Source: Selenomonas sp.
Lineage (GTDB): Bacteria; Bacillota; Negativicutes; Selenomonadales; Selenomonadaceae
Reading direction: 5' to 3'
Length of the DNA stretch: 64,000 nucleotides
Assembly (NCBI GenBank): GCA_022482925.1
Contig: JAKVOG010000007.1
Span: 85,077 to 149,076, forward strand
This document shows positions 1-64,000 of this stretch, piece by piece. Position 1 is the first letter of the stretch. The number at the start of each line of letters is the position of its first letter. Both the position numbers and the translations under genes were made by a program. The notes beneath the pieces were generated by a model. It saw only the letters and a list, made by a program, of their open reading frames with translations. It did not search any database and was not told the DNA's origin.

Positions 1-98
1 CAAGATAATAAGCATAAATAAGCTACACATTGTAATGTATGTCTGTATACATAATACCTCAGCGATACGATGATTTTTGTCAGATAGTTTGCACGAAA

Positions 99-132
99 AA
101 AGACTATCATACCAAATCGTACGATAGTCTTT
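99..132 (-). terminator. Terminator of ridA
   Basis: Ten-bp perfect stem (AAAGACTATC / GATAGTCTTT) followed on the minus strand by a run of six T. It lies 38 bases past the ridA stop codon. Confidence 0.85.
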
Positions 133-169
133 CCCAGTATTAACTAAAACCAGATCTGCAGCTTTCCTA

Positions 170-541
170 TCAAAGTTCAGCGACAGCTTCTACCTCACAG
201 AGTGCTCCGGCCGGCAGGGCTTTCACGGCCACACAGCTGCGGGCCGGCTTACTGATGAAATGTTTGGCATAGACTTCGTTAAATGCCTTAAAATCGGCTA
301 TATCGGCCAGGAAGCAGGTTGTCTTGAGGACATGGCTCATATCCGTACCAGCTGCAGCCAGCACTTCCTCTATATTACAGCAGCACTGCTCAGCCTGGGC
401 TTCAATAGTTGTAGCAACAATCCTGCCTTCAGCCGGGTTGATGGCAATCTGTCCGGATAGGTACAGGGTATTTCCCGCTGCGATGGCCTGACTGTATGGA
501 CCTACAGCAGCCGGGGCTTTATCAGTATGGATGATCTTCAT
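170..541 (-). CDS. ridA: RidA-family reactive intermediate deaminase
   Basis: 123 aa, the usual length of the RidA/YjgF/YER057c family, which hydrolyses reactive enamine/imine intermediates released by PLP enzymes such as threonine dehydratase. Visible signatures are GPYSQA (residues 14-19), the conserved Arg101 in PARSCVAV and Glu116 in CEVEAVA, corresponding to the imine-binding Arg and the catalytic-water Glu of bacterial RidA. The start is fixed by AAGGAGG placed just upstream of the ATG at 541. It is cytosolic and monocistronic, with its own terminator downstream. The three consecutive cysteines (53-55) are unusual but not in the active site. Confidence 0.95.
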   Translation of the reverse strand: MKIIHTDKAPAAVGPYSQAIAAGNTLYLSGQIAINPAEGRIVATTIEAQAEQCCCNIEEVLAAAGTDMSHVLKTTCFLADIADFKAFNEVYAKHFISKPARSCVAVKALPAGALCEVEAVAEL

Positions 542-724
542 GGGATGATTCCTCCTTCAATATTATCTTCTTATTGTACAACAGTCCGCTTTATGTTACA
601 AGTTTACACATCATTATCTATGTTTTTATCCCCCGCTTCCTTCTACCACACTGCAAAACTTCATTGACAGCTGGATACAGCTTTGTTACGATTATATCAA
701 TGCAACAAGAAAGGAGCCGCTGCT

Positions 725-1429
725 ATGACCGATGAGACCAAGGATGCTTCTCAAGTCCTTCACGAAGGACAGCCGGTTCACATCACCACGGACGACGAGT
801 CTATTGACTATCAGGGAACCATCCTCGAATTGGCGGAGCGCTATCTGGCCGTCAACCTCGACATAGACACGAGAGCTTTTCTGGATGCCCCGTCAGTTGG
901 CCGCCTCATCCAATGCGCAGTCACCGGAGATGGCTGTGTATTCCGTTTCCAGGCGGGCTTCCGCAGCAGCTCGGCATTACCGGCAATGATCTGGTATTTG
1001 GAGAAACCAGTAACCGTTCGCCGCGTCCAGATGCGTCGCTTTGTCCGGGTTCCCATGGCTTTGCCTCTGACTGTCAGACTCCCCGGAGAACATGGGGGCC
1101 TGCACAATGCGGCCGAAGCCACACTCGTAGATATCAGCGGCGGCGGCCTCTGCTTTGCTCACACAGATGAAGTTCCGCTCAAAGCGCGGATTGCCGTTGA
1201 TATTCCCAACCTGCCTCTTTTCGGCACGCTCAGAACATTTGCCCAGGTGGAACGCTGTACCGCCATCGAGGTATTCAATGGCAAAATATACCACATTGGT
1301 GCCTCTTTGGAAAACAGCCTGAGTAAAAAGGAACAGGAACAGCTCATCCAATGCATCTTTGAGCTCCAACGAAAATATCTGCGAAAAGGGCTGCGCATGC
1401 CCAATATCGATCACACGAAAAAAACATAA
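725..1429 (+). CDS. PilZ-domain c-di-GMP effector, YcgR-like
   Basis: 234 aa. The N-terminal ~100 residues look like the YcgR_2 flagellar-brake domain. The C-terminal half is a PilZ domain with the c-di-GMP signature RxxxR (RRFVR) followed by DxSxxG (DISGGG). Such proteins bind c-di-GMP and slow the flagellar motor. A longer frame opens at 683, but the ATG at 725 is preceded by GAAAGGAG at ideal spacing and gives a normal N-terminus, so I choose it. It is convergent with cstA. The flagellar block and the EAL protein in this window fit a c-di-GMP-controlled motility role, but the partner is inferred, not shown. Confidence 0.85.
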   Translation: MTDETKDASQVLHEGQPVHITTDDESIDYQGTILELAERYLAVNLDIDTRAFLDAPSVGRLIQCAVTGDGCVFRFQAGFRSSSALPAMIWYLEKPVTVRRVQMRRFVRVPMALPLTVRLPGEHGGLHNAAEATLVDISGGGLCFAHTDEVPLKARIAVDIPNLPLFGTLRTFAQVERCTAIEVFNGKIYHIGASLENSLSKKEQEQLIQCIFELQRKYLRKGLRMPNIDHTKKT

Positions 1430-1484
1430 AAACGCCCCCTTGGATAGGCAGGATTTGTTCTTCTGCCTATCCAAGGGGGCGTTT
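1430..1484. terminator. Bidirectional terminator between pilZ gene and cstA
   Basis: Twenty-one-bp near-perfect stem (positions 1430-1450 with 1464-1484, GC-rich CGCCCCCTTGG core). On the minus strand it is followed by TTTTTATGTTTTTTT, so it terminates cstA well. On the plus strand the T-run is weak. Confidence 0.8.
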
Positions 1485-1496
1485 GGATTTATTTCG

Positions 1497-3176
1497 TTAT
1501 TCTGCCGGTTCCGGAACGTCCTTCTTTTGACCAAGGAGTTCTTTCCCGCAGTGCTTCACAACCAGGATAGCAAGTGTCATGAGCGCCAGTGCCAGGATAA
1601 GCTGCAGACCGTCCACCATGAAAACGAAACTGCCCGCCGAAAGCTTCGTGACAATACCATAAACGCTCATGACCAGGGCTGTCATCGTGACAAAGAACAT
1701 GAACGTCATCGGCACATAGAGCATCCAGCCTTTACGGCCAGTCGTCCGCAGGAATACCGCCAGCGAAATCAGCACCAGAGCCGACAGCAGCTGATTTGCA
1801 GCGCCAAATAGCGGCCAGATATTCATATAACCTGCCAGACAGAGGAAATAAGCCAGGAACAAGGTGATAACCGTCGAGAAATATTTATTCATACAAAGAC
1901 TGGCAACCGATCCCGGCTCCTCGCCCTCGCTCGGCGTGAACAATTCCTGGAACGACATGCGGCCGATACGCGCCACGGAGTCGATAGTCGTCATAGCCAG
2001 TGCCGATACACACATTGTGATTACGCAGGCAGATACCCCTGCCGGCAGTCCGAACATCTTGAAGAACCCACCGATCGAGCCGGCAAAGATCTGGAACGGC
2101 GTGCCTTTCGGCATAACACCATTCGAGGCAGCAGCGCAGGCAATGACCAGTGCCACTACACCAAGCATCGACTCTACCAGCATAGCACCATAGCCAACCG
2201 GCAGCATATCTGTCTCATTCGCAACCGCCTTGGACGAAGTCCCTGACGAGACCAGACTGTGAAAACCAGATACAGCTCCACAGGCAATAGTGATAAAGAG
2301 GATTGGGAACAGTGACTGCCCGTTGACGGTAAAACCAACAAAAGCCGGCATATTGATAGTCGGATTTGCTACGACAACACCGACCACACCGCCAAAGACC
2401 ATCCCCAACAGCAGGAACGCACTCAAATAATCACGTGGTTCCATCAGCAGCCACATCGGCAGTACCGATGCGATAAAGCAGTAACCAAAGGTCACATACC
2501 GCCAGGTCTGTGCATCGAAGAACAACGGGAACTGCATACCGACAGCAAACATCGCAATAACGAGAACAACCGCTACCAGGAACTTCACGACACCGGACGG
2601 ATTGAACCGACGGATGTACTCACCAAATCCCATGGCAACAAAAATGTACAGCATGGAGATAGAAGCAGCCTGTGCCCCCGGAACATTCAAGGCCCCGTCT
2701 TTAGTCATGCCATTAAACGTATTGGCAATAATATCCGCAAATGCTGCCAGGACCAGCAGCGTAAACAGCCAGCAGAACAGCAGGAACAAGCGGCGACCCG
2801 TCTTACCTACATACTGTTCGATAAGCATGCCCATCGATTTGCCCTGGTTCTTTACCGAGGCATAAAGTGCTGTAAAATCCTGAACCGCACCAAAGAACAC
2901 GCCGCCGATCAGCAGCCAGAGCAGCGCCGGAGCCCAACCGAACATGGCAGCAATAATTGGTCCAGTAACAGGGCCTGCGCCAGTAATCGACGAAAACTGA
3001 TGCGAAAATACCGTAAATCGGGAAGCCGGCGCGTAATCCTGTCCGTCCTCGAGCGCTACTGCTGGTGTTTTGGCCTTTGGATCAATTCCCCAGGTCTTCA
3101 CCAGCCAGCGGCCATAACCGAGATAAGCGGCCACAAATACGACGATGGCCAGCCCTACAAGCATCAAACCATTCAT
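1497..3176 (-). CDS. cstA: CstA carbon starvation protein (peptide/pyruvate permease family)
   Basis: About 559 aa, very hydrophobic, with many predicted membrane helices. It carries the CstA hallmarks ITGAGPVTGPIIAAMFGW near residue 65 and GAVQDF soon after. CstA-family proteins are inner-membrane carriers induced on carbon limitation; E. coli members take up peptides or pyruvate. Tandem ATGs at 3179 and 3176 follow AGAAGG; the second has the better spacing. The 150-nt leader contains its own promoter and an intrinsic terminator (separate entries), so expression is probably attenuated. The substrate cannot be told from sequence. Confidence 0.95.
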   Translation of the reverse strand: MNGLMLVGLAIVVFVAAYLGYGRWLVKTWGIDPKAKTPAVALEDGQDYAPASRFTVFSHQFSSITGAGPVTGPIIAAMFGWAPALLWLLIGGVFFGAVQDFTALYASVKNQGKSMGMLIEQYVGKTGRRLFLLFCWLFTLLVLAAFADIIANTFNGMTKDGALNVPGAQAASISMLYIFVAMGFGEYIRRFNPSGVVKFLVAVVLVIAMFAVGMQFPLFFDAQTWRYVTFGYCFIASVLPMWLLMEPRDYLSAFLLLGMVFGGVVGVVVANPTINMPAFVGFTVNGQSLFPILFITIACGAVSGFHSLVSSGTSSKAVANETDMLPVGYGAMLVESMLGVVALVIACAAASNGVMPKGTPFQIFAGSIGGFFKMFGLPAGVSACVITMCVSALAMTTIDSVARIGRMSFQELFTPSEGEEPGSVASLCMNKYFSTVITLFLAYFLCLAGYMNIWPLFGAANQLLSALVLISLAVFLRTTGRKGWMLYVPMTFMFFVTMTALVMSVYGIVTKLSAGSFVFMVDGLQLILALALMTLAILVVKHCGKELLGQKKDVPEPAE

Positions 3177-3214
3177 CATGAATCCTTCTTTCTATGATTA
3201 TAAATAATTACAGA

Positions 3215-3250
3215 TAAAAAACACGCCCGCATCGCAGTGCGCAGGGCGTG
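3215..3250 (-). terminator. Intrinsic terminator inside the cstA leader (attenuator candidate)
   Basis: On the minus strand CACGCCC...GGGCGTG forms a 7-bp GC stem followed directly by TTTTTTAT. It lies between the cstA promoter (3332-3360) and the cstA start codon (3176), with no gene in between, so it can only act as a conditional terminator of cstA itself. Confidence 0.7.
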
Positions 3251-3331
3251 ATACATTCCACTTTAGACCATGTACATTTCTACAGTTCATGTACACCGCG
3301 CCGTTGCGATTGGACATTTCTTATGAACTGT

Positions 3332-3360
3332 ATCTTATCACCATGTAGACTATGTGTCAA
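3332..3360 (-). promoter_or_regulatory. cstA promoter
   Basis: TTGACA (3360-3355), 17-bp spacer, TAAGAT (3337-3332) on the minus strand. It is a near-consensus sigma-70 promoter, with transcription expected to start near 3325, about 150 nt before cstA. A 9-bp inverted repeat (ACAGTTCAT 282-290 / ATGAACTGT 323-331, +3000) abuts the -10 box and may be an operator. Confidence 0.65.
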
Positions 3361-3406
3361 CTTGTAAACATAAAAGAAGTAATCTTCAGAATAGTTACTG
3401 CTCCTG

Positions 3407-4507
3407 TCAGGCTTCTGTCGTCCGGGCTGCCTTCTGCCGCGCTTTCTCAGCTTTCCAGGCCCAGACGCAGCGTATTCCCGGATGCATATGCGGAAGAACG
3501 AAACAGCGGCTGCAGGAGACACAGACCGATGGTTCACCACCGGACAGCTGCTTCACTACAAAATCCGGCTCAGCAATCAAGGCCCGCCCCAGTGAGACCG
3601 CATCCAGTCCAGCGCCCAGGACGTTGTCCATATCGTCCAGCGAACGGACACCGCCTACCAGGCTCATCGGCTGCTCCGGCACGGCTGCCTTGAGTATTTT
3701 CGCCTCGTCCAGATAATAGAGCGTATCCGTCCGCGGCTGATTGATGAAATCTACACCGGACAGTTCCACCAGCTCGACACCTAATGCCCGGCAACGCTGA
3801 AGGATCCAGACCATATCCTCATGATAGCTGGCATGATCCTCTGCCTTGGTATCAAGATTGATCTTAATCAATACAGGGAATGTCTCTCCACAAGCTTCTT
3901 TTATCCCACAGATGATCCGTTCCGTCATGCGGAAACGATTTTCGACACAGCCACCATAGATGTCCGTCCGCTGGTTGAAGGTCGGATCGATGAAACGGGA
4001 TAACAGATACGAGTGCGCAGCATGAAGCTGGACACCATCCACGCCGGTTGCCTGCAGACGTACAGCCGCCGCAATGAATCGCTGCTCGATGGCCTGGATC
4101 TCCTCCAAAGTCAGCATACGAGCCTCCCGGTCCTTTTTCAACGGTCTGGCCACGACATCTGCGAGATCATCCTGATCGATGGCTCGCGGGCCGGCATGCG
4201 ATAACTGAGGAATAAACCGCACATCAGCCGCATGTGCGATTGCCGCCGCCCGGCGGAACTGTTCCGCGAACGAATCCTCATAGATATTGACCTGCTCCGG
4301 ATTCGCCCGGCCCCGCGGATCTACACAGCAATGCCCCGTAATGATCGTCCCGACACCATTCTTTGCCAGTGTCTCATACATCTGATACTCGGCTTCTGTC
4401 ATATAGCCGTCTTTATCGGCCAGGAAACTGTGGACCGCAGAGCGGATTACCCGGTTCTTCAATGTGATATGAGCAAGTTCAAGCGGAACTTCAATCTTGT
4501 TACTCAT
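3407..4507 (-). CDS. Old-yellow-enzyme-family NADH:flavin oxidoreductase
   Basis: 366 aa TIM-barrel FMN enzyme. The family motif is clear around residues 165-195: HAAHSYLLSRFIDP, then NQRTDIYGG and ENR. The C-terminal Cys cluster CVSCSRC plus a later Cys resembles the 4Fe-4S site of 2,4-dienoyl-CoA reductase/BaiCD-type members. However, the protein ends there and lacks their C-terminal pyridine-nucleotide-disulfide domain. It would reduce activated C=C bonds with NAD(P)H; the substrate is unknown. Of two tandem ATGs (4510, 4507), the second is better spaced from GGGAGG. A palindrome in the upstream 50 bp suggests dedicated repression. Confidence 0.88.
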   Translation of the reverse strand: MSNKIEVPLELAHITLKNRVIRSAVHSFLADKDGYMTEAEYQMYETLAKNGVGTIITGHCCVDPRGRANPEQVNIYEDSFAEQFRRAAAIAHAADVRFIPQLSHAGPRAIDQDDLADVVARPLKKDREARMLTLEEIQAIEQRFIAAAVRLQATGVDGVQLHAAHSYLLSRFIDPTFNQRTDIYGGCVENRFRMTERIICGIKEACGETFPVLIKINLDTKAEDHASYHEDMVWILQRCRALGVELVELSGVDFINQPRTDTLYYLDEAKILKAAVPEQPMSLVGGVRSLDDMDNVLGAGLDAVSLGRALIAEPDFVVKQLSGGEPSVCVSCSRCFVLPHMHPGIRCVWAWKAEKARQKAARTTEA

Positions 4508-4529
4508 CATTACCTCCCAAAAGAATACC

Positions 4530-4549
4530 TACGTTATTTTCGTAACGTA
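4530..4549. promoter_or_regulatory. Palindromic operator candidate upstream of the flavin oxidoreductase
   Basis: TACGTTA - 6 nt - TAACGTA is a perfect 7-bp inverted repeat, 23 bases upstream of the start codon and just after the murA terminator. Its size and position suit a TetR- or MarR-type repressor; no such regulator gene is adjacent. Confidence 0.5.
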
Positions 4550-4564
4550 TCCCTATACATAAAA

Positions 4565-4594
4565 ATAGTGCTGGGTAGTTACACCCAACACTAT
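4565..4594 (-). terminator. Terminator of murA
   Basis: Twelve-bp stem with one mismatch (ATAGTG-TGGGT / ACCCA-CACTAT) followed on the minus strand by TTTTTATG, 20 bases past the murA stop. Confidence 0.8.
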
Positions 4595-4614
4595 ACATTC
4601 ACAAATGGAAAAGA

Positions 4615-5880
4615 TTACTGGTCTACCCGGCAGATATCTGCCCCTAAAGCCACCAGCTTGACCACCAGGTTGTCATAGCCACGATCGATATGATGGATAT
4701 ACCCTACCTGTGTCTCACCATCAGCAACCAGGCCGGCCAATACCATAGCGGCACCTGCGCGCAGATCTGTTGCCTTGACCTGACAGCCCATCAGGGTATC
4801 CACCCCTTCGACTACAGACGTACGTCCATCAATCTTGATGTTTGCCCCCATGCGCTTGAGTTCATCGACATGCATGAAGCGGTTCTCGAAAACCGTCTCA
4901 GTTACCAGGCCTGTGCCCTCTGAGACCGCCAGCATTGCCATAAACTGCGCCTGCATATCCGTCGGGAATCCTGGATAAGGCATCGTCTTGACATCAACTG
5001 CCTGCGTTCTCTTGTCACAGGACACCCGGATACCATTGACATCTTCTTCGATCGTCACGCCAGCTTCTTTAAGCTTGGCAATGACCGGCTTCAGATGCTC
5101 GCTGATCGCATTCTCGATATAGACATTGCCACGCGTCATAGCAGCAGCTACCATGTAGGTACCAGCCTCGATGCGGTCAGGAATGATCGTATAATCGCGA
5201 CCGACCAGTTTCTGCACACCCTCAATCTTGATGACATTCGTACCGGCACCACGAATCTTTGCGCCCATGACATTGAGATAGTTCGCCAGATCGACAATTT
5301 CCGGTTCCTGGGCAGGATTCTCAAGCACCGTCTGGCCCTCTGCCATCGACGCTGCCATGATGATATTTTCCGTAGCACCAACACTTGGGAAATCCAGATA
5401 GATACGGGTTCCCTTCAAACCATTTGGTGCCGTTGCTTCAATGAAACCATGACCAATCTTGATCTCAGCACCCAAAGCCTCGAATCCCTTAAGATGCAGA
5501 TCGATTGGCCGCGTACCGATGGCGCAGCCGCCCGGCAGCGAGATCTTGGCCTGACCGCAACGGGCCAGCAACGGACCCATGATCAGGAAAGAAGCACGCA
5601 TCTTACGCACCAGATCATACGGAGCTTCGCAGCTGCCAATTATCGTGCTGTCCACATGCAGTTGATGCTTCGCCTCATCAAATTCTGCCTTGACGCCGAG
5701 CTTCTTGAGCACTTCTGTGATCGTATGTACATCTTCCAATGCTGGCACTTCATCCAGCAGGCTCGAAGCATCCTGACCCAAAAGCGTCGCAGCAATGATT
5801 GGCAGCACTGCATTCTTGGCACCGCTGATTTTCACCCGGCCCTCCAGCCGGCGTCCCCCATGTATAATCAACTTTTCCAT
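4615..5880 (-). CDS. murA: UDP-N-acetylglucosamine 1-carboxyvinyltransferase
   Basis: 421 aa. MurA transfers enolpyruvate from PEP to UDP-GlcNAc, the first committed step of peptidoglycan synthesis. Seen are the [15 protein letters not shown] motif with the catalytic Lys/Asn pair near residue 22, the loop [15 protein letters not shown] with the fosfomycin-target Cys near residue 115, and [17 protein letters not shown] near the C-terminus. The frame opens 12 codons earlier, but the ATG at 5880 gives the canonical MEKLIIHGG start; AGGAGG sits 12 nt upstream, slightly far. It lies downstream of the S55 peptidase gene, 89 bp away, on the same strand. Confidence 0.97.
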
Positions 5881-5969
5881 TAAGTTTGTTATCCTCCTAT
5901 AGTTGCGCCTCTTCAAAAAGCACTAACCAATAGTTTATCATCATCTCCGCTTCATGACAATAGGGTCCC

Positions 5970-8027
5970 TTACTTTCTCTCAATCTGCAAAGCGGAATGT
6001 ATCACATTATCGATGATGTAGTTCGTTTCAAATTTTGTTTCGCCGGCTTTGGGTTTTGCAGCTTTGCTGTCCAGCAGGGTAATCTCCCTTGGCGCATCAC
6101 TGCCCTGTGCCTCGGCCGCTTCGCGCATCAGTTTACGCTGCTCATGTGCCGACAGTTGCTTCTGAACCGGTCCCGGTGCAATGATGATCTCATTGTTACG
6201 GCCATTCTCCTGCAGTTTCTTCAGCTTATCCGCCGTCGTCTGCTTTGCATCATTCTCATTCGTCACATCAACACCCGACTGCTGCAGCAGCATCAGTGCC
6301 GTAGCGGGGACCAGACCGCCACCACGGATATCCAGATTCAAAGTGCCTTCTGGCTGATTCTCCGGAACCGTGAATGGGATAATCATCGTTTCCTTGGCCC
6401 GCCGATAAGGCTTGAGCGTCGTCGTGAACTTGACCGTTTCACCTGGTTTTACCTTTTTCTTATCCGGTACAGCAGATACCAGGGATGCGGTCTTGCGATC
6501 ATTATCGACCGTTATATCGACCTGGACATCAATGATATCTGACTCTTTTTCGGTATTCTGACAAATGATGCTCATAGCCTGCATCAGCTCTGCCATGGAG
6601 ATCTGCCCGACATCTGCCGTATTATAGAACATATTACTGCGCGACACAACGCCATCCTTGACGGCATTCGTCCGGATTCTGAACCCGACCTTCGCTGTAC
6701 TGCCGCTAAGATCATCGGCGGTCTTGCTCAGAGCAGCATAGGCGATTCCACCGCTGAGCTGCGCCAGAAAATCTTCATCATAGGCAATACGTGCACCATA
6801 GTTATCGGTACGGCCTAAAGAATTATCCTGCACCCGAACCTTCACCGGAACAACCGAAGGGAATGTCCCCAGCGTCCCCGCGATACCAGTTGCACGATCC
6901 TGACTGATCCGGCCGATGATATTTCCGATATTCGCGATTTTCATGCCGTTACTCTGACCGCTGATTGTACCAACGACTTTAGCGTCGGTCATGAAATAAT
7001 TGACATTGCCACGATGCAGGAACGGATGCCCAAATGCCAGGATATTCTTACCATCCACAGCAGTAACAGTCCCGGTCGCACCTACCGCGAAATCACCATA
7101 AGTGACTGCAACACCGACAGCCGAACCAGGTACCAGCTTCGCGTTGTAATCGGTCTGCTGCATGTCAGCCAGGCTTGGTGCTCCCATCGGCATGAACTGC
7201 ATGATTCCCTTCGGGTCAATCTGCTGTTTCAGGAAATTCAATCCTGCCTGATTGAACCCTGAAAAATACATAACCGACTTAGGTACCGCCTTGCCCGAAG
7301 CCTCAGCCGGTTTAGCAGCAGCTGATGCCGCTGCCTCAGCAGTCGTCGCTGCTGTTTTTTTATCCGCTGATGCTTTATCGTCCTTAGCCGATGACGCATT
7401 CTTGGCTGCATCCGCCTTGGCAGTATCATCTGCTTTAGCTGCATCTGATTTCAAAGCTGCTTTGGCCCGTTCCAGGAGCGTCGCTCCATGGACTTTGCCG
7501 TCATTGCTCTTGGCTGCCTGCTCCGCATCTTTCTTTTCCTTATTTTCCTGATTCGCCTGCGATTCCGCGGCCCGCTTCAGGTTGATTGTATGGATATGCG
7601 TCCGGTTTTTCAGATCCGGCATCTTCCAAAGCGGTATCATGGCATCAATCGGTGTGATAAAGAACGTGTATGGTGACATCTCCTTGATCCCGGCAGCCAC
7701 GGCACCGATAAGATAGCCATCGACATAAACCGGACTGCCACTCATCCCCTGCAATATGCCGCCAGTCTGCTGGATAACCGGTCCGGATGCACGCGCCATG
7801 ATCATAGGCTCTGATCCCTTGCCATTGTCCAGATTACCGACAACATCCACCTGAAAATCCTTCAGCTCGCCTGAGCTGTCTACCACGGTATATGCTGTTC
7901 CTGTCATGCCTTCTTTAACCTGGTCATGAGGCAGGATCGGGTCCATCGCCATTGCAGGAACCGACTGTACGGACAAGAACATTACTGCCATCCCTGCAGC
8001 TGCCAGCCGTTTTATATAATTACGCAA
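5970..8027 (-). CDS. SpoIVB-type S55 family serine peptidase, secreted
   Basis: 685 aa from a TTG start chosen because GAGGTGA lies 6 nt upstream and it gives a clean signal peptide (basic n-region, hydrophobic core, cleavage near PAMA-MD). A Ser-protease core typical of SpoIVB/S55 follows: GILQGMSGSPVYVDG holds the nucleophile Ser and AFGHPFLHRG the likely His. Between roughly residues 175 and 250 there is a low-complexity Ala/Lys/Asp/Glu-rich segment absent from classical SpoIVB, probably an exposed linker. SpoIVB itself cleaves SpoIVFA in sporulation. No sporulation gene is visible here, so a periplasmic envelope role is more likely. The C-terminal ~150 residues are unassigned. Confidence 0.8.
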   Translation of the reverse strand: MRNYIKRLAAAGMAVMFLSVQSVPAMAMDPILPHDQVKEGMTGTAYTVVDSSGELKDFQVDVVGNLDNGKGSEPMIMARASGPVIQQTGGILQGMSGSPVYVDGYLIGAVAAGIKEMSPYTFFITPIDAMIPLWKMPDLKNRTHIHTINLKRAAESQANQENKEKKDAEQAAKSNDGKVHGATLLERAKAALKSDAAKADDTAKADAAKNASSAKDDKASADKKTAATTAEAAASAAAKPAEASGKAVPKSVMYFSGFNQAGLNFLKQQIDPKGIMQFMPMGAPSLADMQQTDYNAKLVPGSAVGVAVTYGDFAVGATGTVTAVDGKNILAFGHPFLHRGNVNYFMTDAKVVGTISGQSNGMKIANIGNIIGRISQDRATGIAGTLGTFPSVVPVKVRVQDNSLGRTDNYGARIAYDEDFLAQLSGGIAYAALSKTADDLSGSTAKVGFRIRTNAVKDGVVSRSNMFYNTADVGQISMAELMQAMSIICQNTEKESDIIDVQVDITVDNDRKTASLVSAVPDKKKVKPGETVKFTTTLKPYRRAKETMIIPFTVPENQPEGTLNLDIRGGGLVPATALMLLQQSGVDVTNENDAKQTTADKLKKLQENGRNNEIIIAPGPVQKQLSAHEQRKLMREAAEAQGSDAPREITLLDSKAAKPKAGETKFETNYIIDNVIHSALQIERK

Positions 8028-8140
8028 AAATTTCACCTCATTATGTATAGTATCATGCCCGTTACCCCGTCCAACGGGTGCACAAACACCTATTACGCTT
8101 TCATTATAACATAAACCAACAATAAAAGTAGTTGTTACTG

Positions 8141-9619
8141 TCACTTTTTCACGACAATTAACGCGCTCCCCACGTAACGTTCTGTACCATCCGAAGGAGA
8201 GTTTTGTACCTGCCCGCCAACCACGAGATCACTGGAACCACCACCATCCAGATTCATCGCTTCCTGCGCACCGACTTTCTTCAGCAGCACCGCCCACTCG
8301 GTCAGCGTCAAACCATGACTGCACTCCTGACGTCCATCAACTACTGCAAACAGGTAATTGCCATTCCTGAGCACGGCAACCGCACTGCGTGGAGCCCGGC
8401 CATAACGGATATCGCTGGGAAATTCTTCATCAGCCGCCGTCACACTGATCTGTCCATTATGAACCAGGCATGGACCAGCGCCCATGATGTCTACCGCTTC
8501 ATTCCATGGTGATCCGATATCCTGCTGGACATTGGCCCGGTCTCCTACCTTGATGCCAGAATACGCATCGGCTGCCGTACCATGTACGGAAATGACACAG
8601 CCATCTGCCGGAATATCGGAATTACCGGTATTGATTGCCGTAACCCGGCCATTACGCACAACATATTCCATACCATACTCATTCGTACGAGTACGACTTC
8701 CATACCATTTATTATAGATGACCAGACTATTCTCTCCGCGCTCACAATCCACACCGCCTACAGGCTGGCTGACACTGCCAAGCGTCACCGTACCACTATA
8801 GGACACCCGTCCAAATATCGGACGTCCATCCGGCATAATGCCAAAGGCCGTGCGATTATAATACGTAGTACCAGCCATCTGCCCGTCGATCTTTACCATA
8901 CCGATCATATCTCCGCCGCCCGCAAAGTACGTCGCATTAATAGCGGCAACCGCATCATTGGCATCAGACATGCCGCTGGTCGTCTGCAGACCCGGTACAT
9001 GATTTTGGGCCAGAACAGGCTTTACCTTATAAAGATTTTTATCCGCTTCAAGAAAATACGCCGTGACCTTGCCATCATCATCCCAATAAACATACGTCCG
9101 CTTGGCAATTCCTGGTGCCGCCATCTCTGTATACATCCCATCCAGATTCAGCGCCATAACACTGCCAGTACCAGCCGAAACCGTCTGCGTGGATTGAACC
9201 GACTGATTAGCATTTGATGATTCTACAGCTTCCTTTGGCAATATATCCACAAAGACGCGTGCCGGACCATTCAGCTTATTCACCCGATAAGTCAGCCCCG
9301 CCTTCAACCGCAGCGTCACGATCATATGATCCTTATCCTGTGAATATTTGACCGACTCAATGCGGCTGCTATGGAACGGAGTACGTTTAAAAGTCCCCCC
9401 TGCTACATCCTGAAAATCAACAATAAGGTCCTTCCCATCATCAGAAGTTCTGATGCTATAGTCAGGCATAGCCGATAAATCGAACACCACCCGGTCATGT
9501 TCGCTGCCGCTATGATAGCGGACAGCATCCAGATTTGCACTTGCAGCAAACGTCACAGACTGCAACGCCAGTAAAATTCCCAGAGCCAATGGCAATGATT
9601 TGCGGATAAAATGATTCAT
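8141..9619 (-). CDS. AMIN-domain phosphodiester glycosidase (NAGPA family), exported
   Basis: 492 aa with a signal peptide (ALQSVTFAAS). An AMIN-like domain (about residues 30-135) is of the type that targets proteins to peptidoglycan or septal sites. The C-terminal NAGPA domain (about 190-490) shows DIMGAGPCLVHNG, RAPRSAVAV and the hallmark EAMNLDGGGSSDLV. NAGPA-domain proteins hydrolyse GlcNAc-1-phosphodiester linkages, so a wall- or teichoic-like polymer is a plausible target; the substrate is unproven. The ATG at 9619 follows GGGAGG. It lies downstream of the flagellar operon terminator and upstream of the S55 peptidase. Confidence 0.85.
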   Translation of the reverse strand: MNHFIRKSLPLALGILLALQSVTFAASANLDAVRYHSGSEHDRVVFDLSAMPDYSIRTSDDGKDLIVDFQDVAGGTFKRTPFHSSRIESVKYSQDKDHMIVTLRLKAGLTYRVNKLNGPARVFVDILPKEAVESSNANQSVQSTQTVSAGTGSVMALNLDGMYTEMAAPGIAKRTYVYWDDDGKVTAYFLEADKNLYKVKPVLAQNHVPGLQTTSGMSDANDAVAAINATYFAGGGDMIGMVKIDGQMAGTTYYNRTAFGIMPDGRPIFGRVSYSGTVTLGSVSQPVGGVDCERGENSLVIYNKWYGSRTRTNEYGMEYVVRNGRVTAINTGNSDIPADGCVISVHGTAADAYSGIKVGDRANVQQDIGSPWNEAVDIMGAGPCLVHNGQISVTAADEEFPSDIRYGRAPRSAVAVLRNGNYLFAVVDGRQECSHGLTLTEWAVLLKKVGAQEAMNLDGGGSSDLVVGGQVQNSPSDGTERYVGSALIVVKK

Positions 9620-9647
9620 ATTGGAACTACCTCCCGATACGCAAAGA

Positions 9648-9676
9648 AATGCTTCCACCCTTTCAGGGGAAGCATT
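9648..9676 (-). terminator. Terminator of the flg operon
   Basis: AATGCTTCC / GGAAGCATT perfect 9-bp stem, followed on the minus strand by TCTTT, just after flgJ and before the AMIN/NAGPA gene. Confidence 0.7.
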
Positions 9677-9699
9677 CCCTAAAGTCTACGATTGATTCC

Positions 9700-10173
9700 C
9701 TATTTCTTGATTCTGGCAGCAGCCTGCTGCGCCTTGAGCGCCCCCAGTTCGACTGCTTTCTCCTGTGCCGTCACCTGCGGCGACAACTGCCGATACATCA
9801 TATCAGCCAGACCGACACCACCAGAATCTGCCACATTCTTCATCAGCTCAGTGTCCTGCATATCCTGAAATATCTTCTGACCATTTGACTCACCAAACAG
9901 CTTGTCTTCCGGGACAGTAGCCCGCATTTCCTTATACATCATGGACAAGAACATCGCCTCAAACCCCTTGCAGGCTTCCTTCAGTTCCTTATCTTTCTTC
10001 TCCACACCAGCCTCCACACTGCTGGATTTTTCTGCTGCTGCCGTCTTATCGGTCAGTGCTTTCAGCTTCTGTTTGAACTGTACCGAATCCGCTGCTGTCT
10101 GCGCCGAATCATAGGTTGTATTGTGCGAGATCTGATTGTTCATTGTCATCGCGGTCAAAGGAGCAATCTGCAT
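9700..10173 (-). CDS. flgJ: FlgJ-like rod-binding protein without muramidase domain
   Basis: 157 aa. It has the rod-binding domain (about residues 60-135), with KELKEACKGFEAMFLSMMYK and GVGLADMMYRQLS as in the FlgJ N-terminal domain. The C-terminal glucosaminidase domain of enterobacterial FlgJ is absent, as in many Firmicutes and alphaproteobacteria. It caps and assembles the flagellar rod in the periplasm. AGGAGGG precedes the ATG. It is the last gene of flgF-G-A-H-I-J, 18 bp after flgI. The missing peptidoglycan hydrolase must come from elsewhere; the downstream exported proteins are candidates only by position. Confidence 0.88.
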   Translation of the reverse strand: MQIAPLTAMTMNNQISHNTTYDSAQTAADSVQFKQKLKALTDKTAAAEKSSSVEAGVEKKDKELKEACKGFEAMFLSMMYKEMRATVPEDKLFGESNGQKIFQDMQDTELMKNVADSGGVGLADMMYRQLSPQVTAQEKAVELGALKAQQAAARIKK

Positions 10174-10191
10174 TCTGCATCCCTCCTGTTA

Positions 10192-11304
10192 TCAGATAAT
10201 CTGCAGTTCTGCATGAAGCGCTCCGGAAGCTTTCATTGCCTGCAGGATTGAAATCGTATCACGCGGCGTCGCGCCAACAGCATTCAGTGCACCAACAATG
10301 TCACTGACATTTGCTGTAGCCGGCAGAACAATACTGCTGGCCTTGTCTTCGTTCACTTTGACATTCGTGTTCTTCGTGACAATAGTCGTTCCATAGCTGA
10401 ATGGATCCGGCTGATTGGCATTGGCATTCTTCTGTACTGTGATTGACAGACCTCCCTGCGTAATTGCGATCTCATCAACCGACACATCACCGCCCATAAC
10501 AATGGTGCCAGTGCGTTCATTGACCACAATACGGGCAACATTATCCGGCATTACCGGCAGTTCCTCAATAGAGGATACGAAACCAACCACATTATTCCGA
10601 TAATAAGCGGGAACACTGATGTCAATGCGGCCAGGATTCGAAGCCTGTGCAATCCCGCCATACTGGGCATTAATCGCCGAAGCGATCCGGGAAGCTGTCG
10701 TGAAATCCGGCTGTGACAGCGACAAAGATAACTTGCCATCGGTCCCCAGGCCCCCCTCCACGCTGCGTTCTACGATAGCACCGTTTGGAGTCGTACCAAC
10801 CGTTGGGAAGTTCTTCTGCGCGGTATTTCCTCCGCGGCCAGCCGTGAATCCACCAGTCGATACCGCCCCCTGCGCCACCGCATAGACCGTACCATTACCA
10901 GCCTGAAGCGGTGTCTGCAGCAATGTGCCACCCTGAATGCTCTTGGCATCACTGATTGAAGATACCGTAACATCGATGTTATCGCCTTCACGCGTAAACG
11001 GCGGCAATGTAGCCGTGACCATGACAGCAGCCACATTCTTTGGCTTCAGCGAACCCTGAGCCACCGATACGCCAAAATTTTTGAGCATATTTGCCACCGA
11101 CTGCAGCGTATCGATTGACTGTGTCGAGTCACCAGTACCATTGAGGCCAACCACCAGTCCATAACCAATCAGCTGATTGGAACGGACCCCCTGAACTTTC
11201 GATATATCCTTGATCCGGGTTACTGCTGAATCAGCCGAGGCAATACCAGGTACCAGACTCAGCGCGAATACACCGGTCATCAATAACGTTAGTAATCGTT
11301 TCAT
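10192..11304 (-). CDS. flgI: Flagellar P-ring protein FlgI
   Basis: 370 aa with a signal peptide (about residues 1-24, ending GIASA). The FlgI core is unmistakable: RIKDISKVQGVRSNQLIGYG near the N-terminus, VNERTGTIVMGGDVSVDEIA in the middle and NAVGATPRDTISILQAMKASGALHAEL at the C-terminus (given here in part: GATPRDTISILQ). It forms the periplasmic P-ring bushing around the rod. The frame extends 10 codons upstream, but GGGGAGG sits before the ATG at 11304. P- and L-ring genes indicate a diderm envelope. Confidence 0.96.
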   Translation of the reverse strand: MKRLLTLLMTGVFALSLVPGIASADSAVTRIKDISKVQGVRSNQLIGYGLVVGLNGTGDSTQSIDTLQSVANMLKNFGVSVAQGSLKPKNVAAVMVTATLPPFTREGDNIDVTVSSISDAKSIQGGTLLQTPLQAGNGTVYAVAQGAVSTGGFTAGRGGNTAQKNFPTVGTTPNGAIVERSVEGGLGTDGKLSLSLSQPDFTTASRIASAINAQYGGIAQASNPGRIDISVPAYYRNNVVGFVSSIEELPVMPDNVARIVVNERTGTIVMGGDVSVDEIAITQGGLSITVQKNANANQPDPFSYGTTIVTKNTNVKVNEDKASSIVLPATANVSDIVGALNAVGATPRDTISILQAMKASGALHAELQII

Positions 11305-11346
11305 TGCTTTCCTCCCCGAGAGTTTCCGTTCCACTCCCGACTAGTA

Positions 11347-11943
11347 TCAGAACAGGAAATTGAATACCTGTGTCAGGATTCCCTGACGCTGCTTCGCATT
11401 GAGTGGTCCCTTGCCATCAAATTTCACAGTTGCATCCGCAATCTTGGTCGAAGGAATTGTATTTGAGCTGGTCACGTCATCCTGGCGACAAACTCCGCGG
11501 AACGTAATCTTATGCTCATCGCGATTCTGCCAGATGGACTGCGTACCTTCCACCGTCATATTGCCATTTGGCTGAACATCCACGACCGTGACCGTAACAT
11601 TACCCGTTACTTTATTGGTATCCGCCGATGCTCCTTTTGCCGAGAAAGAGTCCGAGCCGCTGGCCGAAGCTGCCTTCAGGAAATCAAAGATTCCAACGCC
11701 AGCCGCCAATGTATTACTGCCGCTCTTGCTGTTCGAATTGCTTTTCGAAATCGACGTTGTCGTTGTCTCGCTGATGACAATCGTCAGGATATCACCAACT
11801 TCACGGGCCTTGCGGTCAGCAAAAATATTATGGGCATGGCCAGCATCAGACCACAGCGATTCCGCTGCTGCAAAAGGAGCCATACCAGCAGATAATGCCA
11901 GCGACAACGCCAATGCGGCTGACAGTTTCTTATAACGTTTCAT
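11347..11943 (-). CDS. flgH: Flagellar L-ring protein FlgH
   Basis: 198 aa. Signal peptide (about 1-27, ending FAAA), then ESLW, IFADRKAREVGDILTIVISE and, near the C-terminus, GPLNAKQRQGILTQVFNFLF, all FlgH features. It forms the outer-membrane L-ring. Unlike enterobacterial FlgH there is no lipobox cysteine after the signal peptide, so it is probably not a lipoprotein. A Ser/Ala-rich stretch (about 60-105) separates the two conserved parts. It sits between flgA (43 bp) and flgI (42 bp). Confidence 0.94.
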   Translation of the reverse strand: MKRYKKLSAALALSLALSAGMAPFAAAESLWSDAGHAHNIFADRKAREVGDILTIVISETTTTSISKSNSNSKSGSNTLAAGVGIFDFLKAASASGSDSFSAKGASADTNKVTGNVTVTVVDVQPNGNMTVEGTQSIWQNRDEHKITFRGVCRQDDVTSSNTIPSTKIADATVKFDGKGPLNAKQRQGILTQVFNFLF

Positions 11944-11985
11944 ACTTTACACCTGCTTTCCTTTCAGGCAATCCTGTAAGTGCAA

Positions 11986-12756
11986 TCAATCTTCGCCCGC
12001 AACCTCTACCGTAGAAGCATCCCGGACCATACCAATCAGTACCTTAGAGGACTTCGCATTGCGAACCCGGATACGTTTCCCGACACGCCCACGCTGCATT
12101 GCAATGCCTTCAGTCTTCACCTGGACCCCCCGATAATTCGTAACAATCGTCACGGGCATCCCCACCTCAAGCACCAGCGGATTCTGCAGCATTTCTTTGG
12201 TAATCGGCTGTCCCGTACGGATGATCCGTGATGGTACTTTGCCCTCAATATCCGCGACCCGGTTCAGATAAAAGCTAGCATTCTCCCTGACCTCATGCTC
12301 TTCACTGCGCACGTCTGCCGCCGAAAGGCTTTTCTCCAGCATTAAATCATGGACAGCTACCAGTACCGACTGATAGACCTTCAACTGACAGTAGCAGATC
12401 CCGCGGCGATAAAACGTACCATTCAGATAAACGGAAACATAAACCGGCATAACCCCGCCATAACGCAGCTGCTGTGGCAAATCAACCTCACAGATCACAT
12501 TGCCAGCTGGCAGCCGCATATTTGGTGCCGACCGCGTGGTTCTGACCTCACAGCGACGCGTCTCGCCGGTCTTTTTCAGCTCATCCCGGATCCGGGCCTC
12601 TGCCAGTTCCGCAAAACGAGCCGAAGATATCAGCTGAGGAAATTTCTGTGCCTGAGTATTGCCGACATAAGCTTCCGCTGACGGCAGCCAAAAAAGACAG
12701 AAGAAGCCACTCCATAAGAAACACAGAATGGCTAAAGAACTCTTCTTCAATTTCAT
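11986..12756 (-). CDS. flgA: FlgA flagellar P-ring assembly chaperone
   Basis: 256 aa. N-terminal signal anchor (SLAILCFLWSGFFCLFWLPS), a divergent middle part and a C-terminal SAF/ChapFlgA domain with RTGQPITKEMLQNPLVLEVG and MQRGRVGKRIRVRNAKS. FlgA helps P-ring assembly in the periplasm. A TTG at 12762 overlapping the flgG stop is possible, but the ATG at 12756, two bases after the flgG stop, is more likely by translational coupling; no clear ribosome binding site is visible. Confidence 0.9.
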   Translation of the reverse strand: MKLKKSSLAILCFLWSGFFCLFWLPSAEAYVGNTQAQKFPQLISSARFAELAEARIRDELKKTGETRRCEVRTTRSAPNMRLPAGNVICEVDLPQQLRYGGVMPVYVSVYLNGTFYRRGICYCQLKVYQSVLVAVHDLMLEKSLSAADVRSEEHEVRENASFYLNRVADIEGKVPSRIIRTGQPITKEMLQNPLVLEVGMPVTIVTNYRGVQVKTEGIAMQRGRVGKRIRVRNAKSSKVLIGMVRDASTVEVAGED

Positions 12757-12758
12757 AA

Positions 12759-13550
12759 TCAACGCTTGAGCCCGTTCGCAATCTCGAGCATCGAATCCGA
12801 TGTCGTGATCGCCTTGGAATTTGACTCATAGGCGCGCTGGGAAATAATCATATTGACCATTTCCTCTACGATCTGCACATTGCTCATTTCAAGCGTGCTC
12901 TGCGTCAGTGAGCCCGCTCCTTCAGAATTTGGGTTGCTCTCAATAGCATCACCGGAGGCTGCCGATACAACATACAAATTCTTGCCCACAGCGGTAAGTC
13001 CTGCGGGATTGACAAACCGGGCCAACGTAATCTGCCCAACCTGCTGCTGTGACGCTCCCTGCGGAGTACAGGAAACCGTGCCGTCAGGTGCAATGACGAT
13101 AGAATCACTCGGTGCCGTCGCATCAATCGTGATTCCATCCGCCAGCGGATAGCCATCCGTCGTCACAAGCCGGCGGTTGGAATCCAGCTTAAACGAACCA
13201 TCACGCGTATAGCCCGTCGTGCCATCCGGCATCGTGATGCGGAAGAATCCCTCGCCCTGGATGCCGACATCCGTCGGATTATCCGTCGTCTGCAACGATC
13301 CCTGTGTCATGACACGATTGGTTGCCGCAACTTTCGTGCCCAGGCCGATCTGTAAGCCAGTCGGATACTGTGAATCCTGACCGCTCTGAGCGCCAGCATC
13401 ACGCAGCGTCTGATAGACCAGATCCTGGAACTCAGCCCGGACCTTCTTTCCACCATAGGTATTTACATTTGCGATATTATTCGCAATCACATCCATATTC
13501 GTCTGCTGGCCCTTCATGCCTGAAGCTGCGGACCAAAGTGCTCTCATCAT
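12759..13550 (-). CDS. flgG: Flagellar distal rod protein FlgG
   Basis: 263 aa, the usual FlgG length. N-terminal rod motif (MRALWSAASGMKGQQTNMDV, NNIANVNT), central GEGFFRI and TRDGSFKLD, and C-terminal LEMSNVQIVEEMVNMI followed by QRAYESNSKA. No signal peptide, since it is exported by the flagellar type III system. GGGAGG precedes the first of two tandem ATGs. It follows flgF by 102 bp. Confidence 0.96.
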   Translation of the reverse strand: MMRALWSAASGMKGQQTNMDVIANNIANVNTYGGKKVRAEFQDLVYQTLRDAGAQSGQDSQYPTGLQIGLGTKVAATNRVMTQGSLQTTDNPTDVGIQGEGFFRITMPDGTTGYTRDGSFKLDSNRRLVTTDGYPLADGITIDATAPSDSIVIAPDGTVSCTPQGASQQQVGQITLARFVNPAGLTAVGKNLYVVSAASGDAIESNPNSEGAGSLTQSTLEMSNVQIVEEMVNMIISQRAYESNSKAITTSDSMLEIANGLKR

Positions 13551-13652
13551 AGCTCGGATTCCTCCCTCATTCTAAAGATATAGAGGCGTATATCTCATTA
13601 TCCATTTATGTATATCGGCTAAAATCACATTTTACTTAAATTTTTCTTTCGA

Positions 13653-14453
13653 TCAAAGCTTACCGACCTCATTGACAGACTTGTCCAGCATCGTATCCTG
13701 CGTGGTCACAGCCTTGGATCCCGCCTCATAAATGCGATAATTATTGATGAGCTCGACCATTTCCGATACGACATTCGTATTGGAATTTTCCAGCATCCCC
13801 TGCTGGATTGCGCCTGTTGCCGCCTGTGGCTGTGCGCCAGCCTGCGGATAATAGAGGCTGTTGCCCTGCTTGAGCAGTGCCCGGCGATTGGGACCGAACT
13901 GGACGAACTGCAGCGTAGCAATCGTCTGGTTATCCGCCTGAATCTGCCCTTTCTCATCAACGGAAATCCGGGTCGCACCAGCGGGGATCGTGATTGGCCG
14001 TCCCTGATTATCCAGCACAGCCTGACCATTTACCGTCTGCAACTGTCCGGCAGCCGATTTATAGAAATTGCCATCACGGGTATAACGCACGCCTTGCGGT
14101 GTCTGTACCGCAAAATACCCATCACCGGAAATCGCCAGATCAAGCGGATTCCCCGTAGTCTGGAATCCCCCTTGCGTATGATCCGTTGCGATCTCATCGA
14201 TATATGAACCAAGCCCCAACGTACCAACGACCGGTGCCACGCCGCCAAGCGAAAATCCCTTGATAGACGTCACGTCATTCTGCATCTTGCCATCGTTAAT
14301 GCGCCGGATGAGCATCGGAGCAAATTCCCGATTGATCGCATCATCCCGTTTATAGCCCGATGTATTGGCATTTGCCAGATTATTGGCAATGGTATCCGTA
14401 CGCTTGGTCTCTGTGATCATACCTGCGCCCGCCGTGTAAAGTCCACGCCACAT
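13653..14453 (-). CDS. flgF: Flagellar proximal rod protein FlgF-like
   Basis: 266 aa rod/hook family protein. Seen are the N-terminal MWRGLYTAGAGM and NNLANANTSGYKRD, central SGDGYFAVQTP and YTRDGNF, and C-terminal LENSNTNVVSEMVELI with YEAGSKAVTTQD. The assignment as FlgF rather than a second FlgG rests on position upstream of a clear flgG and on the divergent N-terminus. AAGGGAG precedes the ATG. It is the first gene of the flagellar operon after the mreB terminator. Confidence 0.88.
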   Translation of the reverse strand: MWRGLYTAGAGMITETKRTDTIANNLANANTSGYKRDDAINREFAPMLIRRINDGKMQNDVTSIKGFSLGGVAPVVGTLGLGSYIDEIATDHTQGGFQTTGNPLDLAISGDGYFAVQTPQGVRYTRDGNFYKSAAGQLQTVNGQAVLDNQGRPITIPAGATRISVDEKGQIQADNQTIATLQFVQFGPNRRALLKQGNSLYYPQAGAQPQAATGAIQQGMLENSNTNVVSEMVELINNYRIYEAGSKAVTTQDTMLDKSVNEVGKL

Positions 14454-14534
14454 GCCGTTTCACTCCCTTGTCTTACCGTTTCATTCCCGCTTTGGATGCC
14501 TCTTGCCCCAAAACGCCTTACTTCTTTATTTCGC

Positions 14535-14573
14535 GATAAAAAGCGAAACTCCTTGCTGTTCCGCTTTTTTATC
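14535..14573 (-). terminator. Terminator of mreB
   Basis: GATAAAAAGCG / CGCTTTTTTATC stem with an 16-nt loop, ending in a T-rich arm on the minus strand, directly after the mreB stop. Confidence 0.65.
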
Positions 14574-14577
14574 GAAA

Positions 14578-15599
<1,022 letters not shown>

Positions 15600-15782
15600 T
15601 TTTGTTCGTTTTCCCCTTCCAATACCAAAAGACCGGTTACCACCTAGTCTATATTATACAGATTGCACTGAAAACTCCATGGAATCATTCAAGAAACTCC
15701 CACAAAGTTACAACTTATAATATATAATAAAAAACAGTGAAACACAACAATTATAATGGAAAAATCATCATGTCAGCGCTAT

Positions 15783-15927
15783 CGTGAAAGAATTAACTCA
15801 TTTTCACGTCATTTTCGACATTTTCTATAATTTTGTGAAAAATATCGCTTTTATTTCTTTAAGGTTCTGCATTGACACCACTCACTCGGAGTGCTACGAT
15901 TAACTCGACTTAGGGATATTTTTCACA
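15783..15927. promoter_or_regulatory. Repeated GTGAAA half-sites and a 13-bp inverted repeat around the ldh promoter
   Basis: CGTGAAA (15783-15789) and TTTCACG (15802-15808) form one inverted pair. TGTGAAAAATATC (15834-15846) and GATATTTTTCACA (15915-15927) form a perfect 13-bp inverted pair whose arms lie either side of the promoter. The half-site resembles those of Rex or Crp/Fnr regulators (TTGTGA). Function is inferred. Confidence 0.5.
15872..15900 (+). promoter_or_regulatory. ldh promoter
   Basis: TTGACA, 17-bp spacer, TACGAT. A small inverted repeat CACTC-N5-GAGTG fills the spacer. Expected start of transcription is near 15907, about 45 nt before the ATG. Confidence 0.7.
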
Positions 15928-15951
15928 TTACTAACAGGGGGTTTTTACAAC

Positions 15952-16908
15952 ATGAACAACAGAAGAAAAATCGTCGTTATTGGTGCCAGCAACGTTGGTT
16001 CCGCAGTCGCTAACAAGATCGCGGACTTCCAGCTTGCTACGGAAGTTGCTCTCATCGATCTGAATGAGGACAAAGCCTGGGGTGAAGCCAAAGACTCCAG
16101 CCATGCTACTTCCTGCGTTTACAGCACGAACATCAAGTTCCATCTCGGCGACTATGATGACTGCAAAGATGCTAACATCATCGTTATCACGGCTGGCCCG
16201 TCCATCCGCCCGGGTGAGACGCCGGACCGCCTGAAACTGGCTGGCACGAACGCCAAGATCATGAGCTCTGTCATGAGCGAGATCGTAAAGCGCACGAAGG
16301 AAGCCATGATCATCATGATCACGAATCCGCTCGACGTTGCTACCTATGTTGTTTCTACCCAGTTCGATTATCCGCGCAACCTCATCCTTGGCACTGGTAC
16401 GATGCTCGAGACGTATCGTTTCCGTCGTATCCTGGCTGACAAGTACCAGGTGGACCCGAAGAACATCAGCGGTTATGTTCTCGGTGAGCACGGCAACTCT
16501 GCATTCGTTGCCTGGTCCACGACTGGCTGCGCTGGATTCCCGATCGATGACCTCGATGAATATTTCCACCGCACGGACAAACTGAGCCACAAGGCTATTG
16601 AAGACGAGCTCGTACAGGTTGCTTACGATGTAATCAACAAGAAGGGCTGCACCAACACTGGTATCGCCATGGCTGCCTGCCGTTACATCAAATCGGTCCT
16701 GTATGATGAGCACACGATTCTCCCGTGCTCCGCAGTTCTCGATGGCGAGTATGGCATCAAAGACGTTGCCCTCTCCATTCCGCGCATGGTCTGCGCTGAT
16801 GGTATCATGCGTTCCTTTGAAGTTCATCTTACGGATGATGAGCTCGAGAAGATGCATGCAGCAGCTCAGAGCGTTCGTAGTGCTCTTGATGGCGCTGGCA
16901 TCAAATAA
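15952..16908 (+). CDS. ldh: L-lactate dehydrogenase, Selenomonas type
   Basis: 318 aa NAD-dependent pyruvate/L-lactate oxidoreductase of the LDH/MDH superfamily. Rossmann motif GASNVGSAVANKIA, then ITNPLDVATYVVS and the catalytic His in GEHGNSAFVAWS. I recognise the sequence as very close to the S. ruminantium enzyme. It departs from textbook LDH at the substrate loop (AGPSIRPGET, where LDHs normally have a Gln) and at GTGTMLETYRFR, so specificity should not be inferred from the Gln/Arg rule alone. Codon choice is strongly biased, fitting a highly expressed fermentation gene. It is monocistronic with its own promoter and terminator; the RBS (AGGGGG) is 11 nt from the ATG. Confidence 0.95.
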   Translation: MNNRRKIVVIGASNVGSAVANKIADFQLATEVALIDLNEDKAWGEAKDSSHATSCVYSTNIKFHLGDYDDCKDANIIVITAGPSIRPGETPDRLKLAGTNAKIMSSVMSEIVKRTKEAMIIMITNPLDVATYVVSTQFDYPRNLILGTGTMLETYRFRRILADKYQVDPKNISGYVLGEHGNSAFVAWSTTGCAGFPIDDLDEYFHRTDKLSHKAIEDELVQVAYDVINKKGCTNTGIAMAACRYIKSVLYDEHTILPCSAVLDGEYGIKDVALSIPRMVCADGIMRSFEVHLTDDELEKMHAAAQSVRSALDGAGIK

Positions 16909-16927
16909 TCAGATCAATTCAGAATGC

Positions 16928-16957
16928 AAAAAGGACTTCTTTCGGGAAGTCCTTTTT
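16928..16957 (+). terminator. Terminator of ldh
   Basis: AAAAGGACTTC - TTTCGG - GAAGTCCTTTT stem with a following T-run, 20 bases past the ldh stop. Confidence 0.9.
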
Positions 16958-16981
16958 TTGCGCGCTTTTTTGTACACTCGA

Positions 16982-17009
16982 AAAGAGCCTCTCGTGCGAG
17001 AGGCTCTTC
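16982..17009. terminator. Terminator between ldh and sucD
   Basis: AAGAGCCTCTC - GTGC - GAGAGGCTCTT perfect stem. It is placed to stop minus-strand sucCD transcripts and acts as backup for ldh (followed by CTTGTT). Confidence 0.8.
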
Positions 17010-17055
17010 TTGTTATTCAATATACCTATGACTTAAGGACTTAGGGGGTAAGAAC

Positions 17056-17961
17056 TCAACAGGTATGGCACTCGTCGTAGATACCGGCTTTCTTCAGTGT
17101 CTTGACGACGGTCTCACCGATATGAGCAACCGTATCAGCAACCTCGATGCCAACACCATTGAGCGCTTTGATCTTGTCTGCTGCCGTGCCTTTGCCACCA
17201 GAGATGATAGCACCAGCATGGCCCATGCGTTTGCCCGGAGGCGCCTGACGGCCAGAGATGAAGGCTGCTACCGGTTTTTCCGGCATGTTCGCTTTGATCC
17301 AGGCTGCAGCATCTTCCTCAGCGTTGCCGCCGATCTCGCCGATCATCAGGACAGCTTTCGTATCCGGATCGTTCTTGAAGAGTTCCAGGGCATCGATAAA
17401 GTCCGTACCCTTGACCGGGTCACCGCCAATGCCGATAGCCGTCGTCTGGCCAATGCCAGCAGCAGACAGCTGGAATGTAGCCTCATACGTCAGTGTACCG
17501 GAGCGGGAAATGACACCGACATGACCTTTCTTGTGGATATAGCCCGGAATGATACCGAGTTTGCATTCATCCGTCGTGAGGATGCCCGGGCAGTTTGGTC
17601 CGATCAGGCGGGTCTTTTTGCCCTCCATGTAACGACGGACCTTGACCATATCCTGTACCGGGATATGCTCCGTGATGCAGACCACGAGGTCCAGACCAGC
17701 GTCTACGCCTTCCATAATGGAGTCAGCTGCGAAGCGGGCCGGCACATAAACGACTGATGCCGTAGCCCCGGTTGCGTCAACTGCGTCCTGGACCGTATTG
17801 AATACTGGTACACCTTCTACCATCTGGCCGGCTTTGCCCGGCGTAACACCAGCTACGATTTTCGTACCGTAGTCCAGCATCTGTTTCGTATGGAACGTTG
17901 CAGCCTTGCCCGTAATGCCCTGGACAATGACTTTTGTATCTTTATTGACTAAAATTCCCAT
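17056..17961 (-). CDS. sucD: Succinyl-CoA synthetase (ADP-forming) alpha subunit
   Basis: 301 aa. CoA-binding N-terminal domain ([18 protein letters not shown]), [28 protein letters not shown] and the phospho-His loop [16 protein letters not shown] near residue 245. With SucC it interconverts succinyl-CoA and succinate with NTP synthesis. In a propionate/succinate-forming anaerobe it would serve the reductive TCA/succinate pathway. It follows sucC by 22 bp in the same operon. Confidence 0.96.
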
Positions 17962-17983
17962 GATTCAGGCCTCCTTAGGCAGA

Positions 17984-19177
17984 TTACGCATTCTCCAATT
18001 CTTTGACGCGTTTCACGATATCCTCAGCGCCACCCTCCATGGTCGGAGCCATGAAGACGTTCTTGATCGGCGTATTCTTGAGGATCTCGCGGCCACGTTC
18101 AACGTTGGTGCCTTCAAGACGTACCACAACCGGAACCGGCAGGGATTTGCCGTCTTTGGAGATGATCTTTGCTGCATCGACGATGCCCTGAGCAACCAGG
18201 TCACATTTGTTGATGCCACCGAAGATGTTGACGAAAATACCTTTCGCCTGGCCGCCATCCAGCATGATGTCGAATGCTTCGGCAATCTTCTCCGGCGTGG
18301 AATCACCACCGACATCCAGGAAGTTTGCCGGCTCACCGCCGAAGTATTTGATGATATCGACCGTAGCCATTGCCAGACCAGCACCATTGACCATACAGGC
18401 AACGTCGCCGCCAAGGTTTACATAGTTGAGGCCAGCTTTGGAAGCCGTACGCTCTTTCGGATCTTCTTCGCTCTCATCGCGCAGCGCCTCAACATCCGGA
18501 TGACGGAACAGTGCACTGTCATCGAAGTTCAGCTTGGCATCCAGTGCAATGACATCATCATCAACCGTCACAACCAGCGGATTGATCTCAGCCAGCGAGC
18601 AGTCCTTACCGACAAAGGCATTATAGAGGCAGCCCATGAGTTTCGTTACCTTGCGGATAGCTGGCTGCGGGAAATGCATCGCATAAGCCATACGGCTTGC
18701 CTGGAACGGAGCCAGACCAACCGCCGGATCGATGTACTCTTTGACGATCTTGTCCGGCATCTCGGCAGCGACCTTCTCAATCTCCATGCCGCCTTCTTCC
18801 GAACCCATCATAACGACGCGAGCCGTCTGACGATCGATAACGAAGGAAAGGTAATATTCCTTCTTGATATTTGAACCTTCCTCAATGAGCAGACGGTTGA
18901 CTTTTTTGCCAGCCGGGCCGGTCTGTTTCGTTACCAGCGTCTTGCCGAGGATCTCTGTTGCATACTTCTTTACTTCATCGATGTTCTTGGCGAGCTTGAC
19001 ACCACCAGCCTTACCACGGCCGCCGGCATGAATCTGTGCCTTGACTACGACGACAGGGGAACCGATTTCCTTCGCGTTTTTTACAGCTTCATCAACGCTG
19101 AAGGCCGGCAGTCCGTTTGGTACGTTTACACCGTAGGATTTCAGGATTGCCTTACTTTGATACTCATGAATGTTCAT
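17984..19177 (-). CDS. sucC: Succinyl-CoA synthetase (ADP-forming) beta subunit
   Basis: 397 aa with the N-terminal ATP-grasp domain ([41 protein letters not shown]) and the C-terminal ligase domain ([48 protein letters not shown]). It provides the nucleotide-binding half of the heterodimer with SucD. It is the first gene of sucCD. The preceding 186 bases (19178-19363) are AT-rich and hold no gene. Confidence 0.97.
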
Positions 19178-19366
19178 GGTCTTGCCTCCCTATTTGGTAT
19201 GAATCGTTGGGAATACTATCATTTGTACTTGTTTGTTCCCGTTCAACAAGTACATTGTATACTGTTTTCGGTTTTTTGTCTACTATTTTCGATTGATATT
19301 ATTATTGTCATAAATTATCACAAATTAGGCAAAATCAGGCAAATATCGGCCCTTTCAGCTGAAATA

Positions 19367-19405
19367 AATAATCCGTATTTATCAAATCGATAAATGCGGA
19401 TTATT
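19367..19405 (-). terminator. Terminator of the galM-dehydrogenase operon
   Basis: Sixteen-bp stem with one G-T pair (AATAATCCGTATTTAT / ATAAATGCGGATTATT), followed by TATTTC on the minus strand. Confidence 0.75.
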
Positions 19406-19449
19406 TTCTATCTTTTTCAGTAAACCGTTAAACTATTTTCTGCCTCAAA

Positions 19450-20529
19450 TTATTTTTTTACATAGGCTTCCAACTCGTCAGCAGCCTTGTGAAGCATATC
19501 CTGCGTAATCTTATATGGCATGATCCGGACATCCTGATGTTTCTCAGTCGCCTGGAACACCCGATGGATCTCGTTCTCACTGGCGCCGGTCTCTTTGCGG
19601 GTAGTTGGCAGACCAATCTTCCGGCAGAATTCATAGTAACGCTTGAACTCTTCCTTCTGCCCGTCACATAACAGCAGCAGCAAAGTACCATAAGCGACCA
19701 GACCGCTATGCTGCTGGCACTGCTCGCCGGCAGAAAGATTATTGAGCTCTGTGAAGAGCGTATGCGCCATATGCCCGTTGTATTTCGGTGCAGCCAGATT
19801 CGACACCATGCCACTGGTCATGACAACCGCCAGTACGGCTTCCTCAAATGCCTCACTGGCAACATGGTTGCGATTATCTTCCACAGCCTGTACACCATAA
19901 GCATAAAGCGGCTCTGAACACATACGCGAAAGTGCGATGCCCAGCCCGTCCCGATGACAGAGTTTCTTGCCCCGGGAAGCAATCTGCGCCTCATAGTATT
20001 TTGCCATCGTATCACCAATGCCGCGCAGCAGGAACTCCACTGGTGCCTGCGCCAGCATACGCGTGCAAAGGAACACATGGATTGGTGGCACATCCGAGTA
20101 TGCGTACTCCTGGAACGTCCCGTCCTGATGATAGATCGTAGCGATACTGGCCGTACCAGCACAGCTGCCAGCCACAGTAGGGAAGGTAAAGAGGGGCTTC
20201 CGCAGGGTATGTGCTACCTGTTTCGCCGTATCGATTACCTTGCCGCCGCCTACGGCAAAAACCATATCCGCTTCTTCAACCGCACGATCCCGGCTGATCT
20301 TGGCAATGTTCTCATAGGATGACTCACCACCAGCCAGCAGGAACCCGGTGAACTCGAGACCAACACCCTCGACGGCTTTCGTCATCTTCTCCTGTGCAGC
20401 CTCAATGCCACGGCGGCCGCCGATTACTACTACGGTCTTGCCGTAGCGCGGACAGACCTCGCGGATCTTCTCGTATGCTTCCACCCCGACCGTATAGTCA
20501 GGGAACGTCATTGTATATCTACCTTCCAC
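19450..20529 (-). CDS. Iron-containing alcohol dehydrogenase family, glycerol-dehydrogenase-like
   Basis: 359 aa NAD-dependent group III (GldA-type) dehydrogenase. Seen are VFAVGGGKVIDTAKQVAH (NAD-binding GGGK), FPTVAGSCAGTASIATIY, LLRGIGDTMAKYYEA (metal Asp) and later His residues in NGHMAHTL and QQHSG for the metal site. The exact substrate (glycerol or another polyol/aldehyde) is unclear. The start is taken as GTG at 20529, because AAGGAGG, which overlaps the galM stop codon, sits 8 nt upstream; an internal ATG at 20511 lacks one. It is coupled to galM. Confidence 0.88.
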   Translation of the reverse strand: MEGRYTMTFPDYTVGVEAYEKIREVCPRYGKTVVVIGGRRGIEAAQEKMTKAVEGVGLEFTGFLLAGGESSYENIAKISRDRAVEEADMVFAVGGGKVIDTAKQVAHTLRKPLFTFPTVAGSCAGTASIATIYHQDGTFQEYAYSDVPPIHVFLCTRMLAQAPVEFLLRGIGDTMAKYYEAQIASRGKKLCHRDGLGIALSRMCSEPLYAYGVQAVEDNRNHVASEAFEEAVLAVVMTSGMVSNLAAPKYNGHMAHTLFTELNNLSAGEQCQQHSGLVAYGTLLLLLCDGQKEEFKRYYEFCRKIGLPTTRKETGASENEIHRVFQATEKHQDVRIMPYKITQDMLHKAADELEAYVKK

Positions 20530-20542
20530 TTGGGCTGCCTCC

Positions 20543-21674
20543 TTAGTCTTTCGGCCACAAAACATAAACCGTCTGTGATTTCCAGGTCTCACCCTTCTTC
20601 AATATCGGCTGCGGGAACTCCGAATGCGCCAAAGCATTCGGATAGTACTGCGTCTCAAGGCAGAATCCCGTGCGACGCTGGAACTCCACGACCATCCTTG
20701 CCTTTGATGCCGCCACACAGGAAATTGCCCGTGTAGAACTGCACGCCCGGCTGAGTCGTATAGCAGGACAGCGTCAGGCCACTCTCCTCAGACTCTGCAT
20801 AGGCCGCCTTCTTCAGGACCCCCTTGAGATAATCGATTGGGCAATGTGGATCATAGCCAAACATACCCTTTTTCACTCTCGATATGGACCGGCTCGTCAC
20901 GGATGATCCAGTTATGGTCATAGCCCTGACCCATCTGCAGTTCATCGAAATCATCATCGATATGGTCCCCGATTCGCGTCAGCTTCCGCAGATCCATCGG
21001 CGTTCCTTCAACCGGCAGGATACGGCCATCCGGCAACGGACTCCGCATCCGCCCAGGTATACTGATCCGCAAGGATCTGTACCTTCTGGTCCAGAACCGG
21101 TGCCGCCTTGAACCCATCCAGGTTGAAATAAGGTATGGTTTGTCAGATTGCAGATCGTATCCTGATCACTGACTGCTTCATACCGAATGGACAGCTCATT
21201 GTCATTGGACAGCGAGTACAGCACAGACACGGTCATGTTGCCTGGATAGCCGCCTTCGCCATCTTTGCTATGATAGGTAAGCTTGACGCCCTCATATGTC
21301 TCCTCAGCCGTCCACAACTGATCATGGAAGCCATGGAAGCCGCCATGGATATGATTCTGCATCTTCGATCCCGTATTGAGATCCAGCTGATATTCCTTGC
21401 CATTGATGACAGCCTTGCCGCCCTCGATCCGATTGGCATGACGTCCGACAACGCCACCCATGCTCGTATCATCTTTCTCATATGCTGCTGCATCCGCATA
21501 GCCGAGCACGACATCTACGAATTTCGCGTCTTTACCCATGATGCGCCAGCTGGTCAGTCGCGCCCCATAGGTCGTGATCTTCGCCTCGGTACCTTTCGTG
21601 TTACGGAGCGTATACAGCTCCACGCTGCGGCCATCGCTGAGCGTTCCAAATGCTTCTTTTCTGATAATAGCCAT
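20543..21674 (-). pseudogene. galM: Aldose 1-epimerase (galactose mutarotase), several frameshifts
   Basis: Mutarotase of the GalM family. The first ~180 residues are intact (MAIIRKEAFG, GGVVGRHANRI, NHIHGGFHGF with the catalytic His, NLTNHT). The frame then breaks near 21130 (an extra base after NLTNHT). It breaks again near 21045 (a lost base before SPLPDGRILPVEG), near 20885 (after DEPVHIES) and near 20670. Conserved sequence continues in shifted frames to ETQYYPNALAHSEFPQPILK and a natural TAA at 20543. At least four indels in one gene could mean poor sequence here or true decay. The start ATG follows GGAGGG. Confidence 0.88.
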
Positions 21675-21831
21675 GAAATATCCCTCCAAGGATTTCAATT
21701 TGGAATTGATGCTGATTTCAAACAATTCTATACAGCTTCACTTTACTCTATCCAGTTTTGTTTGTCAACCGATTTCTATTTTCTATGGGATTTTCTATCC
21801 AAGCCAGCAAAAGCACCGATAAACACAAAAA

Positions 21832-21854
21832 GGAATCAGCTGCACGCCGATCCC
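21832..21854 (-). terminator. Terminator of the HAD hydrolase gene
   Basis: GGGATC / GATTCC stem (one G-T pair) followed on the minus strand by TTTTTGTG. Confidence 0.55.
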
Positions 21855-21862
21855 TCTCCTGC

Positions 21863-22537
21863 TCATAATTCGGTTACATCGATCTCGCCGATTCGATCAA
21901 CTACCCGGTCCGCCAACGACAAATCCTGCTGCCCGGAGTTCGGATTGCGGAACGCAATACAGTACATACCCGCATTCTTTGCTGCCAGAATGCCATTCTT
22001 CGTATCCTCCAGCACCATGCACTGTCCTGGCTCTACCCCCAACCGTTCGGCCGAGATCCGGTAGATAGCCGGATCCGGCTTGCCGGCCGGAAGTTCACCG
22101 CCGGAAAGCACCGACTGGAAACAATCACGGATTCCGAACTGCTCCAGCACGGTGCGCATAACAACCGGCCAGGAAGACGTCGCCAATGCCAATGGAATTC
22201 CCTCAGCCTGCAACGCATGAATAAGCTCGACCGCCCCGGCGACTGGCCCGATTGTGCCGCTTCTCAGCACGTCCAGATAATGATCGTGCTTATACTGCAC
22301 CATATCAGCCGGACAGATATCCGTTCGCTGCTCCTTGGCCAGTACTTCGCCAAATATCGCCTCACTGGTCCGCCCCATATAGTTCACCAGATCCGCTTCA
22401 TTGAACGACAATCCGAAATGATGGAATGTATCCATCTTGACTCGCGAATGGATTGGCTCACTGTCAATGATAACCCCATCCATATCAAAAATAAATGCTC
22501 CAGCCTTATGTCTCAAGCCTGCCTGCTCCTTTTCCAT
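21863..22537 (-). CDS. HAD-superfamily IA hydrolase, beta-phosphoglucomutase-like
   Basis: 224 aa. HAD motif I DMDGVIIDSE (nucleophile Asp18, acid/base Asp20), motif II around LATSSWP, motif III GKPDPAIY with its Lys and motif IV VLEDTKNGILAAKNAG. The cap domain is helical, as in beta-phosphoglucomutase and sugar-phosphatases such as YniC. Proximity to galM and a polyol dehydrogenase suggests sugar-phosphate metabolism, but the substrate is not deducible. Its RBS (GGGGAGG) lies in the 3' arm of a hairpin. Confidence 0.88.
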   Translation of the reverse strand: MEKEQAGLRHKAGAFIFDMDGVIIDSEPIHSRVKMDTFHHFGLSFNEADLVNYMGRTSEAIFGEVLAKEQRTDICPADMVQYKHDHYLDVLRSGTIGPVAGAVELIHALQAEGIPLALATSSWPVVMRTVLEQFGIRDCFQSVLSGGELPAGKPDPAIYRISAERLGVEPGQCMVLEDTKNGILAAKNAGMYCIAFRNPNSGQQDLSLADRVVDRIGEIDVTEL

Positions 22538-22540
22538 ACG

Positions 22541-22570
22541 AAAGCCTCCCCTTCAGCCAGGGAAGGCTTT
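22541..22570. other. Hairpin covering the RBS of the HAD gene
   Basis: AAAGCCT-CCC / GGG-AAGGCTTT stem filling the gap between the EAL gene stop and the HAD start codon. It lacks a following T-run on the minus strand and buries the GGGGAGG ribosome binding site. Confidence 0.45.
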
Positions 22571-22571
22571 A

Positions 22572-24290
22572 TCATTCCTCACTCTTTGTCCGCTGCTGAT
22601 CACGGACCAGCAGTCCATCAAATTCTTTCTCTGGCAGTGGCCGGGAGAAATAATAGCCCTGAATCTTCTCACAGCCAATGCTGCCCAGGAAATCCACCTG
22701 CGGTTTCGTTTCTACGCCTTCTACGACGATGCCCATATCCAGGTTCTGAGCCATGCTCACAATCGAGCGGATAATTGCACTGGCACGGCCAGAACGCTCA
22801 ATTTCCCTCACAAAACCCATATCGATCTTCAGCACATCCACCGGCAGATCCTTCAGCATATTCAACGAAGAATAACCGCTGCCAAAATCATCCATCAAAA
22901 CCGGGAATCCATGCAGACGCAGCTCGCGTACTACCATCATAAGCTGATGCGGATTATCCGTGTAGGCACTCTCGGTAACCTCCAGCTTGAGCATCCACGT
23001 CTCCAGCTCATACTTCTTCACCAGCTGCATCAGGTATTCGATCAAATCCAGATTATAGAAATTCAGCCGGGATACATTCACAGAAACCGGAATCACCTTA
23101 TCGCCCCGGTCCTTCTGTGCCCGCAGGAACCGGCAGGCCTCTTCCCAGACGAAGCGATCCAGCCGTACAATAAAGCCATTGCGCTCGAATACCGGAATGA
23201 ATTTACCTGGCGAGATTGTCCCGTTCGTCGGATGATTCCAGCGCACCAGCGCCTCTGCACTTACAATCCGGTTCGTGCGCAGATTATAGACCGGCTGCAT
23301 ATAGATGCAGAACTGCCCCTCCTGCAGGGCAAATTCCATATCTCGGACGATCATCTGCTCCTCAAGCATCTGATCGCGCATGCTCTTATCATAATAGGCA
23401 TAGCGGGTCATATAGTTTCCCTTGACACGGTTCAGGGCCATATGTGCACGGTCGCACATCTGATCAACCGGCAGGAAGGCGTTATCTACCGGATAGATTC
23501 CCGCATAGAACAGGATATTATGGCTGATGCCCAATGACTGAACCGTATTATCCAGTCCGGCCAGTAATTTGTCGATGTTAAGCTGTGATGCTGGCAGGCA
23601 AAGTGCAAAATGATCTGCCTCGATACGGGCACAAAGCCCCTTTTCCCCCATGATTACCTTGAAATAATAGGCGGCGGTCTTCAGGATCAGGTTGCCCATC
23701 TCAATGCGGAACAGGTCATTGATTGCCTTGAAACAGCTGATATCCAGATAGACGATATCATAAGCCGTATCAGCATTTAACTGCATAAGCTCCGCTGATT
23801 TCCGATAGAAGGTCTCCCGAGTATAGATATTCGTCAGCGGATCTTTCTCGATATACCGATGCATCTCTACCAGCTGCCGATCCTTGGCCAGCTGTTCTAC
23901 TTTACGCCACTCATTCTCCAGACGCGCCATGACATTCTTCACACGACAGCGCACGATTGTCGGATTATACGGCTTCGTGATGAAATCCGCCGCTCCCATC
24001 TCCATTGCCCGAGCCTCACTGTCAGCATCACTGCGCGCCGTCATGACAATGACCGGAATCCCTGCATACTGGTCCTTCCGCTTCATGATGCCCAGGAGTT
24101 CATACCCGTCCATCACAGGCATGACCAAATCAGCCAGCACGATGCCCACGTGCTGGTTCTCGATGACCTTCAAAGCCTCTTGTCCGTTCACGGCCTCAAC
24201 GATCGTATATTCATCCTGGAAGAACTGGGTCAGAACTGCCCGGTTGATCTCCACATCGTCGACTATCAGCATCACAGTTTTTTCATCCAT
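22572..24290 (-). CDS. Response regulator with degenerate GGDEF and intact EAL domain
   Basis: 572 aa. REC domain (about 1-120: LIVDDVEINRAVL, phospho-Asp in VLADLVMPVMDG, Lys in FITKPY). GGDEF-like domain (about 160-290) in which the signature reads RIEADHF, so diguanylate cyclase activity is not expected. EAL domain (about 310-560) with AEALVRW, SVNVSR, KLEVTES, MDDFGSGYSSL, LKIDMGF and VVEGVET, i.e. all metal and catalytic residues. It is therefore a phosphorylation-controlled c-di-GMP phosphodiesterase. No cognate histidine kinase is nearby. The ATG at 24290 follows AAGAAGG. It pairs logically with the PilZ protein at 0.7 kb. Confidence 0.92.
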   Translation of the reverse strand: MDEKTVMLIVDDVEINRAVLTQFFQDEYTIVEAVNGQEALKVIENQHVGIVLADLVMPVMDGYELLGIMKRKDQYAGIPVIVMTARSDADSEARAMEMGAADFITKPYNPTIVRCRVKNVMARLENEWRKVEQLAKDRQLVEMHRYIEKDPLTNIYTRETFYRKSAELMQLNADTAYDIVYLDISCFKAINDLFRIEMGNLILKTAAYYFKVIMGEKGLCARIEADHFALCLPASQLNIDKLLAGLDNTVQSLGISHNILFYAGIYPVDNAFLPVDQMCDRAHMALNRVKGNYMTRYAYYDKSMRDQMLEEQMIVRDMEFALQEGQFCIYMQPVYNLRTNRIVSAEALVRWNHPTNGTISPGKFIPVFERNGFIVRLDRFVWEEACRFLRAQKDRGDKVIPVSVNVSRLNFYNLDLIEYLMQLVKKYELETWMLKLEVTESAYTDNPHQLMMVVRELRLHGFPVLMDDFGSGYSSLNMLKDLPVDVLKIDMGFVREIERSGRASAIIRSIVSMAQNLDMGIVVEGVETKPQVDFLGSIGCEKIQGYYFSRPLPEKEFDGLLVRDQQRTKSEE

Positions 24291-24390
24291 AATATCGCCT
24301 TCTTTACTTAGAGGATGCACACAGCTATATAATATCTATTATACGACAAAGACGGCAAAAAATCCTCTAATTCATACCCGCAAAAATAAA

Positions 24391-24440
24391 TAGTAATGAC
24401 CCTGACTGATCTTGTAGGAAATCAGCCAGGGTCATTACTA
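24391..24440 (-). terminator. Terminator of the purine permease gene
   Basis: Twenty-bp stem with one mismatch (TAGTAATGACCCTG... / ...CAGGGTCATTACTA), followed on the minus strand by TTTATTTTTG. Confidence 0.75.
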
Positions 24441-24480
24441 AAAAAAGCTTTATGTGAATTCTATACGCCGATTGGCGCAC

Positions 24481-25761
24481 TCAGAACCTTGCCTGGAAAA
24501 CAAGATTCAAGAGGAAAAGAAAGCCTATCCCATACCCCAGCGCATGGACTTCACGGACGCGCCCATTCATGAGTTTCAGCAGGGGATATGCTGTGAACCC
24601 GAACGCGAGACCCGTAGAGATGCTGCCCGACCAAGGGATCAGCACTACGACCAGAAAGGCGGGGAACCATTCCGAAAAGTCGTTGAAATCCATGTACTGA
24701 AGCTGCTGCATCATCATCGCGCCGGTAATGATGATAACCGGTGCGATGGCAGCCTGGGGTACAAAAGAAAGAAGAGGGATAAAGAAAAGAGAGAGGGCAA
24801 ACAGCACAGCTGCCACCAGAGCCATAAGCCCTGTGCGGCCGCCGCTCGCGATACCAGCTGCACTTTCAGCAGCTGCTACCGTCGGGCTGGTGCCCAGCAA
24901 ACCCGAGAACATGGTCGTAATGGCCGAGCCCTCGAAGGTTTTCTTAAATCGCCGCTGGTCAGGAAGAATTCCCTCCAGCAGTCCCATCGTCTCGAAAATC
25001 ATGATCATAGACATCGAGAACACCGACAGGAGAAATGGGATACTCAACATATGGGAAAAGTCCGCCTGGAACATAAGCTCCGGATACAGACTCAGATTAC
25101 TGAGATTCAGATCAAGCGGCACCGCGTCGCGAACGCCAACAAAATACCCGACCAGACTGGTCACGATAATGGCAATAAAGAAGCTGCCTACCACGCCACG
25201 CAGATAAAGTCCCAGGCTCAGCAGCAAGCCGAAGAGTGCCAGCAAGGCCACCGGATTCGTCAAAGAGCCAAGCTCAATCATGGAGCTGGTTCCCTTCTGG
25301 ATCAGCTGGGCTTTCTCAAGACCAATCTCAACCAGATACAAACCAATACCGGCTGTAATCGCACACTTCAATGAAGAAGGCACGGCCTGACTCAATCGGA
25401 TACACCAATGCGTACAGGCAACAAACGCAAAGATCAGGCCCGAAACCAGTGAAATTGCGATAGCCTCATGCCAGTGCAGCCCCATATGAACACAGATCGT
25501 ATAAGTGAAGAACGCATTGATGCCCATCCCCGGCGTCAGCACGATTGGTGCATCAGCCACAAAGGCCATCAGCAGGCAACCGATTATCGACGAGAATATC
25601 GTCGCAAAAACTGACAACTCAGCCGGAATACCAGCATCTGCCAGGATCAACGGATTGACGATAATGATGTACGAGATGGCGAAAAATGCTGTAACACCCG
25701 CAATCAATTCCCGCTGCCAGACTTTGCGGTCTTTAAGCGCACCGCCAAATAAAGTTTTCAT
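24481..25761 (-). CDS. NCS2 family (AzgA/PbuG type) purine permease
   Basis: 426 aa integral membrane protein with about 12-14 hydrophobic segments. AzgA-subfamily signatures include VTAFFAISYIIIVNP at the N-terminus, VLTPGMGINAFF, FETMGLLEG and LLGTSPTVAAAESAAGI. Members import guanine, hypoxanthine or adenine by proton symport; which purine cannot be told. It is divergent from the Crp/Fnr gene. A terminator-like hairpin lies in its leader, but I see no purine riboswitch aptamer. Confidence 0.92.
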   Translation of the reverse strand: MKTLFGGALKDRKVWQRELIAGVTAFFAISYIIIVNPLILADAGIPAELSVFATIFSSIIGCLLMAFVADAPIVLTPGMGINAFFTYTICVHMGLHWHEAIAISLVSGLIFAFVACTHWCIRLSQAVPSSLKCAITAGIGLYLVEIGLEKAQLIQKGTSSMIELGSLTNPVALLALFGLLLSLGLYLRGVVGSFFIAIIVTSLVGYFVGVRDAVPLDLNLSNLSLYPELMFQADFSHMLSIPFLLSVFSMSMIMIFETMGLLEGILPDQRRFKKTFEGSAITTMFSGLLGTSPTVAAAESAAGIASGGRTGLMALVAAVLFALSLFFIPLLSFVPQAAIAPVIIITGAMMMQQLQYMDFNDFSEWFPAFLVVVLIPWSGSISTGLAFGFTAYPLLKLMNGRVREVHALGYGIGFLFLLNLVFQARF

Positions 25762-25835
25762 GAACTGCGTTCTCCCTTCTTTCTGCTCATTCCGTATTGC
25801 ATAACCTAGTTTACACGCTTGTGCGTTCTAAAAAA

Positions 25836-25858
25836 AGGACATCTGTCTATAATGTCCT
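25836..25858 (-). terminator. Hairpin with T-run upstream of the purine permease
   Basis: AGGACAT / ATGTCCT 7-bp stem followed by seven T on the minus strand, about 75 bases before the permease start with no gene ahead of it. It may be an attenuator, or it may stop stray transcription from the divergent side. Confidence 0.5.
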
Positions 25859-25926
25859 AATTTTCCTCAGTTATTTTTATTCTGAATCTTCTTTTTATCC
25901 GATTGCATTTTCGCTTACAATCGGGG

Positions 25927-25956
25927 TTTCACTATCTGCAGGAAATATTATATAAT
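25927..25956 (+). promoter_or_regulatory. Promoter of the Crp/Fnr-family gene
   Basis: TTTCAC, 18-bp spacer, perfect TATAAT. A 7-bp inverted repeat CCGATTG / CAATCGG (25899-25924) lies directly upstream and could be a binding site. Confidence 0.6.
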
Positions 25957-25999
25957 AGAAACAACTATCATGTCAGATGGCATCAGAAAGGATATCGAT

Positions 26000-26656
26000 A
26001 TGAAACTAGATTATATGCTGGCTCATATGCCTGAAGAAATCAAACGCCAGACCACCCACCGGTTTTTTCTGCCAGGTGAATCCGTCGTCCGCAAGGGCGA
26101 GCGGGCAGATCACGTCTTCCTGATCCTAAAAGGCAGCACCCGTGTCAGCAACGAATTTGCCAGTGGCCAGCGCTTCACCTTCGGTTCATTGGAAGTTCCC
26201 GACCTGATTGGCGACCTGGAGGTTCTGGCCGGCCAGCCGGCCTTCTCTGCTTCCAACGAAGCCGTCACTACCTGTGACGTGCTGACGATGAGCGCTGCTA
26301 CCTTCCTGCAATGGATGCGGGCCGACAACGACTTCGCACTGGCTGTAGCCCAGCTCCTGGCAGCCAAGATGTATCCGACCTCCAACGAAGCCGGCCGCGT
26401 TAAGTTTCTGCCCAGCCTGGAACGGCTGCACACCTATCTTGTCAAACGCCTGGGCGATATCCAGACCGATCTTTTTATCCTGCATACCAGTCGTCAGCAG
26501 ATTGCCGACGACATCGGCACCAGCGTCAAAACAGTCAACCGCGGAGTCACCAAGCTAAAAGAAGCCGGACTGATCAGCCTGCATCACGGCAAGATCACCA
26601 TCAATCCGGAGCAGCAGCGGGCATTACGCGAAACAATGCCGATTACCGACGACTAA
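26000..26656 (+). CDS. Crp/Fnr-family transcriptional regulator
   Basis: 218 aa. N-terminal cyclic-nucleotide-binding-type beta-roll (about 20-120, FFLPGESVVRKGERADHVFLI in part: RKGERADHVF) and C-terminal HTH (about 150-210) with TSRQQIADDIGTSVKTVNRGV as the helix-turn-helix. There is no N-terminal Cys cluster as in FNR, and the Arg/Ser ligands of cAMP-binding CRP are not evident, so the effector is unknown. An in-frame ATG at 25970 is too close to the promoter to be used; the ATG at 26000 follows GAAAGGA. Confidence 0.88.
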   Translation: MKLDYMLAHMPEEIKRQTTHRFFLPGESVVRKGERADHVFLILKGSTRVSNEFASGQRFTFGSLEVPDLIGDLEVLAGQPAFSASNEAVTTCDVLTMSAATFLQWMRADNDFALAVAQLLAAKMYPTSNEAGRVKFLPSLERLHTYLVKRLGDIQTDLFILHTSRQQIADDIGTSVKTVNRGVTKLKEAGLISLHHGKITINPEQQRALRETMPITDD

Positions 26657-26676
26657 CCATAATGAAAGGAATACTC

Positions 26677-27169
26677 ATGCATTACACCTGGAAAAAATCA
26701 ATTCTGCTCATCGGACTTGCCCTGATGCTGGTCGGTATATTTGGGCTCTCCTATACCTGGCATATCGATCACCGCAATGCCGAAAACCTGTCGGCTTACT
26801 GCCGCATCGACTTCCAGAGTTCCCATAATGAAGCCGGTGCCCTTGAGGGTGCGGTACTGACGCTTTGGGATTGGCGCTATGATAACGCCAGGCTGAAACC
26901 GGAAGCCATCCTCTACACCGATGGCGCTGCCTGGGAAATGAAAGCAGCTGTCAAACAGACAGCCCCGCCCCAGGACAGCAAAAACGCATAAATATCAGAA
27001 CGAGAACAAACTCTTTGTCGAGCTGCCTCATTCCAGCCTCGCGGCAATAAAAAAAGCGGACAGCGTACGCTTCCGCTTCTATTATGATAATGGACAGACC
27101 ATCGACCTGCCGCTCAATGATCCCGATCTGGAATACTGGAAACGGCAGGTCGAATATTATTTCTTATAA
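26677..27169 (+). pseudogene. Membrane-anchored hypothetical protein, frameshifted
   Basis: It starts at the ATG following AAAGGA. It has one N-terminal membrane segment (SILLIGLALMLVGIFGLSY) and an extracytoplasmic remainder with no family I recognise. The frame stops at 26991 after DSKNA, but the adjacent frame continues with a sensible sequence (YQNENKLFVELPHSSL ... YYDNGQTIDLPLND) to a stop at 27169. The break sits at an AAAAA run near 26985, a likely indel site. The restored protein would be about 163 aa. Its 3' end overlaps the converging alr by 13 bp. Confidence 0.65.
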
Positions 27170-28266
27170 ATACGCGGCACCCTCGGAGCAATCAGGCAGG
27201 GAATCTCATAGTTGATCGTTCCCAGCCAGTCGGCGGCTTCGTCGATGGTCAGCGTCTCACTGCCAAACAGTGTAGCGGTATCGCCAATGCTGACCTCGGG
27301 GATATCGGTCACATCGATCATGACCTGATCCATGCAGACCCGGCCCGCAATCGGTGCGCGGCGGCCATGGATCTCGACGCAGCCTTTCTCCGCATAAGCG
27401 CGGATGTATCCATCAGCATAACCGATTGGCAAGGTCGCAATGCGGCATTCCTTTTCGGCTATGAACTTACGGCCATAGCCGATGCTTTCGCCCGGGTGCA
27501 GCGTCTTCAGCCATACGACCCTGGCCTGCAGCTTCATGAGCGGACACAGCTCAATCGGATGTGATACCTCATCGGACGGCCACATGCCATACTGGATAAC
27601 CCCTGCCCGTACCATATTAAAGTGAGCCTCAGGAATCTCAAGGATAGCCGCCGACTCGGCAATATGGCAGAGAGGCAGCGCAATCCCCTGCTCTTTTACT
27701 GCAGCAATCGCCTGCTGAAACTTAGCCAGCTGCATCCGTGTATAGGCCTTGTCCCGGCAGTCTGCCATCGCAAAATGGGAGAACATTCCTTCGATCTCGA
27801 TTCCGGGCAGTGCCGCAACCTTCGCCGCGAGCGCACCAATCTCTTCAGGCCGAACACCAATGCGTCCCATGCCCGTGTCCACTTTCAGATGGACACGCAC
27901 CGTCTTATGCTGGGCGACTGCCGCTGCCGACAGCGCCCGTGGCAAGGCGTCATCGCAGACAACCTGCGTGATCTCATAGGCAACGACATCGGCAGCCTCT
28001 TCTGGCAAAACCAGCCCCAGCAGCAGAATTGGTGTTGTAAACCCTGCCTGACGCAGCTCGATGCCTTCCGACAGCGTAGCTACGGCCAGATAAGCAGCAC
28101 CGGCTTCCACAGCAGCTCTCGCTACCGGGATTGCCCCATGCCCATAGGCGTTGGCTTTCACTACGGCACAAAGTTTCACAGCCGGATTCAACTGTTTCCT
28201 GATTTCCTGATAATTATGGTTTAAAGCGCCAAGGTCGATTTCTGCCCAGGCTGCACGAATTGACAT
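27157..28266 (-). CDS. alr: Alanine racemase
   Basis: 369 aa, fold type III PLP enzyme making D-alanine for peptidoglycan. Catalytic Lys in VVKANAYGHGA near residue 37, HLKVDTGMGRIGV, MFSHFAMAD, YGMWPS, the second-base Tyr region GESIGYGRKF and CMDQVMIDV. The open frame runs on to 28752, but everything before 28266 overlaps the divergent NusG_II gene and has no homology. AGAAGGAG precedes the ATG at 28266 by 12 nt. Confidence 0.96.
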   Translation of the reverse strand: MSIRAAWAEIDLGALNHNYQEIRKQLNPAVKLCAVVKANAYGHGAIPVARAAVEAGAAYLAVATLSEGIELRQAGFTTPILLLGLVLPEEAADVVAYEITQVVCDDALPRALSAAAVAQHKTVRVHLKVDTGMGRIGVRPEEIGALAAKVAALPGIEIEGMFSHFAMADCRDKAYTRMQLAKFQQAIAAVKEQGIALPLCHIAESAAILEIPEAHFNMVRAGVIQYGMWPSDEVSHPIELCPLMKLQARVVWLKTLHPGESIGYGRKFIAEKECRIATLPIGYADGYIRAYAEKGCVEIHGRRAPIAGRVCMDQVMIDVTDIPEVSIGDTATLFGSETLTIDEAADWLGTINYEIPCLIAPRVPRIYKK

Positions 28267-28353
28267 CGTTCGGTCGCACTCCTTCTCTATACAAGGCTTA
28301 TCCTCGAGATTTAAGTATAGCAAAAGTATCGGACAAAGTCCATAAAGGTAACT

Positions 28354-28749
28354 ATGATGAAAATGCTGAAAAAAGCGGATATCCTGCTTATCCTCACGTT
28401 GCTGGTCCTGTCCATGGCTCCACTGGTCAGCCTGGCCGATCAAAGACCAGACAATCTCTACGCCGATATCACCGTTGACGGTAAGCTGGAACGCCGCATC
28501 CCCCTCTCGGCCCATCAGGGTCGGGACACCTTCACGATCCAAACAAATGAAGGCTACAATACAATCTGCGTAGAGGATGCCTCGATCGCCGTCATTGCTG
28601 CCGACTGCGCCGACACCGTCTGTATCAACACCGGCAAGGCCACGCGGACAGGCGATATCATCGCCTGTCTCCCGCACCACCTGGTTATTGAAGTAAAAGG
28701 CAGGACTGCCAGCCAGGATGCCGATGAGGAGTTGATCCATACACGATGA
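28354..28749 (+). CDS. NusG domain II (NusG_II) family protein
   Basis: 131 aa with an N-terminal membrane segment or signal (ADILLILTLLVLSMAPLVSLA), then a small beta domain ending in ADTVCINTGKATRTGDIIAC and LPHHLVIEVKG, the NusG_II (DUF1312) signature. The molecular role is not established. The gene is typically paired with the Gx-transporter gene downstream, here overlapping by ATGA, so the two products probably act together at the membrane. AAAGG precedes the ATG. Confidence 0.85.
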   Translation: MMKMLKKADILLILTLLVLSMAPLVSLADQRPDNLYADITVDGKLERRIPLSAHQGRDTFTIQTNEGYNTICVEDASIAVIAADCADTVCINTGKATRTGDIIACLPHHLVIEVKGRTASQDADEELIHTR

Positions 28750-29255
28750 CAAAAACCTTCAAAACCGTTTACCTGGCGCTGCTGATTGCCCAGTCACTGG
28801 CGCTGTTCCTCTTCGAAGGAATGCTTCCTCTGCCTTTTCTGGCACCGGGAGCCAAACTGGGGCTCGCAAACCTGATTACCCTGCTGGCCCTCTACACACT
28901 CCCCCGTTGGCAGGATGCCCTGCTGGTCATCCTGGTCCGCATCGCACTTGCTACAATGTTCGGTGGCGGTCCAACCATCCTGATGTACAGCCTGGCCGGC
29001 GGACTGCTGAGCTTTGCCGTTATGCTGATGCTGCGACACAGTGGACGCTTCTCCATTCTCGGAGTCAGCGCTGCCGGCGGCTTTGCCCACAACCTTGGTC
29101 AGCTCCTGATTGCCAGCCTCGTGATTGGCAATCCTGACCTGCTGCTCTATCTGCCCATCCTTGGCCCCTGCGGCATCCTCACCGGACTGCTGCTCGGCAC
29201 CTGCGCCGGACTGGTACTGAAAAAACTTCCCCCGGATTATTTCCCCAGAGTTTAA
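28746..29255 (+). CDS. Gx transporter / heptaprenyl diphosphate synthase component I family membrane protein
   Basis: 169 aa with five or so hydrophobic helices and Gly-rich segments (FLAPGAKLGLANLITLLALY, ATMFGGGPTILMYSLAGGLL). It matches the Hpre_diP_synt_I/Gx transporter family by pattern. The old name comes from HepS1 annotation; a transport role is more likely for this membrane form. It overlaps the NusG_II gene by 4 bp and ends in a strong terminator shared with the converging ompM1. Confidence 0.82.
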   Translation: MTKTFKTVYLALLIAQSLALFLFEGMLPLPFLAPGAKLGLANLITLLALYTLPRWQDALLVILVRIALATMFGGGPTILMYSLAGGLLSFAVMLMLRHSGRFSILGVSAAGGFAHNLGQLLIASLVIGNPDLLLYLPILGPCGILTGLLLGTCAGLVLKKLPPDYFPRV

Positions 29256-29256
29256 A

Positions 29257-29286
29257 AAAAGACCTCCGCATTTGCGGAGGTCTTTT
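29257..29286. terminator. Bidirectional terminator between Gx transporter gene and ompM1
   Basis: AAAAGACCTCCGCA / TGCGGAGGTCTTTT perfect 14-bp stem with A- and T-runs on both sides. Confidence 0.9.
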
Positions 29287-29315
29287 GTAGTCTTATTCTG
29301 TTTCCGATGGTTAAA

Positions 29316-30573
29316 TCAGAAGAAGAAGTTGACACGACCGAAGATGTTGGATACCTTGTTGTCAGTAGCCAGATCCTTGCCGTTGCCATAACGAACCTGA
29401 GCAACAACGTTCTTGAACGGAGCGTAGTTAGCACCGATCTCCCAAGCCTTCTGGCCTTCCTTTACAACATCGAACGTGTTGAAGAAGTCAGCGTTCTGGC
29501 CGAGGTGACGGTAAGCAACCCACGCACCCCAGGTGCCCTTGTTCTCAGCCTGTGCGCCCTTGTAGGAAACCTGAGCGCTGCCAGCCTTCTCATAAGCTGT
29601 CAGCATCATGGTTCTCAGCATAGAAGCCATTCATAGCAACATTCTTGCTGAACGTGTAAGCGCCCTTCAGGAGCCAGATGTTAGCTTCATCCGTCGTGCC
29701 ATTCTTGTAAGTCGTGGCATCACCATAGCTCTTAACATCCATGCTGTTCAGATGATGGTAGTCAGCACCAACAGACAGCTTGCCGAACGTGTGAGCCAGG
29801 CCAGCATACTGATAGTTAGCTACATCTGCAGCATCCGTATTAGCATTGTTCAAACGGCCAGCACCCAGCGTCAGCTTCGTAGCGCTGCCGAAGGAAGCCT
29901 CAGCACCGGAGAACGTCGTATCGAAGATGCTGTCATCATCGATCTGTGCAAACTTACCGAACTTCAGCTGGAAGTTCTTGTAGTCGCCCTGTGCCCATAC
30001 ACGCTTAAGCTGAACATTGCTGGTTTCATCTTTATTGCCGCCCTTATCTCCAGCAAGATCGGAGTTTGCATCGAGACGAGCCTTTACATGCCAGTTGCTG
30101 TTTACTTCAGCAGACGGCTCGAGACGGAACAGTACGTTGTTCGTATGTACATCTTTGGCATCGGACTGTTTTTCCATGCGATTGCGGGCAATCGTGTACT
30201 CGGCAGTGCCGTTCCATTTAACCATGTCAGCGTTGCGCTCCAGATTGGCTACGCGAACACCCAGGTTGTTCAGCTCATCAGCGAACTCAGCAGCGAGTTT
30301 GTCGATGAGAGCTTTGTCGTTGCCGCCGACATTGGTCTTAGCCATAGCCTTAGCAACCATCTGTGCCATCTCATAACGGGTGATGTTCTTGTCGCCCTTG
30401 AAGGTCGTGTCGCCATAACCATCGATAACGCCATCAGCAGCCAGCTGCGTTACAGCGTCATAAGCCCAATGGTCAGCCGGAACATCGGAGAACGGGTTTG
30501 CAGCAGCGAAAGTCGTGCTGGCAGCGCCAACAACCAGAGCGGCCGTCAGAGCAGATACGAGAGTCTTTTTCAT
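29316..30573 (-). pseudogene. OmpM-type SLH porin 1, frameshifted
   Basis: Negativicutes major porin, about 418 aa when corrected. Signal peptide (MKKTLVSALTAALVVGAAS..., cleavage near TFA-AAN). SLH domain about 25-80 (NPFSDVPADHWAYDAV, GVIDGYGDTTFKGDKNITRY), which in this phylum tethers the outer membrane to polyamine-modified peptidoglycan. A coiled coil about 90-120, then a beta-barrel ending in GRVNFFF with the terminal Phe expected for outer-membrane insertion. An extra A near 29600 breaks the barrel frame (NHDAD followed by SL-stop instead of AYEKAGSAQ); the other frame finishes the gene at 29316. Probably a sequence error. RBS AAGGAGGAG. Confidence 0.9.
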
Positions 30574-30628
30574 GAAGAACTCCTCCTTAATAAAACGATA
30601 AATTAACTTTTCGTCCGGAGAATCAACT

Positions 30629-30671
30629 AAAAGTTCCTCATGAGTGTCCATGTTTCCTCAGTCTCACTTCT
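30629..30671 (-). promoter_or_regulatory. Conserved leader stem-loop of ompM1
   Basis: On the minus strand: outer stem AGAAGT/ACTTTT, small internal loop, inner stem TGAG/CTCA and the 12-nt loop GAAACATGGACA. The same layout occurs before the other four ompM genes. It sits about 25 nt after the predicted transcription start. Confidence 0.65.
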
Positions 30672-30694
30672 AATCCCTTCTCAAGACAAGGTTA

Positions 30695-30723
30695 ATGCTA
30701 TCATAAAAAAATCGAAAAATCAA
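30695..30723 (-). promoter_or_regulatory. Promoter of ompM1
   Basis: Minus strand TTGATT (30723-30718), 17-bp spacer, TAGCAT (30700-30695). Confidence 0.55.
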
Positions 30724-30777
30724 GCCGTTACTGATAGCATTTATCAAATAACCCATTAAAGTTTGATTAAGGCAACA

Positions 30778-30807
30778 AAAGTCCCCTCACTTTCGTGAGG
30801 AGACTTT
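30778..30807 (-). terminator. Terminator of ompM2
   Basis: AAAGTC-CCTCAC / GTGAGG-GACTTT stem with one mismatch and a following TTTTGTTG on the minus strand. Confidence 0.8.
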
Positions 30808-30832
30808 AATGTTCTTATTCGTATTCAGGAGA

Positions 30833-32188
30833 TCAGAACAGGAAGTTTACGCGGCCAAAGAGATTCTTGACGTTCTTGTCGGTAGCAAGGTCCTTGCCAT
30901 CGCCGTAGCGCAGCGTAAGAATCGTGTTCTTGAACATTGCATAGTTGCCGCCGATTTCCCAGCCTTTTTCACCATGGTTGTCGATATTGATGACATCCCA
31001 TGGGCTGGCAACAAATGCATTGCGGCCAAAGTGACGATAGGCAACCCACAGGCCATAGGAACCCTGGTTCTCAGCCTGTGCACCTTTATAATCGAGCTCT
31101 GCGCTGCCGGCTTTGTTGTAGTAGTCAGCATCGTGGTTCTGTGCATAGAAGCCCTTGAATGCTACATTCTTAGTGAACGTATAGCCGCCCTTGAGCAGCC
31201 AGATGTTAGCTTCATCCGTCTTGCTGTCGGAGTAAGAATTCTTGGTGGTCGTATTATTGAACCCATTCGCATTCAGATGATGCCAGCGGGCTGCGCCCCA
31301 GATCTTGCTCTTCTGGAAACCAGCGCCGATATACTGATAGTTGGCCGTAGCATCATTTTCAGTAGTCCCACTAGCAGTAGTTGTCGTATCACTAGAATTA
31401 TTCGCATAGGAACCATCCGATTTCAGCGTAGACTCATGCATCAATGCAGCCGGGCTATTAACACGACCAGCACCAACAACAAAGTTCAGTCCGCTTGCAG
31501 GATTGTAGCTGGCCTCGGCACCAGAGAACGGCGTATCGGTGATGGTATCATCATCCGGCGCACCGAATTTACCAACTTTATAGTTCCAGGCACCATAGGC
31601 ACCCTCAGCCCATACACGTTTCAGAGCAACGTTGCCGCTGTCTTCAGCATTCTTGCTGCTGTCTTCATCAAGGAACGTATTGGCATCAAGACGAGCTCTT
31701 ACATGCCAGTGATTGTTGATCTCCGCATTCGGCTGCAGACGGATCAACAGGTTGTTGCGGCTGTCCTTGGAATCAACGGCATTGCCTTCCGTCATGTAGT
31801 GCTGGAAGGTGTACTCAGCCGTGCCATGCCAGGCAACCTTATCCGCATTGCGCTCCAGGTTGGAAACACGAACGCCCAGGTTGTTCAGTTCATCAGCGAA
31901 CTCAGCAGCGAGTTTGTCGATGAGTGCTTTGTCGTTGCCACCGACGTTCGTCTTAGCCATAGCCTTGGCGACCATCTGTGCCATCTCATAACGCGTGATG
32001 TTCTTGTCACCCTTGAAGGACGTATCCCCATAGCCTTCAATGACACCATCATTAGCCAGCTGCGTTACCGCATCATAGGCCCAATGATCAGCCGGAACAT
32101 CGCTGAACGGATTTGCAGCAGCAAACGTCGTGGAAGCAGCGCCTACCACCAGTGCAGCCGTCAGTGCAGATACAAGAGTCTTTTTCAT
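30833..32188 (-). CDS. OmpM-type SLH porin 2
   Basis: 451 aa, the longest of the five. Signal peptide and SLH segment are nearly identical to its neighbours (GVIEGYGDTSFKGDKNITRY), followed by the coiled coil (ALIDKLAAEFADELNNLGVR). The barrel is distinctive: a Thr/Ser-rich insertion (SSDTTTTASGTTEND) about two-thirds along, probably a surface loop, and an end of FGRVNFLF. The frame opens 42 codons upstream, but those codons cover the leader element, so the ATG at 32188 is chosen; its RBS (GGGGGAT) is weaker than those of the others. Outer-membrane diffusion channel and wall tether. Confidence 0.93.
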   Translation of the reverse strand: MKKTLVSALTAALVVGAASTTFAAANPFSDVPADHWAYDAVTQLANDGVIEGYGDTSFKGDKNITRYEMAQMVAKAMAKTNVGGNDKALIDKLAAEFADELNNLGVRVSNLERNADKVAWHGTAEYTFQHYMTEGNAVDSKDSRNNLLIRLQPNAEINNHWHVRARLDANTFLDEDSSKNAEDSGNVALKRVWAEGAYGAWNYKVGKFGAPDDDTITDTPFSGAEASYNPASGLNFVVGAGRVNSPAALMHESTLKSDGSYANNSSDTTTTASGTTENDATANYQYIGAGFQKSKIWGAARWHHLNANGFNNTTTKNSYSDSKTDEANIWLLKGGYTFTKNVAFKGFYAQNHDADYYNKAGSAELDYKGAQAENQGSYGLWVAYRHFGRNAFVASPWDVINIDNHGEKGWEIGGNYAMFKNTILTLRYGDGKDLATDKNVKNLFGRVNFLF

Positions 32189-32226
32189 AGTCTTTATCCC
32201 CCTATAAATAAAAGTATGAACTCTAC

Positions 32227-32312
32227 GTTCAGCTGACAAGTTACACAAGGAATCAATTCCACACGAGTTACCTTGTTTCCTCGGCAGATTCTCATGCTCC
32301 CCTCTGCTGAAC
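32227..32312 (-). promoter_or_regulatory. Conserved leader stem-loop of ompM2
   Basis: Core inner stem is CGAG/CTCG (32264-32283), a paired change from TGAG/CTCA of ompM1, 3 and 4, around the loop GAAACAAGGTAA. Further out, GAATC/GATTC pair. GTTCAGC at the predicted 5' end of the transcript pairs with GCTGAAC, 7 bp, closing the leader. Confidence 0.65.
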
Positions 32313-32319
32313 AATTCTT

Positions 32320-32348
32320 ATCATACCATAAGTTCCGGCAATTGACAA
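32320..32348 (-). promoter_or_regulatory. Promoter of ompM2
   Basis: Minus strand TTGTCA (32348-32343), 17-bp spacer, TATGAT (32325-32320). Transcription would start near 32312. Confidence 0.65.
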
Positions 32349-32409
32349 CGGTTCCACATAATTTTTTCTCGATTTTTCCTGTTTTTTCCAGTTTCATGCA
32401 CAAATATAA

Positions 32410-32445
32410 GGCTGCCCCGATGAAAATCAATTCATCGGGGCAGCC
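32410..32445 (-). terminator. Terminator of ompM3
   Basis: GGCTGCCCCGATGA / TCATCGGGGCAGCC 14-bp stem, followed by TTATATTTG on the minus strand. Confidence 0.85.
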
Positions 32446-32478
32446 CATTTATGAAAATTTAGTTACTTGCCAATTGGA

Positions 32479-33768
32479 TCAGAACTGGAACTCTACCCGG
32501 CCAAAGAGCTTCGAAGCATCTTTACCATTGTCGAGTTTTTCACCGTTGAAATACTTCAGGCTGGCAATCGTGTTCTTGGCTACCGTATAGTTCGTGCCAA
32601 TCTCCCAGCCTTTCGTACCAGCCCATGCACCATCATAAGACGGATCGAAGGCTACGTTCTGGCCAAGATGACGATATGCCGTGTAGACACCCCAGGAACC
32701 GCGGTTAGCAGCCTGTGCACCCTTATAGTCCAGCTCTACCGTACCAGCCTTCTTATAGTTGTCGGCTTTGGCATTCTCAGCATATTTGCCCTTCAGCGTT
32801 ACATTATTGTCGAAGCTGTAGCCGAGGTTTGCACTCCAGATATCCGCATCATCGCTGGCATTACCGTTGCGATAGTTCGAGATCGTCTGCAGATTACCGA
32901 TGGCATCGCTGTTGAGATGATGGTATGCAGCACCAACACTCAGCTTATTCTTACCATACTGCAGGCCTACACTCTGCATGTTGGCTGCATCATCAGCGGT
33001 CGTCTTATTGATGCTCTCATTGTTCGTATCGCCGTTCATATCCCAGCGGCCAGCCTGCAGCGTAAGCTTCAGGTCTTTACCAGTGGTAATGGATGCACCC
33101 GAGATCTCATCATCGAAGAGCAGGTCGCTATCGATCTGCATCGGGAGCTTACCAAGTTTGATGTTGGTATTGCCATACTGGCCATCGGCCCAGATGCGCT
33201 TCAGAGAAACATTGCTGTCTTCACTCGTAGTTGAGTCAGTGCCGTCCTTCGACATGTTCGTCGAAGCATCCAGGCGGGCATTCACATGCCAGTTGTTGTT
33301 GACTTCAGCGCTCGGCTCGAGACGGAACAGCAGCTCATCGTCGTTCTTCTTTTCCTTCGTTGCACTCTCGTCACGTTTGCTCGTATACGTATAACGAGCC
33401 TCGCCGTTCCATTTTACCTGATCCGCATTGCGCTCGAGGTTGGATACGCGGACACCCAGTGTATTCAGTTCATCAGCGAACTCAGCTGACAGTTTGTCGA
33501 TGAGGGCCTTATCTGTGCCGCTGACATTCGTCTTGGCCATAGCCTTAGCAACCATCTGTGCCATCTCATAACGCGTGATGTTCTTGTCACCCTTGAAGGT
33601 GCTGTCGCCATAACCATCGATAACGCCATCAGCAGCCAGCTGAGATACTGCATCATAAGCCCAATGATCAGAAGGAACATCGCTGAACGGGTTGGTAGCA
33701 GCGAACGTAGTGGAAGCAGCACCTACAACCAGTGCCGTCGTCAATGCAGATACAATAGTCTTTTTCAT
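32479..33768 (-). CDS. OmpM-type SLH porin 3
   Basis: 429 aa. N-terminus MKKTIVSALTTALVV is slightly divergent (IV and TT instead of LV and TA). The SLH domain contains NPFSDVPSDHWAYDAV and GVIDGYGDSTFKGDKN. The barrel (about 120-429) includes LGKLPMQIDSDLLFDDE and ends in FGRVEFQF, whose last residue is again Phe. GAGGAG lies 6 nt before the ATG. It has its own promoter and terminator, so it can be expressed independently of the neighbouring copies. Confidence 0.93.
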   Translation of the reverse strand: MKKTIVSALTTALVVGAASTTFAATNPFSDVPSDHWAYDAVSQLAADGVIDGYGDSTFKGDKNITRYEMAQMVAKAMAKTNVSGTDKALIDKLSAEFADELNTLGVRVSNLERNADQVKWNGEARYTYTSKRDESATKEKKNDDELLFRLEPSAEVNNNWHVNARLDASTNMSKDGTDSTTSEDSNVSLKRIWADGQYGNTNIKLGKLPMQIDSDLLFDDEISGASITTGKDLKLTLQAGRWDMNGDTNNESINKTTADDAANMQSVGLQYGKNKLSVGAAYHHLNSDAIGNLQTISNYRNGNASDDADIWSANLGYSFDNNVTLKGKYAENAKADNYKKAGTVELDYKGAQAANRGSWGVYTAYRHLGQNVAFDPSYDGAWAGTKGWEIGTNYTVAKNTIASLKYFNGEKLDNGKDASKLFGRVEFQF

Positions 33769-33835
33769 GATAATCTCCTCCATTTCGTATGGTACGAAAT
33801 AAAAAATAAAACATATTACTGTTCCGTCGAACTTC

Positions 33836-33886
33836 ACCGGTGGAGATTCATGAGTTGCCTTGTTTCCTCAGTGCCTCACTGCCGGT
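33836..33886 (-). promoter_or_regulatory. Conserved leader stem-loop of ompM3
   Basis: Inner stem TGAG/CTCA (33851-33870) with loop GAAACAAGGCAA. Outer stem ACCGG/CCGGT, different in sequence from the outer stems of the other copies but again paired. Confidence 0.65.
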
Positions 33887-33910
33887 CCCTCGCTCCCTTG
33901 GAACATCTTC

Positions 33911-33939
33911 ATTGTATTACTTGACCTAATCAATTACAA
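33911..33939 (-). promoter_or_regulatory. Promoter of ompM3
   Basis: Minus strand TTGTAA (33939-33934), 17-bp spacer, TACAAT (33916-33911). Confidence 0.6.
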
Positions 33940-34008
33940 TAAAAGGAGCATTATTCTTACGTTAAGTTTTGATTAAATACTTTTCTAAGTCAACTATAAT
34001 AAAATAAA

Positions 34009-34035
34009 GGAACCCCCGTATGATACGGGGGTTCC
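34009..34035 (-). terminator. Terminator of ompM4
   Basis: GGAACCCCCGTA - TGA - TACGGGGGTTCC perfect 12-bp stem with TTTATTTTATT after it on the minus strand. Confidence 0.9.
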
Positions 34036-34070
34036 CAGTAAAATTCGTACGATATACGATTAGTTGTGGA

Positions 34071-35351
34071 TTAGAAGAAGAACTCAACGCGACCGAAGAT
34101 CTTCGACGCATCTTTGTCGTTAGCCAGCTGTTTTCCCTTGAAATAGATCGCTTTCGCCTGTACATTCTTGAACAGCGTGTACTGCGTGCCGATCTCCCAG
34201 CCCTTGGTATTATTCTGAACACCATCCGTGTTCGGATCGATGGATGCATACTTACCGATATGACGATAAGCAACATAAGCGCCCCAGGAACCTACATTCG
34301 CTTTGCTTGCGCCCTTATAGTCCAACTGAACCATGCCGGATTTGTTATAGGCATCGGCCTTGTTGTTATCAATATAAGCGCCGCCAAGTGCTACATTCTT
34401 GCTGAAACGATAGTTACCAGCTACTTCCCATGCTCCAAACGTATCTTCCGCTGCATTCTTGCTATAATCTGCCGTAGTCTTAAAATTAGCAGTGTTCATA
34501 TGATAATATGCTGCCGTACCGGTAGCTTTGCCAAGATTATAGGTCAAAGCAAGACTCTGCAGATTAGCTGCGTCATCATCACCGTTTGCCGCAATACCCA
34601 GGCCGGTATCTTTTGTAATATCAATACGGCCAGCCATCACCGTTGCCTGCAGCTTATTACCAAAGGTCACGGCTGCACCGGACATCTGATCGTTGAGCAT
34701 GAGTGCCTTATCATAGTTCGTTACATCCGGGAATTTACCGAGCTGAACGCTGAAGTTCTTATAATCGCCCTGCGCCCAGATACGCTGCAACTTCACCTGA
34801 TCCGAATCGTCAAAACCAGTATCCTTTGCCATGTTCGTGCCAGCATCCAGACGAGCTTTTACATGCCAGTTGCTGTTGACCTCAGCTGTTGGCTCAAGAC
34901 GGAGCAGCATCTCATCTTTATTCGTCTTAGCCGTCTTTCCAGTCGTATCTTCGAGGCGTCCGCTGGTATACGTGTAACGAGCCTCGCCGTTCCATTTCAC
35001 CATATCAGCATTGCGCTCAAGGTTGGATACACGGACACCCAGATTGTTCAGCTCATCAGCAAACTCAGCAGCGAGTTTGTCGATCAGGGCTTTATCGTTG
35101 CCGCCGACATTGGTCTTAGCCATAGCCTTAGCAACCATCTGTGCCATCTCATAACGCGTGATGTTCTTGTCGCCCTTGAAGGTCGTGTCGCCATAGCCCT
35201 CGATGACACCATCAGCAGCCAGCTGGCTGACTGCATCATATGCCCAATGGTCAGACGGAACATCAGAGAACGGATTTGCTGCTGCAAACGTCGTGCTGGC
35301 AGCGCCAACAACCAGTGCAGCCGTCAGAGCAGATACAAGAGTCTTTTTCAT
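34071..35351 (-). CDS. OmpM-type SLH porin 4
   Basis: 426 aa. Signal peptide and SLH part (NPFSDVPSDHWAYDAV, GVIEGYGDTTFKGDKN) are followed by a coiled coil and a barrel with VQLGKFPDVTNYDKALMLND and a C-terminus FGRVEFFF. The barrel resembles porins 3 and 5 more than porin 2 (shared AYRHLG/AYRHIG, KGWEIGT and GKxLxxxKDAS features). AAGGAGGAG precedes the ATG. Confidence 0.94.
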   Translation of the reverse strand: MKKTLVSALTAALVVGAASTTFAAANPFSDVPSDHWAYDAVSQLAADGVIEGYGDTTFKGDKNITRYEMAQMVAKAMAKTNVGGNDKALIDKLAAEFADELNNLGVRVSNLERNADMVKWNGEARYTYTSGRLEDTTGKTAKTNKDEMLLRLEPTAEVNSNWHVKARLDAGTNMAKDTGFDDSDQVKLQRIWAQGDYKNFSVQLGKFPDVTNYDKALMLNDQMSGAAVTFGNKLQATVMAGRIDITKDTGLGIAANGDDDAANLQSLALTYNLGKATGTAAYYHMNTANFKTTADYSKNAAEDTFGAWEVAGNYRFSKNVALGGAYIDNNKADAYNKSGMVQLDYKGASKANVGSWGAYVAYRHIGKYASIDPNTDGVQNNTKGWEIGTQYTLFKNVQAKAIYFKGKQLANDKDASKIFGRVEFFF

Positions 35352-35407
35352 GATAAACTCCTCCTTAAAAAATAAAACCTGTTATTTTCTCGGAGGTACT
35401 ATAATAT

Positions 35408-35446
35408 GGATTCCTCATGAGTGGCCATGTTTCCTCAGTCTCATCC
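35408..35446 (-). promoter_or_regulatory. Conserved leader stem-loop of ompM4
   Basis: Inner stem TGAG/CTCA (35418-35437), loop GAAACATGGCCA, outer stem GGAT/ATCC. The internal-loop strands (GAGAC and TGAGGA) are identical to those of ompM1 while the outer stems differ and both pair. Confidence 0.65.
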
Positions 35447-35471
35447 CTATCAAGTCCCCTCGATTGCCTCC

Positions 35472-35500
35472 ATCTTAACACGTTTATTTGACGCTCGCAA
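35472..35500 (-). promoter_or_regulatory. Promoter of ompM4
   Basis: Minus strand TTGCGA (35500-35495), 17-bp spacer, TAAGAT (35477-35472), the same -10 as the cstA promoter. Confidence 0.6.
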
Positions 35501-35659
35501 GCATATTTTAACACTTTCATAAAAGTATTTTTAGTTATATCTAATATATGTAAAGTGTCTGAAAGCTTATATTCATGCGGTATTAACCGGTTACATCAAT
35601 ATTCTTTAAAATTATTTCCTTCTATTATATCCTATTGTTAAAATTCGGTTAAATAAAAA

Positions 35660-35685
35660 GAGCCTCCTCAAAATTGAGAAGGCTC
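35660..35685 (-). terminator. Terminator of ompM5
   Basis: GAGCCT-CTCA / TGAG-AGGCTC stem with one mismatch and TTTTTATTT following on the minus strand. Confidence 0.8.
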
Positions 35686-35723
35686 CCCATATGCTTGTTA
35701 TCTGATTTTCGATCCAGATTCAA

Positions 35724-37007
35724 TCAGAAGAAGAAGCTTACACGAGCATAAAGCGTCTCAGCATCTTTGTCCGTAGCCAGATCCTTACCAGTGAAATAGC
35801 CAAGAGTAGTCAATACATTCGTATAAGGAATGTAGCTGGCACCAAAATCCCAGCCTTTTTCGTTGTTTGCACTGCGAATCGTATCATAGGTCGGCATCAA
35901 AGATACATTGGATCCAAGATGACGATAGGCAACAAATGCTCCCCAGGATCCCTTGTTGGCTTTATTTGCGTCCTTATAGTCTACTTCTACGTTGCCAGAC
36001 TTCTTATAGGCATCTGCTTTGGTATTTTCTGCATAGGCTCCAGCCAAAGCAACATTTTTGCTAAACGAATATCTGCCGCCAACAGACCAGATATTCGCGT
36101 CATCCGTCTTGCCATCATAACCAATAGCAGTCTTGAATACATCACTATTGAAGTGACGATATGCTGCTCCCATAGTCATCTTGCCAAGCGTATAGCCGAG
36201 ATCAATGCCCTGATAGTTAGCTGCGTCTCTTACTGCGCCTTTCGTAACAGTCTCGTTTCCATAGTCATTGATATTCCAACGACCAGCTTCCAATGCAGCC
36301 TTCAGTTTATTACCGAAAGTTACCTGTGCACCAGAGAAATAGTCATCCGTAACCATACCTTCATCTGCTGCAGAATAAAGATTCTGTCTGCCAAGCTTTA
36401 CTTCGAAGTTCTTATACTTGCCATCAGCATAGATATAAGTCAGCTTCATATTACCATCATCTCGGCTCGTATCCTTATCCTTCGAAAGCTCCGTCTTCCC
36501 TGTCAAACGAGCATTAACGTGCCAGTTATCATTAATCTCGGCAGTTGGAAAGATACGATACTGCAGAGAATCTACATTAGCTTTCTTTTTGCTGCCGTCA
36601 GCCTGCTCATCACGATAGCTCCAATAGCGATAACGAGCCTCGCCCGTCCACTTCACCTTATCGGCATTACGCTCGAGCTTTGCTACGCGAACGCCGAGAT
36701 TGTTGAGCTCATCCGCGAACTCAGCCGACAGTTTGTCGAGCAATGCTTTATCATTGCCACCAACATTGGTCTTAGCCATTGCTTTGGCAACCATCTGTGC
36801 CATCTCATAACGCGTGATGTTCTTATCGCCCTTGAAATTCGCATCGCCATAGCCTTCGATGACACCATCAGCAGCCAGCGTGGATACTGCATCATAAGCC
36901 CAATGGTCAGCCGGAACATCCGAGAACGGGTTTGCCGCTGCAAACGTCGTAGAAGCTGCACCAACAACAAGAGCTGCCGTCAGAGCAGATACAAGAGTCT
37001 TTTTCAT
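35724..37007 (-). CDS. OmpM-type SLH porin 5
   Basis: 427 aa. SLH part contains NPFSDVPADHWAYDAV and GVIEGYGDANFKGDKN. The coiled coil (ALLDKLSAEFADELNNLGVR) precedes a barrel with aromatic girdle strands (ARYRYWSYRDEQ) and an end of ARVSFFF. It is the most divergent barrel, lacking the FGRV ending of the other four. GGAGGGAG precedes the ATG at 37007. It is the first gene of the array in the direction of transcription, but separated from ompM4 by a terminator. Confidence 0.94.
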   Translation of the reverse strand: MKKTLVSALTAALVVGAASTTFAAANPFSDVPADHWAYDAVSTLAADGVIEGYGDANFKGDKNITRYEMAQMVAKAMAKTNVGGNDKALLDKLSAEFADELNNLGVRVAKLERNADKVKWTGEARYRYWSYRDEQADGSKKKANVDSLQYRIFPTAEINDNWHVNARLTGKTELSKDKDTSRDDGNMKLTYIYADGKYKNFEVKLGRQNLYSAADEGMVTDDYFSGAQVTFGNKLKAALEAGRWNINDYGNETVTKGAVRDAANYQGIDLGYTLGKMTMGAAYRHFNSDVFKTAIGYDGKTDDANIWSVGGRYSFSKNVALAGAYAENTKADAYKKSGNVEVDYKDANKANKGSWGAFVAYRHLGSNVSLMPTYDTIRSANNEKGWDFGASYIPYTNVLTTLGYFTGKDLATDKDAETLYARVSFFF

Positions 37008-37062
37008 AGTGGAATCTCCCTCCAAAAATAGAACAGTAATAGTTTACTATTCGCCTTCGGTA

Positions 37063-37102
37063 GACAAACGCAACGAGTTTCCATGTTTCCTCCGCTTCTG
37101 TC
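37063..37102 (-). promoter_or_regulatory. Conserved leader stem-loop of ompM5
   Basis: Inner stem GAG/CTC (37075-37092), loop GAAACATGGAAA, outer stem GACAGAAGC / GCGTTTGTC with one mismatch and one G-T pair. It has the longest outer stem of the five. Confidence 0.65.
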
Positions 37103-37125
37103 CATCCTTTACGAACATGTTTCTA

Positions 37126-37154
37126 ATCATAACATAATGTTTACAGGTTGACAA
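37126..37154 (-). promoter_or_regulatory. Promoter of ompM5
   Basis: Minus strand TTGTCA (37154-37149), 17-bp spacer, TATGAT (37131-37126), identical boxes to ompM2. Confidence 0.65.
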
Positions 37155-37199
37155 GTGTTTATATGAATTTATTCTGTATACATGCCCAGACAGGCATGT

Positions 37200-37234
37200 A
37201 AAAAGCCCTCCATTTTCCCGTGGAGGGCTTTTTA
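37200..37234. terminator. Terminator of the DUF951 gene
   Basis: AAAAAGCCCTCCA / TGGAGGGCTTTTT perfect stem, symmetric A/T runs. Confidence 0.88.
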
Positions 37235-37255
37235 TGGTATAATTTTAGATAACAC

Positions 37256-37459
37256 TTACGATTCGTCGCCAGTCGGCCGGATGACTGCCCGGACCATTTT
37301 CTCGAATTTCGCCCGTGGCAGCATGACCAGATGACCGCAGCCCTGACATTTCAGGCGAAAATCCATGCCAACGCGCAGGATTTCCCATTCACTGCTGCCG
37401 CAGGGATGTGCTTTCTTCATCCGGACGATATCGCCAAGATTATATTGTTGTTTCTCCAT
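37256..37459 (-). CDS. DUF951 family protein
   Basis: 67 aa small basic protein. Family features are LGDIVRMKKAHPCGSSEWE, then RLKCQGCGHLVMLPR with a CxxC that with the earlier His/Cys could bind a metal. DUF951 genes are commonly found near ychF and mechanosensitive-channel genes in Firmicutes; ychF is 0.9 kb away here. Function unknown. AGAGGAG precedes the ATG. It is divergent from the nitrilase gene with 49 bp between the starts. Confidence 0.9.
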   Translation of the reverse strand: MEKQQYNLGDIVRMKKAHPCGSSEWEILRVGMDFRLKCQGCGHLVMLPRAKFEKMVRAVIRPTGDES

Positions 37460-37508
37460 GTCACTACTCCTCTCTCTATACAGACTGAGATTTCGAGGTG
37501 CTTATATT

Positions 37509-38306
37509 ATGAAAGTCGCCGTCTTACAGATGAATATCGCTTTTGGTGAACCAGAGCGGAATATCGCCACCCTGTACCGGATGGTCATGGAAGCCATGGA
37601 ACAAAGACCGGATGTGCTGCTCCTGCCGGAGCTCTGGCATCTTGGCTTCTATCCCAAGCCAATCCTCGACTATGCCGATGACGATGGTGAACAGACCCGC
37701 AAGATACTGGCCGATATCGCCAAACGCTACCAGGTCAACATCGTCGGCGGCACCGTAGCCAATGCCATCGGCACGCAGGTATTCAATACCTGTTACGTCT
37801 TCGACCGCACCGGCCGGCTGCTGACAACCTACCACAAGACCCACCTGTTCTCGCCCAGCGGCGAGGCAGCGGACTTCACCCCCGGCGACAGCGTCGTAAC
37901 GTTCCAGTTGGATGGTGTCTGCTGCGGCCTCGCCGTCTGCTACGATCTCCGGTTCCCGGAGCTCACCAGACGGCTGGCCCTGGAAGATATCAGCGTCTTA
38001 TTCGTGCCGGCCGCCTGGCCGCTGAGCCGTCTGATTCACTGGCAGACGCTCATCCGCGCCCGCGCCATCGAGAACCAGATCTTCGTCGTTGCCTGCAATG
38101 AGTCCGGTATTACCGATAACGACGAGCAGATGGCCGGACATTCCGCCATCATCGATCCCTGGGGGGAGCTGCTGGCCAAAGCCGGTGAAGGCGAGGAAAT
38201 CCTGCAGGGAAATCTTCGCCTCATCATCCGCAGCCAGATCAAGGACAGCATGGATGTATTCGCCGACCGCCGCGAAAAGCTCTACCTGCTCAAAAAGAAA
38301 AAATAA
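37509..38306 (+). CDS. Carbon-nitrogen hydrolase (nitrilase superfamily, omega-amidase-like)
   Basis: 265 aa. Catalytic triad of the superfamily visible: Glu in LLLPELWHLGFY, Lys in TYHKTHLF and Cys in LAVCYDLRFPE. The pattern (FSPSGEAADFTPGD, NQIFVVACNESG) is that of the omega-amidase/YafV branch, which hydrolyses alpha-ketoglutaramate-like amides. The true substrate is uncertain. The open frame begins at 37365, but the ATG at 37509 has GAGGTG upstream and gives the canonical KVAVLQMN start. Confidence 0.9.
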   Translation: MKVAVLQMNIAFGEPERNIATLYRMVMEAMEQRPDVLLLPELWHLGFYPKPILDYADDDGEQTRKILADIAKRYQVNIVGGTVANAIGTQVFNTCYVFDRTGRLLTTYHKTHLFSPSGEAADFTPGDSVVTFQLDGVCCGLAVCYDLRFPELTRRLALEDISVLFVPAAWPLSRLIHWQTLIRARAIENQIFVVACNESGITDNDEQMAGHSAIIDPWGELLAKAGEGEEILQGNLRLIIRSQIKDSMDVFADRREKLYLLKKKK

Positions 38307-38314
38307 GTCAACAC

Positions 38315-38342
38315 AGGCCTGCCCCTTTACGGGGCAGGCCTT
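38315..38342. terminator. Terminator between nitrilase gene and ychF
   Basis: AGGCCTGCCCC - TTTAC - GGGGCAGGCCT stem followed by six T on the plus strand; weaker tail on the minus strand for ychF. Confidence 0.85.
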
Positions 38343-38351
38343 TTTTATTGC

Positions 38352-39458
38352 TTAAACGTTGAAGCGGAAATTAACGACATCGCCATCCTGCATGACATAG
38401 TCCTTGCCTTCGACACGGACCTGTCCTTTTTCGCGGGCAGCCGCAATGCTGCCATTCGCAACCAGATCATCATAGTTGACGATCTCCGCACGGATAAAGC
38501 CACGCTCAAAATCCGTATGGATCTTGCCGGCAGCTTTCGGTGCCGTCGTGCCCTTGACGATGGTCCAGGCGCGGCATTCATCCGGGCCAGCCGTCAGGAA
38601 CGTCTGCAGCCCCAGGAGATCGAAAGCCCCCTTGATCAGGCGGTCCAGGCCGCTCTCGGTCTCGCCAAGATCTTCCAGGAAGGCTTTGGCCTCGTCCGCA
38701 TCAAGCTCAGCAATCTCCGACTCGACACGGGCCGAGATCGCAACGACCTCAGCGCCCTCTTTCGCCGCGAATTCCTTGACCTTCTGCACATAGGGATTCT
38801 CGTCAAAAGCGGTAGCGATCTCATCCTCGGCTACGTTGGCGACATAAAGAGTCGGCTTAAGCGTCAGCAGGTTCATCTCTTTGATCAGCTCGAGCTCATC
38901 ATCCGTCAGTTCGACCTGGCGGGCCGGCTTGCCCTCATCCAGCGAAGCCTTGATGCGGCGCAGGACCTCATCTTCGACACGGGCTTCCTTGCTGCCCGAT
39001 TTCGCGATCTTGGCCAGCTTCATGATGCGCTTCTCGAGGACCTCAAGGTCCGCAAGGCACAGCTCGGTCTGAATGATATCGATATCGCGCAACGGGTCGA
39101 TACCGCCCTCGACATGCGTGATATTCTCATCGACGAAGCAGCGGACCACATGGGCCACCGCATCAACCTGACGAATATGTTCCAGGAATTTATTGCCCAG
39201 GCCCTCGCCCTTGGAAGCGCCTTTGACCAGTCCGGCAATATCAACGAAACGCACCGAAGCCGGCGTCGTCTTCTTGGAACTATACATCTCGTGCAGCACA
39301 TTCAATCGCGCGTCCGGAACGGCTACGACACCGACATTCGGCTCAATCGTACAGAACGGGAAATTTGCTGCCTCTGCACCAGCCTTGGTGATGGCATTGA
39401 ACAAGGTACTTTTGCCGACATTCGGCAGACCGACAATACCTACTTCTAAGTTACTCAA
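38352..39458 (-). CDS. ychF: Redox-regulated ATPase YchF
   Basis: 368 aa Obg-family P-loop protein. G1 [12 protein letters not shown]3 [17 protein letters not shown] and NVAEDE in place of the usual NKxD, which makes the family prefer ATP. The C-terminal TGS domain ends in [18 protein letters not shown]. It binds ribosomes and is linked to oxidative-stress control. The start is a TTG at 39458 ([13 protein letters not shown]), placed after AAGGAAG; no better ATG exists. Confidence 0.95.
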
Positions 39459-39482
39459 GAGAATCTTCCTTCCAAATCTTAA

Positions 39483-40120
<638 letters not shown>

Positions 40121-40166
40121 TTTCCTTCTCCTTATTCGTACAATGGATATTTTTTGCAGAGCACCG

Positions 40167-41379
40167 CTACACGGCGTCTGGCTTCTCTTTTACTTTCTCG
40201 TCTTCCGGGCTGTTCAGGGCCAGAGCGATGATATTGCCAACCTCGACCATATCTTCCTCTTTGAACCCGCGGGTCGTCAGCGCCGGCGATCCCAGACGCA
40301 GACCGCTCGTAACGAACGGAGACAGCGGCTCAAACGGAATCGTATTACGGTTGGCCGTGATATTGACCTCGTCGAGGACATTCTGAGCGATCTTGCCTGT
40401 GATGCCCTTTGCTCGTAAGATCAACCAGCATCAGATGATTATCCGTACCACCGGAAACGATGCGGAAACCGTCCTTCATCAGCGTATCAGCCAAAGCTGC
40501 CGCATTCTTCTTGACCTGCTTGGCATAGTCCTTGAACTCCGGCTTGAGCGCTTCGCCAAGCGCCACAGCCTTGCCGGCAATGACATGCATGAGCGGACCG
40601 CCCTGGATGCCAGGGAATACGGCCTTGTTGAACTGCTTGCCAAACTCGGCGTCCTTGCAGAGGATCATGCCGCCGCGCGGACCGCGCAGGGTCTTATGCG
40701 TCGTCGTCGTAACGACATCTGCATATGGTACCGGGCTTGGATGCTCACCAGCAGCCACCAGACCAGCAATATGGGCAATATCAACCATGAGATAGGCTCC
40801 TACGCCATGCGCGATCTCGGCCAGGCGCGGGAAATCGATGATGCGGGCATACGCCGAAGCACCAGCAACGATCAGTTTCGGCTGGCACTCCTGTGCCTTT
40901 TTCTCCAGCGCATCATAGTCGATGGTCTCCGTCTCTTTCGTGACACCATACGGAACGATCTTGAAGTATTTGCCGGACATATTGACCGGCGAACCATGAG
41001 TCAGATGACCACCATCATTGAGGTTCATCCCCATGACCGTATCACCCGGCTGCAGCAGGGCAAAGAATACCGCCATATTGGCCTGTGCACCGGAATGCGG
41101 CTGGACATTGGCATACTCAGCACCAAACAGCTTCTTGGCGCGATCGATGGCCAGCTGCTCCACCTGATCGACAAACTCGCAGCCGCCATAGTAGCGCTTG
41201 CCAGGATAGCCTTCCGCATACTTGTTCGTAAGTACGCTGCCCTGCGCTTCCAGTACGGCCTTGCTGACAATGTTTTCCGACGCGATAAGCTCCAGCTTCG
41301 TACGCTGGCGGTTCAGCTCGTTATCAAGCTGTGCGGCGATTTCGGGATCAGACTGTTTCAGTGTTTCCATAAGACTCAT
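40167..41379 (-). pseudogene. glyA: Serine hydroxymethyltransferase, single-base frameshift
   Basis: PLP enzyme interconverting serine and glycine with tetrahydrofolate, about 403 aa when corrected. Present are [42 protein letters not shown] and the PLP Lys in [14 protein letters not shown]. After HLMLVDL the frame is lost near 40418 by an inserted A (CTTACGAGC where CTTCGAGC is expected). The other frame gives [20 protein letters not shown] and [18 protein letters not shown] to a TAG at 40167. RBS AGGAGG 8 nt before the ATG. Confidence 0.93.
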
Positions 41380-41455
41380 TGGGAGAACCTCCTATCAATA
41401 CAGTGGACTAGACAGATGATACAAACACTAACAATATAAGATTATCAAAGCTGGA

Positions 41456-41899
41456 TTATTTCTGCTCCAGCGCCATGATCTTGTTCACGCGGCGCTCATG
41501 ACGACCGCCGTCGAACCCGGTCTCAACCCAGGCACGGACAATCTCGCCAGCAGGGCCAAAGCCCATGACGCGGCCGCCCATAGCCAGGACGTTGGCATTG
41601 TTATGATGGCGGGACATCTTCGCGGAATAGACATCATTGCAGAGCGCGCAACGGATGCCCTTTACCTTATTGCAGGCAATCGAAATGCCGATGCCAGTAC
41701 CACAAAGCGCAATGCCGCGATCAGACTTGCCGGAGACTACATCCGCGCAGACCTTCTCAGCAACATCCGGATAATCGATGGCATCCGTACCGAACGTACC
41801 GACATCGACAACCTCGATGTCACCGTACTCCTTCAGGACCATCTTGACTTCTTCTTTGAGCTGAACCGCACCATGATCGCTGCCAATGGTGATTTTCAT
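41456..41899 (-). CDS. rpiB: Ribose 5-phosphate isomerase B
   Basis: 147 aa RpiB/LacA/LacB fold. Seen are IGSDHGAVQLK, the catalytic Cys region GIALCGTGIGISIACNK and the His-containing MSRHHNNANVLAMGGR. It isomerises ribose 5-phosphate and ribulose 5-phosphate in the pentose phosphate pathway. It lies between tsaC and glyA, an order I know from other Firmicutes, though the usual low-molecular-weight phosphatase gene is absent here. GGTGG lies 11 nt before the ATG. Confidence 0.95.
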   Translation of the reverse strand: MKITIGSDHGAVQLKEEVKMVLKEYGDIEVVDVGTFGTDAIDYPDVAEKVCADVVSGKSDRGIALCGTGIGISIACNKVKGIRCALCNDVYSAKMSRHHNNANVLAMGGRVMGFGPAGEIVRAWVETGFDGGRHERRVNKIMALEQK

Positions 41900-42014
41900 G
41901 CTTATCTGCCACCTTTCCTAACTAACCTGATGCAAAATACTACCCTACATTGTATCATATTCAGGCAAGAAAAAATACCGTCAAGCGACGGCATTTCGAT
42001 CACATATGTAATTA

Positions 42015-43072
42015 TTATGCCCGAATGGTCCGAAAACCACTGGCCTTATGCAGACGATTCATGATGGCAAGTCCCAGCCCCTGATCCGTCGTGCCCTCGC
42101 CCAGCAGCATATCCGCTGGCTTATCATCAAAGCTGCGCAGCGCCTCATAGATATTCGCAGCGATGGACGGAAGATTACCCTGATGACCATAATCCGCCAT
42201 CAGCTCAGCTGGCAGATTTCCCTCAGTCCGGCCAGGACTCATGGCTGGCCATGACACCGACCACCTGTCCCTCTCCCTGCAGCCGGGCAACTTCCCGCTG
42301 GAACGCGCGCACCATGCGGGTCGGCATCCCCTCGATCAGCGTAAGCGGTGCCTTGGGTGCATAATGCGTATACTTCATGCCCGGTGCCCTCGGCACCACA
42401 TCCGCACCGACCAGTGCGGGATCCAAAGCAACCATCTCTTCGCCCAGCAGTTCGTCAGCATCTCCCGCGTAATCGCACCGGGCGCAGGATAACTGCCTTC
42501 TCCCCGGTACAGTCTACGATAGTCGACTCCACCCCAAAATGGCACGGACCGCCATCCAGGATCAAGGGAATCCGGCCATCCAGATCCCGGGCCGTCAGCT
42601 CAGCTGATGTCGGGCTCGGCCGTCCGGAAATATTAGCCGACGGCGCCGCAATCGGCACCCCGGCAGCCTGGATCAGTGCACGGGCCACATCGTTCTCCGG
42701 CATGCGGATCCCGACCGTAGACAGGCCTCCCGTAATGCGGTCAGGCACGATGCTCCGACGCTGCATGATGAGCGTGATTGGTCCCGGGCAGAACGCCGCC
42801 ATGAGCTTCTCAGCCAGTGGCGGGATCACCGCCGCGATCTGCTCCACCATCGAACGGTTAGCCACATGCAGGATCAATGGGTTGTCCGAAGGACGTCCCT
42901 TCGCCGCATAGATACCAGCACAGGCCTCAGCATCGAGCCCATTTGCGCCCAATCCATATACCGTTTCCGTTGGAAAGGCCACCAGCCCGCCAGACCGCAG
43001 GATCTCACCGGCCTCATGGAGCGCTTCCTTCTGCTCCTTCACATTTTCTATCTTAACGATTTTCGTTATCAT
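42015..43072 (-). pseudogene. tsaC: L-threonylcarbamoyladenylate synthase (Sua5 type), frameshifted
   Basis: Makes the threonylcarbamoyl-AMP used for tRNA t6A37. The YrdC/TsaC core is intact (GGLVAFPTETVYGLGAN, AKGRPSDNPLI, CPGPITLIMQ, GIRMPEN, APSANISGRPSPTSA), plus a Sua5 C-terminal domain. The frame breaks three times: two lost bases near 42470 and 42450 (RPGAITREMLT and ELLGEEM are split) and one near 42235. Conserved pieces continue in other frames (MKYTHYAPKAPLTLIEG; GTTDQGLGLAIMNRLHKAS) to the natural stop at 42015. It is essential in most bacteria, so error is likelier than loss. Its start lies one base after the prmC stop. Confidence 0.88.
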
Positions 43073-43073
43073 A

Positions 43074-43949
43074 TCATTTTCTCCAAGCGACTACCACACG
43101 ATCGATACCCGCATAATCCTTGAGAATCTCGGTACGGACGATAAGCGGACTTGCCTCAGCCAGCCGCGCCACATCCTCGGCCTGATGGATCCCCACCTCA
43201 AAAGCCATGAAACCATCATCGGACAGCATAGGCGGTGCCTCGTCACAGAGACGGCGATAGAAATCCAGTCCATCCCGGCCCCCGGACAGAGCCGTCATCG
43301 GCTCCTTGCAGCGCACCTCCGGTGCCAGCTCCTGAATATCTGCCTCAGGAATATACGGCGGATTGGACAGGATAGCCGTAAACTGCTGCTCCCTGATCGG
43401 GGTAAGGAGATCCCCGGTATGGAACGTGACCCGCTCGCTCAGCCCGAGTGTAGCCGCATTTTCCTCAGCTACCGCCCGCGCTGCCGGTGAGATATCCACT
43501 GTATCAGCGGTCACCCCATCCAGCATACTCAGGACGCTCAGGCAGATTGCCCCCGAACCCGTCCCGATATCAGCCAGCCGGACTGTACCATCTGTCCACT
43601 GCTTCAGCCGGTCCACAGCCGCCTGCACCAGAATCTCCGTATCCGGACGCGGTACCAGCGTATCCGGCGTGACCTTGAACGTCAGGCCCATGAACTCCTT
43701 TTCGCCAAGGATATAAGCCACCGGCACACGATCGATACGCTGCTTGATCATCGCCCGATAACACGCCAATTCCTCTGCCTGCAGCGGTTCATCGAAATGG
43801 ACATACAGATAGATGCGCTGCTTGCCCAGTACGTGTGACAGCAGCACCTCGGCATCCAGCCGTGGAGACTCCACACCCTTCTGCCCGAAATAATCTTCCG
43901 TCCATTTCAGGATGCGGCCAATCGTCCAGATCTGATTGTTTTCTGCCAT
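43074..43949 (-). CDS. prmC: Peptide chain release factor N5-glutamine methyltransferase
   Basis: 291 aa. N-terminal helical domain, then a SAM methyltransferase domain with LADIGTGSGAICLSVL (motif I) and the catalytic ILSNPPYIPE (NPPY). It methylates the Gln of the GGQ motif in RF1/RF2. Its start codon overlaps the prfA stop (TAATG), giving direct coupling with its substrate's gene. Confidence 0.96.
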   Translation of the reverse strand: MAENNQIWTIGRILKWTEDYFGQKGVESPRLDAEVLLSHVLGKQRIYLYVHFDEPLQAEELACYRAMIKQRIDRVPVAYILGEKEFMGLTFKVTPDTLVPRPDTEILVQAAVDRLKQWTDGTVRLADIGTGSGAICLSVLSMLDGVTADTVDISPAARAVAEENAATLGLSERVTFHTGDLLTPIREQQFTAILSNPPYIPEADIQELAPEVRCKEPMTALSGGRDGLDFYRRLCDEAPPMLSDDGFMAFEVGIHQAEDVARLAEASPLIVRTEILKDYAGIDRVVVAWRK

Positions 43950-45016
43950 TACTTCACCTGCTTCAATCGCTCGGCCTGATCCGCCGTAATCAGCGCATTC
44001 AGGATCTCATCGAGCTCCCCGTTCATGACCGCATCGATCCGATGCAGTGTCAGACCAATCCGGTGGTCCGTCACCCGCCCCTGCGGGAAATTATAGGTAC
44101 GGATGCGCTCGCTGCGGTCACCGGAACCCACCTGGCTCCGGCGATCCGCCGCCACCGCATGTTCCTGTGCCTGACGGGCCTGGTCGAGCACACGGGCCCG
44201 CAGCACCTTCATTGCCTTTTCCTTATTCTTGAGCTGGGATTTCTCATCCTGGCACTGCACCACGATGCCCGTCGGCAGATGCGTGATGCGGATAGCCGTC
44301 TCCGTACGGTTGACGTACTGCCCGCCCGCACCGGATGCACAGTAGGTGTCGATGCGCAGATCATTCGGATTGATCTCGACCTCAACATCCTCGACCTCCG
44401 GCAGCACTGCTACCGTAACCGCAGACGTATGGATACGCCCGCCCGACTCCGTGACCGGCACCCGCTGAACCCGATGCGTACCGCTCTCGTATTTCAGCTT
44501 GCTGTACGCGCCAAAGCCAGTTACCATGAACGAGACTTCCTTGAAACCGCCGATCTCCGTCGCATTCGCATCGATAAGCTCCGTGCGCCACCCCTGACGC
44601 TCAGCAAAACGCGAATACATCCGGAACAGATCGCCGGCAAACAAAGCTGCCTCATCGCCGCCCACGCCGCCGCGGATCTCCACGATGACATTCTTATCAT
44701 CATTTGGGTCCTTCGGCAGCAGCAGGATTGGCAGCTCCTGATCCAGTACAGCCTTCTGCTGCTGGAAATCGGCCAGTTCTTCCTCTACAAGCTTGCGCAT
44801 CTCATCATCCAGCGGCTCATCGAACATCGCCCGATCATCGGCGATTCCCTGAACCACCTTCTTATAGACGCGAAACTTCTCCACGACTGGCGTCAGACTG
44901 GCATGCTCCTTGCTATAGCGCTGCCAGCGCTCAATATCCTGAATGGTATCCGGGTCACTGATCAGCGACTCCAGCTCCATATATTTATCCTCAACAGCCT
45001 GAAGCTTTTCGAGCAC
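43949..45016 (-). CDS. prfA: Peptide chain release factor 1
   Basis: 355 aa. The GGQ motif ([16 protein letters not shown]) and the RF1-type codon-recognition region ([20 protein letters not shown]) identify RF1 (UAA/UAG). The open frame offers a GTG at 45025, but a second GTG at 45016 is preceded by GAGGTG at 6 nt and gives [12 protein letters not shown], matching the typical RF1 N-terminus, so I choose it. First gene of prfA-prmC-tsaC. Confidence 0.96.
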
Positions 45017-45045
45017 AAGATTCACCTCAACCTTTTCCTAAAAGA

Positions 45046-45966
45046 TCAGGGGACCTGAACCGGCTCCGTCCCGACCTTGATATACTCACCTGTTCCCTCA
45101 ACGATCTCCTCAGCCGGCAGTACCGCCTTCAGGGACTCAATAGCCACCTCGACCATATCATCCTCAGGCGGACGGGTCGTCAGATACTGCAGCCAGAGCC
45201 CCGGCTTGATTGCCGTCTGGATCACCGGATTCTCACTGCGCCCGGCCAGACGAATGATCTCATACGAGATGCCCGCCACCACCGGCAGCAGCAGGATACG
45301 GCTTGCAATACGCTCCCAAAGCGTCGGCCAGCCGAGAAACGCAAAGACGAAAATCGACACCAGCATGACGATCAACAGGAAATTCGTACCGCAACGCGGA
45401 TGCAGCCGCGAGAACTTCTGCACATTCTCCACCGTCAGCGGCAGTCCTGCCTCATAGCAATGGATTGTCTTGTGCTCTGCCCCATGATACTGGAATACCC
45501 GGCGGATATCCTTCATACGGGAAATTCCCCAGATATACCCGAGGAAAATCGCCAGCCGCAGAAAACCTTCCATCAGATTCAGGAATACCGGATCCTCTGT
45601 CACAAAATGGAAGAACTTCGCCGCACCAGTCGGAATCGCAATAAACAGCACGCTGGCCAGCACCAAGGCAAAGACAATCGTGCCCGCCATCTCACGGTCA
45701 GACAGCTGCTCATCTTCCTCACCGGCCATCTTTGCCGAATACGACAGCGATTTCATGCCGATGACCAGCGACTCAATCAGCGAAACCGTACCACGCAGCA
45801 TCGGCTTCTTGAGAATGGGATACCGGTCGCTGATGGAATTCACCGGCTTCGTCTCCACCTGGATCTTCTTGCCCGGGTCGCGCACTGCCGTGGCTGTCAG
45901 CCCCGGTCCACGCATCATGACCCCTTCAATGACGGCCTGGCCGCCAACCATCAATCTATTACTCAA
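45046..45966 (-). CDS. DUF1385 family membrane protein
   Basis: 306 aa. Family motifs VGGQAVIEGVMMRGP at the N-terminus and HGAEHKTIHCYEAG in the middle, then RCGTNFLLIVM. Three to five hydrophobic helices (about 95-260). It is widely conserved between rpmE and prfA in Firmicutes; function unknown. It ends 30 bp before the prfA start on the same strand. Confidence 0.92.
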   Translation of the reverse strand: MSNRLMVGGQAVIEGVMMRGPGLTATAVRDPGKKIQVETKPVNSISDRYPILKKPMLRGTVSLIESLVIGMKSLSYSAKMAGEEDEQLSDREMAGTIVFALVLASVLFIAIPTGAAKFFHFVTEDPVFLNLMEGFLRLAIFLGYIWGISRMKDIRRVFQYHGAEHKTIHCYEAGLPLTVENVQKFSRLHPRCGTNFLLIVMLVSIFVFAFLGWPTLWERIASRILLLPVVAGISYEIIRLAGRSENPVIQTAIKPGLWLQYLTTRPPEDDMVEVAIESLKAVLPAEEIVEGTGEYIKVGTEPVQVP

Positions 45967-46031
45967 CGGAATTCCTCCTTACATGGAAATACCGATTGCA
46001 TCAATATTATGAATTGCCTTATATAGCAAAT

Positions 46032-46061
46032 AAAGCAGAACAGACGAATCTGCTCTGCTTT
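46032..46061 (-). terminator. Terminator of rpmE
   Basis: AAAGCAGA-CAGA / TCTG-TCTGCTTT stem with one mismatch, followed on the minus strand by ATTTGC. Confidence 0.65.
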
Positions 46062-46074
46062 ACCAAAGTCCAAA

Positions 46075-46275
46075 TTATTTCTTTGCAAAACGCTTGTTGA
46101 ACTTTTCGATACGGCCGCCTGCCTGGACGTCACGCTGACGCCCCGTGAAGAACGGATGGCATTTGGAGCAGACATCGACGCGAAGCTCCTTCTGCGTGGA
46201 CCCCGTCTTGAACGTGTTGCCGCAACCGCAGATAACCGTAGCCTCATGATATTCCGGATGGATACCTGGTTTCAT
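46075..46275 (-). CDS. rpmE: 50S ribosomal protein bL31
   Basis: 66 aa. [14 protein letters not shown] start, then two Cys pairs, CGCG (residues 16-18) and CSKC (36-39), making it the zinc-binding C+ form of bL31. [20 protein letters not shown] closes the protein. The open frame is longer, but GAGGTG sits just upstream of the ATG at 46275. A 137-nt structured leader precedes it (separate entry). Confidence 0.95.
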
Positions 46276-46337
46276 TCTATACACCTCGCTTTCACCCCAA
46301 GAAACTGGGAATTGATACAAATCCACTATGCGCAGAC

Positions 46338-46393
46338 TTGGTTTAGACCTAGCTCCCCGTCGGGTAAAGCCAGTCAATTTCAACTGGAACCAA
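46338..46393 (-). promoter_or_regulatory. Structured leader upstream of rpmE
   Basis: On the minus strand TTGGTT pairs with AACCAA, enclosing two hairpins (CCAGT/ACTGG and CCC/GGG). Other bacteria have several unrelated L31 autoregulatory leaders. This may be one, but I cannot match it to a known family. Confidence 0.5.
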
Positions 46394-46418
46394 ACGTCAA
46401 TACGTTCAGTACCTTCCT

Positions 46419-46447
46419 AGTATAGCACGGCATTTCCCCGTATGCAA
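46419..46447 (-). promoter_or_regulatory. rpmE promoter
   Basis: Minus strand TTGCAT (46447-46442), 17-bp spacer, TATACT (46424-46419). Start of transcription near 46412. Confidence 0.65.
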
Positions 46448-46540
46448 GGAAATCCATGAAGTTTTACACCCTTTAATAAGAACAGTTATCGCTTCTGCAA
46501 GTTGCCAGCAAGTTAAGTGAGCCCCCCCATCAGGCAGTAG

Positions 46541-47386
46541 TTACTTCTTATCGAAACGTTGAGCTAATCGTTCTGTACTAGCAGCAGCTGTAACAGATTT
46601 CAACTGAGATATGGCAGCTTCTCGCAGCCGTTGCAGACGGTCAGATTGCGAGATACTGTTCTTGATGAATTCAGCATTAAGTGTCTCAAGGTTAGAAAGA
46701 ACGATAAGCTGCCCAAGATCAGCAGTATCGCGAATATTTCCCTTAGCCGCTGGATTCTGATCACGCCATTCTTTTGCAGTCATGCCAAAAAGTGCCACGT
46801 TAATTATGTCAGCTTCGTTGGCATAAGTGCTATTAATATATCGCGCAGGAAGTTTTTCATCGACAAGATGTTCCTTAATCGCGTCAGTGTGGATACGATA
46901 GTTGGTCTTCGCAATCTCGCGACGAGCTGACCAGTCAAGAGAAAGATGATCGCTTTCGGCCTGTTTGAGCCGTTGATAGTCTTTGATAATGTAAAGTTCA
47001 AATTCCGGAGAAATCCATGCGGCAAACTTGAAAGCAATATCGCTATGAGCATAAGTACCACCATTACGACCAGATTTTGATGTAATTCCAACGGCATTCG
47101 TTTCTTTAATCCATTTTTGTGGTGGCAACGTAAAAGAGTTTTCTCCCGCTTCACTTCTAAAGTGATCTAATTGAGCAAGTATGAAATTCGGATTGTGAAG
47201 TTGCTCCCAAACGCCTAAATACTCAACGGTATTGCGTAAACGCATCCAGTTATTTATTACAATAGATGGATTGTCGGACTTGTACTTTGCGATATCAGTA
47301 AGCGAAATGTAATCTATACCGTCACCAGAGAGTGTAGCACGAATGCTTAACCCCTTGGCTTCAATAGTTCCATTTACTTTTTTCAT
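46541..47386 (-). CDS. KilA-N domain protein
   Basis: 281 aa. The N-terminal ~110 residues show the KilA-N DNA-binding domain (GDGIDYISLTDIAKYKSD, NWMRLRNTVEYLGVWE, GRNGGTYAHSDIAFKFAAWI). The remainder is helical and unassigned. KilA-N proteins are typical of phages and mobile islands and may act as anti-repressors or DNA-binding accessory factors. Of two ATGs the one at 47386 is better spaced from GGAAGG. It marks the start of the accessory region; AT content is higher than in the housekeeping genes. Confidence 0.85.
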   Translation of the reverse strand: MKKVNGTIEAKGLSIRATLSGDGIDYISLTDIAKYKSDNPSIVINNWMRLRNTVEYLGVWEQLHNPNFILAQLDHFRSEAGENSFTLPPQKWIKETNAVGITSKSGRNGGTYAHSDIAFKFAAWISPEFELYIIKDYQRLKQAESDHLSLDWSARREIAKTNYRIHTDAIKEHLVDEKLPARYINSTYANEADIINVALFGMTAKEWRDQNPAAKGNIRDTADLGQLIVLSNLETLNAEFIKNSISQSDRLQRLREAAISQLKSVTAAASTERLAQRFDKK

Positions 47387-47496
47387 AACCATAATCCTTC
47401 CGATTTCATTTCAAAAACCTATCGAATTCGATTGGTTTTGACTAATTGACTTTGCCTAAAACGCCTAGCAACCAACTATCTTTTGACATGTTTCCC

Positions 47497-47937
47497 TTAT
47501 ATATTATCCTGTCGGATGATATTGTTGACTTCAACCTGTGCCTGGGGGCTAGCACCAAGGATTTTATTGCCAATCCGCTCGGCGGTGCTCGCCTCAGCGC
47601 TCTGCGTTCCCTTAGCTTGTGCTAGTATTCCGTTTTTCAAGAATTCAAGTATGCTACATGTCAATTTTTCCTGGTTGATCTCATGCAACGTCTTTATGAG
47701 TTCAACTTCGACAGCACTCAGCTTTATTGGCATCTTCTCCCTCACATCCGTTAGTCCCATCATATAATCCAACGTAACATCATAGATAGATGCCAGCATA
47801 AGCATGTTCTTTTGTGTCAAATCATATTTTCCACGTTCTACAGAAGCATACTGCCCCCTGGATATGCCAAGTTGTACAGCTATATCCTCCTGCCTCATCT
47901 TTTTAGATTTTCTCAGCTCTTTCAATCTCGTCTTCAT
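47497..47937 (-). CDS. XRE-family HTH regulator
   Basis: 146 aa. N-terminal Cro/CI-type HTH (about residues 3-60: LKELRKSKKMRQEDIAVQLG, SRGQYASVERGKYDLT) and a helical C-terminal part of unknown role. The start is taken at ATG 47937 (MKTRLKELRK), with GGAG 9 nt upstream; the ATG at 47961 has no RBS. It could regulate the adjacent KilA-N gene, on the same strand 110 bp downstream. Confidence 0.85.
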   Translation of the reverse strand: MKTRLKELRKSKKMRQEDIAVQLGISRGQYASVERGKYDLTQKNMLMLASIYDVTLDYMMGLTDVREKMPIKLSAVEVELIKTLHEINQEKLTCSILEFLKNGILAQAKGTQSAEASTAERIGNKILGASPQAQVEVNNIIRQDNI

Positions 47938-48078
47938 TTTAGCCATCTCCAAATTACTCATTAAACATGCCCAAACAAACGATCCCCCTTATCGTAGCAC
48001 GTAAAACACTTAATTTCAATATTTACCCGTTAAATAGCTTGTTAAACTTTACATATCGTATTCACTCACGTAGCATAC

Positions 48079-50113
48079 TCACACCCTTGGCCCGATTCCT
48101 GCATCATTCAGCAGCTCCGGATGACGCACGAGCCAGCCGGTGATCTCGCACCAGGCATCGCGCTCAGCCTTGAACTGTACCGTATCCCGCAGCAGCGGCA
48201 GCTCCTTGGCCGACACCTGCAGGGACTGCGCCGTCTGATTCCGGTAATCGCCCAGCATATCCTCCGTCATCCAGCAATACGGCGTCACCACATGATCCAG
48301 CTTCTCCGTCAATGACGGAAACAGCGAATAATACTCGAAGCCCTTCGGTGCAATGAGCTCCATCAGCGTCGGCAGGATATTCATATGCCCGCCGATCGTA
48401 TTGCCAGCCAGCATCTCCGGCTGTCAGCTCCGGATGATGCATCGCAAACGATGTCAGCAAGCCATCACGCAGCGATGGCTCCCGCCGATCGATCACTCCA
48501 TGCTCGAACGGGATCAGCCCCGTCGAATGGTCGCCCGTAACGATGAACAGACTATCCGGATACGCTGCCCTCATTTCCTCAACAAAATGCATCAGTGACT
48601 GGTCTGCATACCAGCAGCCTCCCAGCTTTCGCCAGGCCATCTTATCATGCTTCAACTGCCCCGACCACGCCGGCATCACCCGGTCCATATCAAAGCCCAG
48701 CTTATCCATCGGCATATGATATGGTCCATGGTTCGACGTCGTATACAGGAAGTGGAACACCGGCTGGTCCGCATCCTGCTCCCGGATCAGCTCAGCCGCG
48801 CGATTCAGGAATACGTGGTCATAGATGCCGAGCCAGGTCCGCGGGGCGTCTGCCGGGCAAATATCGAATCCACTATGACAGGCATCAAAGCCAGCCGCCG
48901 GCAGGAAATGCTCCAGGCTGCCATGCCCCAGCCCGCCACCATACCAGAACTCCGTCCGATAGCCCAGCCGCCGCAGCTGCTCCGGCCATGACGTCAAGGC
49001 ACGCCCCTGCCAGAACGGCATCTTTTCATTCAGCTCCAGATCCGCATCATAGACACCGGCTGTCAGCCCCACCACTGAAGGCCGGGAGCGCATACCAGCA
49101 GGCAGGAAATTATTGATGGCCACCGTATGCTGATCCTGCCGGAACCGCTGGCTGGCCTCCATCAGATTCAGCTCATCATAGATTGGATCGAACGGTGCTT
49201 GTGCATGGCCTTCGCCCAGCAAAAAGAAAATATGCTTTGGCGCGTGTATCCGCGGTCCTCCAGCTTCATGCCTGAATAAACGCAACGGATCATCCGTCAA
49301 AGCAGCCCCAGCCGGCAGCACCGGCTGGATGACATGCTCAGACTCAGCATCATCGTGCAGCAGCATCTCATCCAGCGGTGCCCTCAGCACCAGTTCCAGC
49401 GCGATCAGATCATCCATAGCAGCCTTCGACAGTAAAGTATCCTCTTTGACTATGGCCGGCAGTTCATCCCACTCCGGTTTTTTCCGATGGTCCAGTGTCC
49501 CGCCATAACGCATCCAATAGAACCAAAGCACCGACGTCAGGAACACTACCGTGTTCAGCCCATACTGGAGCCATGGAGACGACAGCTCCACATAGGGCAG
49601 CACCGGCGTTGCCAGCAAATACTGGATACCATGATAGCAGAGCAGTGCATAGGGAATATAGCCCAGCAAGATCCACGCACCATGATTCTGGTTGAAGAAT
49701 ATATCGACAAAATTCTTCTTGTCCGCATGCCCGGCCAGCCGCATCGTCTGATTGAACGTATCATGAAAATGATAATAGAAAATCATCTTCCCCATGAAGG
49801 CCGTATATAAAACCAACAGATAAACCGTCAGACCAGCGGTCCGAACCATATCTCCCGCCGAAAAATATTCCGGCAGGAATGCCCCCGGCAAGCTCACCAG
49901 CACCAGCGAATACAAGAACACATACGCATTAAAATCCAGGCCCCACCAAAATGCATACCGGAAGCAAGCCCACCTTTTCCGCCACTCACCACGAGGACTC
50001 CTTCCGGGGCGATACACCATGATAAAGGACAAACGAAACAACGCACAAACCACCGGTGCAACCAGCACCAGCTTGAGATCCTGTTGAAGCCCTATAAAAA
50101 AAGACAAAAACAT
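48079..50113 (-). pseudogene. LTA synthase-like sulfatase-domain membrane protein, frameshifted
   Basis: About 677 aa when corrected. N-terminal membrane domain with about five helices (residues 1-200). The extracytoplasmic alkaline-phosphatase/sulfatase domain shows HIFFLLGEGHAQ (first metal loop), FLYTTSNHGPYHMP and FIVTGDHSTG (metal His/Asp). The enzyme class transfers phosphoglycerol or phosphoethanolamine to envelope glycans or lipids; in a diderm an OpgB/EptA-like role is as likely as LTA synthesis. An extra G near 48419 breaks the frame after HHPELTA; the other frame continues (MLAGNTIGGHMNILPTLMEL) to 48079. RBS GAGGTG. Confidence 0.82.
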
Positions 50114-50166
50114 CCCGTCACCTCATATACCACGATCTTTAAACATTCCCGTACATTATACCATAG

Positions 50167-51558
50167 TTACGACATCAGGATCACATCTTGACGAAACTTC
50201 ACCGACTGATGCAAATCCTCCGAGAATCCATGGATACTAAACAGAATATAAACCACCTTGCGCTGCCCATCCCGCCAGTGGACCAGTGCCGCCTTGCGTT
50301 CCAGTGCCTGCAATACATTCACGCCCACTACTCCCTGCCAGAATTTACATTCTCCAAGAACCAGTATGCCTTCATCCTCTGACACCCCTACCACATCAAT
50401 CTCATTGCCGGCATTATCCCACCAACGCCCCACCTTATCCAACAGATAAGGCAAATCACCATCAGCTGACATCTTCCATAGCTGCTCCCGACAGATGTCT
50501 TCATAGATAAAACTGACCCGATTATCGATAAAATTCTGTTTGATACGCCGAAGCACCAGTTCCTGATGCCCGGACTCCAGATAACTGCGGTTCGGATAAA
50601 CAAACTGAAACCAAAACGCCAGGAATGGGTCCTGGATCTTGTAAATGCCCCGCTTACTTTTCTCTGGGTTGCTTTCCGTAATCGGAACCTCGCGCTCAAG
50701 CAAATCCAGCTCGATCAAGACCCGTAAGTAGCGGGGGATGCTCGTCTGCTTCTGTTGCAGCACCGTTGCAATCTTCGACAGCTTATGATTGCCCGCAGCA
50801 ATGGCCCGCATAATCGAAAAATAACTGCCCACATCAGAAACTTCGCGCTGCAGCAGGAAGTTCGGCTCATCATACAAGAAGCTGCCGGGATCTAAAACAC
50901 AGTCCTGAATCCCCTGCTCCAATGTCCCAGCCTGACGGAACACCTCAATATACTTGGGAACACCGCCAGTCACACTATAGTACTGCACCAGCCGGTCCTT
51001 TGACATATCCTCCGCAAAGAAATCCGCATAATACTCAAAACAAACCGGCCGTAACCGAAGCTGCGCCGTCCTGCGCCCGTAAATCGGACTCTCATAACTC
51101 AGTGTCTGCGACATCATCATGGAAATCAACGAACCACAAAGCACGACCATCACATTCGCCTTGCACAAGCACTGATCCCAGATCCGCTGAAAAACAGACA
51201 AAAACGCTGGACTGCTCTTGCCAATGTACTGGAACTCATCCAGCACAATGACCAGCCGCTCCTGCTGAGCCGACTGAACCAATCGCTCAAAGATTGGCTC
51301 CCAGCGGGACAGCACCGCCTCCCGCAGCAAATCATCACCCAGATACTCCGCCGCCAGGGACTGGAACACCTGCCGATTCATCGCCTCTGACTCTTCGGTT
51401 GCCAAAAAATAGATTGCCGGCTTCCCTTCGATAAAATGAGTCAGCAACGTAGTCTTCCCCACCCGGCGGCGGCCATAAACCACAACCAACGACGCCGCAT
51501 CTGAAGCATATTCCCGCTCCAGCAAAGTCATCTCCTGCTTACGATCCACAAACTGCAT
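50167..51558 (-). CDS. DUF234-type archaeal-ATPase-family protein with nuclease-like C-terminus
   Basis: 463 aa. N-terminal AAA+ module (archaeal ATPase, AAA_14/AAA_35 type): Walker A YGRRRVGKTTLL, Walker B VIVLDEFQYIG, sensor VVLCGSLIS. A winged-helix middle part (KLSKIATVLQQKQTSIPRYL) follows. The C-terminal DUF234 domain shows NEIDVVGVS then LVLGECKFWQ, a D...ExK pattern of PD-(D/E)xK nucleases. Such genes are patchily distributed, mobile and of unproven function; a defence or plasmid-maintenance role is a guess. GGGGGTGA precedes the ATG. A 25-bp palindrome covers its promoter. Confidence 0.82.
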   Translation of the reverse strand: MQFVDRKQEMTLLEREYASDAASLVVVYGRRRVGKTTLLTHFIEGKPAIYFLATEESEAMNRQVFQSLAAEYLGDDLLREAVLSRWEPIFERLVQSAQQERLVIVLDEFQYIGKSSPAFLSVFQRIWDQCLCKANVMVVLCGSLISMMMSQTLSYESPIYGRRTAQLRLRPVCFEYYADFFAEDMSKDRLVQYYSVTGGVPKYIEVFRQAGTLEQGIQDCVLDPGSFLYDEPNFLLQREVSDVGSYFSIMRAIAAGNHKLSKIATVLQQKQTSIPRYLRVLIELDLLEREVPITESNPEKSKRGIYKIQDPFLAFWFQFVYPNRSYLESGHQELVLRRIKQNFIDNRVSFIYEDICREQLWKMSADGDLPYLLDKVGRWWDNAGNEIDVVGVSEDEGILVLGECKFWQGVVGVNVLQALERKAALVHWRDGQRKVVYILFSIHGFSEDLHQSVKFRQDVILMS

Positions 51559-51574
51559 ACCGTCACCCCCATAA

Positions 51575-51632
51575 AAATACTATATCCACAAATATTATAC
51601 TTCAAAATATAATATTTGTGGATATAGTATTT
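51575..51632. promoter_or_regulatory. 25-bp perfect palindrome over the promoter of the DUF234 ATPase
   Basis: Arms 51575-51599 and 51608-51632 (each contains CTATATCCACAAATATTATA or its complement) around the 8-nt loop CTTCAAAA. On the minus strand TTGAAG-17-TAGTAT, a promoter, lies within it, 17 bases from the start codon. A related copy is at 57742-57795. Confidence 0.75.
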
Positions 51633-51644
51633 AAAAAAAGTCCC

Positions 51645-51675
51645 AAAATCTAACTTAACAACAAAATTAGATTTT
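51645..51675 (-). terminator. Hairpin downstream of DUF6765 copy 1
   Basis: AAAATCTAA / TTAGATTTT perfect 9-bp stem after the DUF6765 stop; the T-run is only the stem end, so termination would be weak. Confidence 0.4.
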
Positions 51676-51695
51676 CTTGCATTATATATATCATA

Positions 51696-52640
51696 TTATA
51701 TCACATCTTCCAGTCCCGCCGTCTCCAGCTGCGACTTCACCCACGCATAGTGCTCCTCAATCCCCTGATAGAACAGCTTCGGATAATCTGCATCAGCCAT
51801 GATCAGGCCTGGTTGATACTCAAGGCACTGATCCAGCTCCGTCAGTTCAGCGAACTCAAAATAATTCATCTGAATCCGCTGCAGCCAGGTCTCATTCCGG
51901 GCATTGCAATCCTCATCCTGAATCTCCTGAAACGACTTCGACAAGAACAGCTCCTGCCTGGGTGACAGTTCTGTCTCCAGGTTCTCACCAGCCACGCACA
52001 GAATCTGATAAAGCGCCCGCGCGGCCTCCATGAACTCCACCCAGTTTCTCCGGCCCTCAGTAAACTTCTGCTCACTATGCCAGTAAAGATACGGCTGATC
52101 AGGGAAATGCAATGCCGCCGCATGCCCCAAAGGCTTCAAATTTATCAACGGTGACACCTCATACTTCAGCCATTCCAGGCCGATCTTCTGCTCCGGCTGC
52201 GACTCCAGCCCCAGCAACGTATTCCCGACACTCGTGATCCCGGAAAATTCCTGGTGTGCCCAGGTATCCGCATAGACATGCAGTGCAATCCCCAGCCGGA
52301 ATAGCCGGTCCTTACCGGAATAAGTCCGCATATCTGCAGCCAGCGCCTGAGCCAGTACGCTGTTCTTCCGGCACACCAACTGCTGATCCAGCGTATCCCC
52401 ATCCAATGCCGGCAGGAAATGGAATGGTACCCAAACCTCTGCATTCTCCACTTCCCGCACATTCTCCCAAATTTCATGCCCCGAGAAGCGCTGGGGAAAC
52501 GCCGAAAAATGCGGCATCTTGTCATCTATATTGTCATCCACCAGCTACGAACACGTCGCCAGCAGCCGGGCATTGTCACTACCGAACCCAGCCCATCGTG
52601 CCAGCACATAAACCGTACTAAAATGAAAATCGATATCCAT
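51696..52640 (-). pseudogene. DUF6765 family protein, copy 1, amber-interrupted
   Basis: Same 945-bp length as the intact copy 3 and nearly identical to it. From the ATG at 52640 (RBS AAGAGG) it reads MDIDFHFSTVYVLARWAGFG and then meets TAG at 52547-52545, where copy 3 has CAG (Gln). Translation could restart at the ATG at 52541 to give 281 aa. DUF6765 proteins are soluble and His-rich (GIALHVYADTWAHQEF; FHFLPALDGD); function unknown, with a metal-dependent hydrolase-like look. Confidence 0.8.
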
Positions 52641-52661
52641 ACTTTATGCCTCTTGATCATA

Positions 52662-53375
52662 TCACTCCGAAAAACTATCTTTTATAATCTCTTGCAGTGC
52701 CTGAACGAAACAGTCTACATCCCTGATTGCCGTTTCTACATACGAGCGGTCAATAGGGTATTGTTCTCCAGTTTCATGATTACAATCCGCTTGATGTGCA
52801 ATCTTATTTCGCCGAGAAAAATATTCATCCAATCTTGACGAAAGTTCTTCTTCCGGCTTTCTATCCAGGTCTTCTCTTGCATACATTTTACAAGCAACCT
52901 TATCAAAAACGCCTTTCGTGTTAAATATCATGCGAAGCTGGCCTTTGATATCTTTCGAACTCATATATGTCTTCGTCGAATGATACCCGATTATCGCTGT
53001 TCCGACCCACGCTTGATCCTCGGGATGTTTCAATGCCTCTACGACCTGCGCTACAGGAATCATTAAGTTCCGATATGCATCTGATTGGTCTAAGTCCCCT
53101 TCATACATCTGTCGCATCGCAAAGATACACAACCTATGCATGAAATAATCCAAAGCACTCTCTAAAAATACAATCTGGGAACGATATATATCTTCCGCTA
53201 AGTTTGTCGGAACTGACTCAGACGTATCATCTATCAAGCAGGATTTTGCCTTTATCGCCTCAACATTCGTATGGAACTCAGTAAAAACTTTGGCCCAACC
53301 AGTATCCGCAAAAGCAATATCTGTTTTGGAGCGAACGGACTCAGCTCTAGCTGAAAGTACCAATTTACGCGCCAT
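52662..53375 (-). CDS. HEPN-domain putative RNase of an AAA/HEPN pair
   Basis: 237 aa, all-helical. The HEPN RNase motif RX4H is present near the C-terminus (RRNKIAHQAD, about residue 200) and it resembles RiboL-PSP-type HEPN proteins. Its start overlaps the 3' end of the ATPase gene by 11 bp (ATG 53375 with GGTGAG inside the ATPase gene), so the two are translated together. By analogy with PrrC/RloC, where an ABC-type ATPase and a HEPN anticodon nuclease are fused, this is probably an abortive-infection effector kept in check by the ATPase. This is inference. Confidence 0.75.
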   Translation of the reverse strand: MARKLVLSARAESVRSKTDIAFADTGWAKVFTEFHTNVEAIKAKSCLIDDTSESVPTNLAEDIYRSQIVFLESALDYFMHRLCIFAMRQMYEGDLDQSDAYRNLMIPVAQVVEALKHPEDQAWVGTAIIGYHSTKTYMSSKDIKGQLRMIFNTKGVFDKVACKMYAREDLDRKPEEELSSRLDEYFSRRNKIAHQADCNHETGEQYPIDRSYVETAIRDVDCFVQALQEIIKDSFSE

Positions 53376-54615
53376 AATGCTCACCATCCAGCACTTCCAT
53401 AAGGCTGCTTCCCTTCAGAGGAATCGGTGCATACCGCCCCATCACATAGCCTTTTCGGATATTCTCGTCTTTACGAACATTCTTCAGTTCAACCAGTGAA
53501 TAATACTCCGACGACTTCGTTTCAGGATTACGCTCAGCAAACCAAATTTGATCACGTCGAAACAAATCCAGATCCAGAAGGCTCGTATCATGAGTTGTAA
53601 AAATCAATTGAGGCTGCGTGTCCCCGCGCCATTTCTTGACAACGGCCAGCAGATTCGACACGATTGCTGGATGCAGGCTACGCTCAAGCTCATCATATAA
53701 CAATATCTTCCCCTTAGACAGCACATCCATTAAAGGGCAAATCATCTTAAACAGCTTTTGCGTCCCTACAGATTCTTCCTGCAGGTCCAAAACATACGAA
53801 TCATAAACGAATTTCACTTCGATAAAGTTCGACTTTGCCATCCCCGGCACTGCACGCAATATCTCTCGTACCTGCGGAGGAACATTCGCCAAAGATATCT
53901 CTTTCGCTTCTGTCTTCACAAGAATATCCCTGATTGGCACACCTATCTTCCGAAAGAACTCCACCATCATCTTCTTTGCTTTACCATTCTGTTGAATCTC
54001 ATTTGTCGAATATGGCAACCAATTATCCATTTCCGATGTATGTACCATCACTTGTTCCTTGAAGAACCGAAATGGCTGGACGATTTGCGGTAATCTACAC
54101 CAAGCCTCTGCCGTCGACAAGAATAGCTTATTCCCCTTGCTCTTTTCAATGATATCCGTTAGTTCACGCTTATATGCCGCACCAAAAGAAAAATTCCCCC
54201 GATCTCGATCAAATATTTTCGCAGGGCGTCCAGCTGGAAAATGATACAGATATTCCTCCTGTACTTCATGATCCATCACAGAAAATCCGTATACATATCG
54301 TATGCTATCCATCTCAAACTGAACCGACAGTTCTGACGGTTCTGATAAAGATAATTTATGTGGCCAGCGTGGGATTGCATCACCTTCCTGAAACTTAGTA
54401 CACTCACAGACTAAAAAAGCCATATATCCCATTGCATCGATCAGCGTAGTCTTTCCTGATGCATTTGCACCATATACAGATGCCATCCGCAATACCCGAT
54501 AGTTTCCCAATGAATAGAGTTCCGCTTCATGAGAGTCATCCTTACCTGCCAGCATAGAAAAAACGATTTGTTCTCGTATGGATTTGTAGTTGCTCACCTT
54601 AAACTCCAGTAACAT
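53365..54615 (-). CDS. AAA_21/OLD-like ATPase of an AAA/HEPN pair
   Basis: 416 aa ABC/SMC-like ATPase. N-terminal FKVSNYKSIREQIVFSM, Walker A GANASGKTT (49-57), Walker B ILLYDELERSLHP (about 315-327) and H-loop FTTHDTSLLDLD. No TOPRIM domain, unlike OLD and Gabija GajA. It resembles the ATPases of AbiL, PARIS and RloA systems, which sense phage factors. GGAGGAGGGGG precedes the ATG. It forms a two-gene operon with the HEPN gene. Confidence 0.85.
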   Translation of the reverse strand: MLLEFKVSNYKSIREQIVFSMLAGKDDSHEAELYSLGNYRVLRMASVYGANASGKTTLIDAMGYMAFLVCECTKFQEGDAIPRWPHKLSLSEPSELSVQFEMDSIRYVYGFSVMDHEVQEEYLYHFPAGRPAKIFDRDRGNFSFGAAYKRELTDIIEKSKGNKLFLSTAEAWCRLPQIVQPFRFFKEQVMVHTSEMDNWLPYSTNEIQQNGKAKKMMVEFFRKIGVPIRDILVKTEAKEISLANVPPQVREILRAVPGMAKSNFIEVKFVYDSYVLDLQEESVGTQKLFKMICPLMDVLSKGKILLYDELERSLHPAIVSNLLAVVKKWRGDTQPQLIFTTHDTSLLDLDLFRRDQIWFAERNPETKSSEYYSLVELKNVRKDENIRKGYVMGRYAPIPLKGSSLMEVLDGEHYGA

Positions 54616-55096
54616 TTAACCCCCTCCTCCTTAGCTCAATTATACGCTAGCCCCAACTGGTTTTGCAATTAAACTTTGATTTTTGTAGCTTTTACACAAA
54701 TATATCAATTTGATTTCATTATCGTTCAGATCGAATCCTGCATCAAAGGTCGGAATCACTCATCAGAAAAGGGCAGCCAAATTCGGCTGCCCCAGTACGT
54801 CATATCTTTTTCACAGTATATTGATCCAGCAAGTCCGCATAAAGATGTGCACCTCCAGCGAATAGCATTAAATTCATCTAGAAAGGCAGTGTATGCCACG
54901 GACTGATATCTCTCATAATTAAGGATGTCACTACCGTAAGCACAAAATACCCCGCAAAGCCACTTGAGCTGCGGATCTGCTTCCGCTAGACCGACAAGTA
55001 TTTAGTCATATAAGCTGCAACAAATCGATACCACTTTATCATCCTGAATACCAACAATCAGTGAATGTCCTCCACCATTCCCATAATCAATATACC
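54616..55096 (-). pseudogene. Remnant of an unknown small protein cut by IS66
   Basis: No intact gene. From 55096 to about 54800 the minus strand still reads YIDYGNGGGHSLIVGIQDDK, then an in-frame TAA, then LAEADPQLKWLCGVF and NYERYQSVAYTAFLDEFN, followed by a terminator hairpin (GGGCAGCC/GGCTGCCC, 54771-54792). The pattern resembles small SMI1/immunity-type proteins, but I cannot assign it. Its 5' end is missing at the IS66 boundary. From 54616 to 54770 I see nothing coding; it should hold the AAA-gene promoter. Confidence 0.45.
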
Positions 55097-55138
55097 GTAA
55101 GCGTTAAATCATCAGGTGTCAGTCCTTCCAAACAAAAA

Positions 55139-55160
55139 GGCCAGCCAAGTTTGGCTGACC
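55139..55160 (-). terminator. Terminator of IS66 tnpC
   Basis: GG-CAGCC / GGCTG-CC stem with TTTTTGTTTGG following on the minus strand. It is closely similar to hairpins at 54771-54792 and 60706-60727. Confidence 0.65.
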
Positions 55161-55170
55161 ACTAGATCGG

Positions 55171-56755
55171 TTATTTGCAGTTTTGCTGGATTTCATCGGC
55201 CCAAGGAAGGACGCTATCCAGGAACTCTGGATGAATCTTGAAATCCATATTCGGAAGCTTCGTGAATAGATAGGTTAGATACTTGAATGGATCCAGTCCG
55301 TTCGCCTTGCTGGTCTCAATCATGCTGTAGGCCGCAGCGCTGGCTGCGGCTCCCTTCGGGGATCCGCTGAACAACCAGTTCTTCCGACCTATGGTGAAGT
55401 TCCGGATGGCTCGTTCACAGATATTATTGGACATGGCTGCTGCGCCATGGAGCAGATAGACAGATAAGCCCTCCTGATGATTCAGGACATAGTTTACGGC
55501 TTTGCCTAAGGCAGACTTCGGCGCTGTTTCCGGCTGAACTGTTTTCAGCCACACGAACAGAGCCTCCAGCTTGTCCTTTTCAAGCCGCAGACGTTCTTGC
55601 TGCCGTTCAGCGACGGGCAGCTCTGCCAGTTCCTTGTCCAGCGCAAACAATTCATTGATCCGAATGAGTGCCTGCCCACTGATGGTGTCGGCAATCTCAT
55701 CTTTACTCAATCCCGGCGGAATTGCCTCTACAAAGTACCGGCGGGCATGGACCCAGCAGAGCGCATGTGCCTCACAGGAAATCTTCTCGTATCCACTATA
55801 GCCATCCGTCTGCAGGATCCCATGAAATCCTGCCAGGAAATCTGCAGCGAAGCTGCCGCTCCGGCCCGAATGGTACTCATAGATACGAATCTGCCATCTT
55901 ACCTTCATACTCGCCATTAGTGTACACCCACATGAAAGACTTCGTAGTGTTCTTCCGGTTCTTCTCATTGAGCACCTGGACTGGCGTTTCATCCGCATGG
56001 ATGACCGGCAGCTGCAGCAGGTGCATATGCATCCGCTCCACTACGGGCATGAGCCAGTCTTCTGTCGGCCGGATGACCCAGTTCGACAGGGTAGCCCGTG
56101 AAAGCATGAGGCCGATGCCCTTCCACTCCTGTTCCTGTCGGTAAAGTGGCAGGGATAACAGATATTTCTGGCAGATGACATGGGCTACGCTGGATGGTGA
56201 AGCAATGGATTTTGCCAGGACCGGCTGCGGCATTACTGGTTTCTCAATCGAGAAATGGTTCTGTTTCCGGCACTCCAGGCACTGGAAGGTTTCCCGGTAA
56301 AAGTCGATGACCTTGATAGTCGCCGGGATAAACTTGACTGACGTGCGGACCTTCTCCCTGCCCATAGATATGAGCGGAGATCCGCAGCGTTTGCAGATCC
56401 GCTGATCTTCTGGCAATGTGGTGACCCGTTCTTCATGAGGGAAAGATCTCAGGATTTCCTCCCTGCGTCCACTTTGCTTTTTCCTGCGCTGATGAGCGGG
56501 TACTTCAATGGTGGGCTCCGGAGCACTTGCTTTGGCCTCGACTTCAGCCTCATTGAAGAGATTGATTTCTTCATTGTCGCCAAGGACACGTTTCGACTTT
56601 TCGGTTCTGGAACCGAAGGCCATCTTCTTCAGCTGAGCAATCTGTTCCTTGAGATACTGGTTTTCCTCTTTCAGGTTCCGTTTCTCATTTGCCAGGGCAT
56701 CTATCCGGTTTTGCATCTCTTGCTCACGCAGGTCAGTCATGGAAAGCCTCCTCAT
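55171..56755 (-). pseudogene. tnpC: IS66 TnpC DDE transposase, frameshifted
   Basis: About 527 aa when joined. N-terminal coiled coil (ENQYLKEQIAQLKKMAFG), zinc-finger-like CKRCGSPLIS, DDE domain with catalytic Asp in VIHADETPVQVL, Asp in LQTDGYSGYEKI and Glu in CERAIRNFTIGRKNW, and the IS66 C-terminal domain (YLTYLFTKLPN). The frame breaks near 55890 (ADSYL-stop versus IRIYEYHSGRSG). Transposition in cis is unlikely unless this is a sequence error. Confidence 0.88.
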
Positions 56756-56852
56756 TTTTGCTTTCTCTATTGTACCGCAAAAAGCCCCACAAAGCCAGTA
56801 GTGGCGGGGGCTCAGCTATCCACAGATTTACGTAGTTATGCACATCTGCAGT
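56756..56852. repeat. IS66 internal spacer, one of two copies in the window
   Basis: The tnpB-tnpC spacer starts with CTCTATTGTACCGCAAAAAG and CCCCACAAAGCCAG. A similar ~85-bp block is found alone at 62914-63000, next to ptuA. Confidence 0.65.
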
Positions 56853-57209
56853 TTAGATTGTATGGGTAGGATGCACTTTCTGGACGGCACGAGGCTGATC
56901 GATGGATAAGCCATCTGTGAGCCAGCGAAGCTGCTGCTCGGAAAGCTCAAGGATATCCTCCGGCTTGCTTGGCCATTGGTACTGACCGTTTTCCAGACGC
57001 TTATACAGCAGGAGGAAGCCGGTCTCGTCCCAGAGTAGCGCCTTGATGCGATCTTTGCGCCGACCACAGAACAGGAACAACGATGGCTGATGCGGATCCA
57101 TCTTGAAATGGGAAGACACGATACTGGCAAGACCGTCGATGGACTTACGCATATCCGTTTGCCCGCAGGCCAGATAGATATGGTCGGCAGAGATCTCACG
57201 AGCTAACAT
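56853..57209 (-). CDS. tnpB: IS66 TnpB accessory protein
   Basis: 118 aa. Typical IS66 Orf2 motifs: IYLACGQTDMRKSIDGLA, LFLFCGRRKDRIKALLWDET and GFLLLYKRLENGQYQWP. Needed for IS66 transposition by a mechanism not yet clear. Its start overlaps the tnpA stop by 7 bp. Intact. Confidence 0.92.
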   Translation of the reverse strand: MLAREISADHIYLACGQTDMRKSIDGLASIVSSHFKMDPHQPSLFLFCGRRKDRIKALLWDETGFLLLYKRLENGQYQWPSKPEDILELSEQQLRWLTDGLSIDQPRAVQKVHPTHTI

Positions 57210-57592
57210 GGTGGAAGCACATCCTGAAGGACCTGAAGTGTCTGTCGCAATAGCTCAGGCGAAGTCCGATCTGCAAGCTCAAGCTTGACCGGACCGTAAT
57301 GGAGAACGAGCTTTGGGACATTTTCCTGATGTTTCCTGACGGTGACAGTTGCTGCCGAAACCACAGCAAACTGTGTCTCAGCAACAGGCTCCTGGCTCGT
57401 GCTGTTGACTACAGGCTGAGTCGCCACGATGGATTCGCGTATCTTGCGAATCCAGTAGTAGAAACGATTTTCTCGGATAGCATGCAGTTGGCAGTATGCC
57501 CGACCAGAAAGACCACTGGCCTGTTGGTCCATGATGACCTTCTTCCATTGCTCAATGCTATGCTGTGTCTTGATTTGTTGGACCTGATTCAA
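57203..57592 (-). CDS. tnpA: IS66 TnpA accessory protein
   Basis: 129 aa. N-terminal helix-turn-helix-like part (WKKVIMDQQASGLSGRAYCQ, ENRFYYWIRKIRE) and a C-terminal part ending in PELLRQTLQVLQDVLPP, as in IS66 Orf1. Intact. AAGGAAAG precedes the ATG. Confidence 0.88.
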   Translation of the reverse strand: MNQVQQIKTQHSIEQWKKVIMDQQASGLSGRAYCQLHAIRENRFYYWIRKIRESIVATQPVVNSTSQEPVAETQFAVVSAATVTVRKHQENVPKLVLHYGPVKLELADRTSPELLRQTLQVLQDVLPPC

Positions 57593-57741
57593 GGAAAGAC
57601 CTCCCCAAAAACCAAGTGCTTGGTTTTTTACGTTTTTTGTGTTGTGTTTTTTATGTTTTCAACAAACACATTATCTCACATGGGAGGTCGAAATTAAATA
57701 CACCGTATTATTTGACGGTTACTGTCATCCCCCCTAAAAAA

Positions 57742-57795
57742 AAACTATACCCATAAATATTATACTTTAAAATATAATATTTATGGGTATAGTTT
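57742..57795. promoter_or_regulatory. Second palindrome, related to 51575-51632
   Basis: Arms 57742-57764 and 57773-57795 (CTATACCCATAAATATTATA or complement), 23-bp perfect, around the 8-nt loop CTTTAAAA. The flank between it and the IS66 end also matches the 5' leader of the DUF234 ATPase gene. It looks like the leftover promoter of a second, deleted copy of that gene. Confidence 0.7.
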
Positions 57796-57856
57796 ATCCC
57801 AAAGAAGCCCCCAGCCTCAAAATGAGACTAGTTATGGAAGCGCTATTCAATCAAAT

Positions 57857-58258
57857 TCATTCCTTCATAACGACCCAATTTGCCAGCAGTTCTGTTTCCA
57901 ATGCTTCAAACATCGCAATAAAGTTTGCCTTACTATCCTTGATAATCCCCAACGCAATTGCTTCATTATAAGAATGGGCCACATTATTCCGTGCCGTCAG
58001 TGCCCGTAGCCATAAAGACTCATCCTGAATCATCTCTGCCTGATAAGCCTGCTTGATGATCACACGTGGTGAACCGACCTTATGCTCACTGTACCCACTG
58101 ATTTCCAACTGCTCCTTCATCGCTTTCCATGCCTGCTCAAAGCAGATCTCAAAAAGCGATACCATTCCCGTCTGGGTAATCGTATCGTATGGTGGCTGCC
58201 GCGTCTCAATTTCCTTCAGATTCTTCAATGCCCGCCGAAAGTTCTCGACCTTCTTCAT
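57857..58258 (-). CDS. HEPN protein of an MNT/HEPN toxin-antitoxin pair (HepT-like)
   Basis: 133 aa, HI0074/TIGR01987-type nucleotidyltransferase-substrate-binding family. The motif RX4HXY (RNNVAHSYNE, about residues 90-99) is the RNase active site of HepT toxins. In studied pairs MntA AMPylates the Tyr of this motif to silence the toxin. The gene overlaps the upstream MNT gene by 53 bp; AGAAGGGG lies 9 nt before the ATG. Confidence 0.88.
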   Translation of the reverse strand: MKKVENFRRALKNLKEIETRQPPYDTITQTGMVSLFEICFEQAWKAMKEQLEISGYSEHKVGSPRVIIKQAYQAEMIQDESLWLRALTARNNVAHSYNEAIALGIIKDSKANFIAMFEALETELLANWVVMKE

Positions 58259-58535
58259 AAAGCACTACCCCTTCTCTTTGGATGGAATCCAGCAGGTCTG
58301 AATCCACCGGGCCATCCAGATCAACCACATCAAACATCAGCAACGTCGGTATCCGGTCATCCAGATCCAGCGAAAACCGCACGATATCGCCACCACAAAC
58401 CGCCAGATCAATATCGCTCCGTTCCCAATTATCCCCACGCGCCCGGGAGCCAAACAAGATCACCCGCTCAATCCCATACTCCCGTGCCAGCGCAATGATC
58501 CCTGTCCGTATATCCTCCCGCAATGTCATGCCCAT
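58206..58535 (-). CDS. MNT nucleotidyltransferase antitoxin (MntA-like)
   Basis: 109 aa minimal nucleotidyltransferase. The signature GSRARGDNWERSDIDLAV (GSxARG...SDxDL) holds the metal-binding Asps. It is expected to modify and neutralise the HEPN partner. Start at ATG 58535 because GGAGGTGG lies just upstream; a second ATG two codons on is possible. Confidence 0.9.
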   Translation of the reverse strand: MGMTLREDIRTGIIALAREYGIERVILFGSRARGDNWERSDIDLAVCGGDIVRFSLDLDDRIPTLLMFDVVDLDGPVDSDLLDSIQREGVVLYEEGRELSAGIEESEGN

Positions 58536-58568
58536 ATCGTACCACCTCCGTTGCATCTATCGTCCTCA

Positions 58569-58939
58569 TTATATCACATCTTCCAGTCCCGCTGTCTCCA
58601 GCTGTGACTTCACCCACGCATAGTGCTCCTCAATCCCCTGATAAAAAAGTGCCGGATAATCTGCATCGGCCATGATCAGGCCTGGTTGATACTCAAGGCA
58701 CTGATCCAGCTCCGTCAGTTCAGCGAACTCAAAATAGTTCATCTGAATCCGCTGCAGCCAGGTCTCATTTCGGGCATTGCAATCCTCATCCTGAATCTCC
58801 TGAAACGACTTCGACAAGAACAGCTCCTGCCTGGGTGACAGCTCTGTCTCCGGATTCTCACCAGCCACGCACAGGATCTGGTAAAGCGCCCGCGCGGCCT
58901 CCATGAACTCCGTCCAGTTTCTCCGGCCCTCAGGGAACT
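58569..58939 (-). pseudogene. DUF6765 copy 2, C-terminal fragment
   Basis: Encodes the last ~120 residues of the DUF6765 protein (ALYQILCVAGENPETELS ... HYAWVKSQLETAGLEDVI), nearly identical to copies 1 and 3. Homology stops at CAGGGAACT, five bases before the IS3 left end. The 5' part of the gene is not found on the other side of the IS. Confidence 0.85.
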
Positions 58940-59031
58940 ATAATGGAACTATAAATTAAGACATTGTCAGACAGCTCTCTTAATGAATCTCGTGGTATAC
59001 TAAACCTACCAAGAGAAAGGGAGTCATCATT

Positions 59032-59379
59032 ATGTCACGTACACGTCGTAATTTCAATGCAAAGTTCAAATCCGACCTTGTTTTAGAGCTTCTTAAAGGC
59101 GAAAAGGATCTCAACACCCTGGCTTCAGAGAATAGTATCCAACCCAATCTTCTTCGCAACTGGAAGAAGGAATTTCTGGATAAGGCCAGCGTGGTTTTTG
59201 ATGATTCTCGTGAAGACAATCTGAAAGATAAACTCGCAGCTGAACGTAAGGAAAAAGCCTCCTATGCTCGAAAGGTTGGCCAGCTCACCATGCAGGTGGA
59301 CTGGTTGAAAAAAAAATCTGAAGAAATGCTTGGACCTGACTACGAGAGTAAATTTACTCCGAAGCCTTTTGACGACTAA
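59032..59379 (+). CDS. IS3 OrfA (HTH protein)
   Basis: 115 aa. HTH_Tnp_1-type N-terminus (RRNFNAKFKSDLVLELLKGE, LASENSIQPNLLRNWKKEF) and a leucine-zipper-like C-terminus (QLTMQVDWLKKK). A run of nine A at 59308-59316, near the orfA/orfB overlap, is a likely slippage site. However, orfB lies in the +1 rather than the usual -1 frame, so either slippage differs or a base is off here. Confidence 0.85.
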   Translation: MSRTRRNFNAKFKSDLVLELLKGEKDLNTLASENSIQPNLLRNWKKEFLDKASVVFDDSREDNLKDKLAAERKEKASYARKVGQLTMQVDWLKKKSEEMLGPDYESKFTPKPFDD

Positions 59380-60232
59380 ATCCAATACCTGCAGAGATAG
59401 GCCTATAGAGCTGCCCTCAATCCATGATGCAGCTCATCTGCTGGGAATCAATCGGACAAGTGTGTATTATGCACATAAGGTTTATGAGCCGTCTGAAGAT
59501 GAACTCACATGTAAGCGTATAATCGATCATGTTCATACGGATAATCCTGCCTGGGGAGCCCGTCAGCTTGCCACACAGCGTCAAAGAGCTGGATATCCTG
59601 TTGGTCGACGTAAAACTGCACGTTATATGCGTGAAATGGGAATTGATGCCATCTATCCCAGGATGAATCTTTCCAAGCGTCAACAGCATGCTCAGGTTAT
59701 GCCGTACTTATTGAAAAATGCAGTCATTACCCGCCCAAATCAGACATAGTCTGTGGATATCACATATATTCCGACCAAACATGGATTCCTATATCTGACA
59801 GCTGTTATTGACTGGTACAGCCGCTGTATCGTGGGCTGGGAAGTAGACGATACCTTGGATACTCGTATGGTTGTGGCGGCACTTAATAAGGCTTTCAAGA
59901 CAGCTCAGCCAGATATTATCAATTCAGATCAGGGTTGTCAGTTCACCAGCCGGGAATATAAATCATTCCTCCGTGAAAAACATATCCGCCAAAGCATGGA
60001 TGGCAAAAGCCGCTGGGCCGATAATGTCATGATTGAACGTTGGTTTCGCACCTTTAAGTATGAAGAGGCCTATCTCACACAATATAGTAATATCCGTGAA
60101 GCCCGACATGCCATTCGCAAATATGTCAAGGTGTATAACTACCAACGTTGTCACTCAGCTATTGGCAACGTTCCACCAGCTGAAGTTTATTATCCAGCCA
60201 TGCTGCTAGATGCGGCAAAGGCTGCTGCTTGA
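59330..60232 (+). pseudogene. IS3 OrfB DDE transposase with internal TAG
   Basis: Integrase-type catalytic protein. First part (LLGINRTSVYYAHKVYEPSE, ARYMREMGIDAIYPR) ends at TAG 59747-59749 in ITRPNQT-stop-SVDITYIPT, where the family has Trp (TGG). The rest is intact: D in SVDITYIP, D in INSDQGCQFTS and E in NVMIERWFRTFK, the DDE triad. A single G-to-A change explains the amber codon. Confidence 0.88.
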
Positions 60233-60275
60233 TTCATTAAGAAATTTATCGATTTTTGTCTTGACATGCGTGCCA

Positions 60276-60571
60276 CTATAAAGACAATAAATACTCCAAT
60301 ATTTATATAAACATGGCAAACCGCATAACGCTGCTAATCCCCATACAAAATACAGATAAAACTGCATAGAAAACCCAATCAGCCATATAGATATAGTACC
60401 CGCTATAATAATTATTATACAAAAATACGCGATATAACATGCATGAATATTTTTCCGCACCCATGATATTGCGCGAGGACATCCTACTGTACAAGCAATG
60501 ATAAATCCCCTCAAAATCAAGTGATCATTATCTGGTACAAAATACTCAAGGCATTGCTGAAATAAATTCAC
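60276..60571 (-). pseudogene. Small membrane protein truncated by IS3
   Basis: Starts with GTG at 60571 (AGGGAG 5 nt upstream) and encodes about 98 residues with two or three hydrophobic segments (AYFCIIIIIAGTISIWLIGF, YLYFVWGLAALCGLPCLY). At 60275 it runs into the IS3 right end, which adds ~23 unrelated residues before a stop at 60206. No family recognised. Confidence 0.6.
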
Positions 60572-60897
60572 GAATCTCCCTCGGCATCCATATCCACATT
60601 ATATCACTCCATTCTTTTAACATCCATCCTTCCATCGACATTATACGCCGCCAGAGTGTATTATGCCGATATTTTTCTCAGTTGTAAGTACAAGTCAAAC
60701 AAAAAGGTCAGCCCATCTTGGCTGACCCAGTACGTCAAATCCCTTCACAGTATATCAATCTCCGCCGTCTCCAGCTGGGACTTCACCCACGCATAGTGCT
60801 CCTCAATCCCCTGATAGAATAGCTTCGGATAATCCGCATCGGCCATGATTAGGCCCGGCTGGTCAAATCATCCTGCAGCTCATAAGGGTGTTGCCCG
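60572..60897. other. Intergenic stretch with gene remnants
   Basis: 326 bases with no intact gene. It holds a terminator hairpin (GGTCAGCC/GGCTGACC, 60706-60727, T-run on the minus strand) and a DUF6765 remnant (60757-60862). The sequence after the hairpin (CAGTACGTCA...CACAGTATAT) also follows the hairpin at 54771, so the two loci share an origin. Confidence 0.55.
60757..60862 (-). pseudogene. DUF6765 remnant (copy 4)
   Basis: About 35 codons of the DUF6765 C-terminus on the minus strand (QPGLIMADADYPKLFYQGIE, HYAWVKSQLETA), then divergence on both sides. It lies directly downstream of the Septu genes. Confidence 0.8.
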
Positions 60898-61545
60898 TCA
60901 GCAGCCGATCCGTCTTAATCGCTGGTCAATATACCACAAGATGATTCCTGCATATGGACGATATTTCCCTTCTCGTTTTTTTTCATACATATGCCTGTAT
61001 CTCTGTAGATACTCCAAACTTACAGCCTGTTTCCCATATCGTTTGTAAACTTGTTTCTGAAAAGCTTGCAAGGTATTACGGCGATTATTGACAAGATAAC
61101 CATCTTCATCATTCAAATTCAGAATTACATCCAAATCCGTTTGATAGTCTGGAATGGTCGAGCATATCCTGCCATTTCTTGTATAGTATATTGTATCAAT
61201 CATTTCTCTTCTTAACGGACTGAGATGCAACACCTTATCTCCTTTATGCGTGTCGCAGGTCTGGTGCTTCTCTGCCCTGCCCTCGCCGCCATTACAGACT
61301 GCCAGCAGATTTTGATAGTCCAGTTCATTGTCATCATTACGAGCTTCATAATGTTCAATCTTGACTTTTGTCCCCGCCTCATCCAGCCCGCTCATACAAT
61401 AAGCACACAAGAATCCCTGCTCTTCCAGCAATGCTGCGCGTAAAGAGTTCTTAACAGCAGTTGGCATATCGTCAAAGTGACTCCCCGGTAATGCGGCATA
61501 TACCTTGAACTCATGAGGTATTTTCCCTTTCTTTATGTACAGCAT
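60898..61545 (-). CDS. ptuB: Septu PtuB-like HNH endonuclease
   Basis: 215 aa. HNH/zinc site: CAYC (residues 47-50), KIEHYEARNDD (the H of HNH), DYQNLLAVCNGG and a later TCDTHKG. This layout is that of TIGR02646-type PtuB proteins from Septu and retron-associated systems. It should cut DNA when released or activated by PtuA. The frame extends upstream, but the ATG at 61545, 10 nt after the ptuA stop with GGTGG before it, fits an operon. Confidence 0.85.
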   Translation of the reverse strand: MLYIKKGKIPHEFKVYAALPGSHFDDMPTAVKNSLRAALLEEQGFLCAYCMSGLDEAGTKVKIEHYEARNDDNELDYQNLLAVCNGGEGRAEKHQTCDTHKGDKVLHLSPLRREMIDTIYYTRNGRICSTIPDYQTDLDVILNLNDEDGYLVNNRRNTLQAFQKQVYKRYGKQAVSLEYLQRYRHMYEKKREGKYRPYAGIILWYIDQRLRRIGC

Positions 61546-61555
61546 CCTACCACCA

Positions 61556-62854
61556 TCAAATTCCTTCCAGATCCAAAGCAATCTGTGCATTCACTACATC
61601 CTGGTCATCAGGTCCAAGTTTCCGCTCAAGCCATCGAAGCAATGTTTTAGCCTTGTCAAGATTGCCTTGATCCAGCGCATCATTAAATTGTGCAATCTTG
61701 GCCAGCACCTCACCAGGACGTGCCTCTGTCCCCATGATCTCTCCCATGATTGCAGCTAAATTGCGACCATAGCTTTTGGCTGCCGGACGATGCACCTGTC
61801 CTTGTTCCAATATGCGAAGGTTCTCATTTCCCGTATTGGTCAATACCGTCGGTGCATGTGTCGTAAATATGAACTGTACTTTCGGGAAAATACGCAATAA
61901 GTCCTGTATAATACGCCGCTGCCAGGCGGGGTGCAAATGCATATCGATTTCATCAATTAAGACAATCCCATCCGTCTCCTTCAATACATTTCCCAGCAAC
62001 TGCGGGTTCAACACAGCCATACGATAGGCAATATCTGCTACCATACTAAGGATAGTCCGGATTCCATCGCTTAACAGATGCAAAGGAAGATACTCCAGTT
62101 CTCCACCAGGATGATGCACGACGATTTCCAATTCCGCATACTTCACACTGAAACGTACCTGCACAGATTCTGCTGTAGAATCGATTCCGATATAGCAATC
62201 TGCTACTGCCTGCTGTACTGCTATGAGTTCTGGAATTGGTCGGCCTTCCTGAAGTTGCAGGTAGGTCATATCTGCAAACCATGCCAGCATCATCTTTTCA
62301 TTGGAGACGGCTGACAAACAATCTTTATAGCCCTTCAACCTGGAGGATAAAATCTGACGTTTCACGTTACGAGCCCGGCGTGTCTGTTTCTGTGCCCACA
62401 GTCGGCCTGTTCCATAATATGCAACCAAAGGAAGAATACTCTCCGTCCTGCCTTTTCTTACAGCTTTCTGCAGATTCGCAGCGTAATCTGCTATCGGCCT
62501 GGACTCACGGACAGTAGTTCTGCCATTTGCGCCATTCAGCGCACGCCCCCAGGACACTTCTGTTCCATCCGCCAAAACCACACATGCCTCCAACTGTGCA
62601 GGATATTGCGGCTCACGATTTGGTATACTGCCTTGCTCATACATGCGAAACCGAACGTCATCCTGATGAAGTGCATTTGAGGCTACACCATCCAATGCTG
62701 CCAGGAAACTTCCCAGCGCAATAGAAACGCCATCAAGTATCGATGATTTTCCTGCACCATTGATACCAATCAATACCGTGTACGCTGGATCAAAATCAAT
62801 TTTCATATCTTCAAAGCAACGGAAATTCTTTAGCTGCAGAACCTTTAGTCGCAT
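61556..62854 (-). CDS. ptuA: Septu PtuA-like ATPase
   Basis: 432 aa SMC/ABC-like ATPase. Walker A GINGAGKSS (30-38), signature-like HLLSDGIRTILSM, Walker B GIVLIDEIDMHLHPAWQ, H-loop FTTHAPTVL, then a PtuA-type C-terminus. With the HNH partner directly downstream this is a Septu anti-phage system. No reverse transcriptase or retron RNA is visible on either side, so it is not the retron-linked form within this window. AGGAGGGG precedes the ATG at 62854; the frame upstream of it is non-coding. Confidence 0.88.
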   Translation of the reverse strand: MRLKVLQLKNFRCFEDMKIDFDPAYTVLIGINGAGKSSILDGVSIALGSFLAALDGVASNALHQDDVRFRMYEQGSIPNREPQYPAQLEACVVLADGTEVSWGRALNGANGRTTVRESRPIADYAANLQKAVRKGRTESILPLVAYYGTGRLWAQKQTRRARNVKRQILSSRLKGYKDCLSAVSNEKMMLAWFADMTYLQLQEGRPIPELIAVQQAVADCYIGIDSTAESVQVRFSVKYAELEIVVHHPGGELEYLPLHLLSDGIRTILSMVADIAYRMAVLNPQLLGNVLKETDGIVLIDEIDMHLHPAWQRRIIQDLLRIFPKVQFIFTTHAPTVLTNTGNENLRILEQGQVHRPAAKSYGRNLAAIMGEIMGTEARPGEVLAKIAQFNDALDQGNLDKAKTLLRWLERKLGPDDQDVVNAQIALDLEGI

Positions 62855-62913
62855 TGTTTCCCCTCCTGAAGCACAGCTCAACCACGTCTGAGAATTCTTA
62901 TGATTATCATTCC

Positions 62914-63000
62914 CTCTATTGTACCGCAAAAAGCCCCACAAAGCCAGCAATGGCGAAGGGCTAAGCTGTCCACAGGTCTTCATGAATCATACGCACCTGC
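62914..63000. repeat. Orphan copy of the IS66 internal spacer
   Basis: CTCTATTGTACCGCAAAAAG followed by CCCCACAAAGCCAG and TGTCCACAG, as in the tnpB-tnpC spacer at 56756-56852. No other IS66 sequence is attached, so it is either a deletion scar of a former IS66 or a hairpin shared by both loci. Confidence 0.65.
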
Positions 63001-63008
63001 ATCTATCA

Positions 63009-63953
63009 TTATATCACATCTTCCAGCCCCGCCGTCTCCAGCTGCGACTTCACCCACGCATAGTGCTCCTCAATCCCCTGATAGAACAGCTTCGGATAAT
63101 CTGCATCAGCCATAATCAGGCCTGGTTGATACTCAAGGCACTGATCCAGCTCCGTCAGTTCAGCGAACTCAAAATAGTTCATCTGAATCCGCTGCAGCCA
63201 GGTCTCGTTCCGGTCATTGCAATCCTCATCCTGAATCTCCTGAAACGACTCCGACAAGAACAGCGCCTGCCTGGCTGACAGCTCCTGCACCGGACTCTCA
63301 CCGACCACACACAGGATCTGGTAGAGCGCCCGCGCTGCCTCCAGAAACTCCACCCAGTTACTCCGGCCCTCAGGGAACTTCTGCTCACTATGCCAGTAAA
63401 GATACGGCTGATCCGGGAAATGCACTGCAGCGGCATGCCCCAAAGGCTTCAGATTCGCAAACAGCGCCGCCTTGTACTCCAGCCACTCCAAACTGATCTT
63501 CTGCTCCGGCTGCGACTCCAGCCCCAGCAGCGTATTCCCGGCACTCGTGATCCCGGAAAACTCCTGATGTGCCCAGGTATCCGCATAGACATGCAGTGCA
63601 ATCCCCAGCCGGAATAGCCGGTCCTTACCGGAATAAGTCCGCATATCTGCAGCCAGCGCCTGAGCCAGTACGCTGTTCTTCCGGCACACCAACTGCTGAT
63701 CCAGCGTATCCCCATCCAATGCCGGCAGGAAATGGAATGGTACCCAAACCTCTGCATTCTCCACTTCCCGCACATTCTCCCAAATTTCATGCCCCGAGAA
63801 GCGCTGGGGAAACGCCGAAAAATGCGGCATCTTGTCATCTATGTTGTCATCCACCAGCTGCGAACACGTCGCCAGCAGTCGGGCATTGTCACTCCCGAAT
63901 CCAGCCCACCGTGCCAGCACATAAACCGTACTAAAATGAAAATCGATATCCAT
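63009..63953 (-). CDS. DUF6765 family protein, copy 3 (intact)
   Basis: 314 aa, complete. MDIDFHFSTVYVLARWAGFG start, NARLLATCSQLVDDN, FHFLPALDGDTLDQQ, GIALHVYADTWAHQEFSG with clustered His/Asp, and LYWHSEQKF. His/Asp-rich motifs suggest a metal site; the family has no proven function. GAGGGAT precedes the ATG. Compared with copy 1 it keeps CAG at the position of the amber codon. Substitutions cluster in the middle (IPEGRSNWVEFLE-like region), while both ends are nearly identical, as expected from gene conversion. Confidence 0.85.
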   Translation of the reverse strand: MDIDFHFSTVYVLARWAGFGSDNARLLATCSQLVDDNIDDKMPHFSAFPQRFSGHEIWENVREVENAEVWVPFHFLPALDGDTLDQQLVCRKNSVLAQALAADMRTYSGKDRLFRLGIALHVYADTWAHQEFSGITSAGNTLLGLESQPEQKISLEWLEYKAALFANLKPLGHAAAVHFPDQPYLYWHSEQKFPEGRSNWVEFLEAARALYQILCVVGESPVQELSARQALFLSESFQEIQDEDCNDRNETWLQRIQMNYFEFAELTELDQCLEYQPGLIMADADYPKLFYQGIEEHYAWVKSQLETAGLEDVI

Positions 63954-64000
63954 ACTTTATCCCTCACTGATCCTCCGAGATATGCCTTTTCCCATACAGC

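Follow-up and report, generated by a model that had tools for sequence, protein, structure and literature searches.

The ompM genes and their leaders

The window, meaning the whole stretch of 64,000 nucleotides analysed here, carries five ompM genes on its minus strand. Copy 1 (29590..30573) encodes an SLH domain, and its frame is broken near 29590 in the assembly. Copies 2 (30833..32188, 451 aa) and 3 (32479..33768, 429 aa) also encode SLH domains, the latter with a weak porin match, and copies 4 (34071..35351, 426 aa) and 5 (35724..37007, 427 aa) have both SLH and porin matches. In the parts of the literature covered here, OmpM of diderm Firmicutes is presented as a porin and an outer membrane tether, OmpM1 is named as the outer-membrane protein of highest abundance in V. 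parvula, and no regulation of OmpM is described.

The initial annotation had placed one and the same element in the leaders of all five SLH-porin genes, and a search with the pattern [TCG]GAG-GAAACA[AT]GGNNA-CTC[AG] recovers it on the minus strand in each of the five. In copy 1 (30613..30687), the hairpin comprises helices P1 and P2, an inner stem TGAG/CTCA, and the loop at 30645-30656. The same inner stem closes the loops of copy 3 (33820..33905, loop 33855-33866) and copy 4 (35390..35463, loop 35422-35433), while CGAG/CTCG closes that of copy 2 (32227..32312, loop 32268-32279), exactly as first described. In copy 5 (37047..37118, loop 37078-37089), the fourth inner position has G facing G, which leaves an inner stem GAG/CTC of three base pairs followed by a bulge. 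The limits of copies 1 to 4 come from the fold, and those of copy 5 from the fold together with a match to covariance model R1, which also matches copy 1 (30607-30693, 47.8 bits) and copy 4 (35384-35469). The letters of the proposed outer stems are present in every copy and pair in the folds of copies 1, 3, 4, and 5; the pairing GAATC/GATTC does not hold for copy 2, where the fold prefers another arrangement. The computed folds add a third, outermost helix P1 that the initial annotation lacked, for example GUCUUGAGAA/UUCUCCGGAC in copy 1.

P1 begins close to where transcription is predicted to start. For all five window elements, a promoter with a 17-nt spacer is predicted directly upstream, and the transcription of the element is thus itself a prediction. 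Among 110 leaders, 109 received a promoter call from a crude caller, by which the stem starts at a median offset of -3 nt from the predicted transcription start (range -40 to +24).

Recurrence and covariation across the Negativicutes

Recurrence upstream of ompM orthologues and covariation in a larger alignment had been set as tests of the element, and both were found. Matches to an 18-nt core pattern number 72, spread over 27 of 41 genomes (that of the window included), compared with a single match for the reversed control pattern. Covariance model R2, built up from sequences of relatives and of the window, has matches in 216 of 300 Negativicutes genomes at E<=0.01, representing 72 of 97 genera. 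Nearly all distinct core sites (67/68) lie upstream of an SLH porin, and the remaining one precedes an apparent outer-membrane protein without SLH domain. In 14 genomes chosen because each has multiple matches, 51 of all 58 matches stand before SLH-porin (OmpM) genes, four before apparent SLH-less outer-membrane proteins, and three before other genes. Cells with double changes number 254 in alignment A4 against 75.7 after shuffling (slid control at most 49), and 303 in alignment A5 against 95.9 (slid control at most 88), both alignments being fitted to the model. Conservation sits in the loop, which 119 of 121 rows keep, and not in the stems, which covary.

The folding results point the same way for the core and are milder for complete leaders. 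With shuffled flanks around an unchanged core, the core forms in a mean of 44% of shuffles, compared with 64 of the 67 real leaders; the constrained fold has a mean z of -2.84, and 33 of the 67 leaders beat all 100 shuffles. The five full window leaders have free energies moderately below those of their shuffles (z -0.98 to -2.37). The observation of a structured, covarying element in the leaders of a porin family is therefore confirmed and reaches far beyond the window. Across the Negativicutes, sequence and computed structure predict that such elements are structured RNA leaders of genes for outer-membrane porins.

A loop shared with cyanobacterial Yfr2

The 12-nt loop GAAACANGGNNA is that of Yfr2, a small RNA described as almost universal in cyanobacteria and covered by the Rfam family Cyano-1 (RF01701). 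Letters, length, and position on the stem are alike, and the closing pairs differ. The form GAAAC..GG..A is found in 119 of 121 aligned Negativicutes rows and in 51 of 51 cyanobacterial RF01701 matches. The Negativicutes loops (105 distinct) are closed by GAG/CTC in 102 cases and AAG/CTT in three, whereas the 51 cyanobacterial loops are closed by GTC/GAC (31), GTG/CAC (19), and ATC/GAT (1), so that the GAG/CUC or AAG/CUU inner stem of the ompM leaders is unlike the Yfr2 closing pairs. In both RNAs, the loop rests on a variable 3-bp closing stem atop a long stem that is interrupted near the loop; in Yfr2, the interruption is a bulge at -4 (Voss 2009). Yfr2 also occurs in multiple copies per genome, and Yfr2b and Yfr2c of Synechocystis have a start site in common with a downstream gene.

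In a blind RF01701 scan of the 2.94-Mb genome at E<=10, ompM leaders account for four of six matches (ranks 1, 2, 3, and 6). The best match of the window region is the copy 5 leader with 23.7 bits, and the hairpins of copies 2 and 3 also have sub-threshold matches. The best score over the window, its own genome, and 20 class-wide loci is 30.8 bits compared with the gathering threshold of 41 bits. At E<=2, one of the 20 class-wide loci is matched, and at E<=10, RF01701 also has matches in 10 of 14 control genomes. At the gathering threshold, no Rfam family matches the window. Weak matches to mir-9424, mir-486, His_leader, rnk_pseudo, ylbH, BSnc120, and sR16 were taken as chance, since they lie far under threshold and mostly on terminator-like hairpins. 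In the reverse direction, R2 run over 14 whole cyanobacterial genomes at E<=5 gives four matches, one of them recognisably Yfr2, and is a weak detector of Yfr2 there (one true site in 14 genomes); in six other genomes it gives no match. Over 80 of 120 pattern-found loci at the same cut-off, 15 of 16 R2 matches are Yfr2 sites; they fall in 13 of the 54 cyanobacterial loci, and the 26 remaining pattern sites have no such match.

The remaining features of Yfr2 set the two RNAs apart. Yfr2 is a free small RNA of cyanobacteria, whereas the Negativicutes element, in another phylum, is part of a porin-gene leader: ompM start codons come after the window copies, whereas Yfr2 ends in a terminator. A run of T follows within 63 nt of the loop at 92 of 99 cyanobacterial sites compared with 21 of 68 Negativicutes leaders within 45 nt of the core. 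The conserved unpaired 5' motif of Yfr2 (GTGAGGAG or TGTGAGG; UGUGAGG in RNA) is present in none of 67 leaders. Cyanobacterial Yfr2 copies as leaders of SLH porins were likewise rejected. Among 99 sites in fetched loci that have the loop, three pairs, and the 5' motif, 59 are followed by an ORF of at least 60 aa beginning within 400 nt, and none of these 59 first downstream ORFs matches the SLH profile. Given the RF01701 threshold and the Yfr2 features that the leaders lack, the two RNAs are better described as having a loop module in common than as members of one family. The initial annotation had recognised no known riboswitch here. Taken to mean that the RNA is of no known kind, this view is not fully supported: the loop is identical to that of Yfr2/Cyano-1, and a published SLH motif may also overlap. 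Apart from that motif, titles and abstract openings among the matches listed mention neither an ompM leader RNA nor Yfr2/Cyano-1 outside cyanobacteria.

Another cyanobacterial small RNA, Yfr1, had two porins of Prochlorococcus as its first known targets. Its motif is nearly complementary to that of Yfr2 and contains CUCCUC, with an SD-like complement. In contrast to the leader hairpin, Yfr1 is trans-acting, and ACTCCTCAC occurs in none of 67 leaders.

Predicted pairing of the 3' arm with the Shine-Dalgarno region

The 3' arm of the hairpin is complementary to the Shine-Dalgarno (SD) region of its own gene. Across 67 leaders, this complementarity has z -1.76 and reaches p<=0.05 in 37, compared with one of 67 for the 5' arm; in a separate class-wide set, the 3' arm has z -1.95 with 21 of 45 leaders, and the 5' arm has seven of 45. 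The 3' arm pairs better with its own SD than with those of other leaders in 47/67 and 37/45 cases, none of 2000 permutations is as good, and in silico removal of the 5' arm raises SD pairing in 52/67 and 38/45 leaders. The leader counts and the permutation are not independent events, because the leaders are related by common ancestry. At least two start codons in the class-wide set (L169 and L174) look mis-called.

In the window, the SD regions (all on the minus strand) differ in this respect. That of copy 3 (33769..33786) is complementary to the 3' arm with z -2.9, and that of copy 4 (35352..35369) with z -2.1; in the minimum free energy (MFE) structure, its GGAGG is paired to CCUCC on the 3' arm. 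The SD region of copy 1 (30574..30591) pairs with the 3' side of the hairpin in the MFE structure of the full leader, with a duplex z of only -0.5. Copies 2 (32189..32206, z -1.0) and 5 (37008..37025, z -1.5, p 0.09) have weak complementarity. In all, SD complementarity falls short of significance in 30 to 35 of 67 leaders, window copies 1, 2, and 5 among them, so that the computed complementarity behind mutually exclusive, SD-controlling structures is significant in about half of the leaders. When the SD is included in folding, the MFE structures of copies 1 and 4 both have it paired to the 3' side of the hairpin; the loop hairpin is replaced in copy 1, and the inner stem and loop are retained in copy 4. 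As the loop of copy 4 persists while the SD is paired, a factor that binds the loop need not by that alone distinguish the two states.

As the 3' arm is complementary to its own SD, hairpin and SD pairing would compete, and a translational switch is predicted. By leaving the ribosome-binding site accessible or masking it, the hairpin likely controls translation. The 3' arm would have two alternative partners, the 5' arm or the SD. Held by the 5' arm, it would form the hairpin and leave the SD free, and the mRNA would be translated; once released, it would pair with the SD, and translation would drop. A putative factor, most likely an RNA-binding protein, may read the exposed loop and keep the hairpin in the ON state, thereby setting the output of the porin paralogues together. 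What this factor would be, and in which direction it would regulate, is guesswork.

Other readings explain parts of these data. The hairpin could be a stabiliser at the 5' end that shields abundant porin mRNAs from 5'-end-dependent decay, with the loop as a protein or ribosome contact and with the SD complementarity arising as a side effect of 5' arms rich in purines. A stabiliser of this sort is the stem-loop in the ompA leader of E. coli, likewise a hairpin close to the 5' end of the mRNA for an abundant outer-membrane protein; to our knowledge, neither a class-wide conserved loop nor an anti-SD arm belongs to it. The closeness of the stem to the predicted start, the abundance described for OmpM1, and SD-like purine runs in the 5' arms of 52 of 69 leaders (39.4 expected from shuffles) fit stabilisation. 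It would leave unexplained both the complementarity to the own SD beyond composition and the conservation of the loop across phyla, and we consider it rather unlikely. Between control of translation and mere mRNA stability, the anti-SD analysis speaks for the former. A metabolite riboswitch, in which the loop and internal loops would form the aptamer and the SD would serve as expression platform, is improbable. It may correspond to the SLH motif, a riboswitch candidate known from 80 examples, about 60% of them before SLH genes, in Synergistaceae, Clostridia, and Negativicutes (Stav 2019; the part of PMC6429828 covered here). The ompM leaders occupy the same position upstream of SLH-domain genes in Negativicutes, and as far as gene context and hosts go, the motif may be the same RNA. 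The competition for the SD is also riboswitch-like. Against this reading, most aptamers are more elaborate than a lone hairpin with one conserved loop, and the same loop sits on cyanobacterial small RNAs whose 59 tested downstream ORFs lack SLH matches.

Two candidates for what contacts the loop fare worse still. Base pairing of a trans-acting small RNA with the loop draws on the suggestion that cleaved Yfr2 may act through a motif in its first stem-loop (Lambrecht 2019, as far as covered here). The 9-mer GAAACAWGG occurs 44 times on both strands of the genome and its reversed control 43 times, which gives no sign of an enrichment of complementary sites, and such a partner is very unlikely. 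Binding of CsrA, which would require A-N-GGA in a hairpin loop, is the least credible of all. The feature itself is present: of 105 distinct loops, 97 have A at position 10, which gives CANGGA, and 101 have A at position 6, there are two CsrA matches in the genome of the window, and ANGGA in Yfr2 was pointed out earlier (Voss 2009). However, CsrA matches are absent from 70 of the 216 genomes with the element, and an earlier study could identify no RsmA or RsmE homologues in cyanobacteria (Voss 2009). As a general binder, CsrA is disfavoured, with a match in just 146 of the 216 carriers.

On balance, we moderately favour a class-wide porin leader hairpin that is predicted to start near the mRNA 5' end, carries the Yfr2 loop, and likely controls translation through the ribosome-binding site. 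A more speculative extension, which we hold only tentatively, is that ompM leader and Yfr2 represent a single ancient RNA module of outer-membrane bacteria within the Terrabacteria, and that one conserved RNA-binding factor recognises its loop in either phylum. Negativicutes would use the module in cis, to switch porin translation, and cyanobacteria in trans, where its SD-like 5' motif would sponge the porin regulator Yfr1. In the ompM leader, the anti-SD arm would then amount to an internal Yfr1 and the 5' arm to an internal Yfr2.

The class-wide leader element offers a direct handle on the regulation of OmpM. The loop of Yfr2 is now seen in a second phylum and in an mRNA leader, and with one loop in two organisms, pull-downs could identify its binder.

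The leader hairpin of ompM genes in Negativicutes

The hairpin described in the initial annotation is present in all five ompM leaders on the minus strand, and a predicted promoter with a 17-nt spacer lies immediately upstream of every leader. A Pfam search identified the SLH domain (PF00395) in the proteins of copies 1–5, with only copies 4 and 5 also scoring above cut-off for porin families; an Rfam search of the 64-kb window found no family at its threshold. Terminator-like hairpins were seen by eye directly 3′ of each gene (29254–29286, 30777–30811, 32405–32452, 34008–34041, and 35656–35692), and thus every paralogue appears to form a monocistronic unit that has a promoter and leader to itself. 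Copy 1 (29310–30573, minus strand) has a frame change near 29590 that puts the C-terminal porin part in another frame; an assembly error, a pseudogene, or phase variation may account for it.

The element comprises three helices: a basal P1, P2, and an inner stem of 3–4 bp beneath the loop. The covariance model R1 contains 11 sequences, on which alone the covariation is modest, and R2 widens it to 68 rows, including the reverse strand of locus L040 and several partial or repeat rows. The covarying stems noticed earlier hold in larger alignments: 254 cells are changed on both sides in the 68 rows versus 75.7 when shuffled, and 303 versus 95.9 in 53 further class-wide matches, both alignments being fitted to the structure and hence biased in its favour. 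Sliding the partners by 1–3 columns gives at most 88 such cells in the class-wide alignment. The inner stem varies as a pair between GAG/CTC and AAG/CTT.

Across 41 genomes, the window genome included, the core pattern GAGGAAACANGGNNACTC is found at 72 sites in 27 of them, and its reversed control at one. The core-site set of 70 rows, less 2 end fragments, gives 68 distinct sites, and an ORF with an OmpM N-terminus follows 67 of them (one is mostly masked in its record and scores weakly). At the remaining site, L104, the downstream ORF has a signal peptide and a predicted outer-membrane look, but lacks an SLH domain and any Pfam match above cut-off. In minimum-energy folds of the element region, the 12-nt loop is open and closed by three core pairs in 63/67 leaders; the core forms in 64/67 real leaders versus a mean of 44% with dinucleotide-shuffled flanks.

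At E ≤ 0.01, R2 matches 216 of 300 Negativicutes genomes and 72 of 97 genera, leaving 84 genomes without a match at this cut-off; at least one of these (G030) has the exact core, so the search filters miss some carriers. Recurrence upstream of ompM-like genes, proposed earlier as a check, is seen in two sets of R2 matches. Among 53 matches at 51 chosen loci, 49 lie upstream of SLH porins and 2 (L141, L165) upstream of SLH-less outer-membrane-like proteins, the other 2 being truncated at contig ends. In 14 genomes chosen for several matches each and for family spread, all 58 matches were taken: 51 precede SLH porins, 4 precede SLH-less outer-membrane-like proteins (L340, L374, L380, L382; by eye), and the rest are a masked ORF, an unclear case, and a terminator-like false match. 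A carrier protein of genome family f25 matches chains 8bys (E 2.8e-173) and 8bym (8.9e-162) of Veillonella OmpM, labelled SLH domain-containing protein. L104, L141, L165, L340, L374, L380, and L382 are apparent SLH-less outer-membrane genes with the same leader hairpin, and several such proteins begin with FSGDANIEY-like stretches. The element therefore tracks outer-membrane proteins, not OmpM alone.

A loop shared with Yfr2

Two sub-threshold matches to Cyano-1 (RF01701), the Rfam family of Yfr2, occur in the window, and the alignment reveals an identical 12-nt loop. RF01701 reaches threshold in 18/18 cyanobacterial loci searched (21 sites), and E ≤ 0.01 in 88/194 genomes of the cyanobacterial phylum. 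The loop GAAAC..GG..A is found in 51/51 cyanobacterial matches and 119/121 Negativicutes rows; many of the latter came from the core pattern, in which both loop and GAG/CTC are preset, and the freer evidence is therefore in the class-wide and RF01701 rows. Locus L379 (G130:C67:262481-262565), with an SLH porin downstream, has a 13-nt loop, GAAACTATGGATA, with one insertion. In the whole 2.94-Mb genome, RF01701 has six matches at E ≤ 10, four of them to ompM leaders; since these matches are individually weak (E 0.13 to 9.4) and 10/14 control genomes also have matches at E ≤ 10, the evidential weight lies in their location. The reverse search of cyanobacterial sequences with R2 was weak.

For Yfr2, Voss 2009 describes an unpaired 5′ motif and a 12-nt central loop on a long stem that is interrupted at position −4. 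The closing pairs beneath the Yfr2 loop differ from those of the ompM leaders. An SD-like purine run is frequent in the 5′ arm of the leaders, as in the 5′ motif of Yfr2. Given an A-rich loop and a post hoc comparison, either descent or convergence may explain the match; on a modest reading, the two loops may be the same recognition site. An RNA-binding protein common to both phyla may read it. CsrA fits the ANGGA look of the loop, a motif that Voss 2009 raised for Yfr2 while reporting no identifiable RsmA in cyanobacteria. CsrA is unlikely to be the general reader, having no match in 70/216 carriers. Two CsrA matches occur in the window genome, as in most genomes of its genus, and f25 contributes none of the 163 genomes with a CsrA match.

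Complementarity to the Shine-Dalgarno region

In full-leader folds, the Shine-Dalgarno (SD) region pairs with the 3′ side of the hairpin in copies 1 and 4. Complementarity of the 3′ arm to the SD exceeds dinucleotide make-up (z −1.76; p ≤ 0.05 in 37/67 usable leaders), versus 1/67 for the 5′ arm; under a different shuffling the counts were 32/67 and 3/67, and in a separate class-wide set 21/45 (z −1.95) and 7/45. In 47/67 leaders, and in 37/45 of the class-wide set, pairing with the own SD is stronger than the average for SDs from the other leaders; the own-SD total was matched by 0/2000 permutations, a figure inflated by kinship among leaders. CUUAGG in the arm is complementary to CCUAAGGAG at the SD in L140, L154, and L170, and CCUUCA to UGAAGGAGG in L040.

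The anti-SD stretch shares at least 3 nt with the hairpin's own strand in 109/110 leaders, as expected for a mostly paired arm, so SD pairing and hairpin pairing would compete. When the 5′ arm is deleted in silico, mean SD pairing increases from 0.65 to 0.78, and in the class-wide set from 0.60 to 0.81. An SD-like purine run occurs in the 5′ arm of 52/69 leaders versus 39.4 in shuffles. The 3′ arm would have two alternative partners, the hairpin's 5′ arm or the gene's own SD.

Relation to published motifs and significance

The SLH motif of Stav 2019 (PMC6429828) is a riboswitch candidate that lies before SLH genes and is reported from Synergistaceae, Clostridia, and Negativicutes; compared by description, it may be identical to this element, overlap with it, or be a different one. 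For Negativicutes or Veillonella, Brewer 2021 names the motifs gltD, ldh2, ilvD, and potE; its main text uses neither of the words porin and SLH, and that of Silale 2023 none of the words promoter, untranslated, leader, RNA, and operon. Weinberg 2010 entered Cyano-1 under 'Cyanobacteria, marine'. Lambrecht 2019 deals with porin targets of Yfr1 and with Yfr1–Yfr2 pairing, which inspired the idea of one RNA module in both phyla. The computed evidence is strong for the structure, for a loop of the Yfr2 type, and for a probable switch at the SD. The hairpin is a real element of porin-gene leaders throughout the class, and it probably acts as an SD switch.
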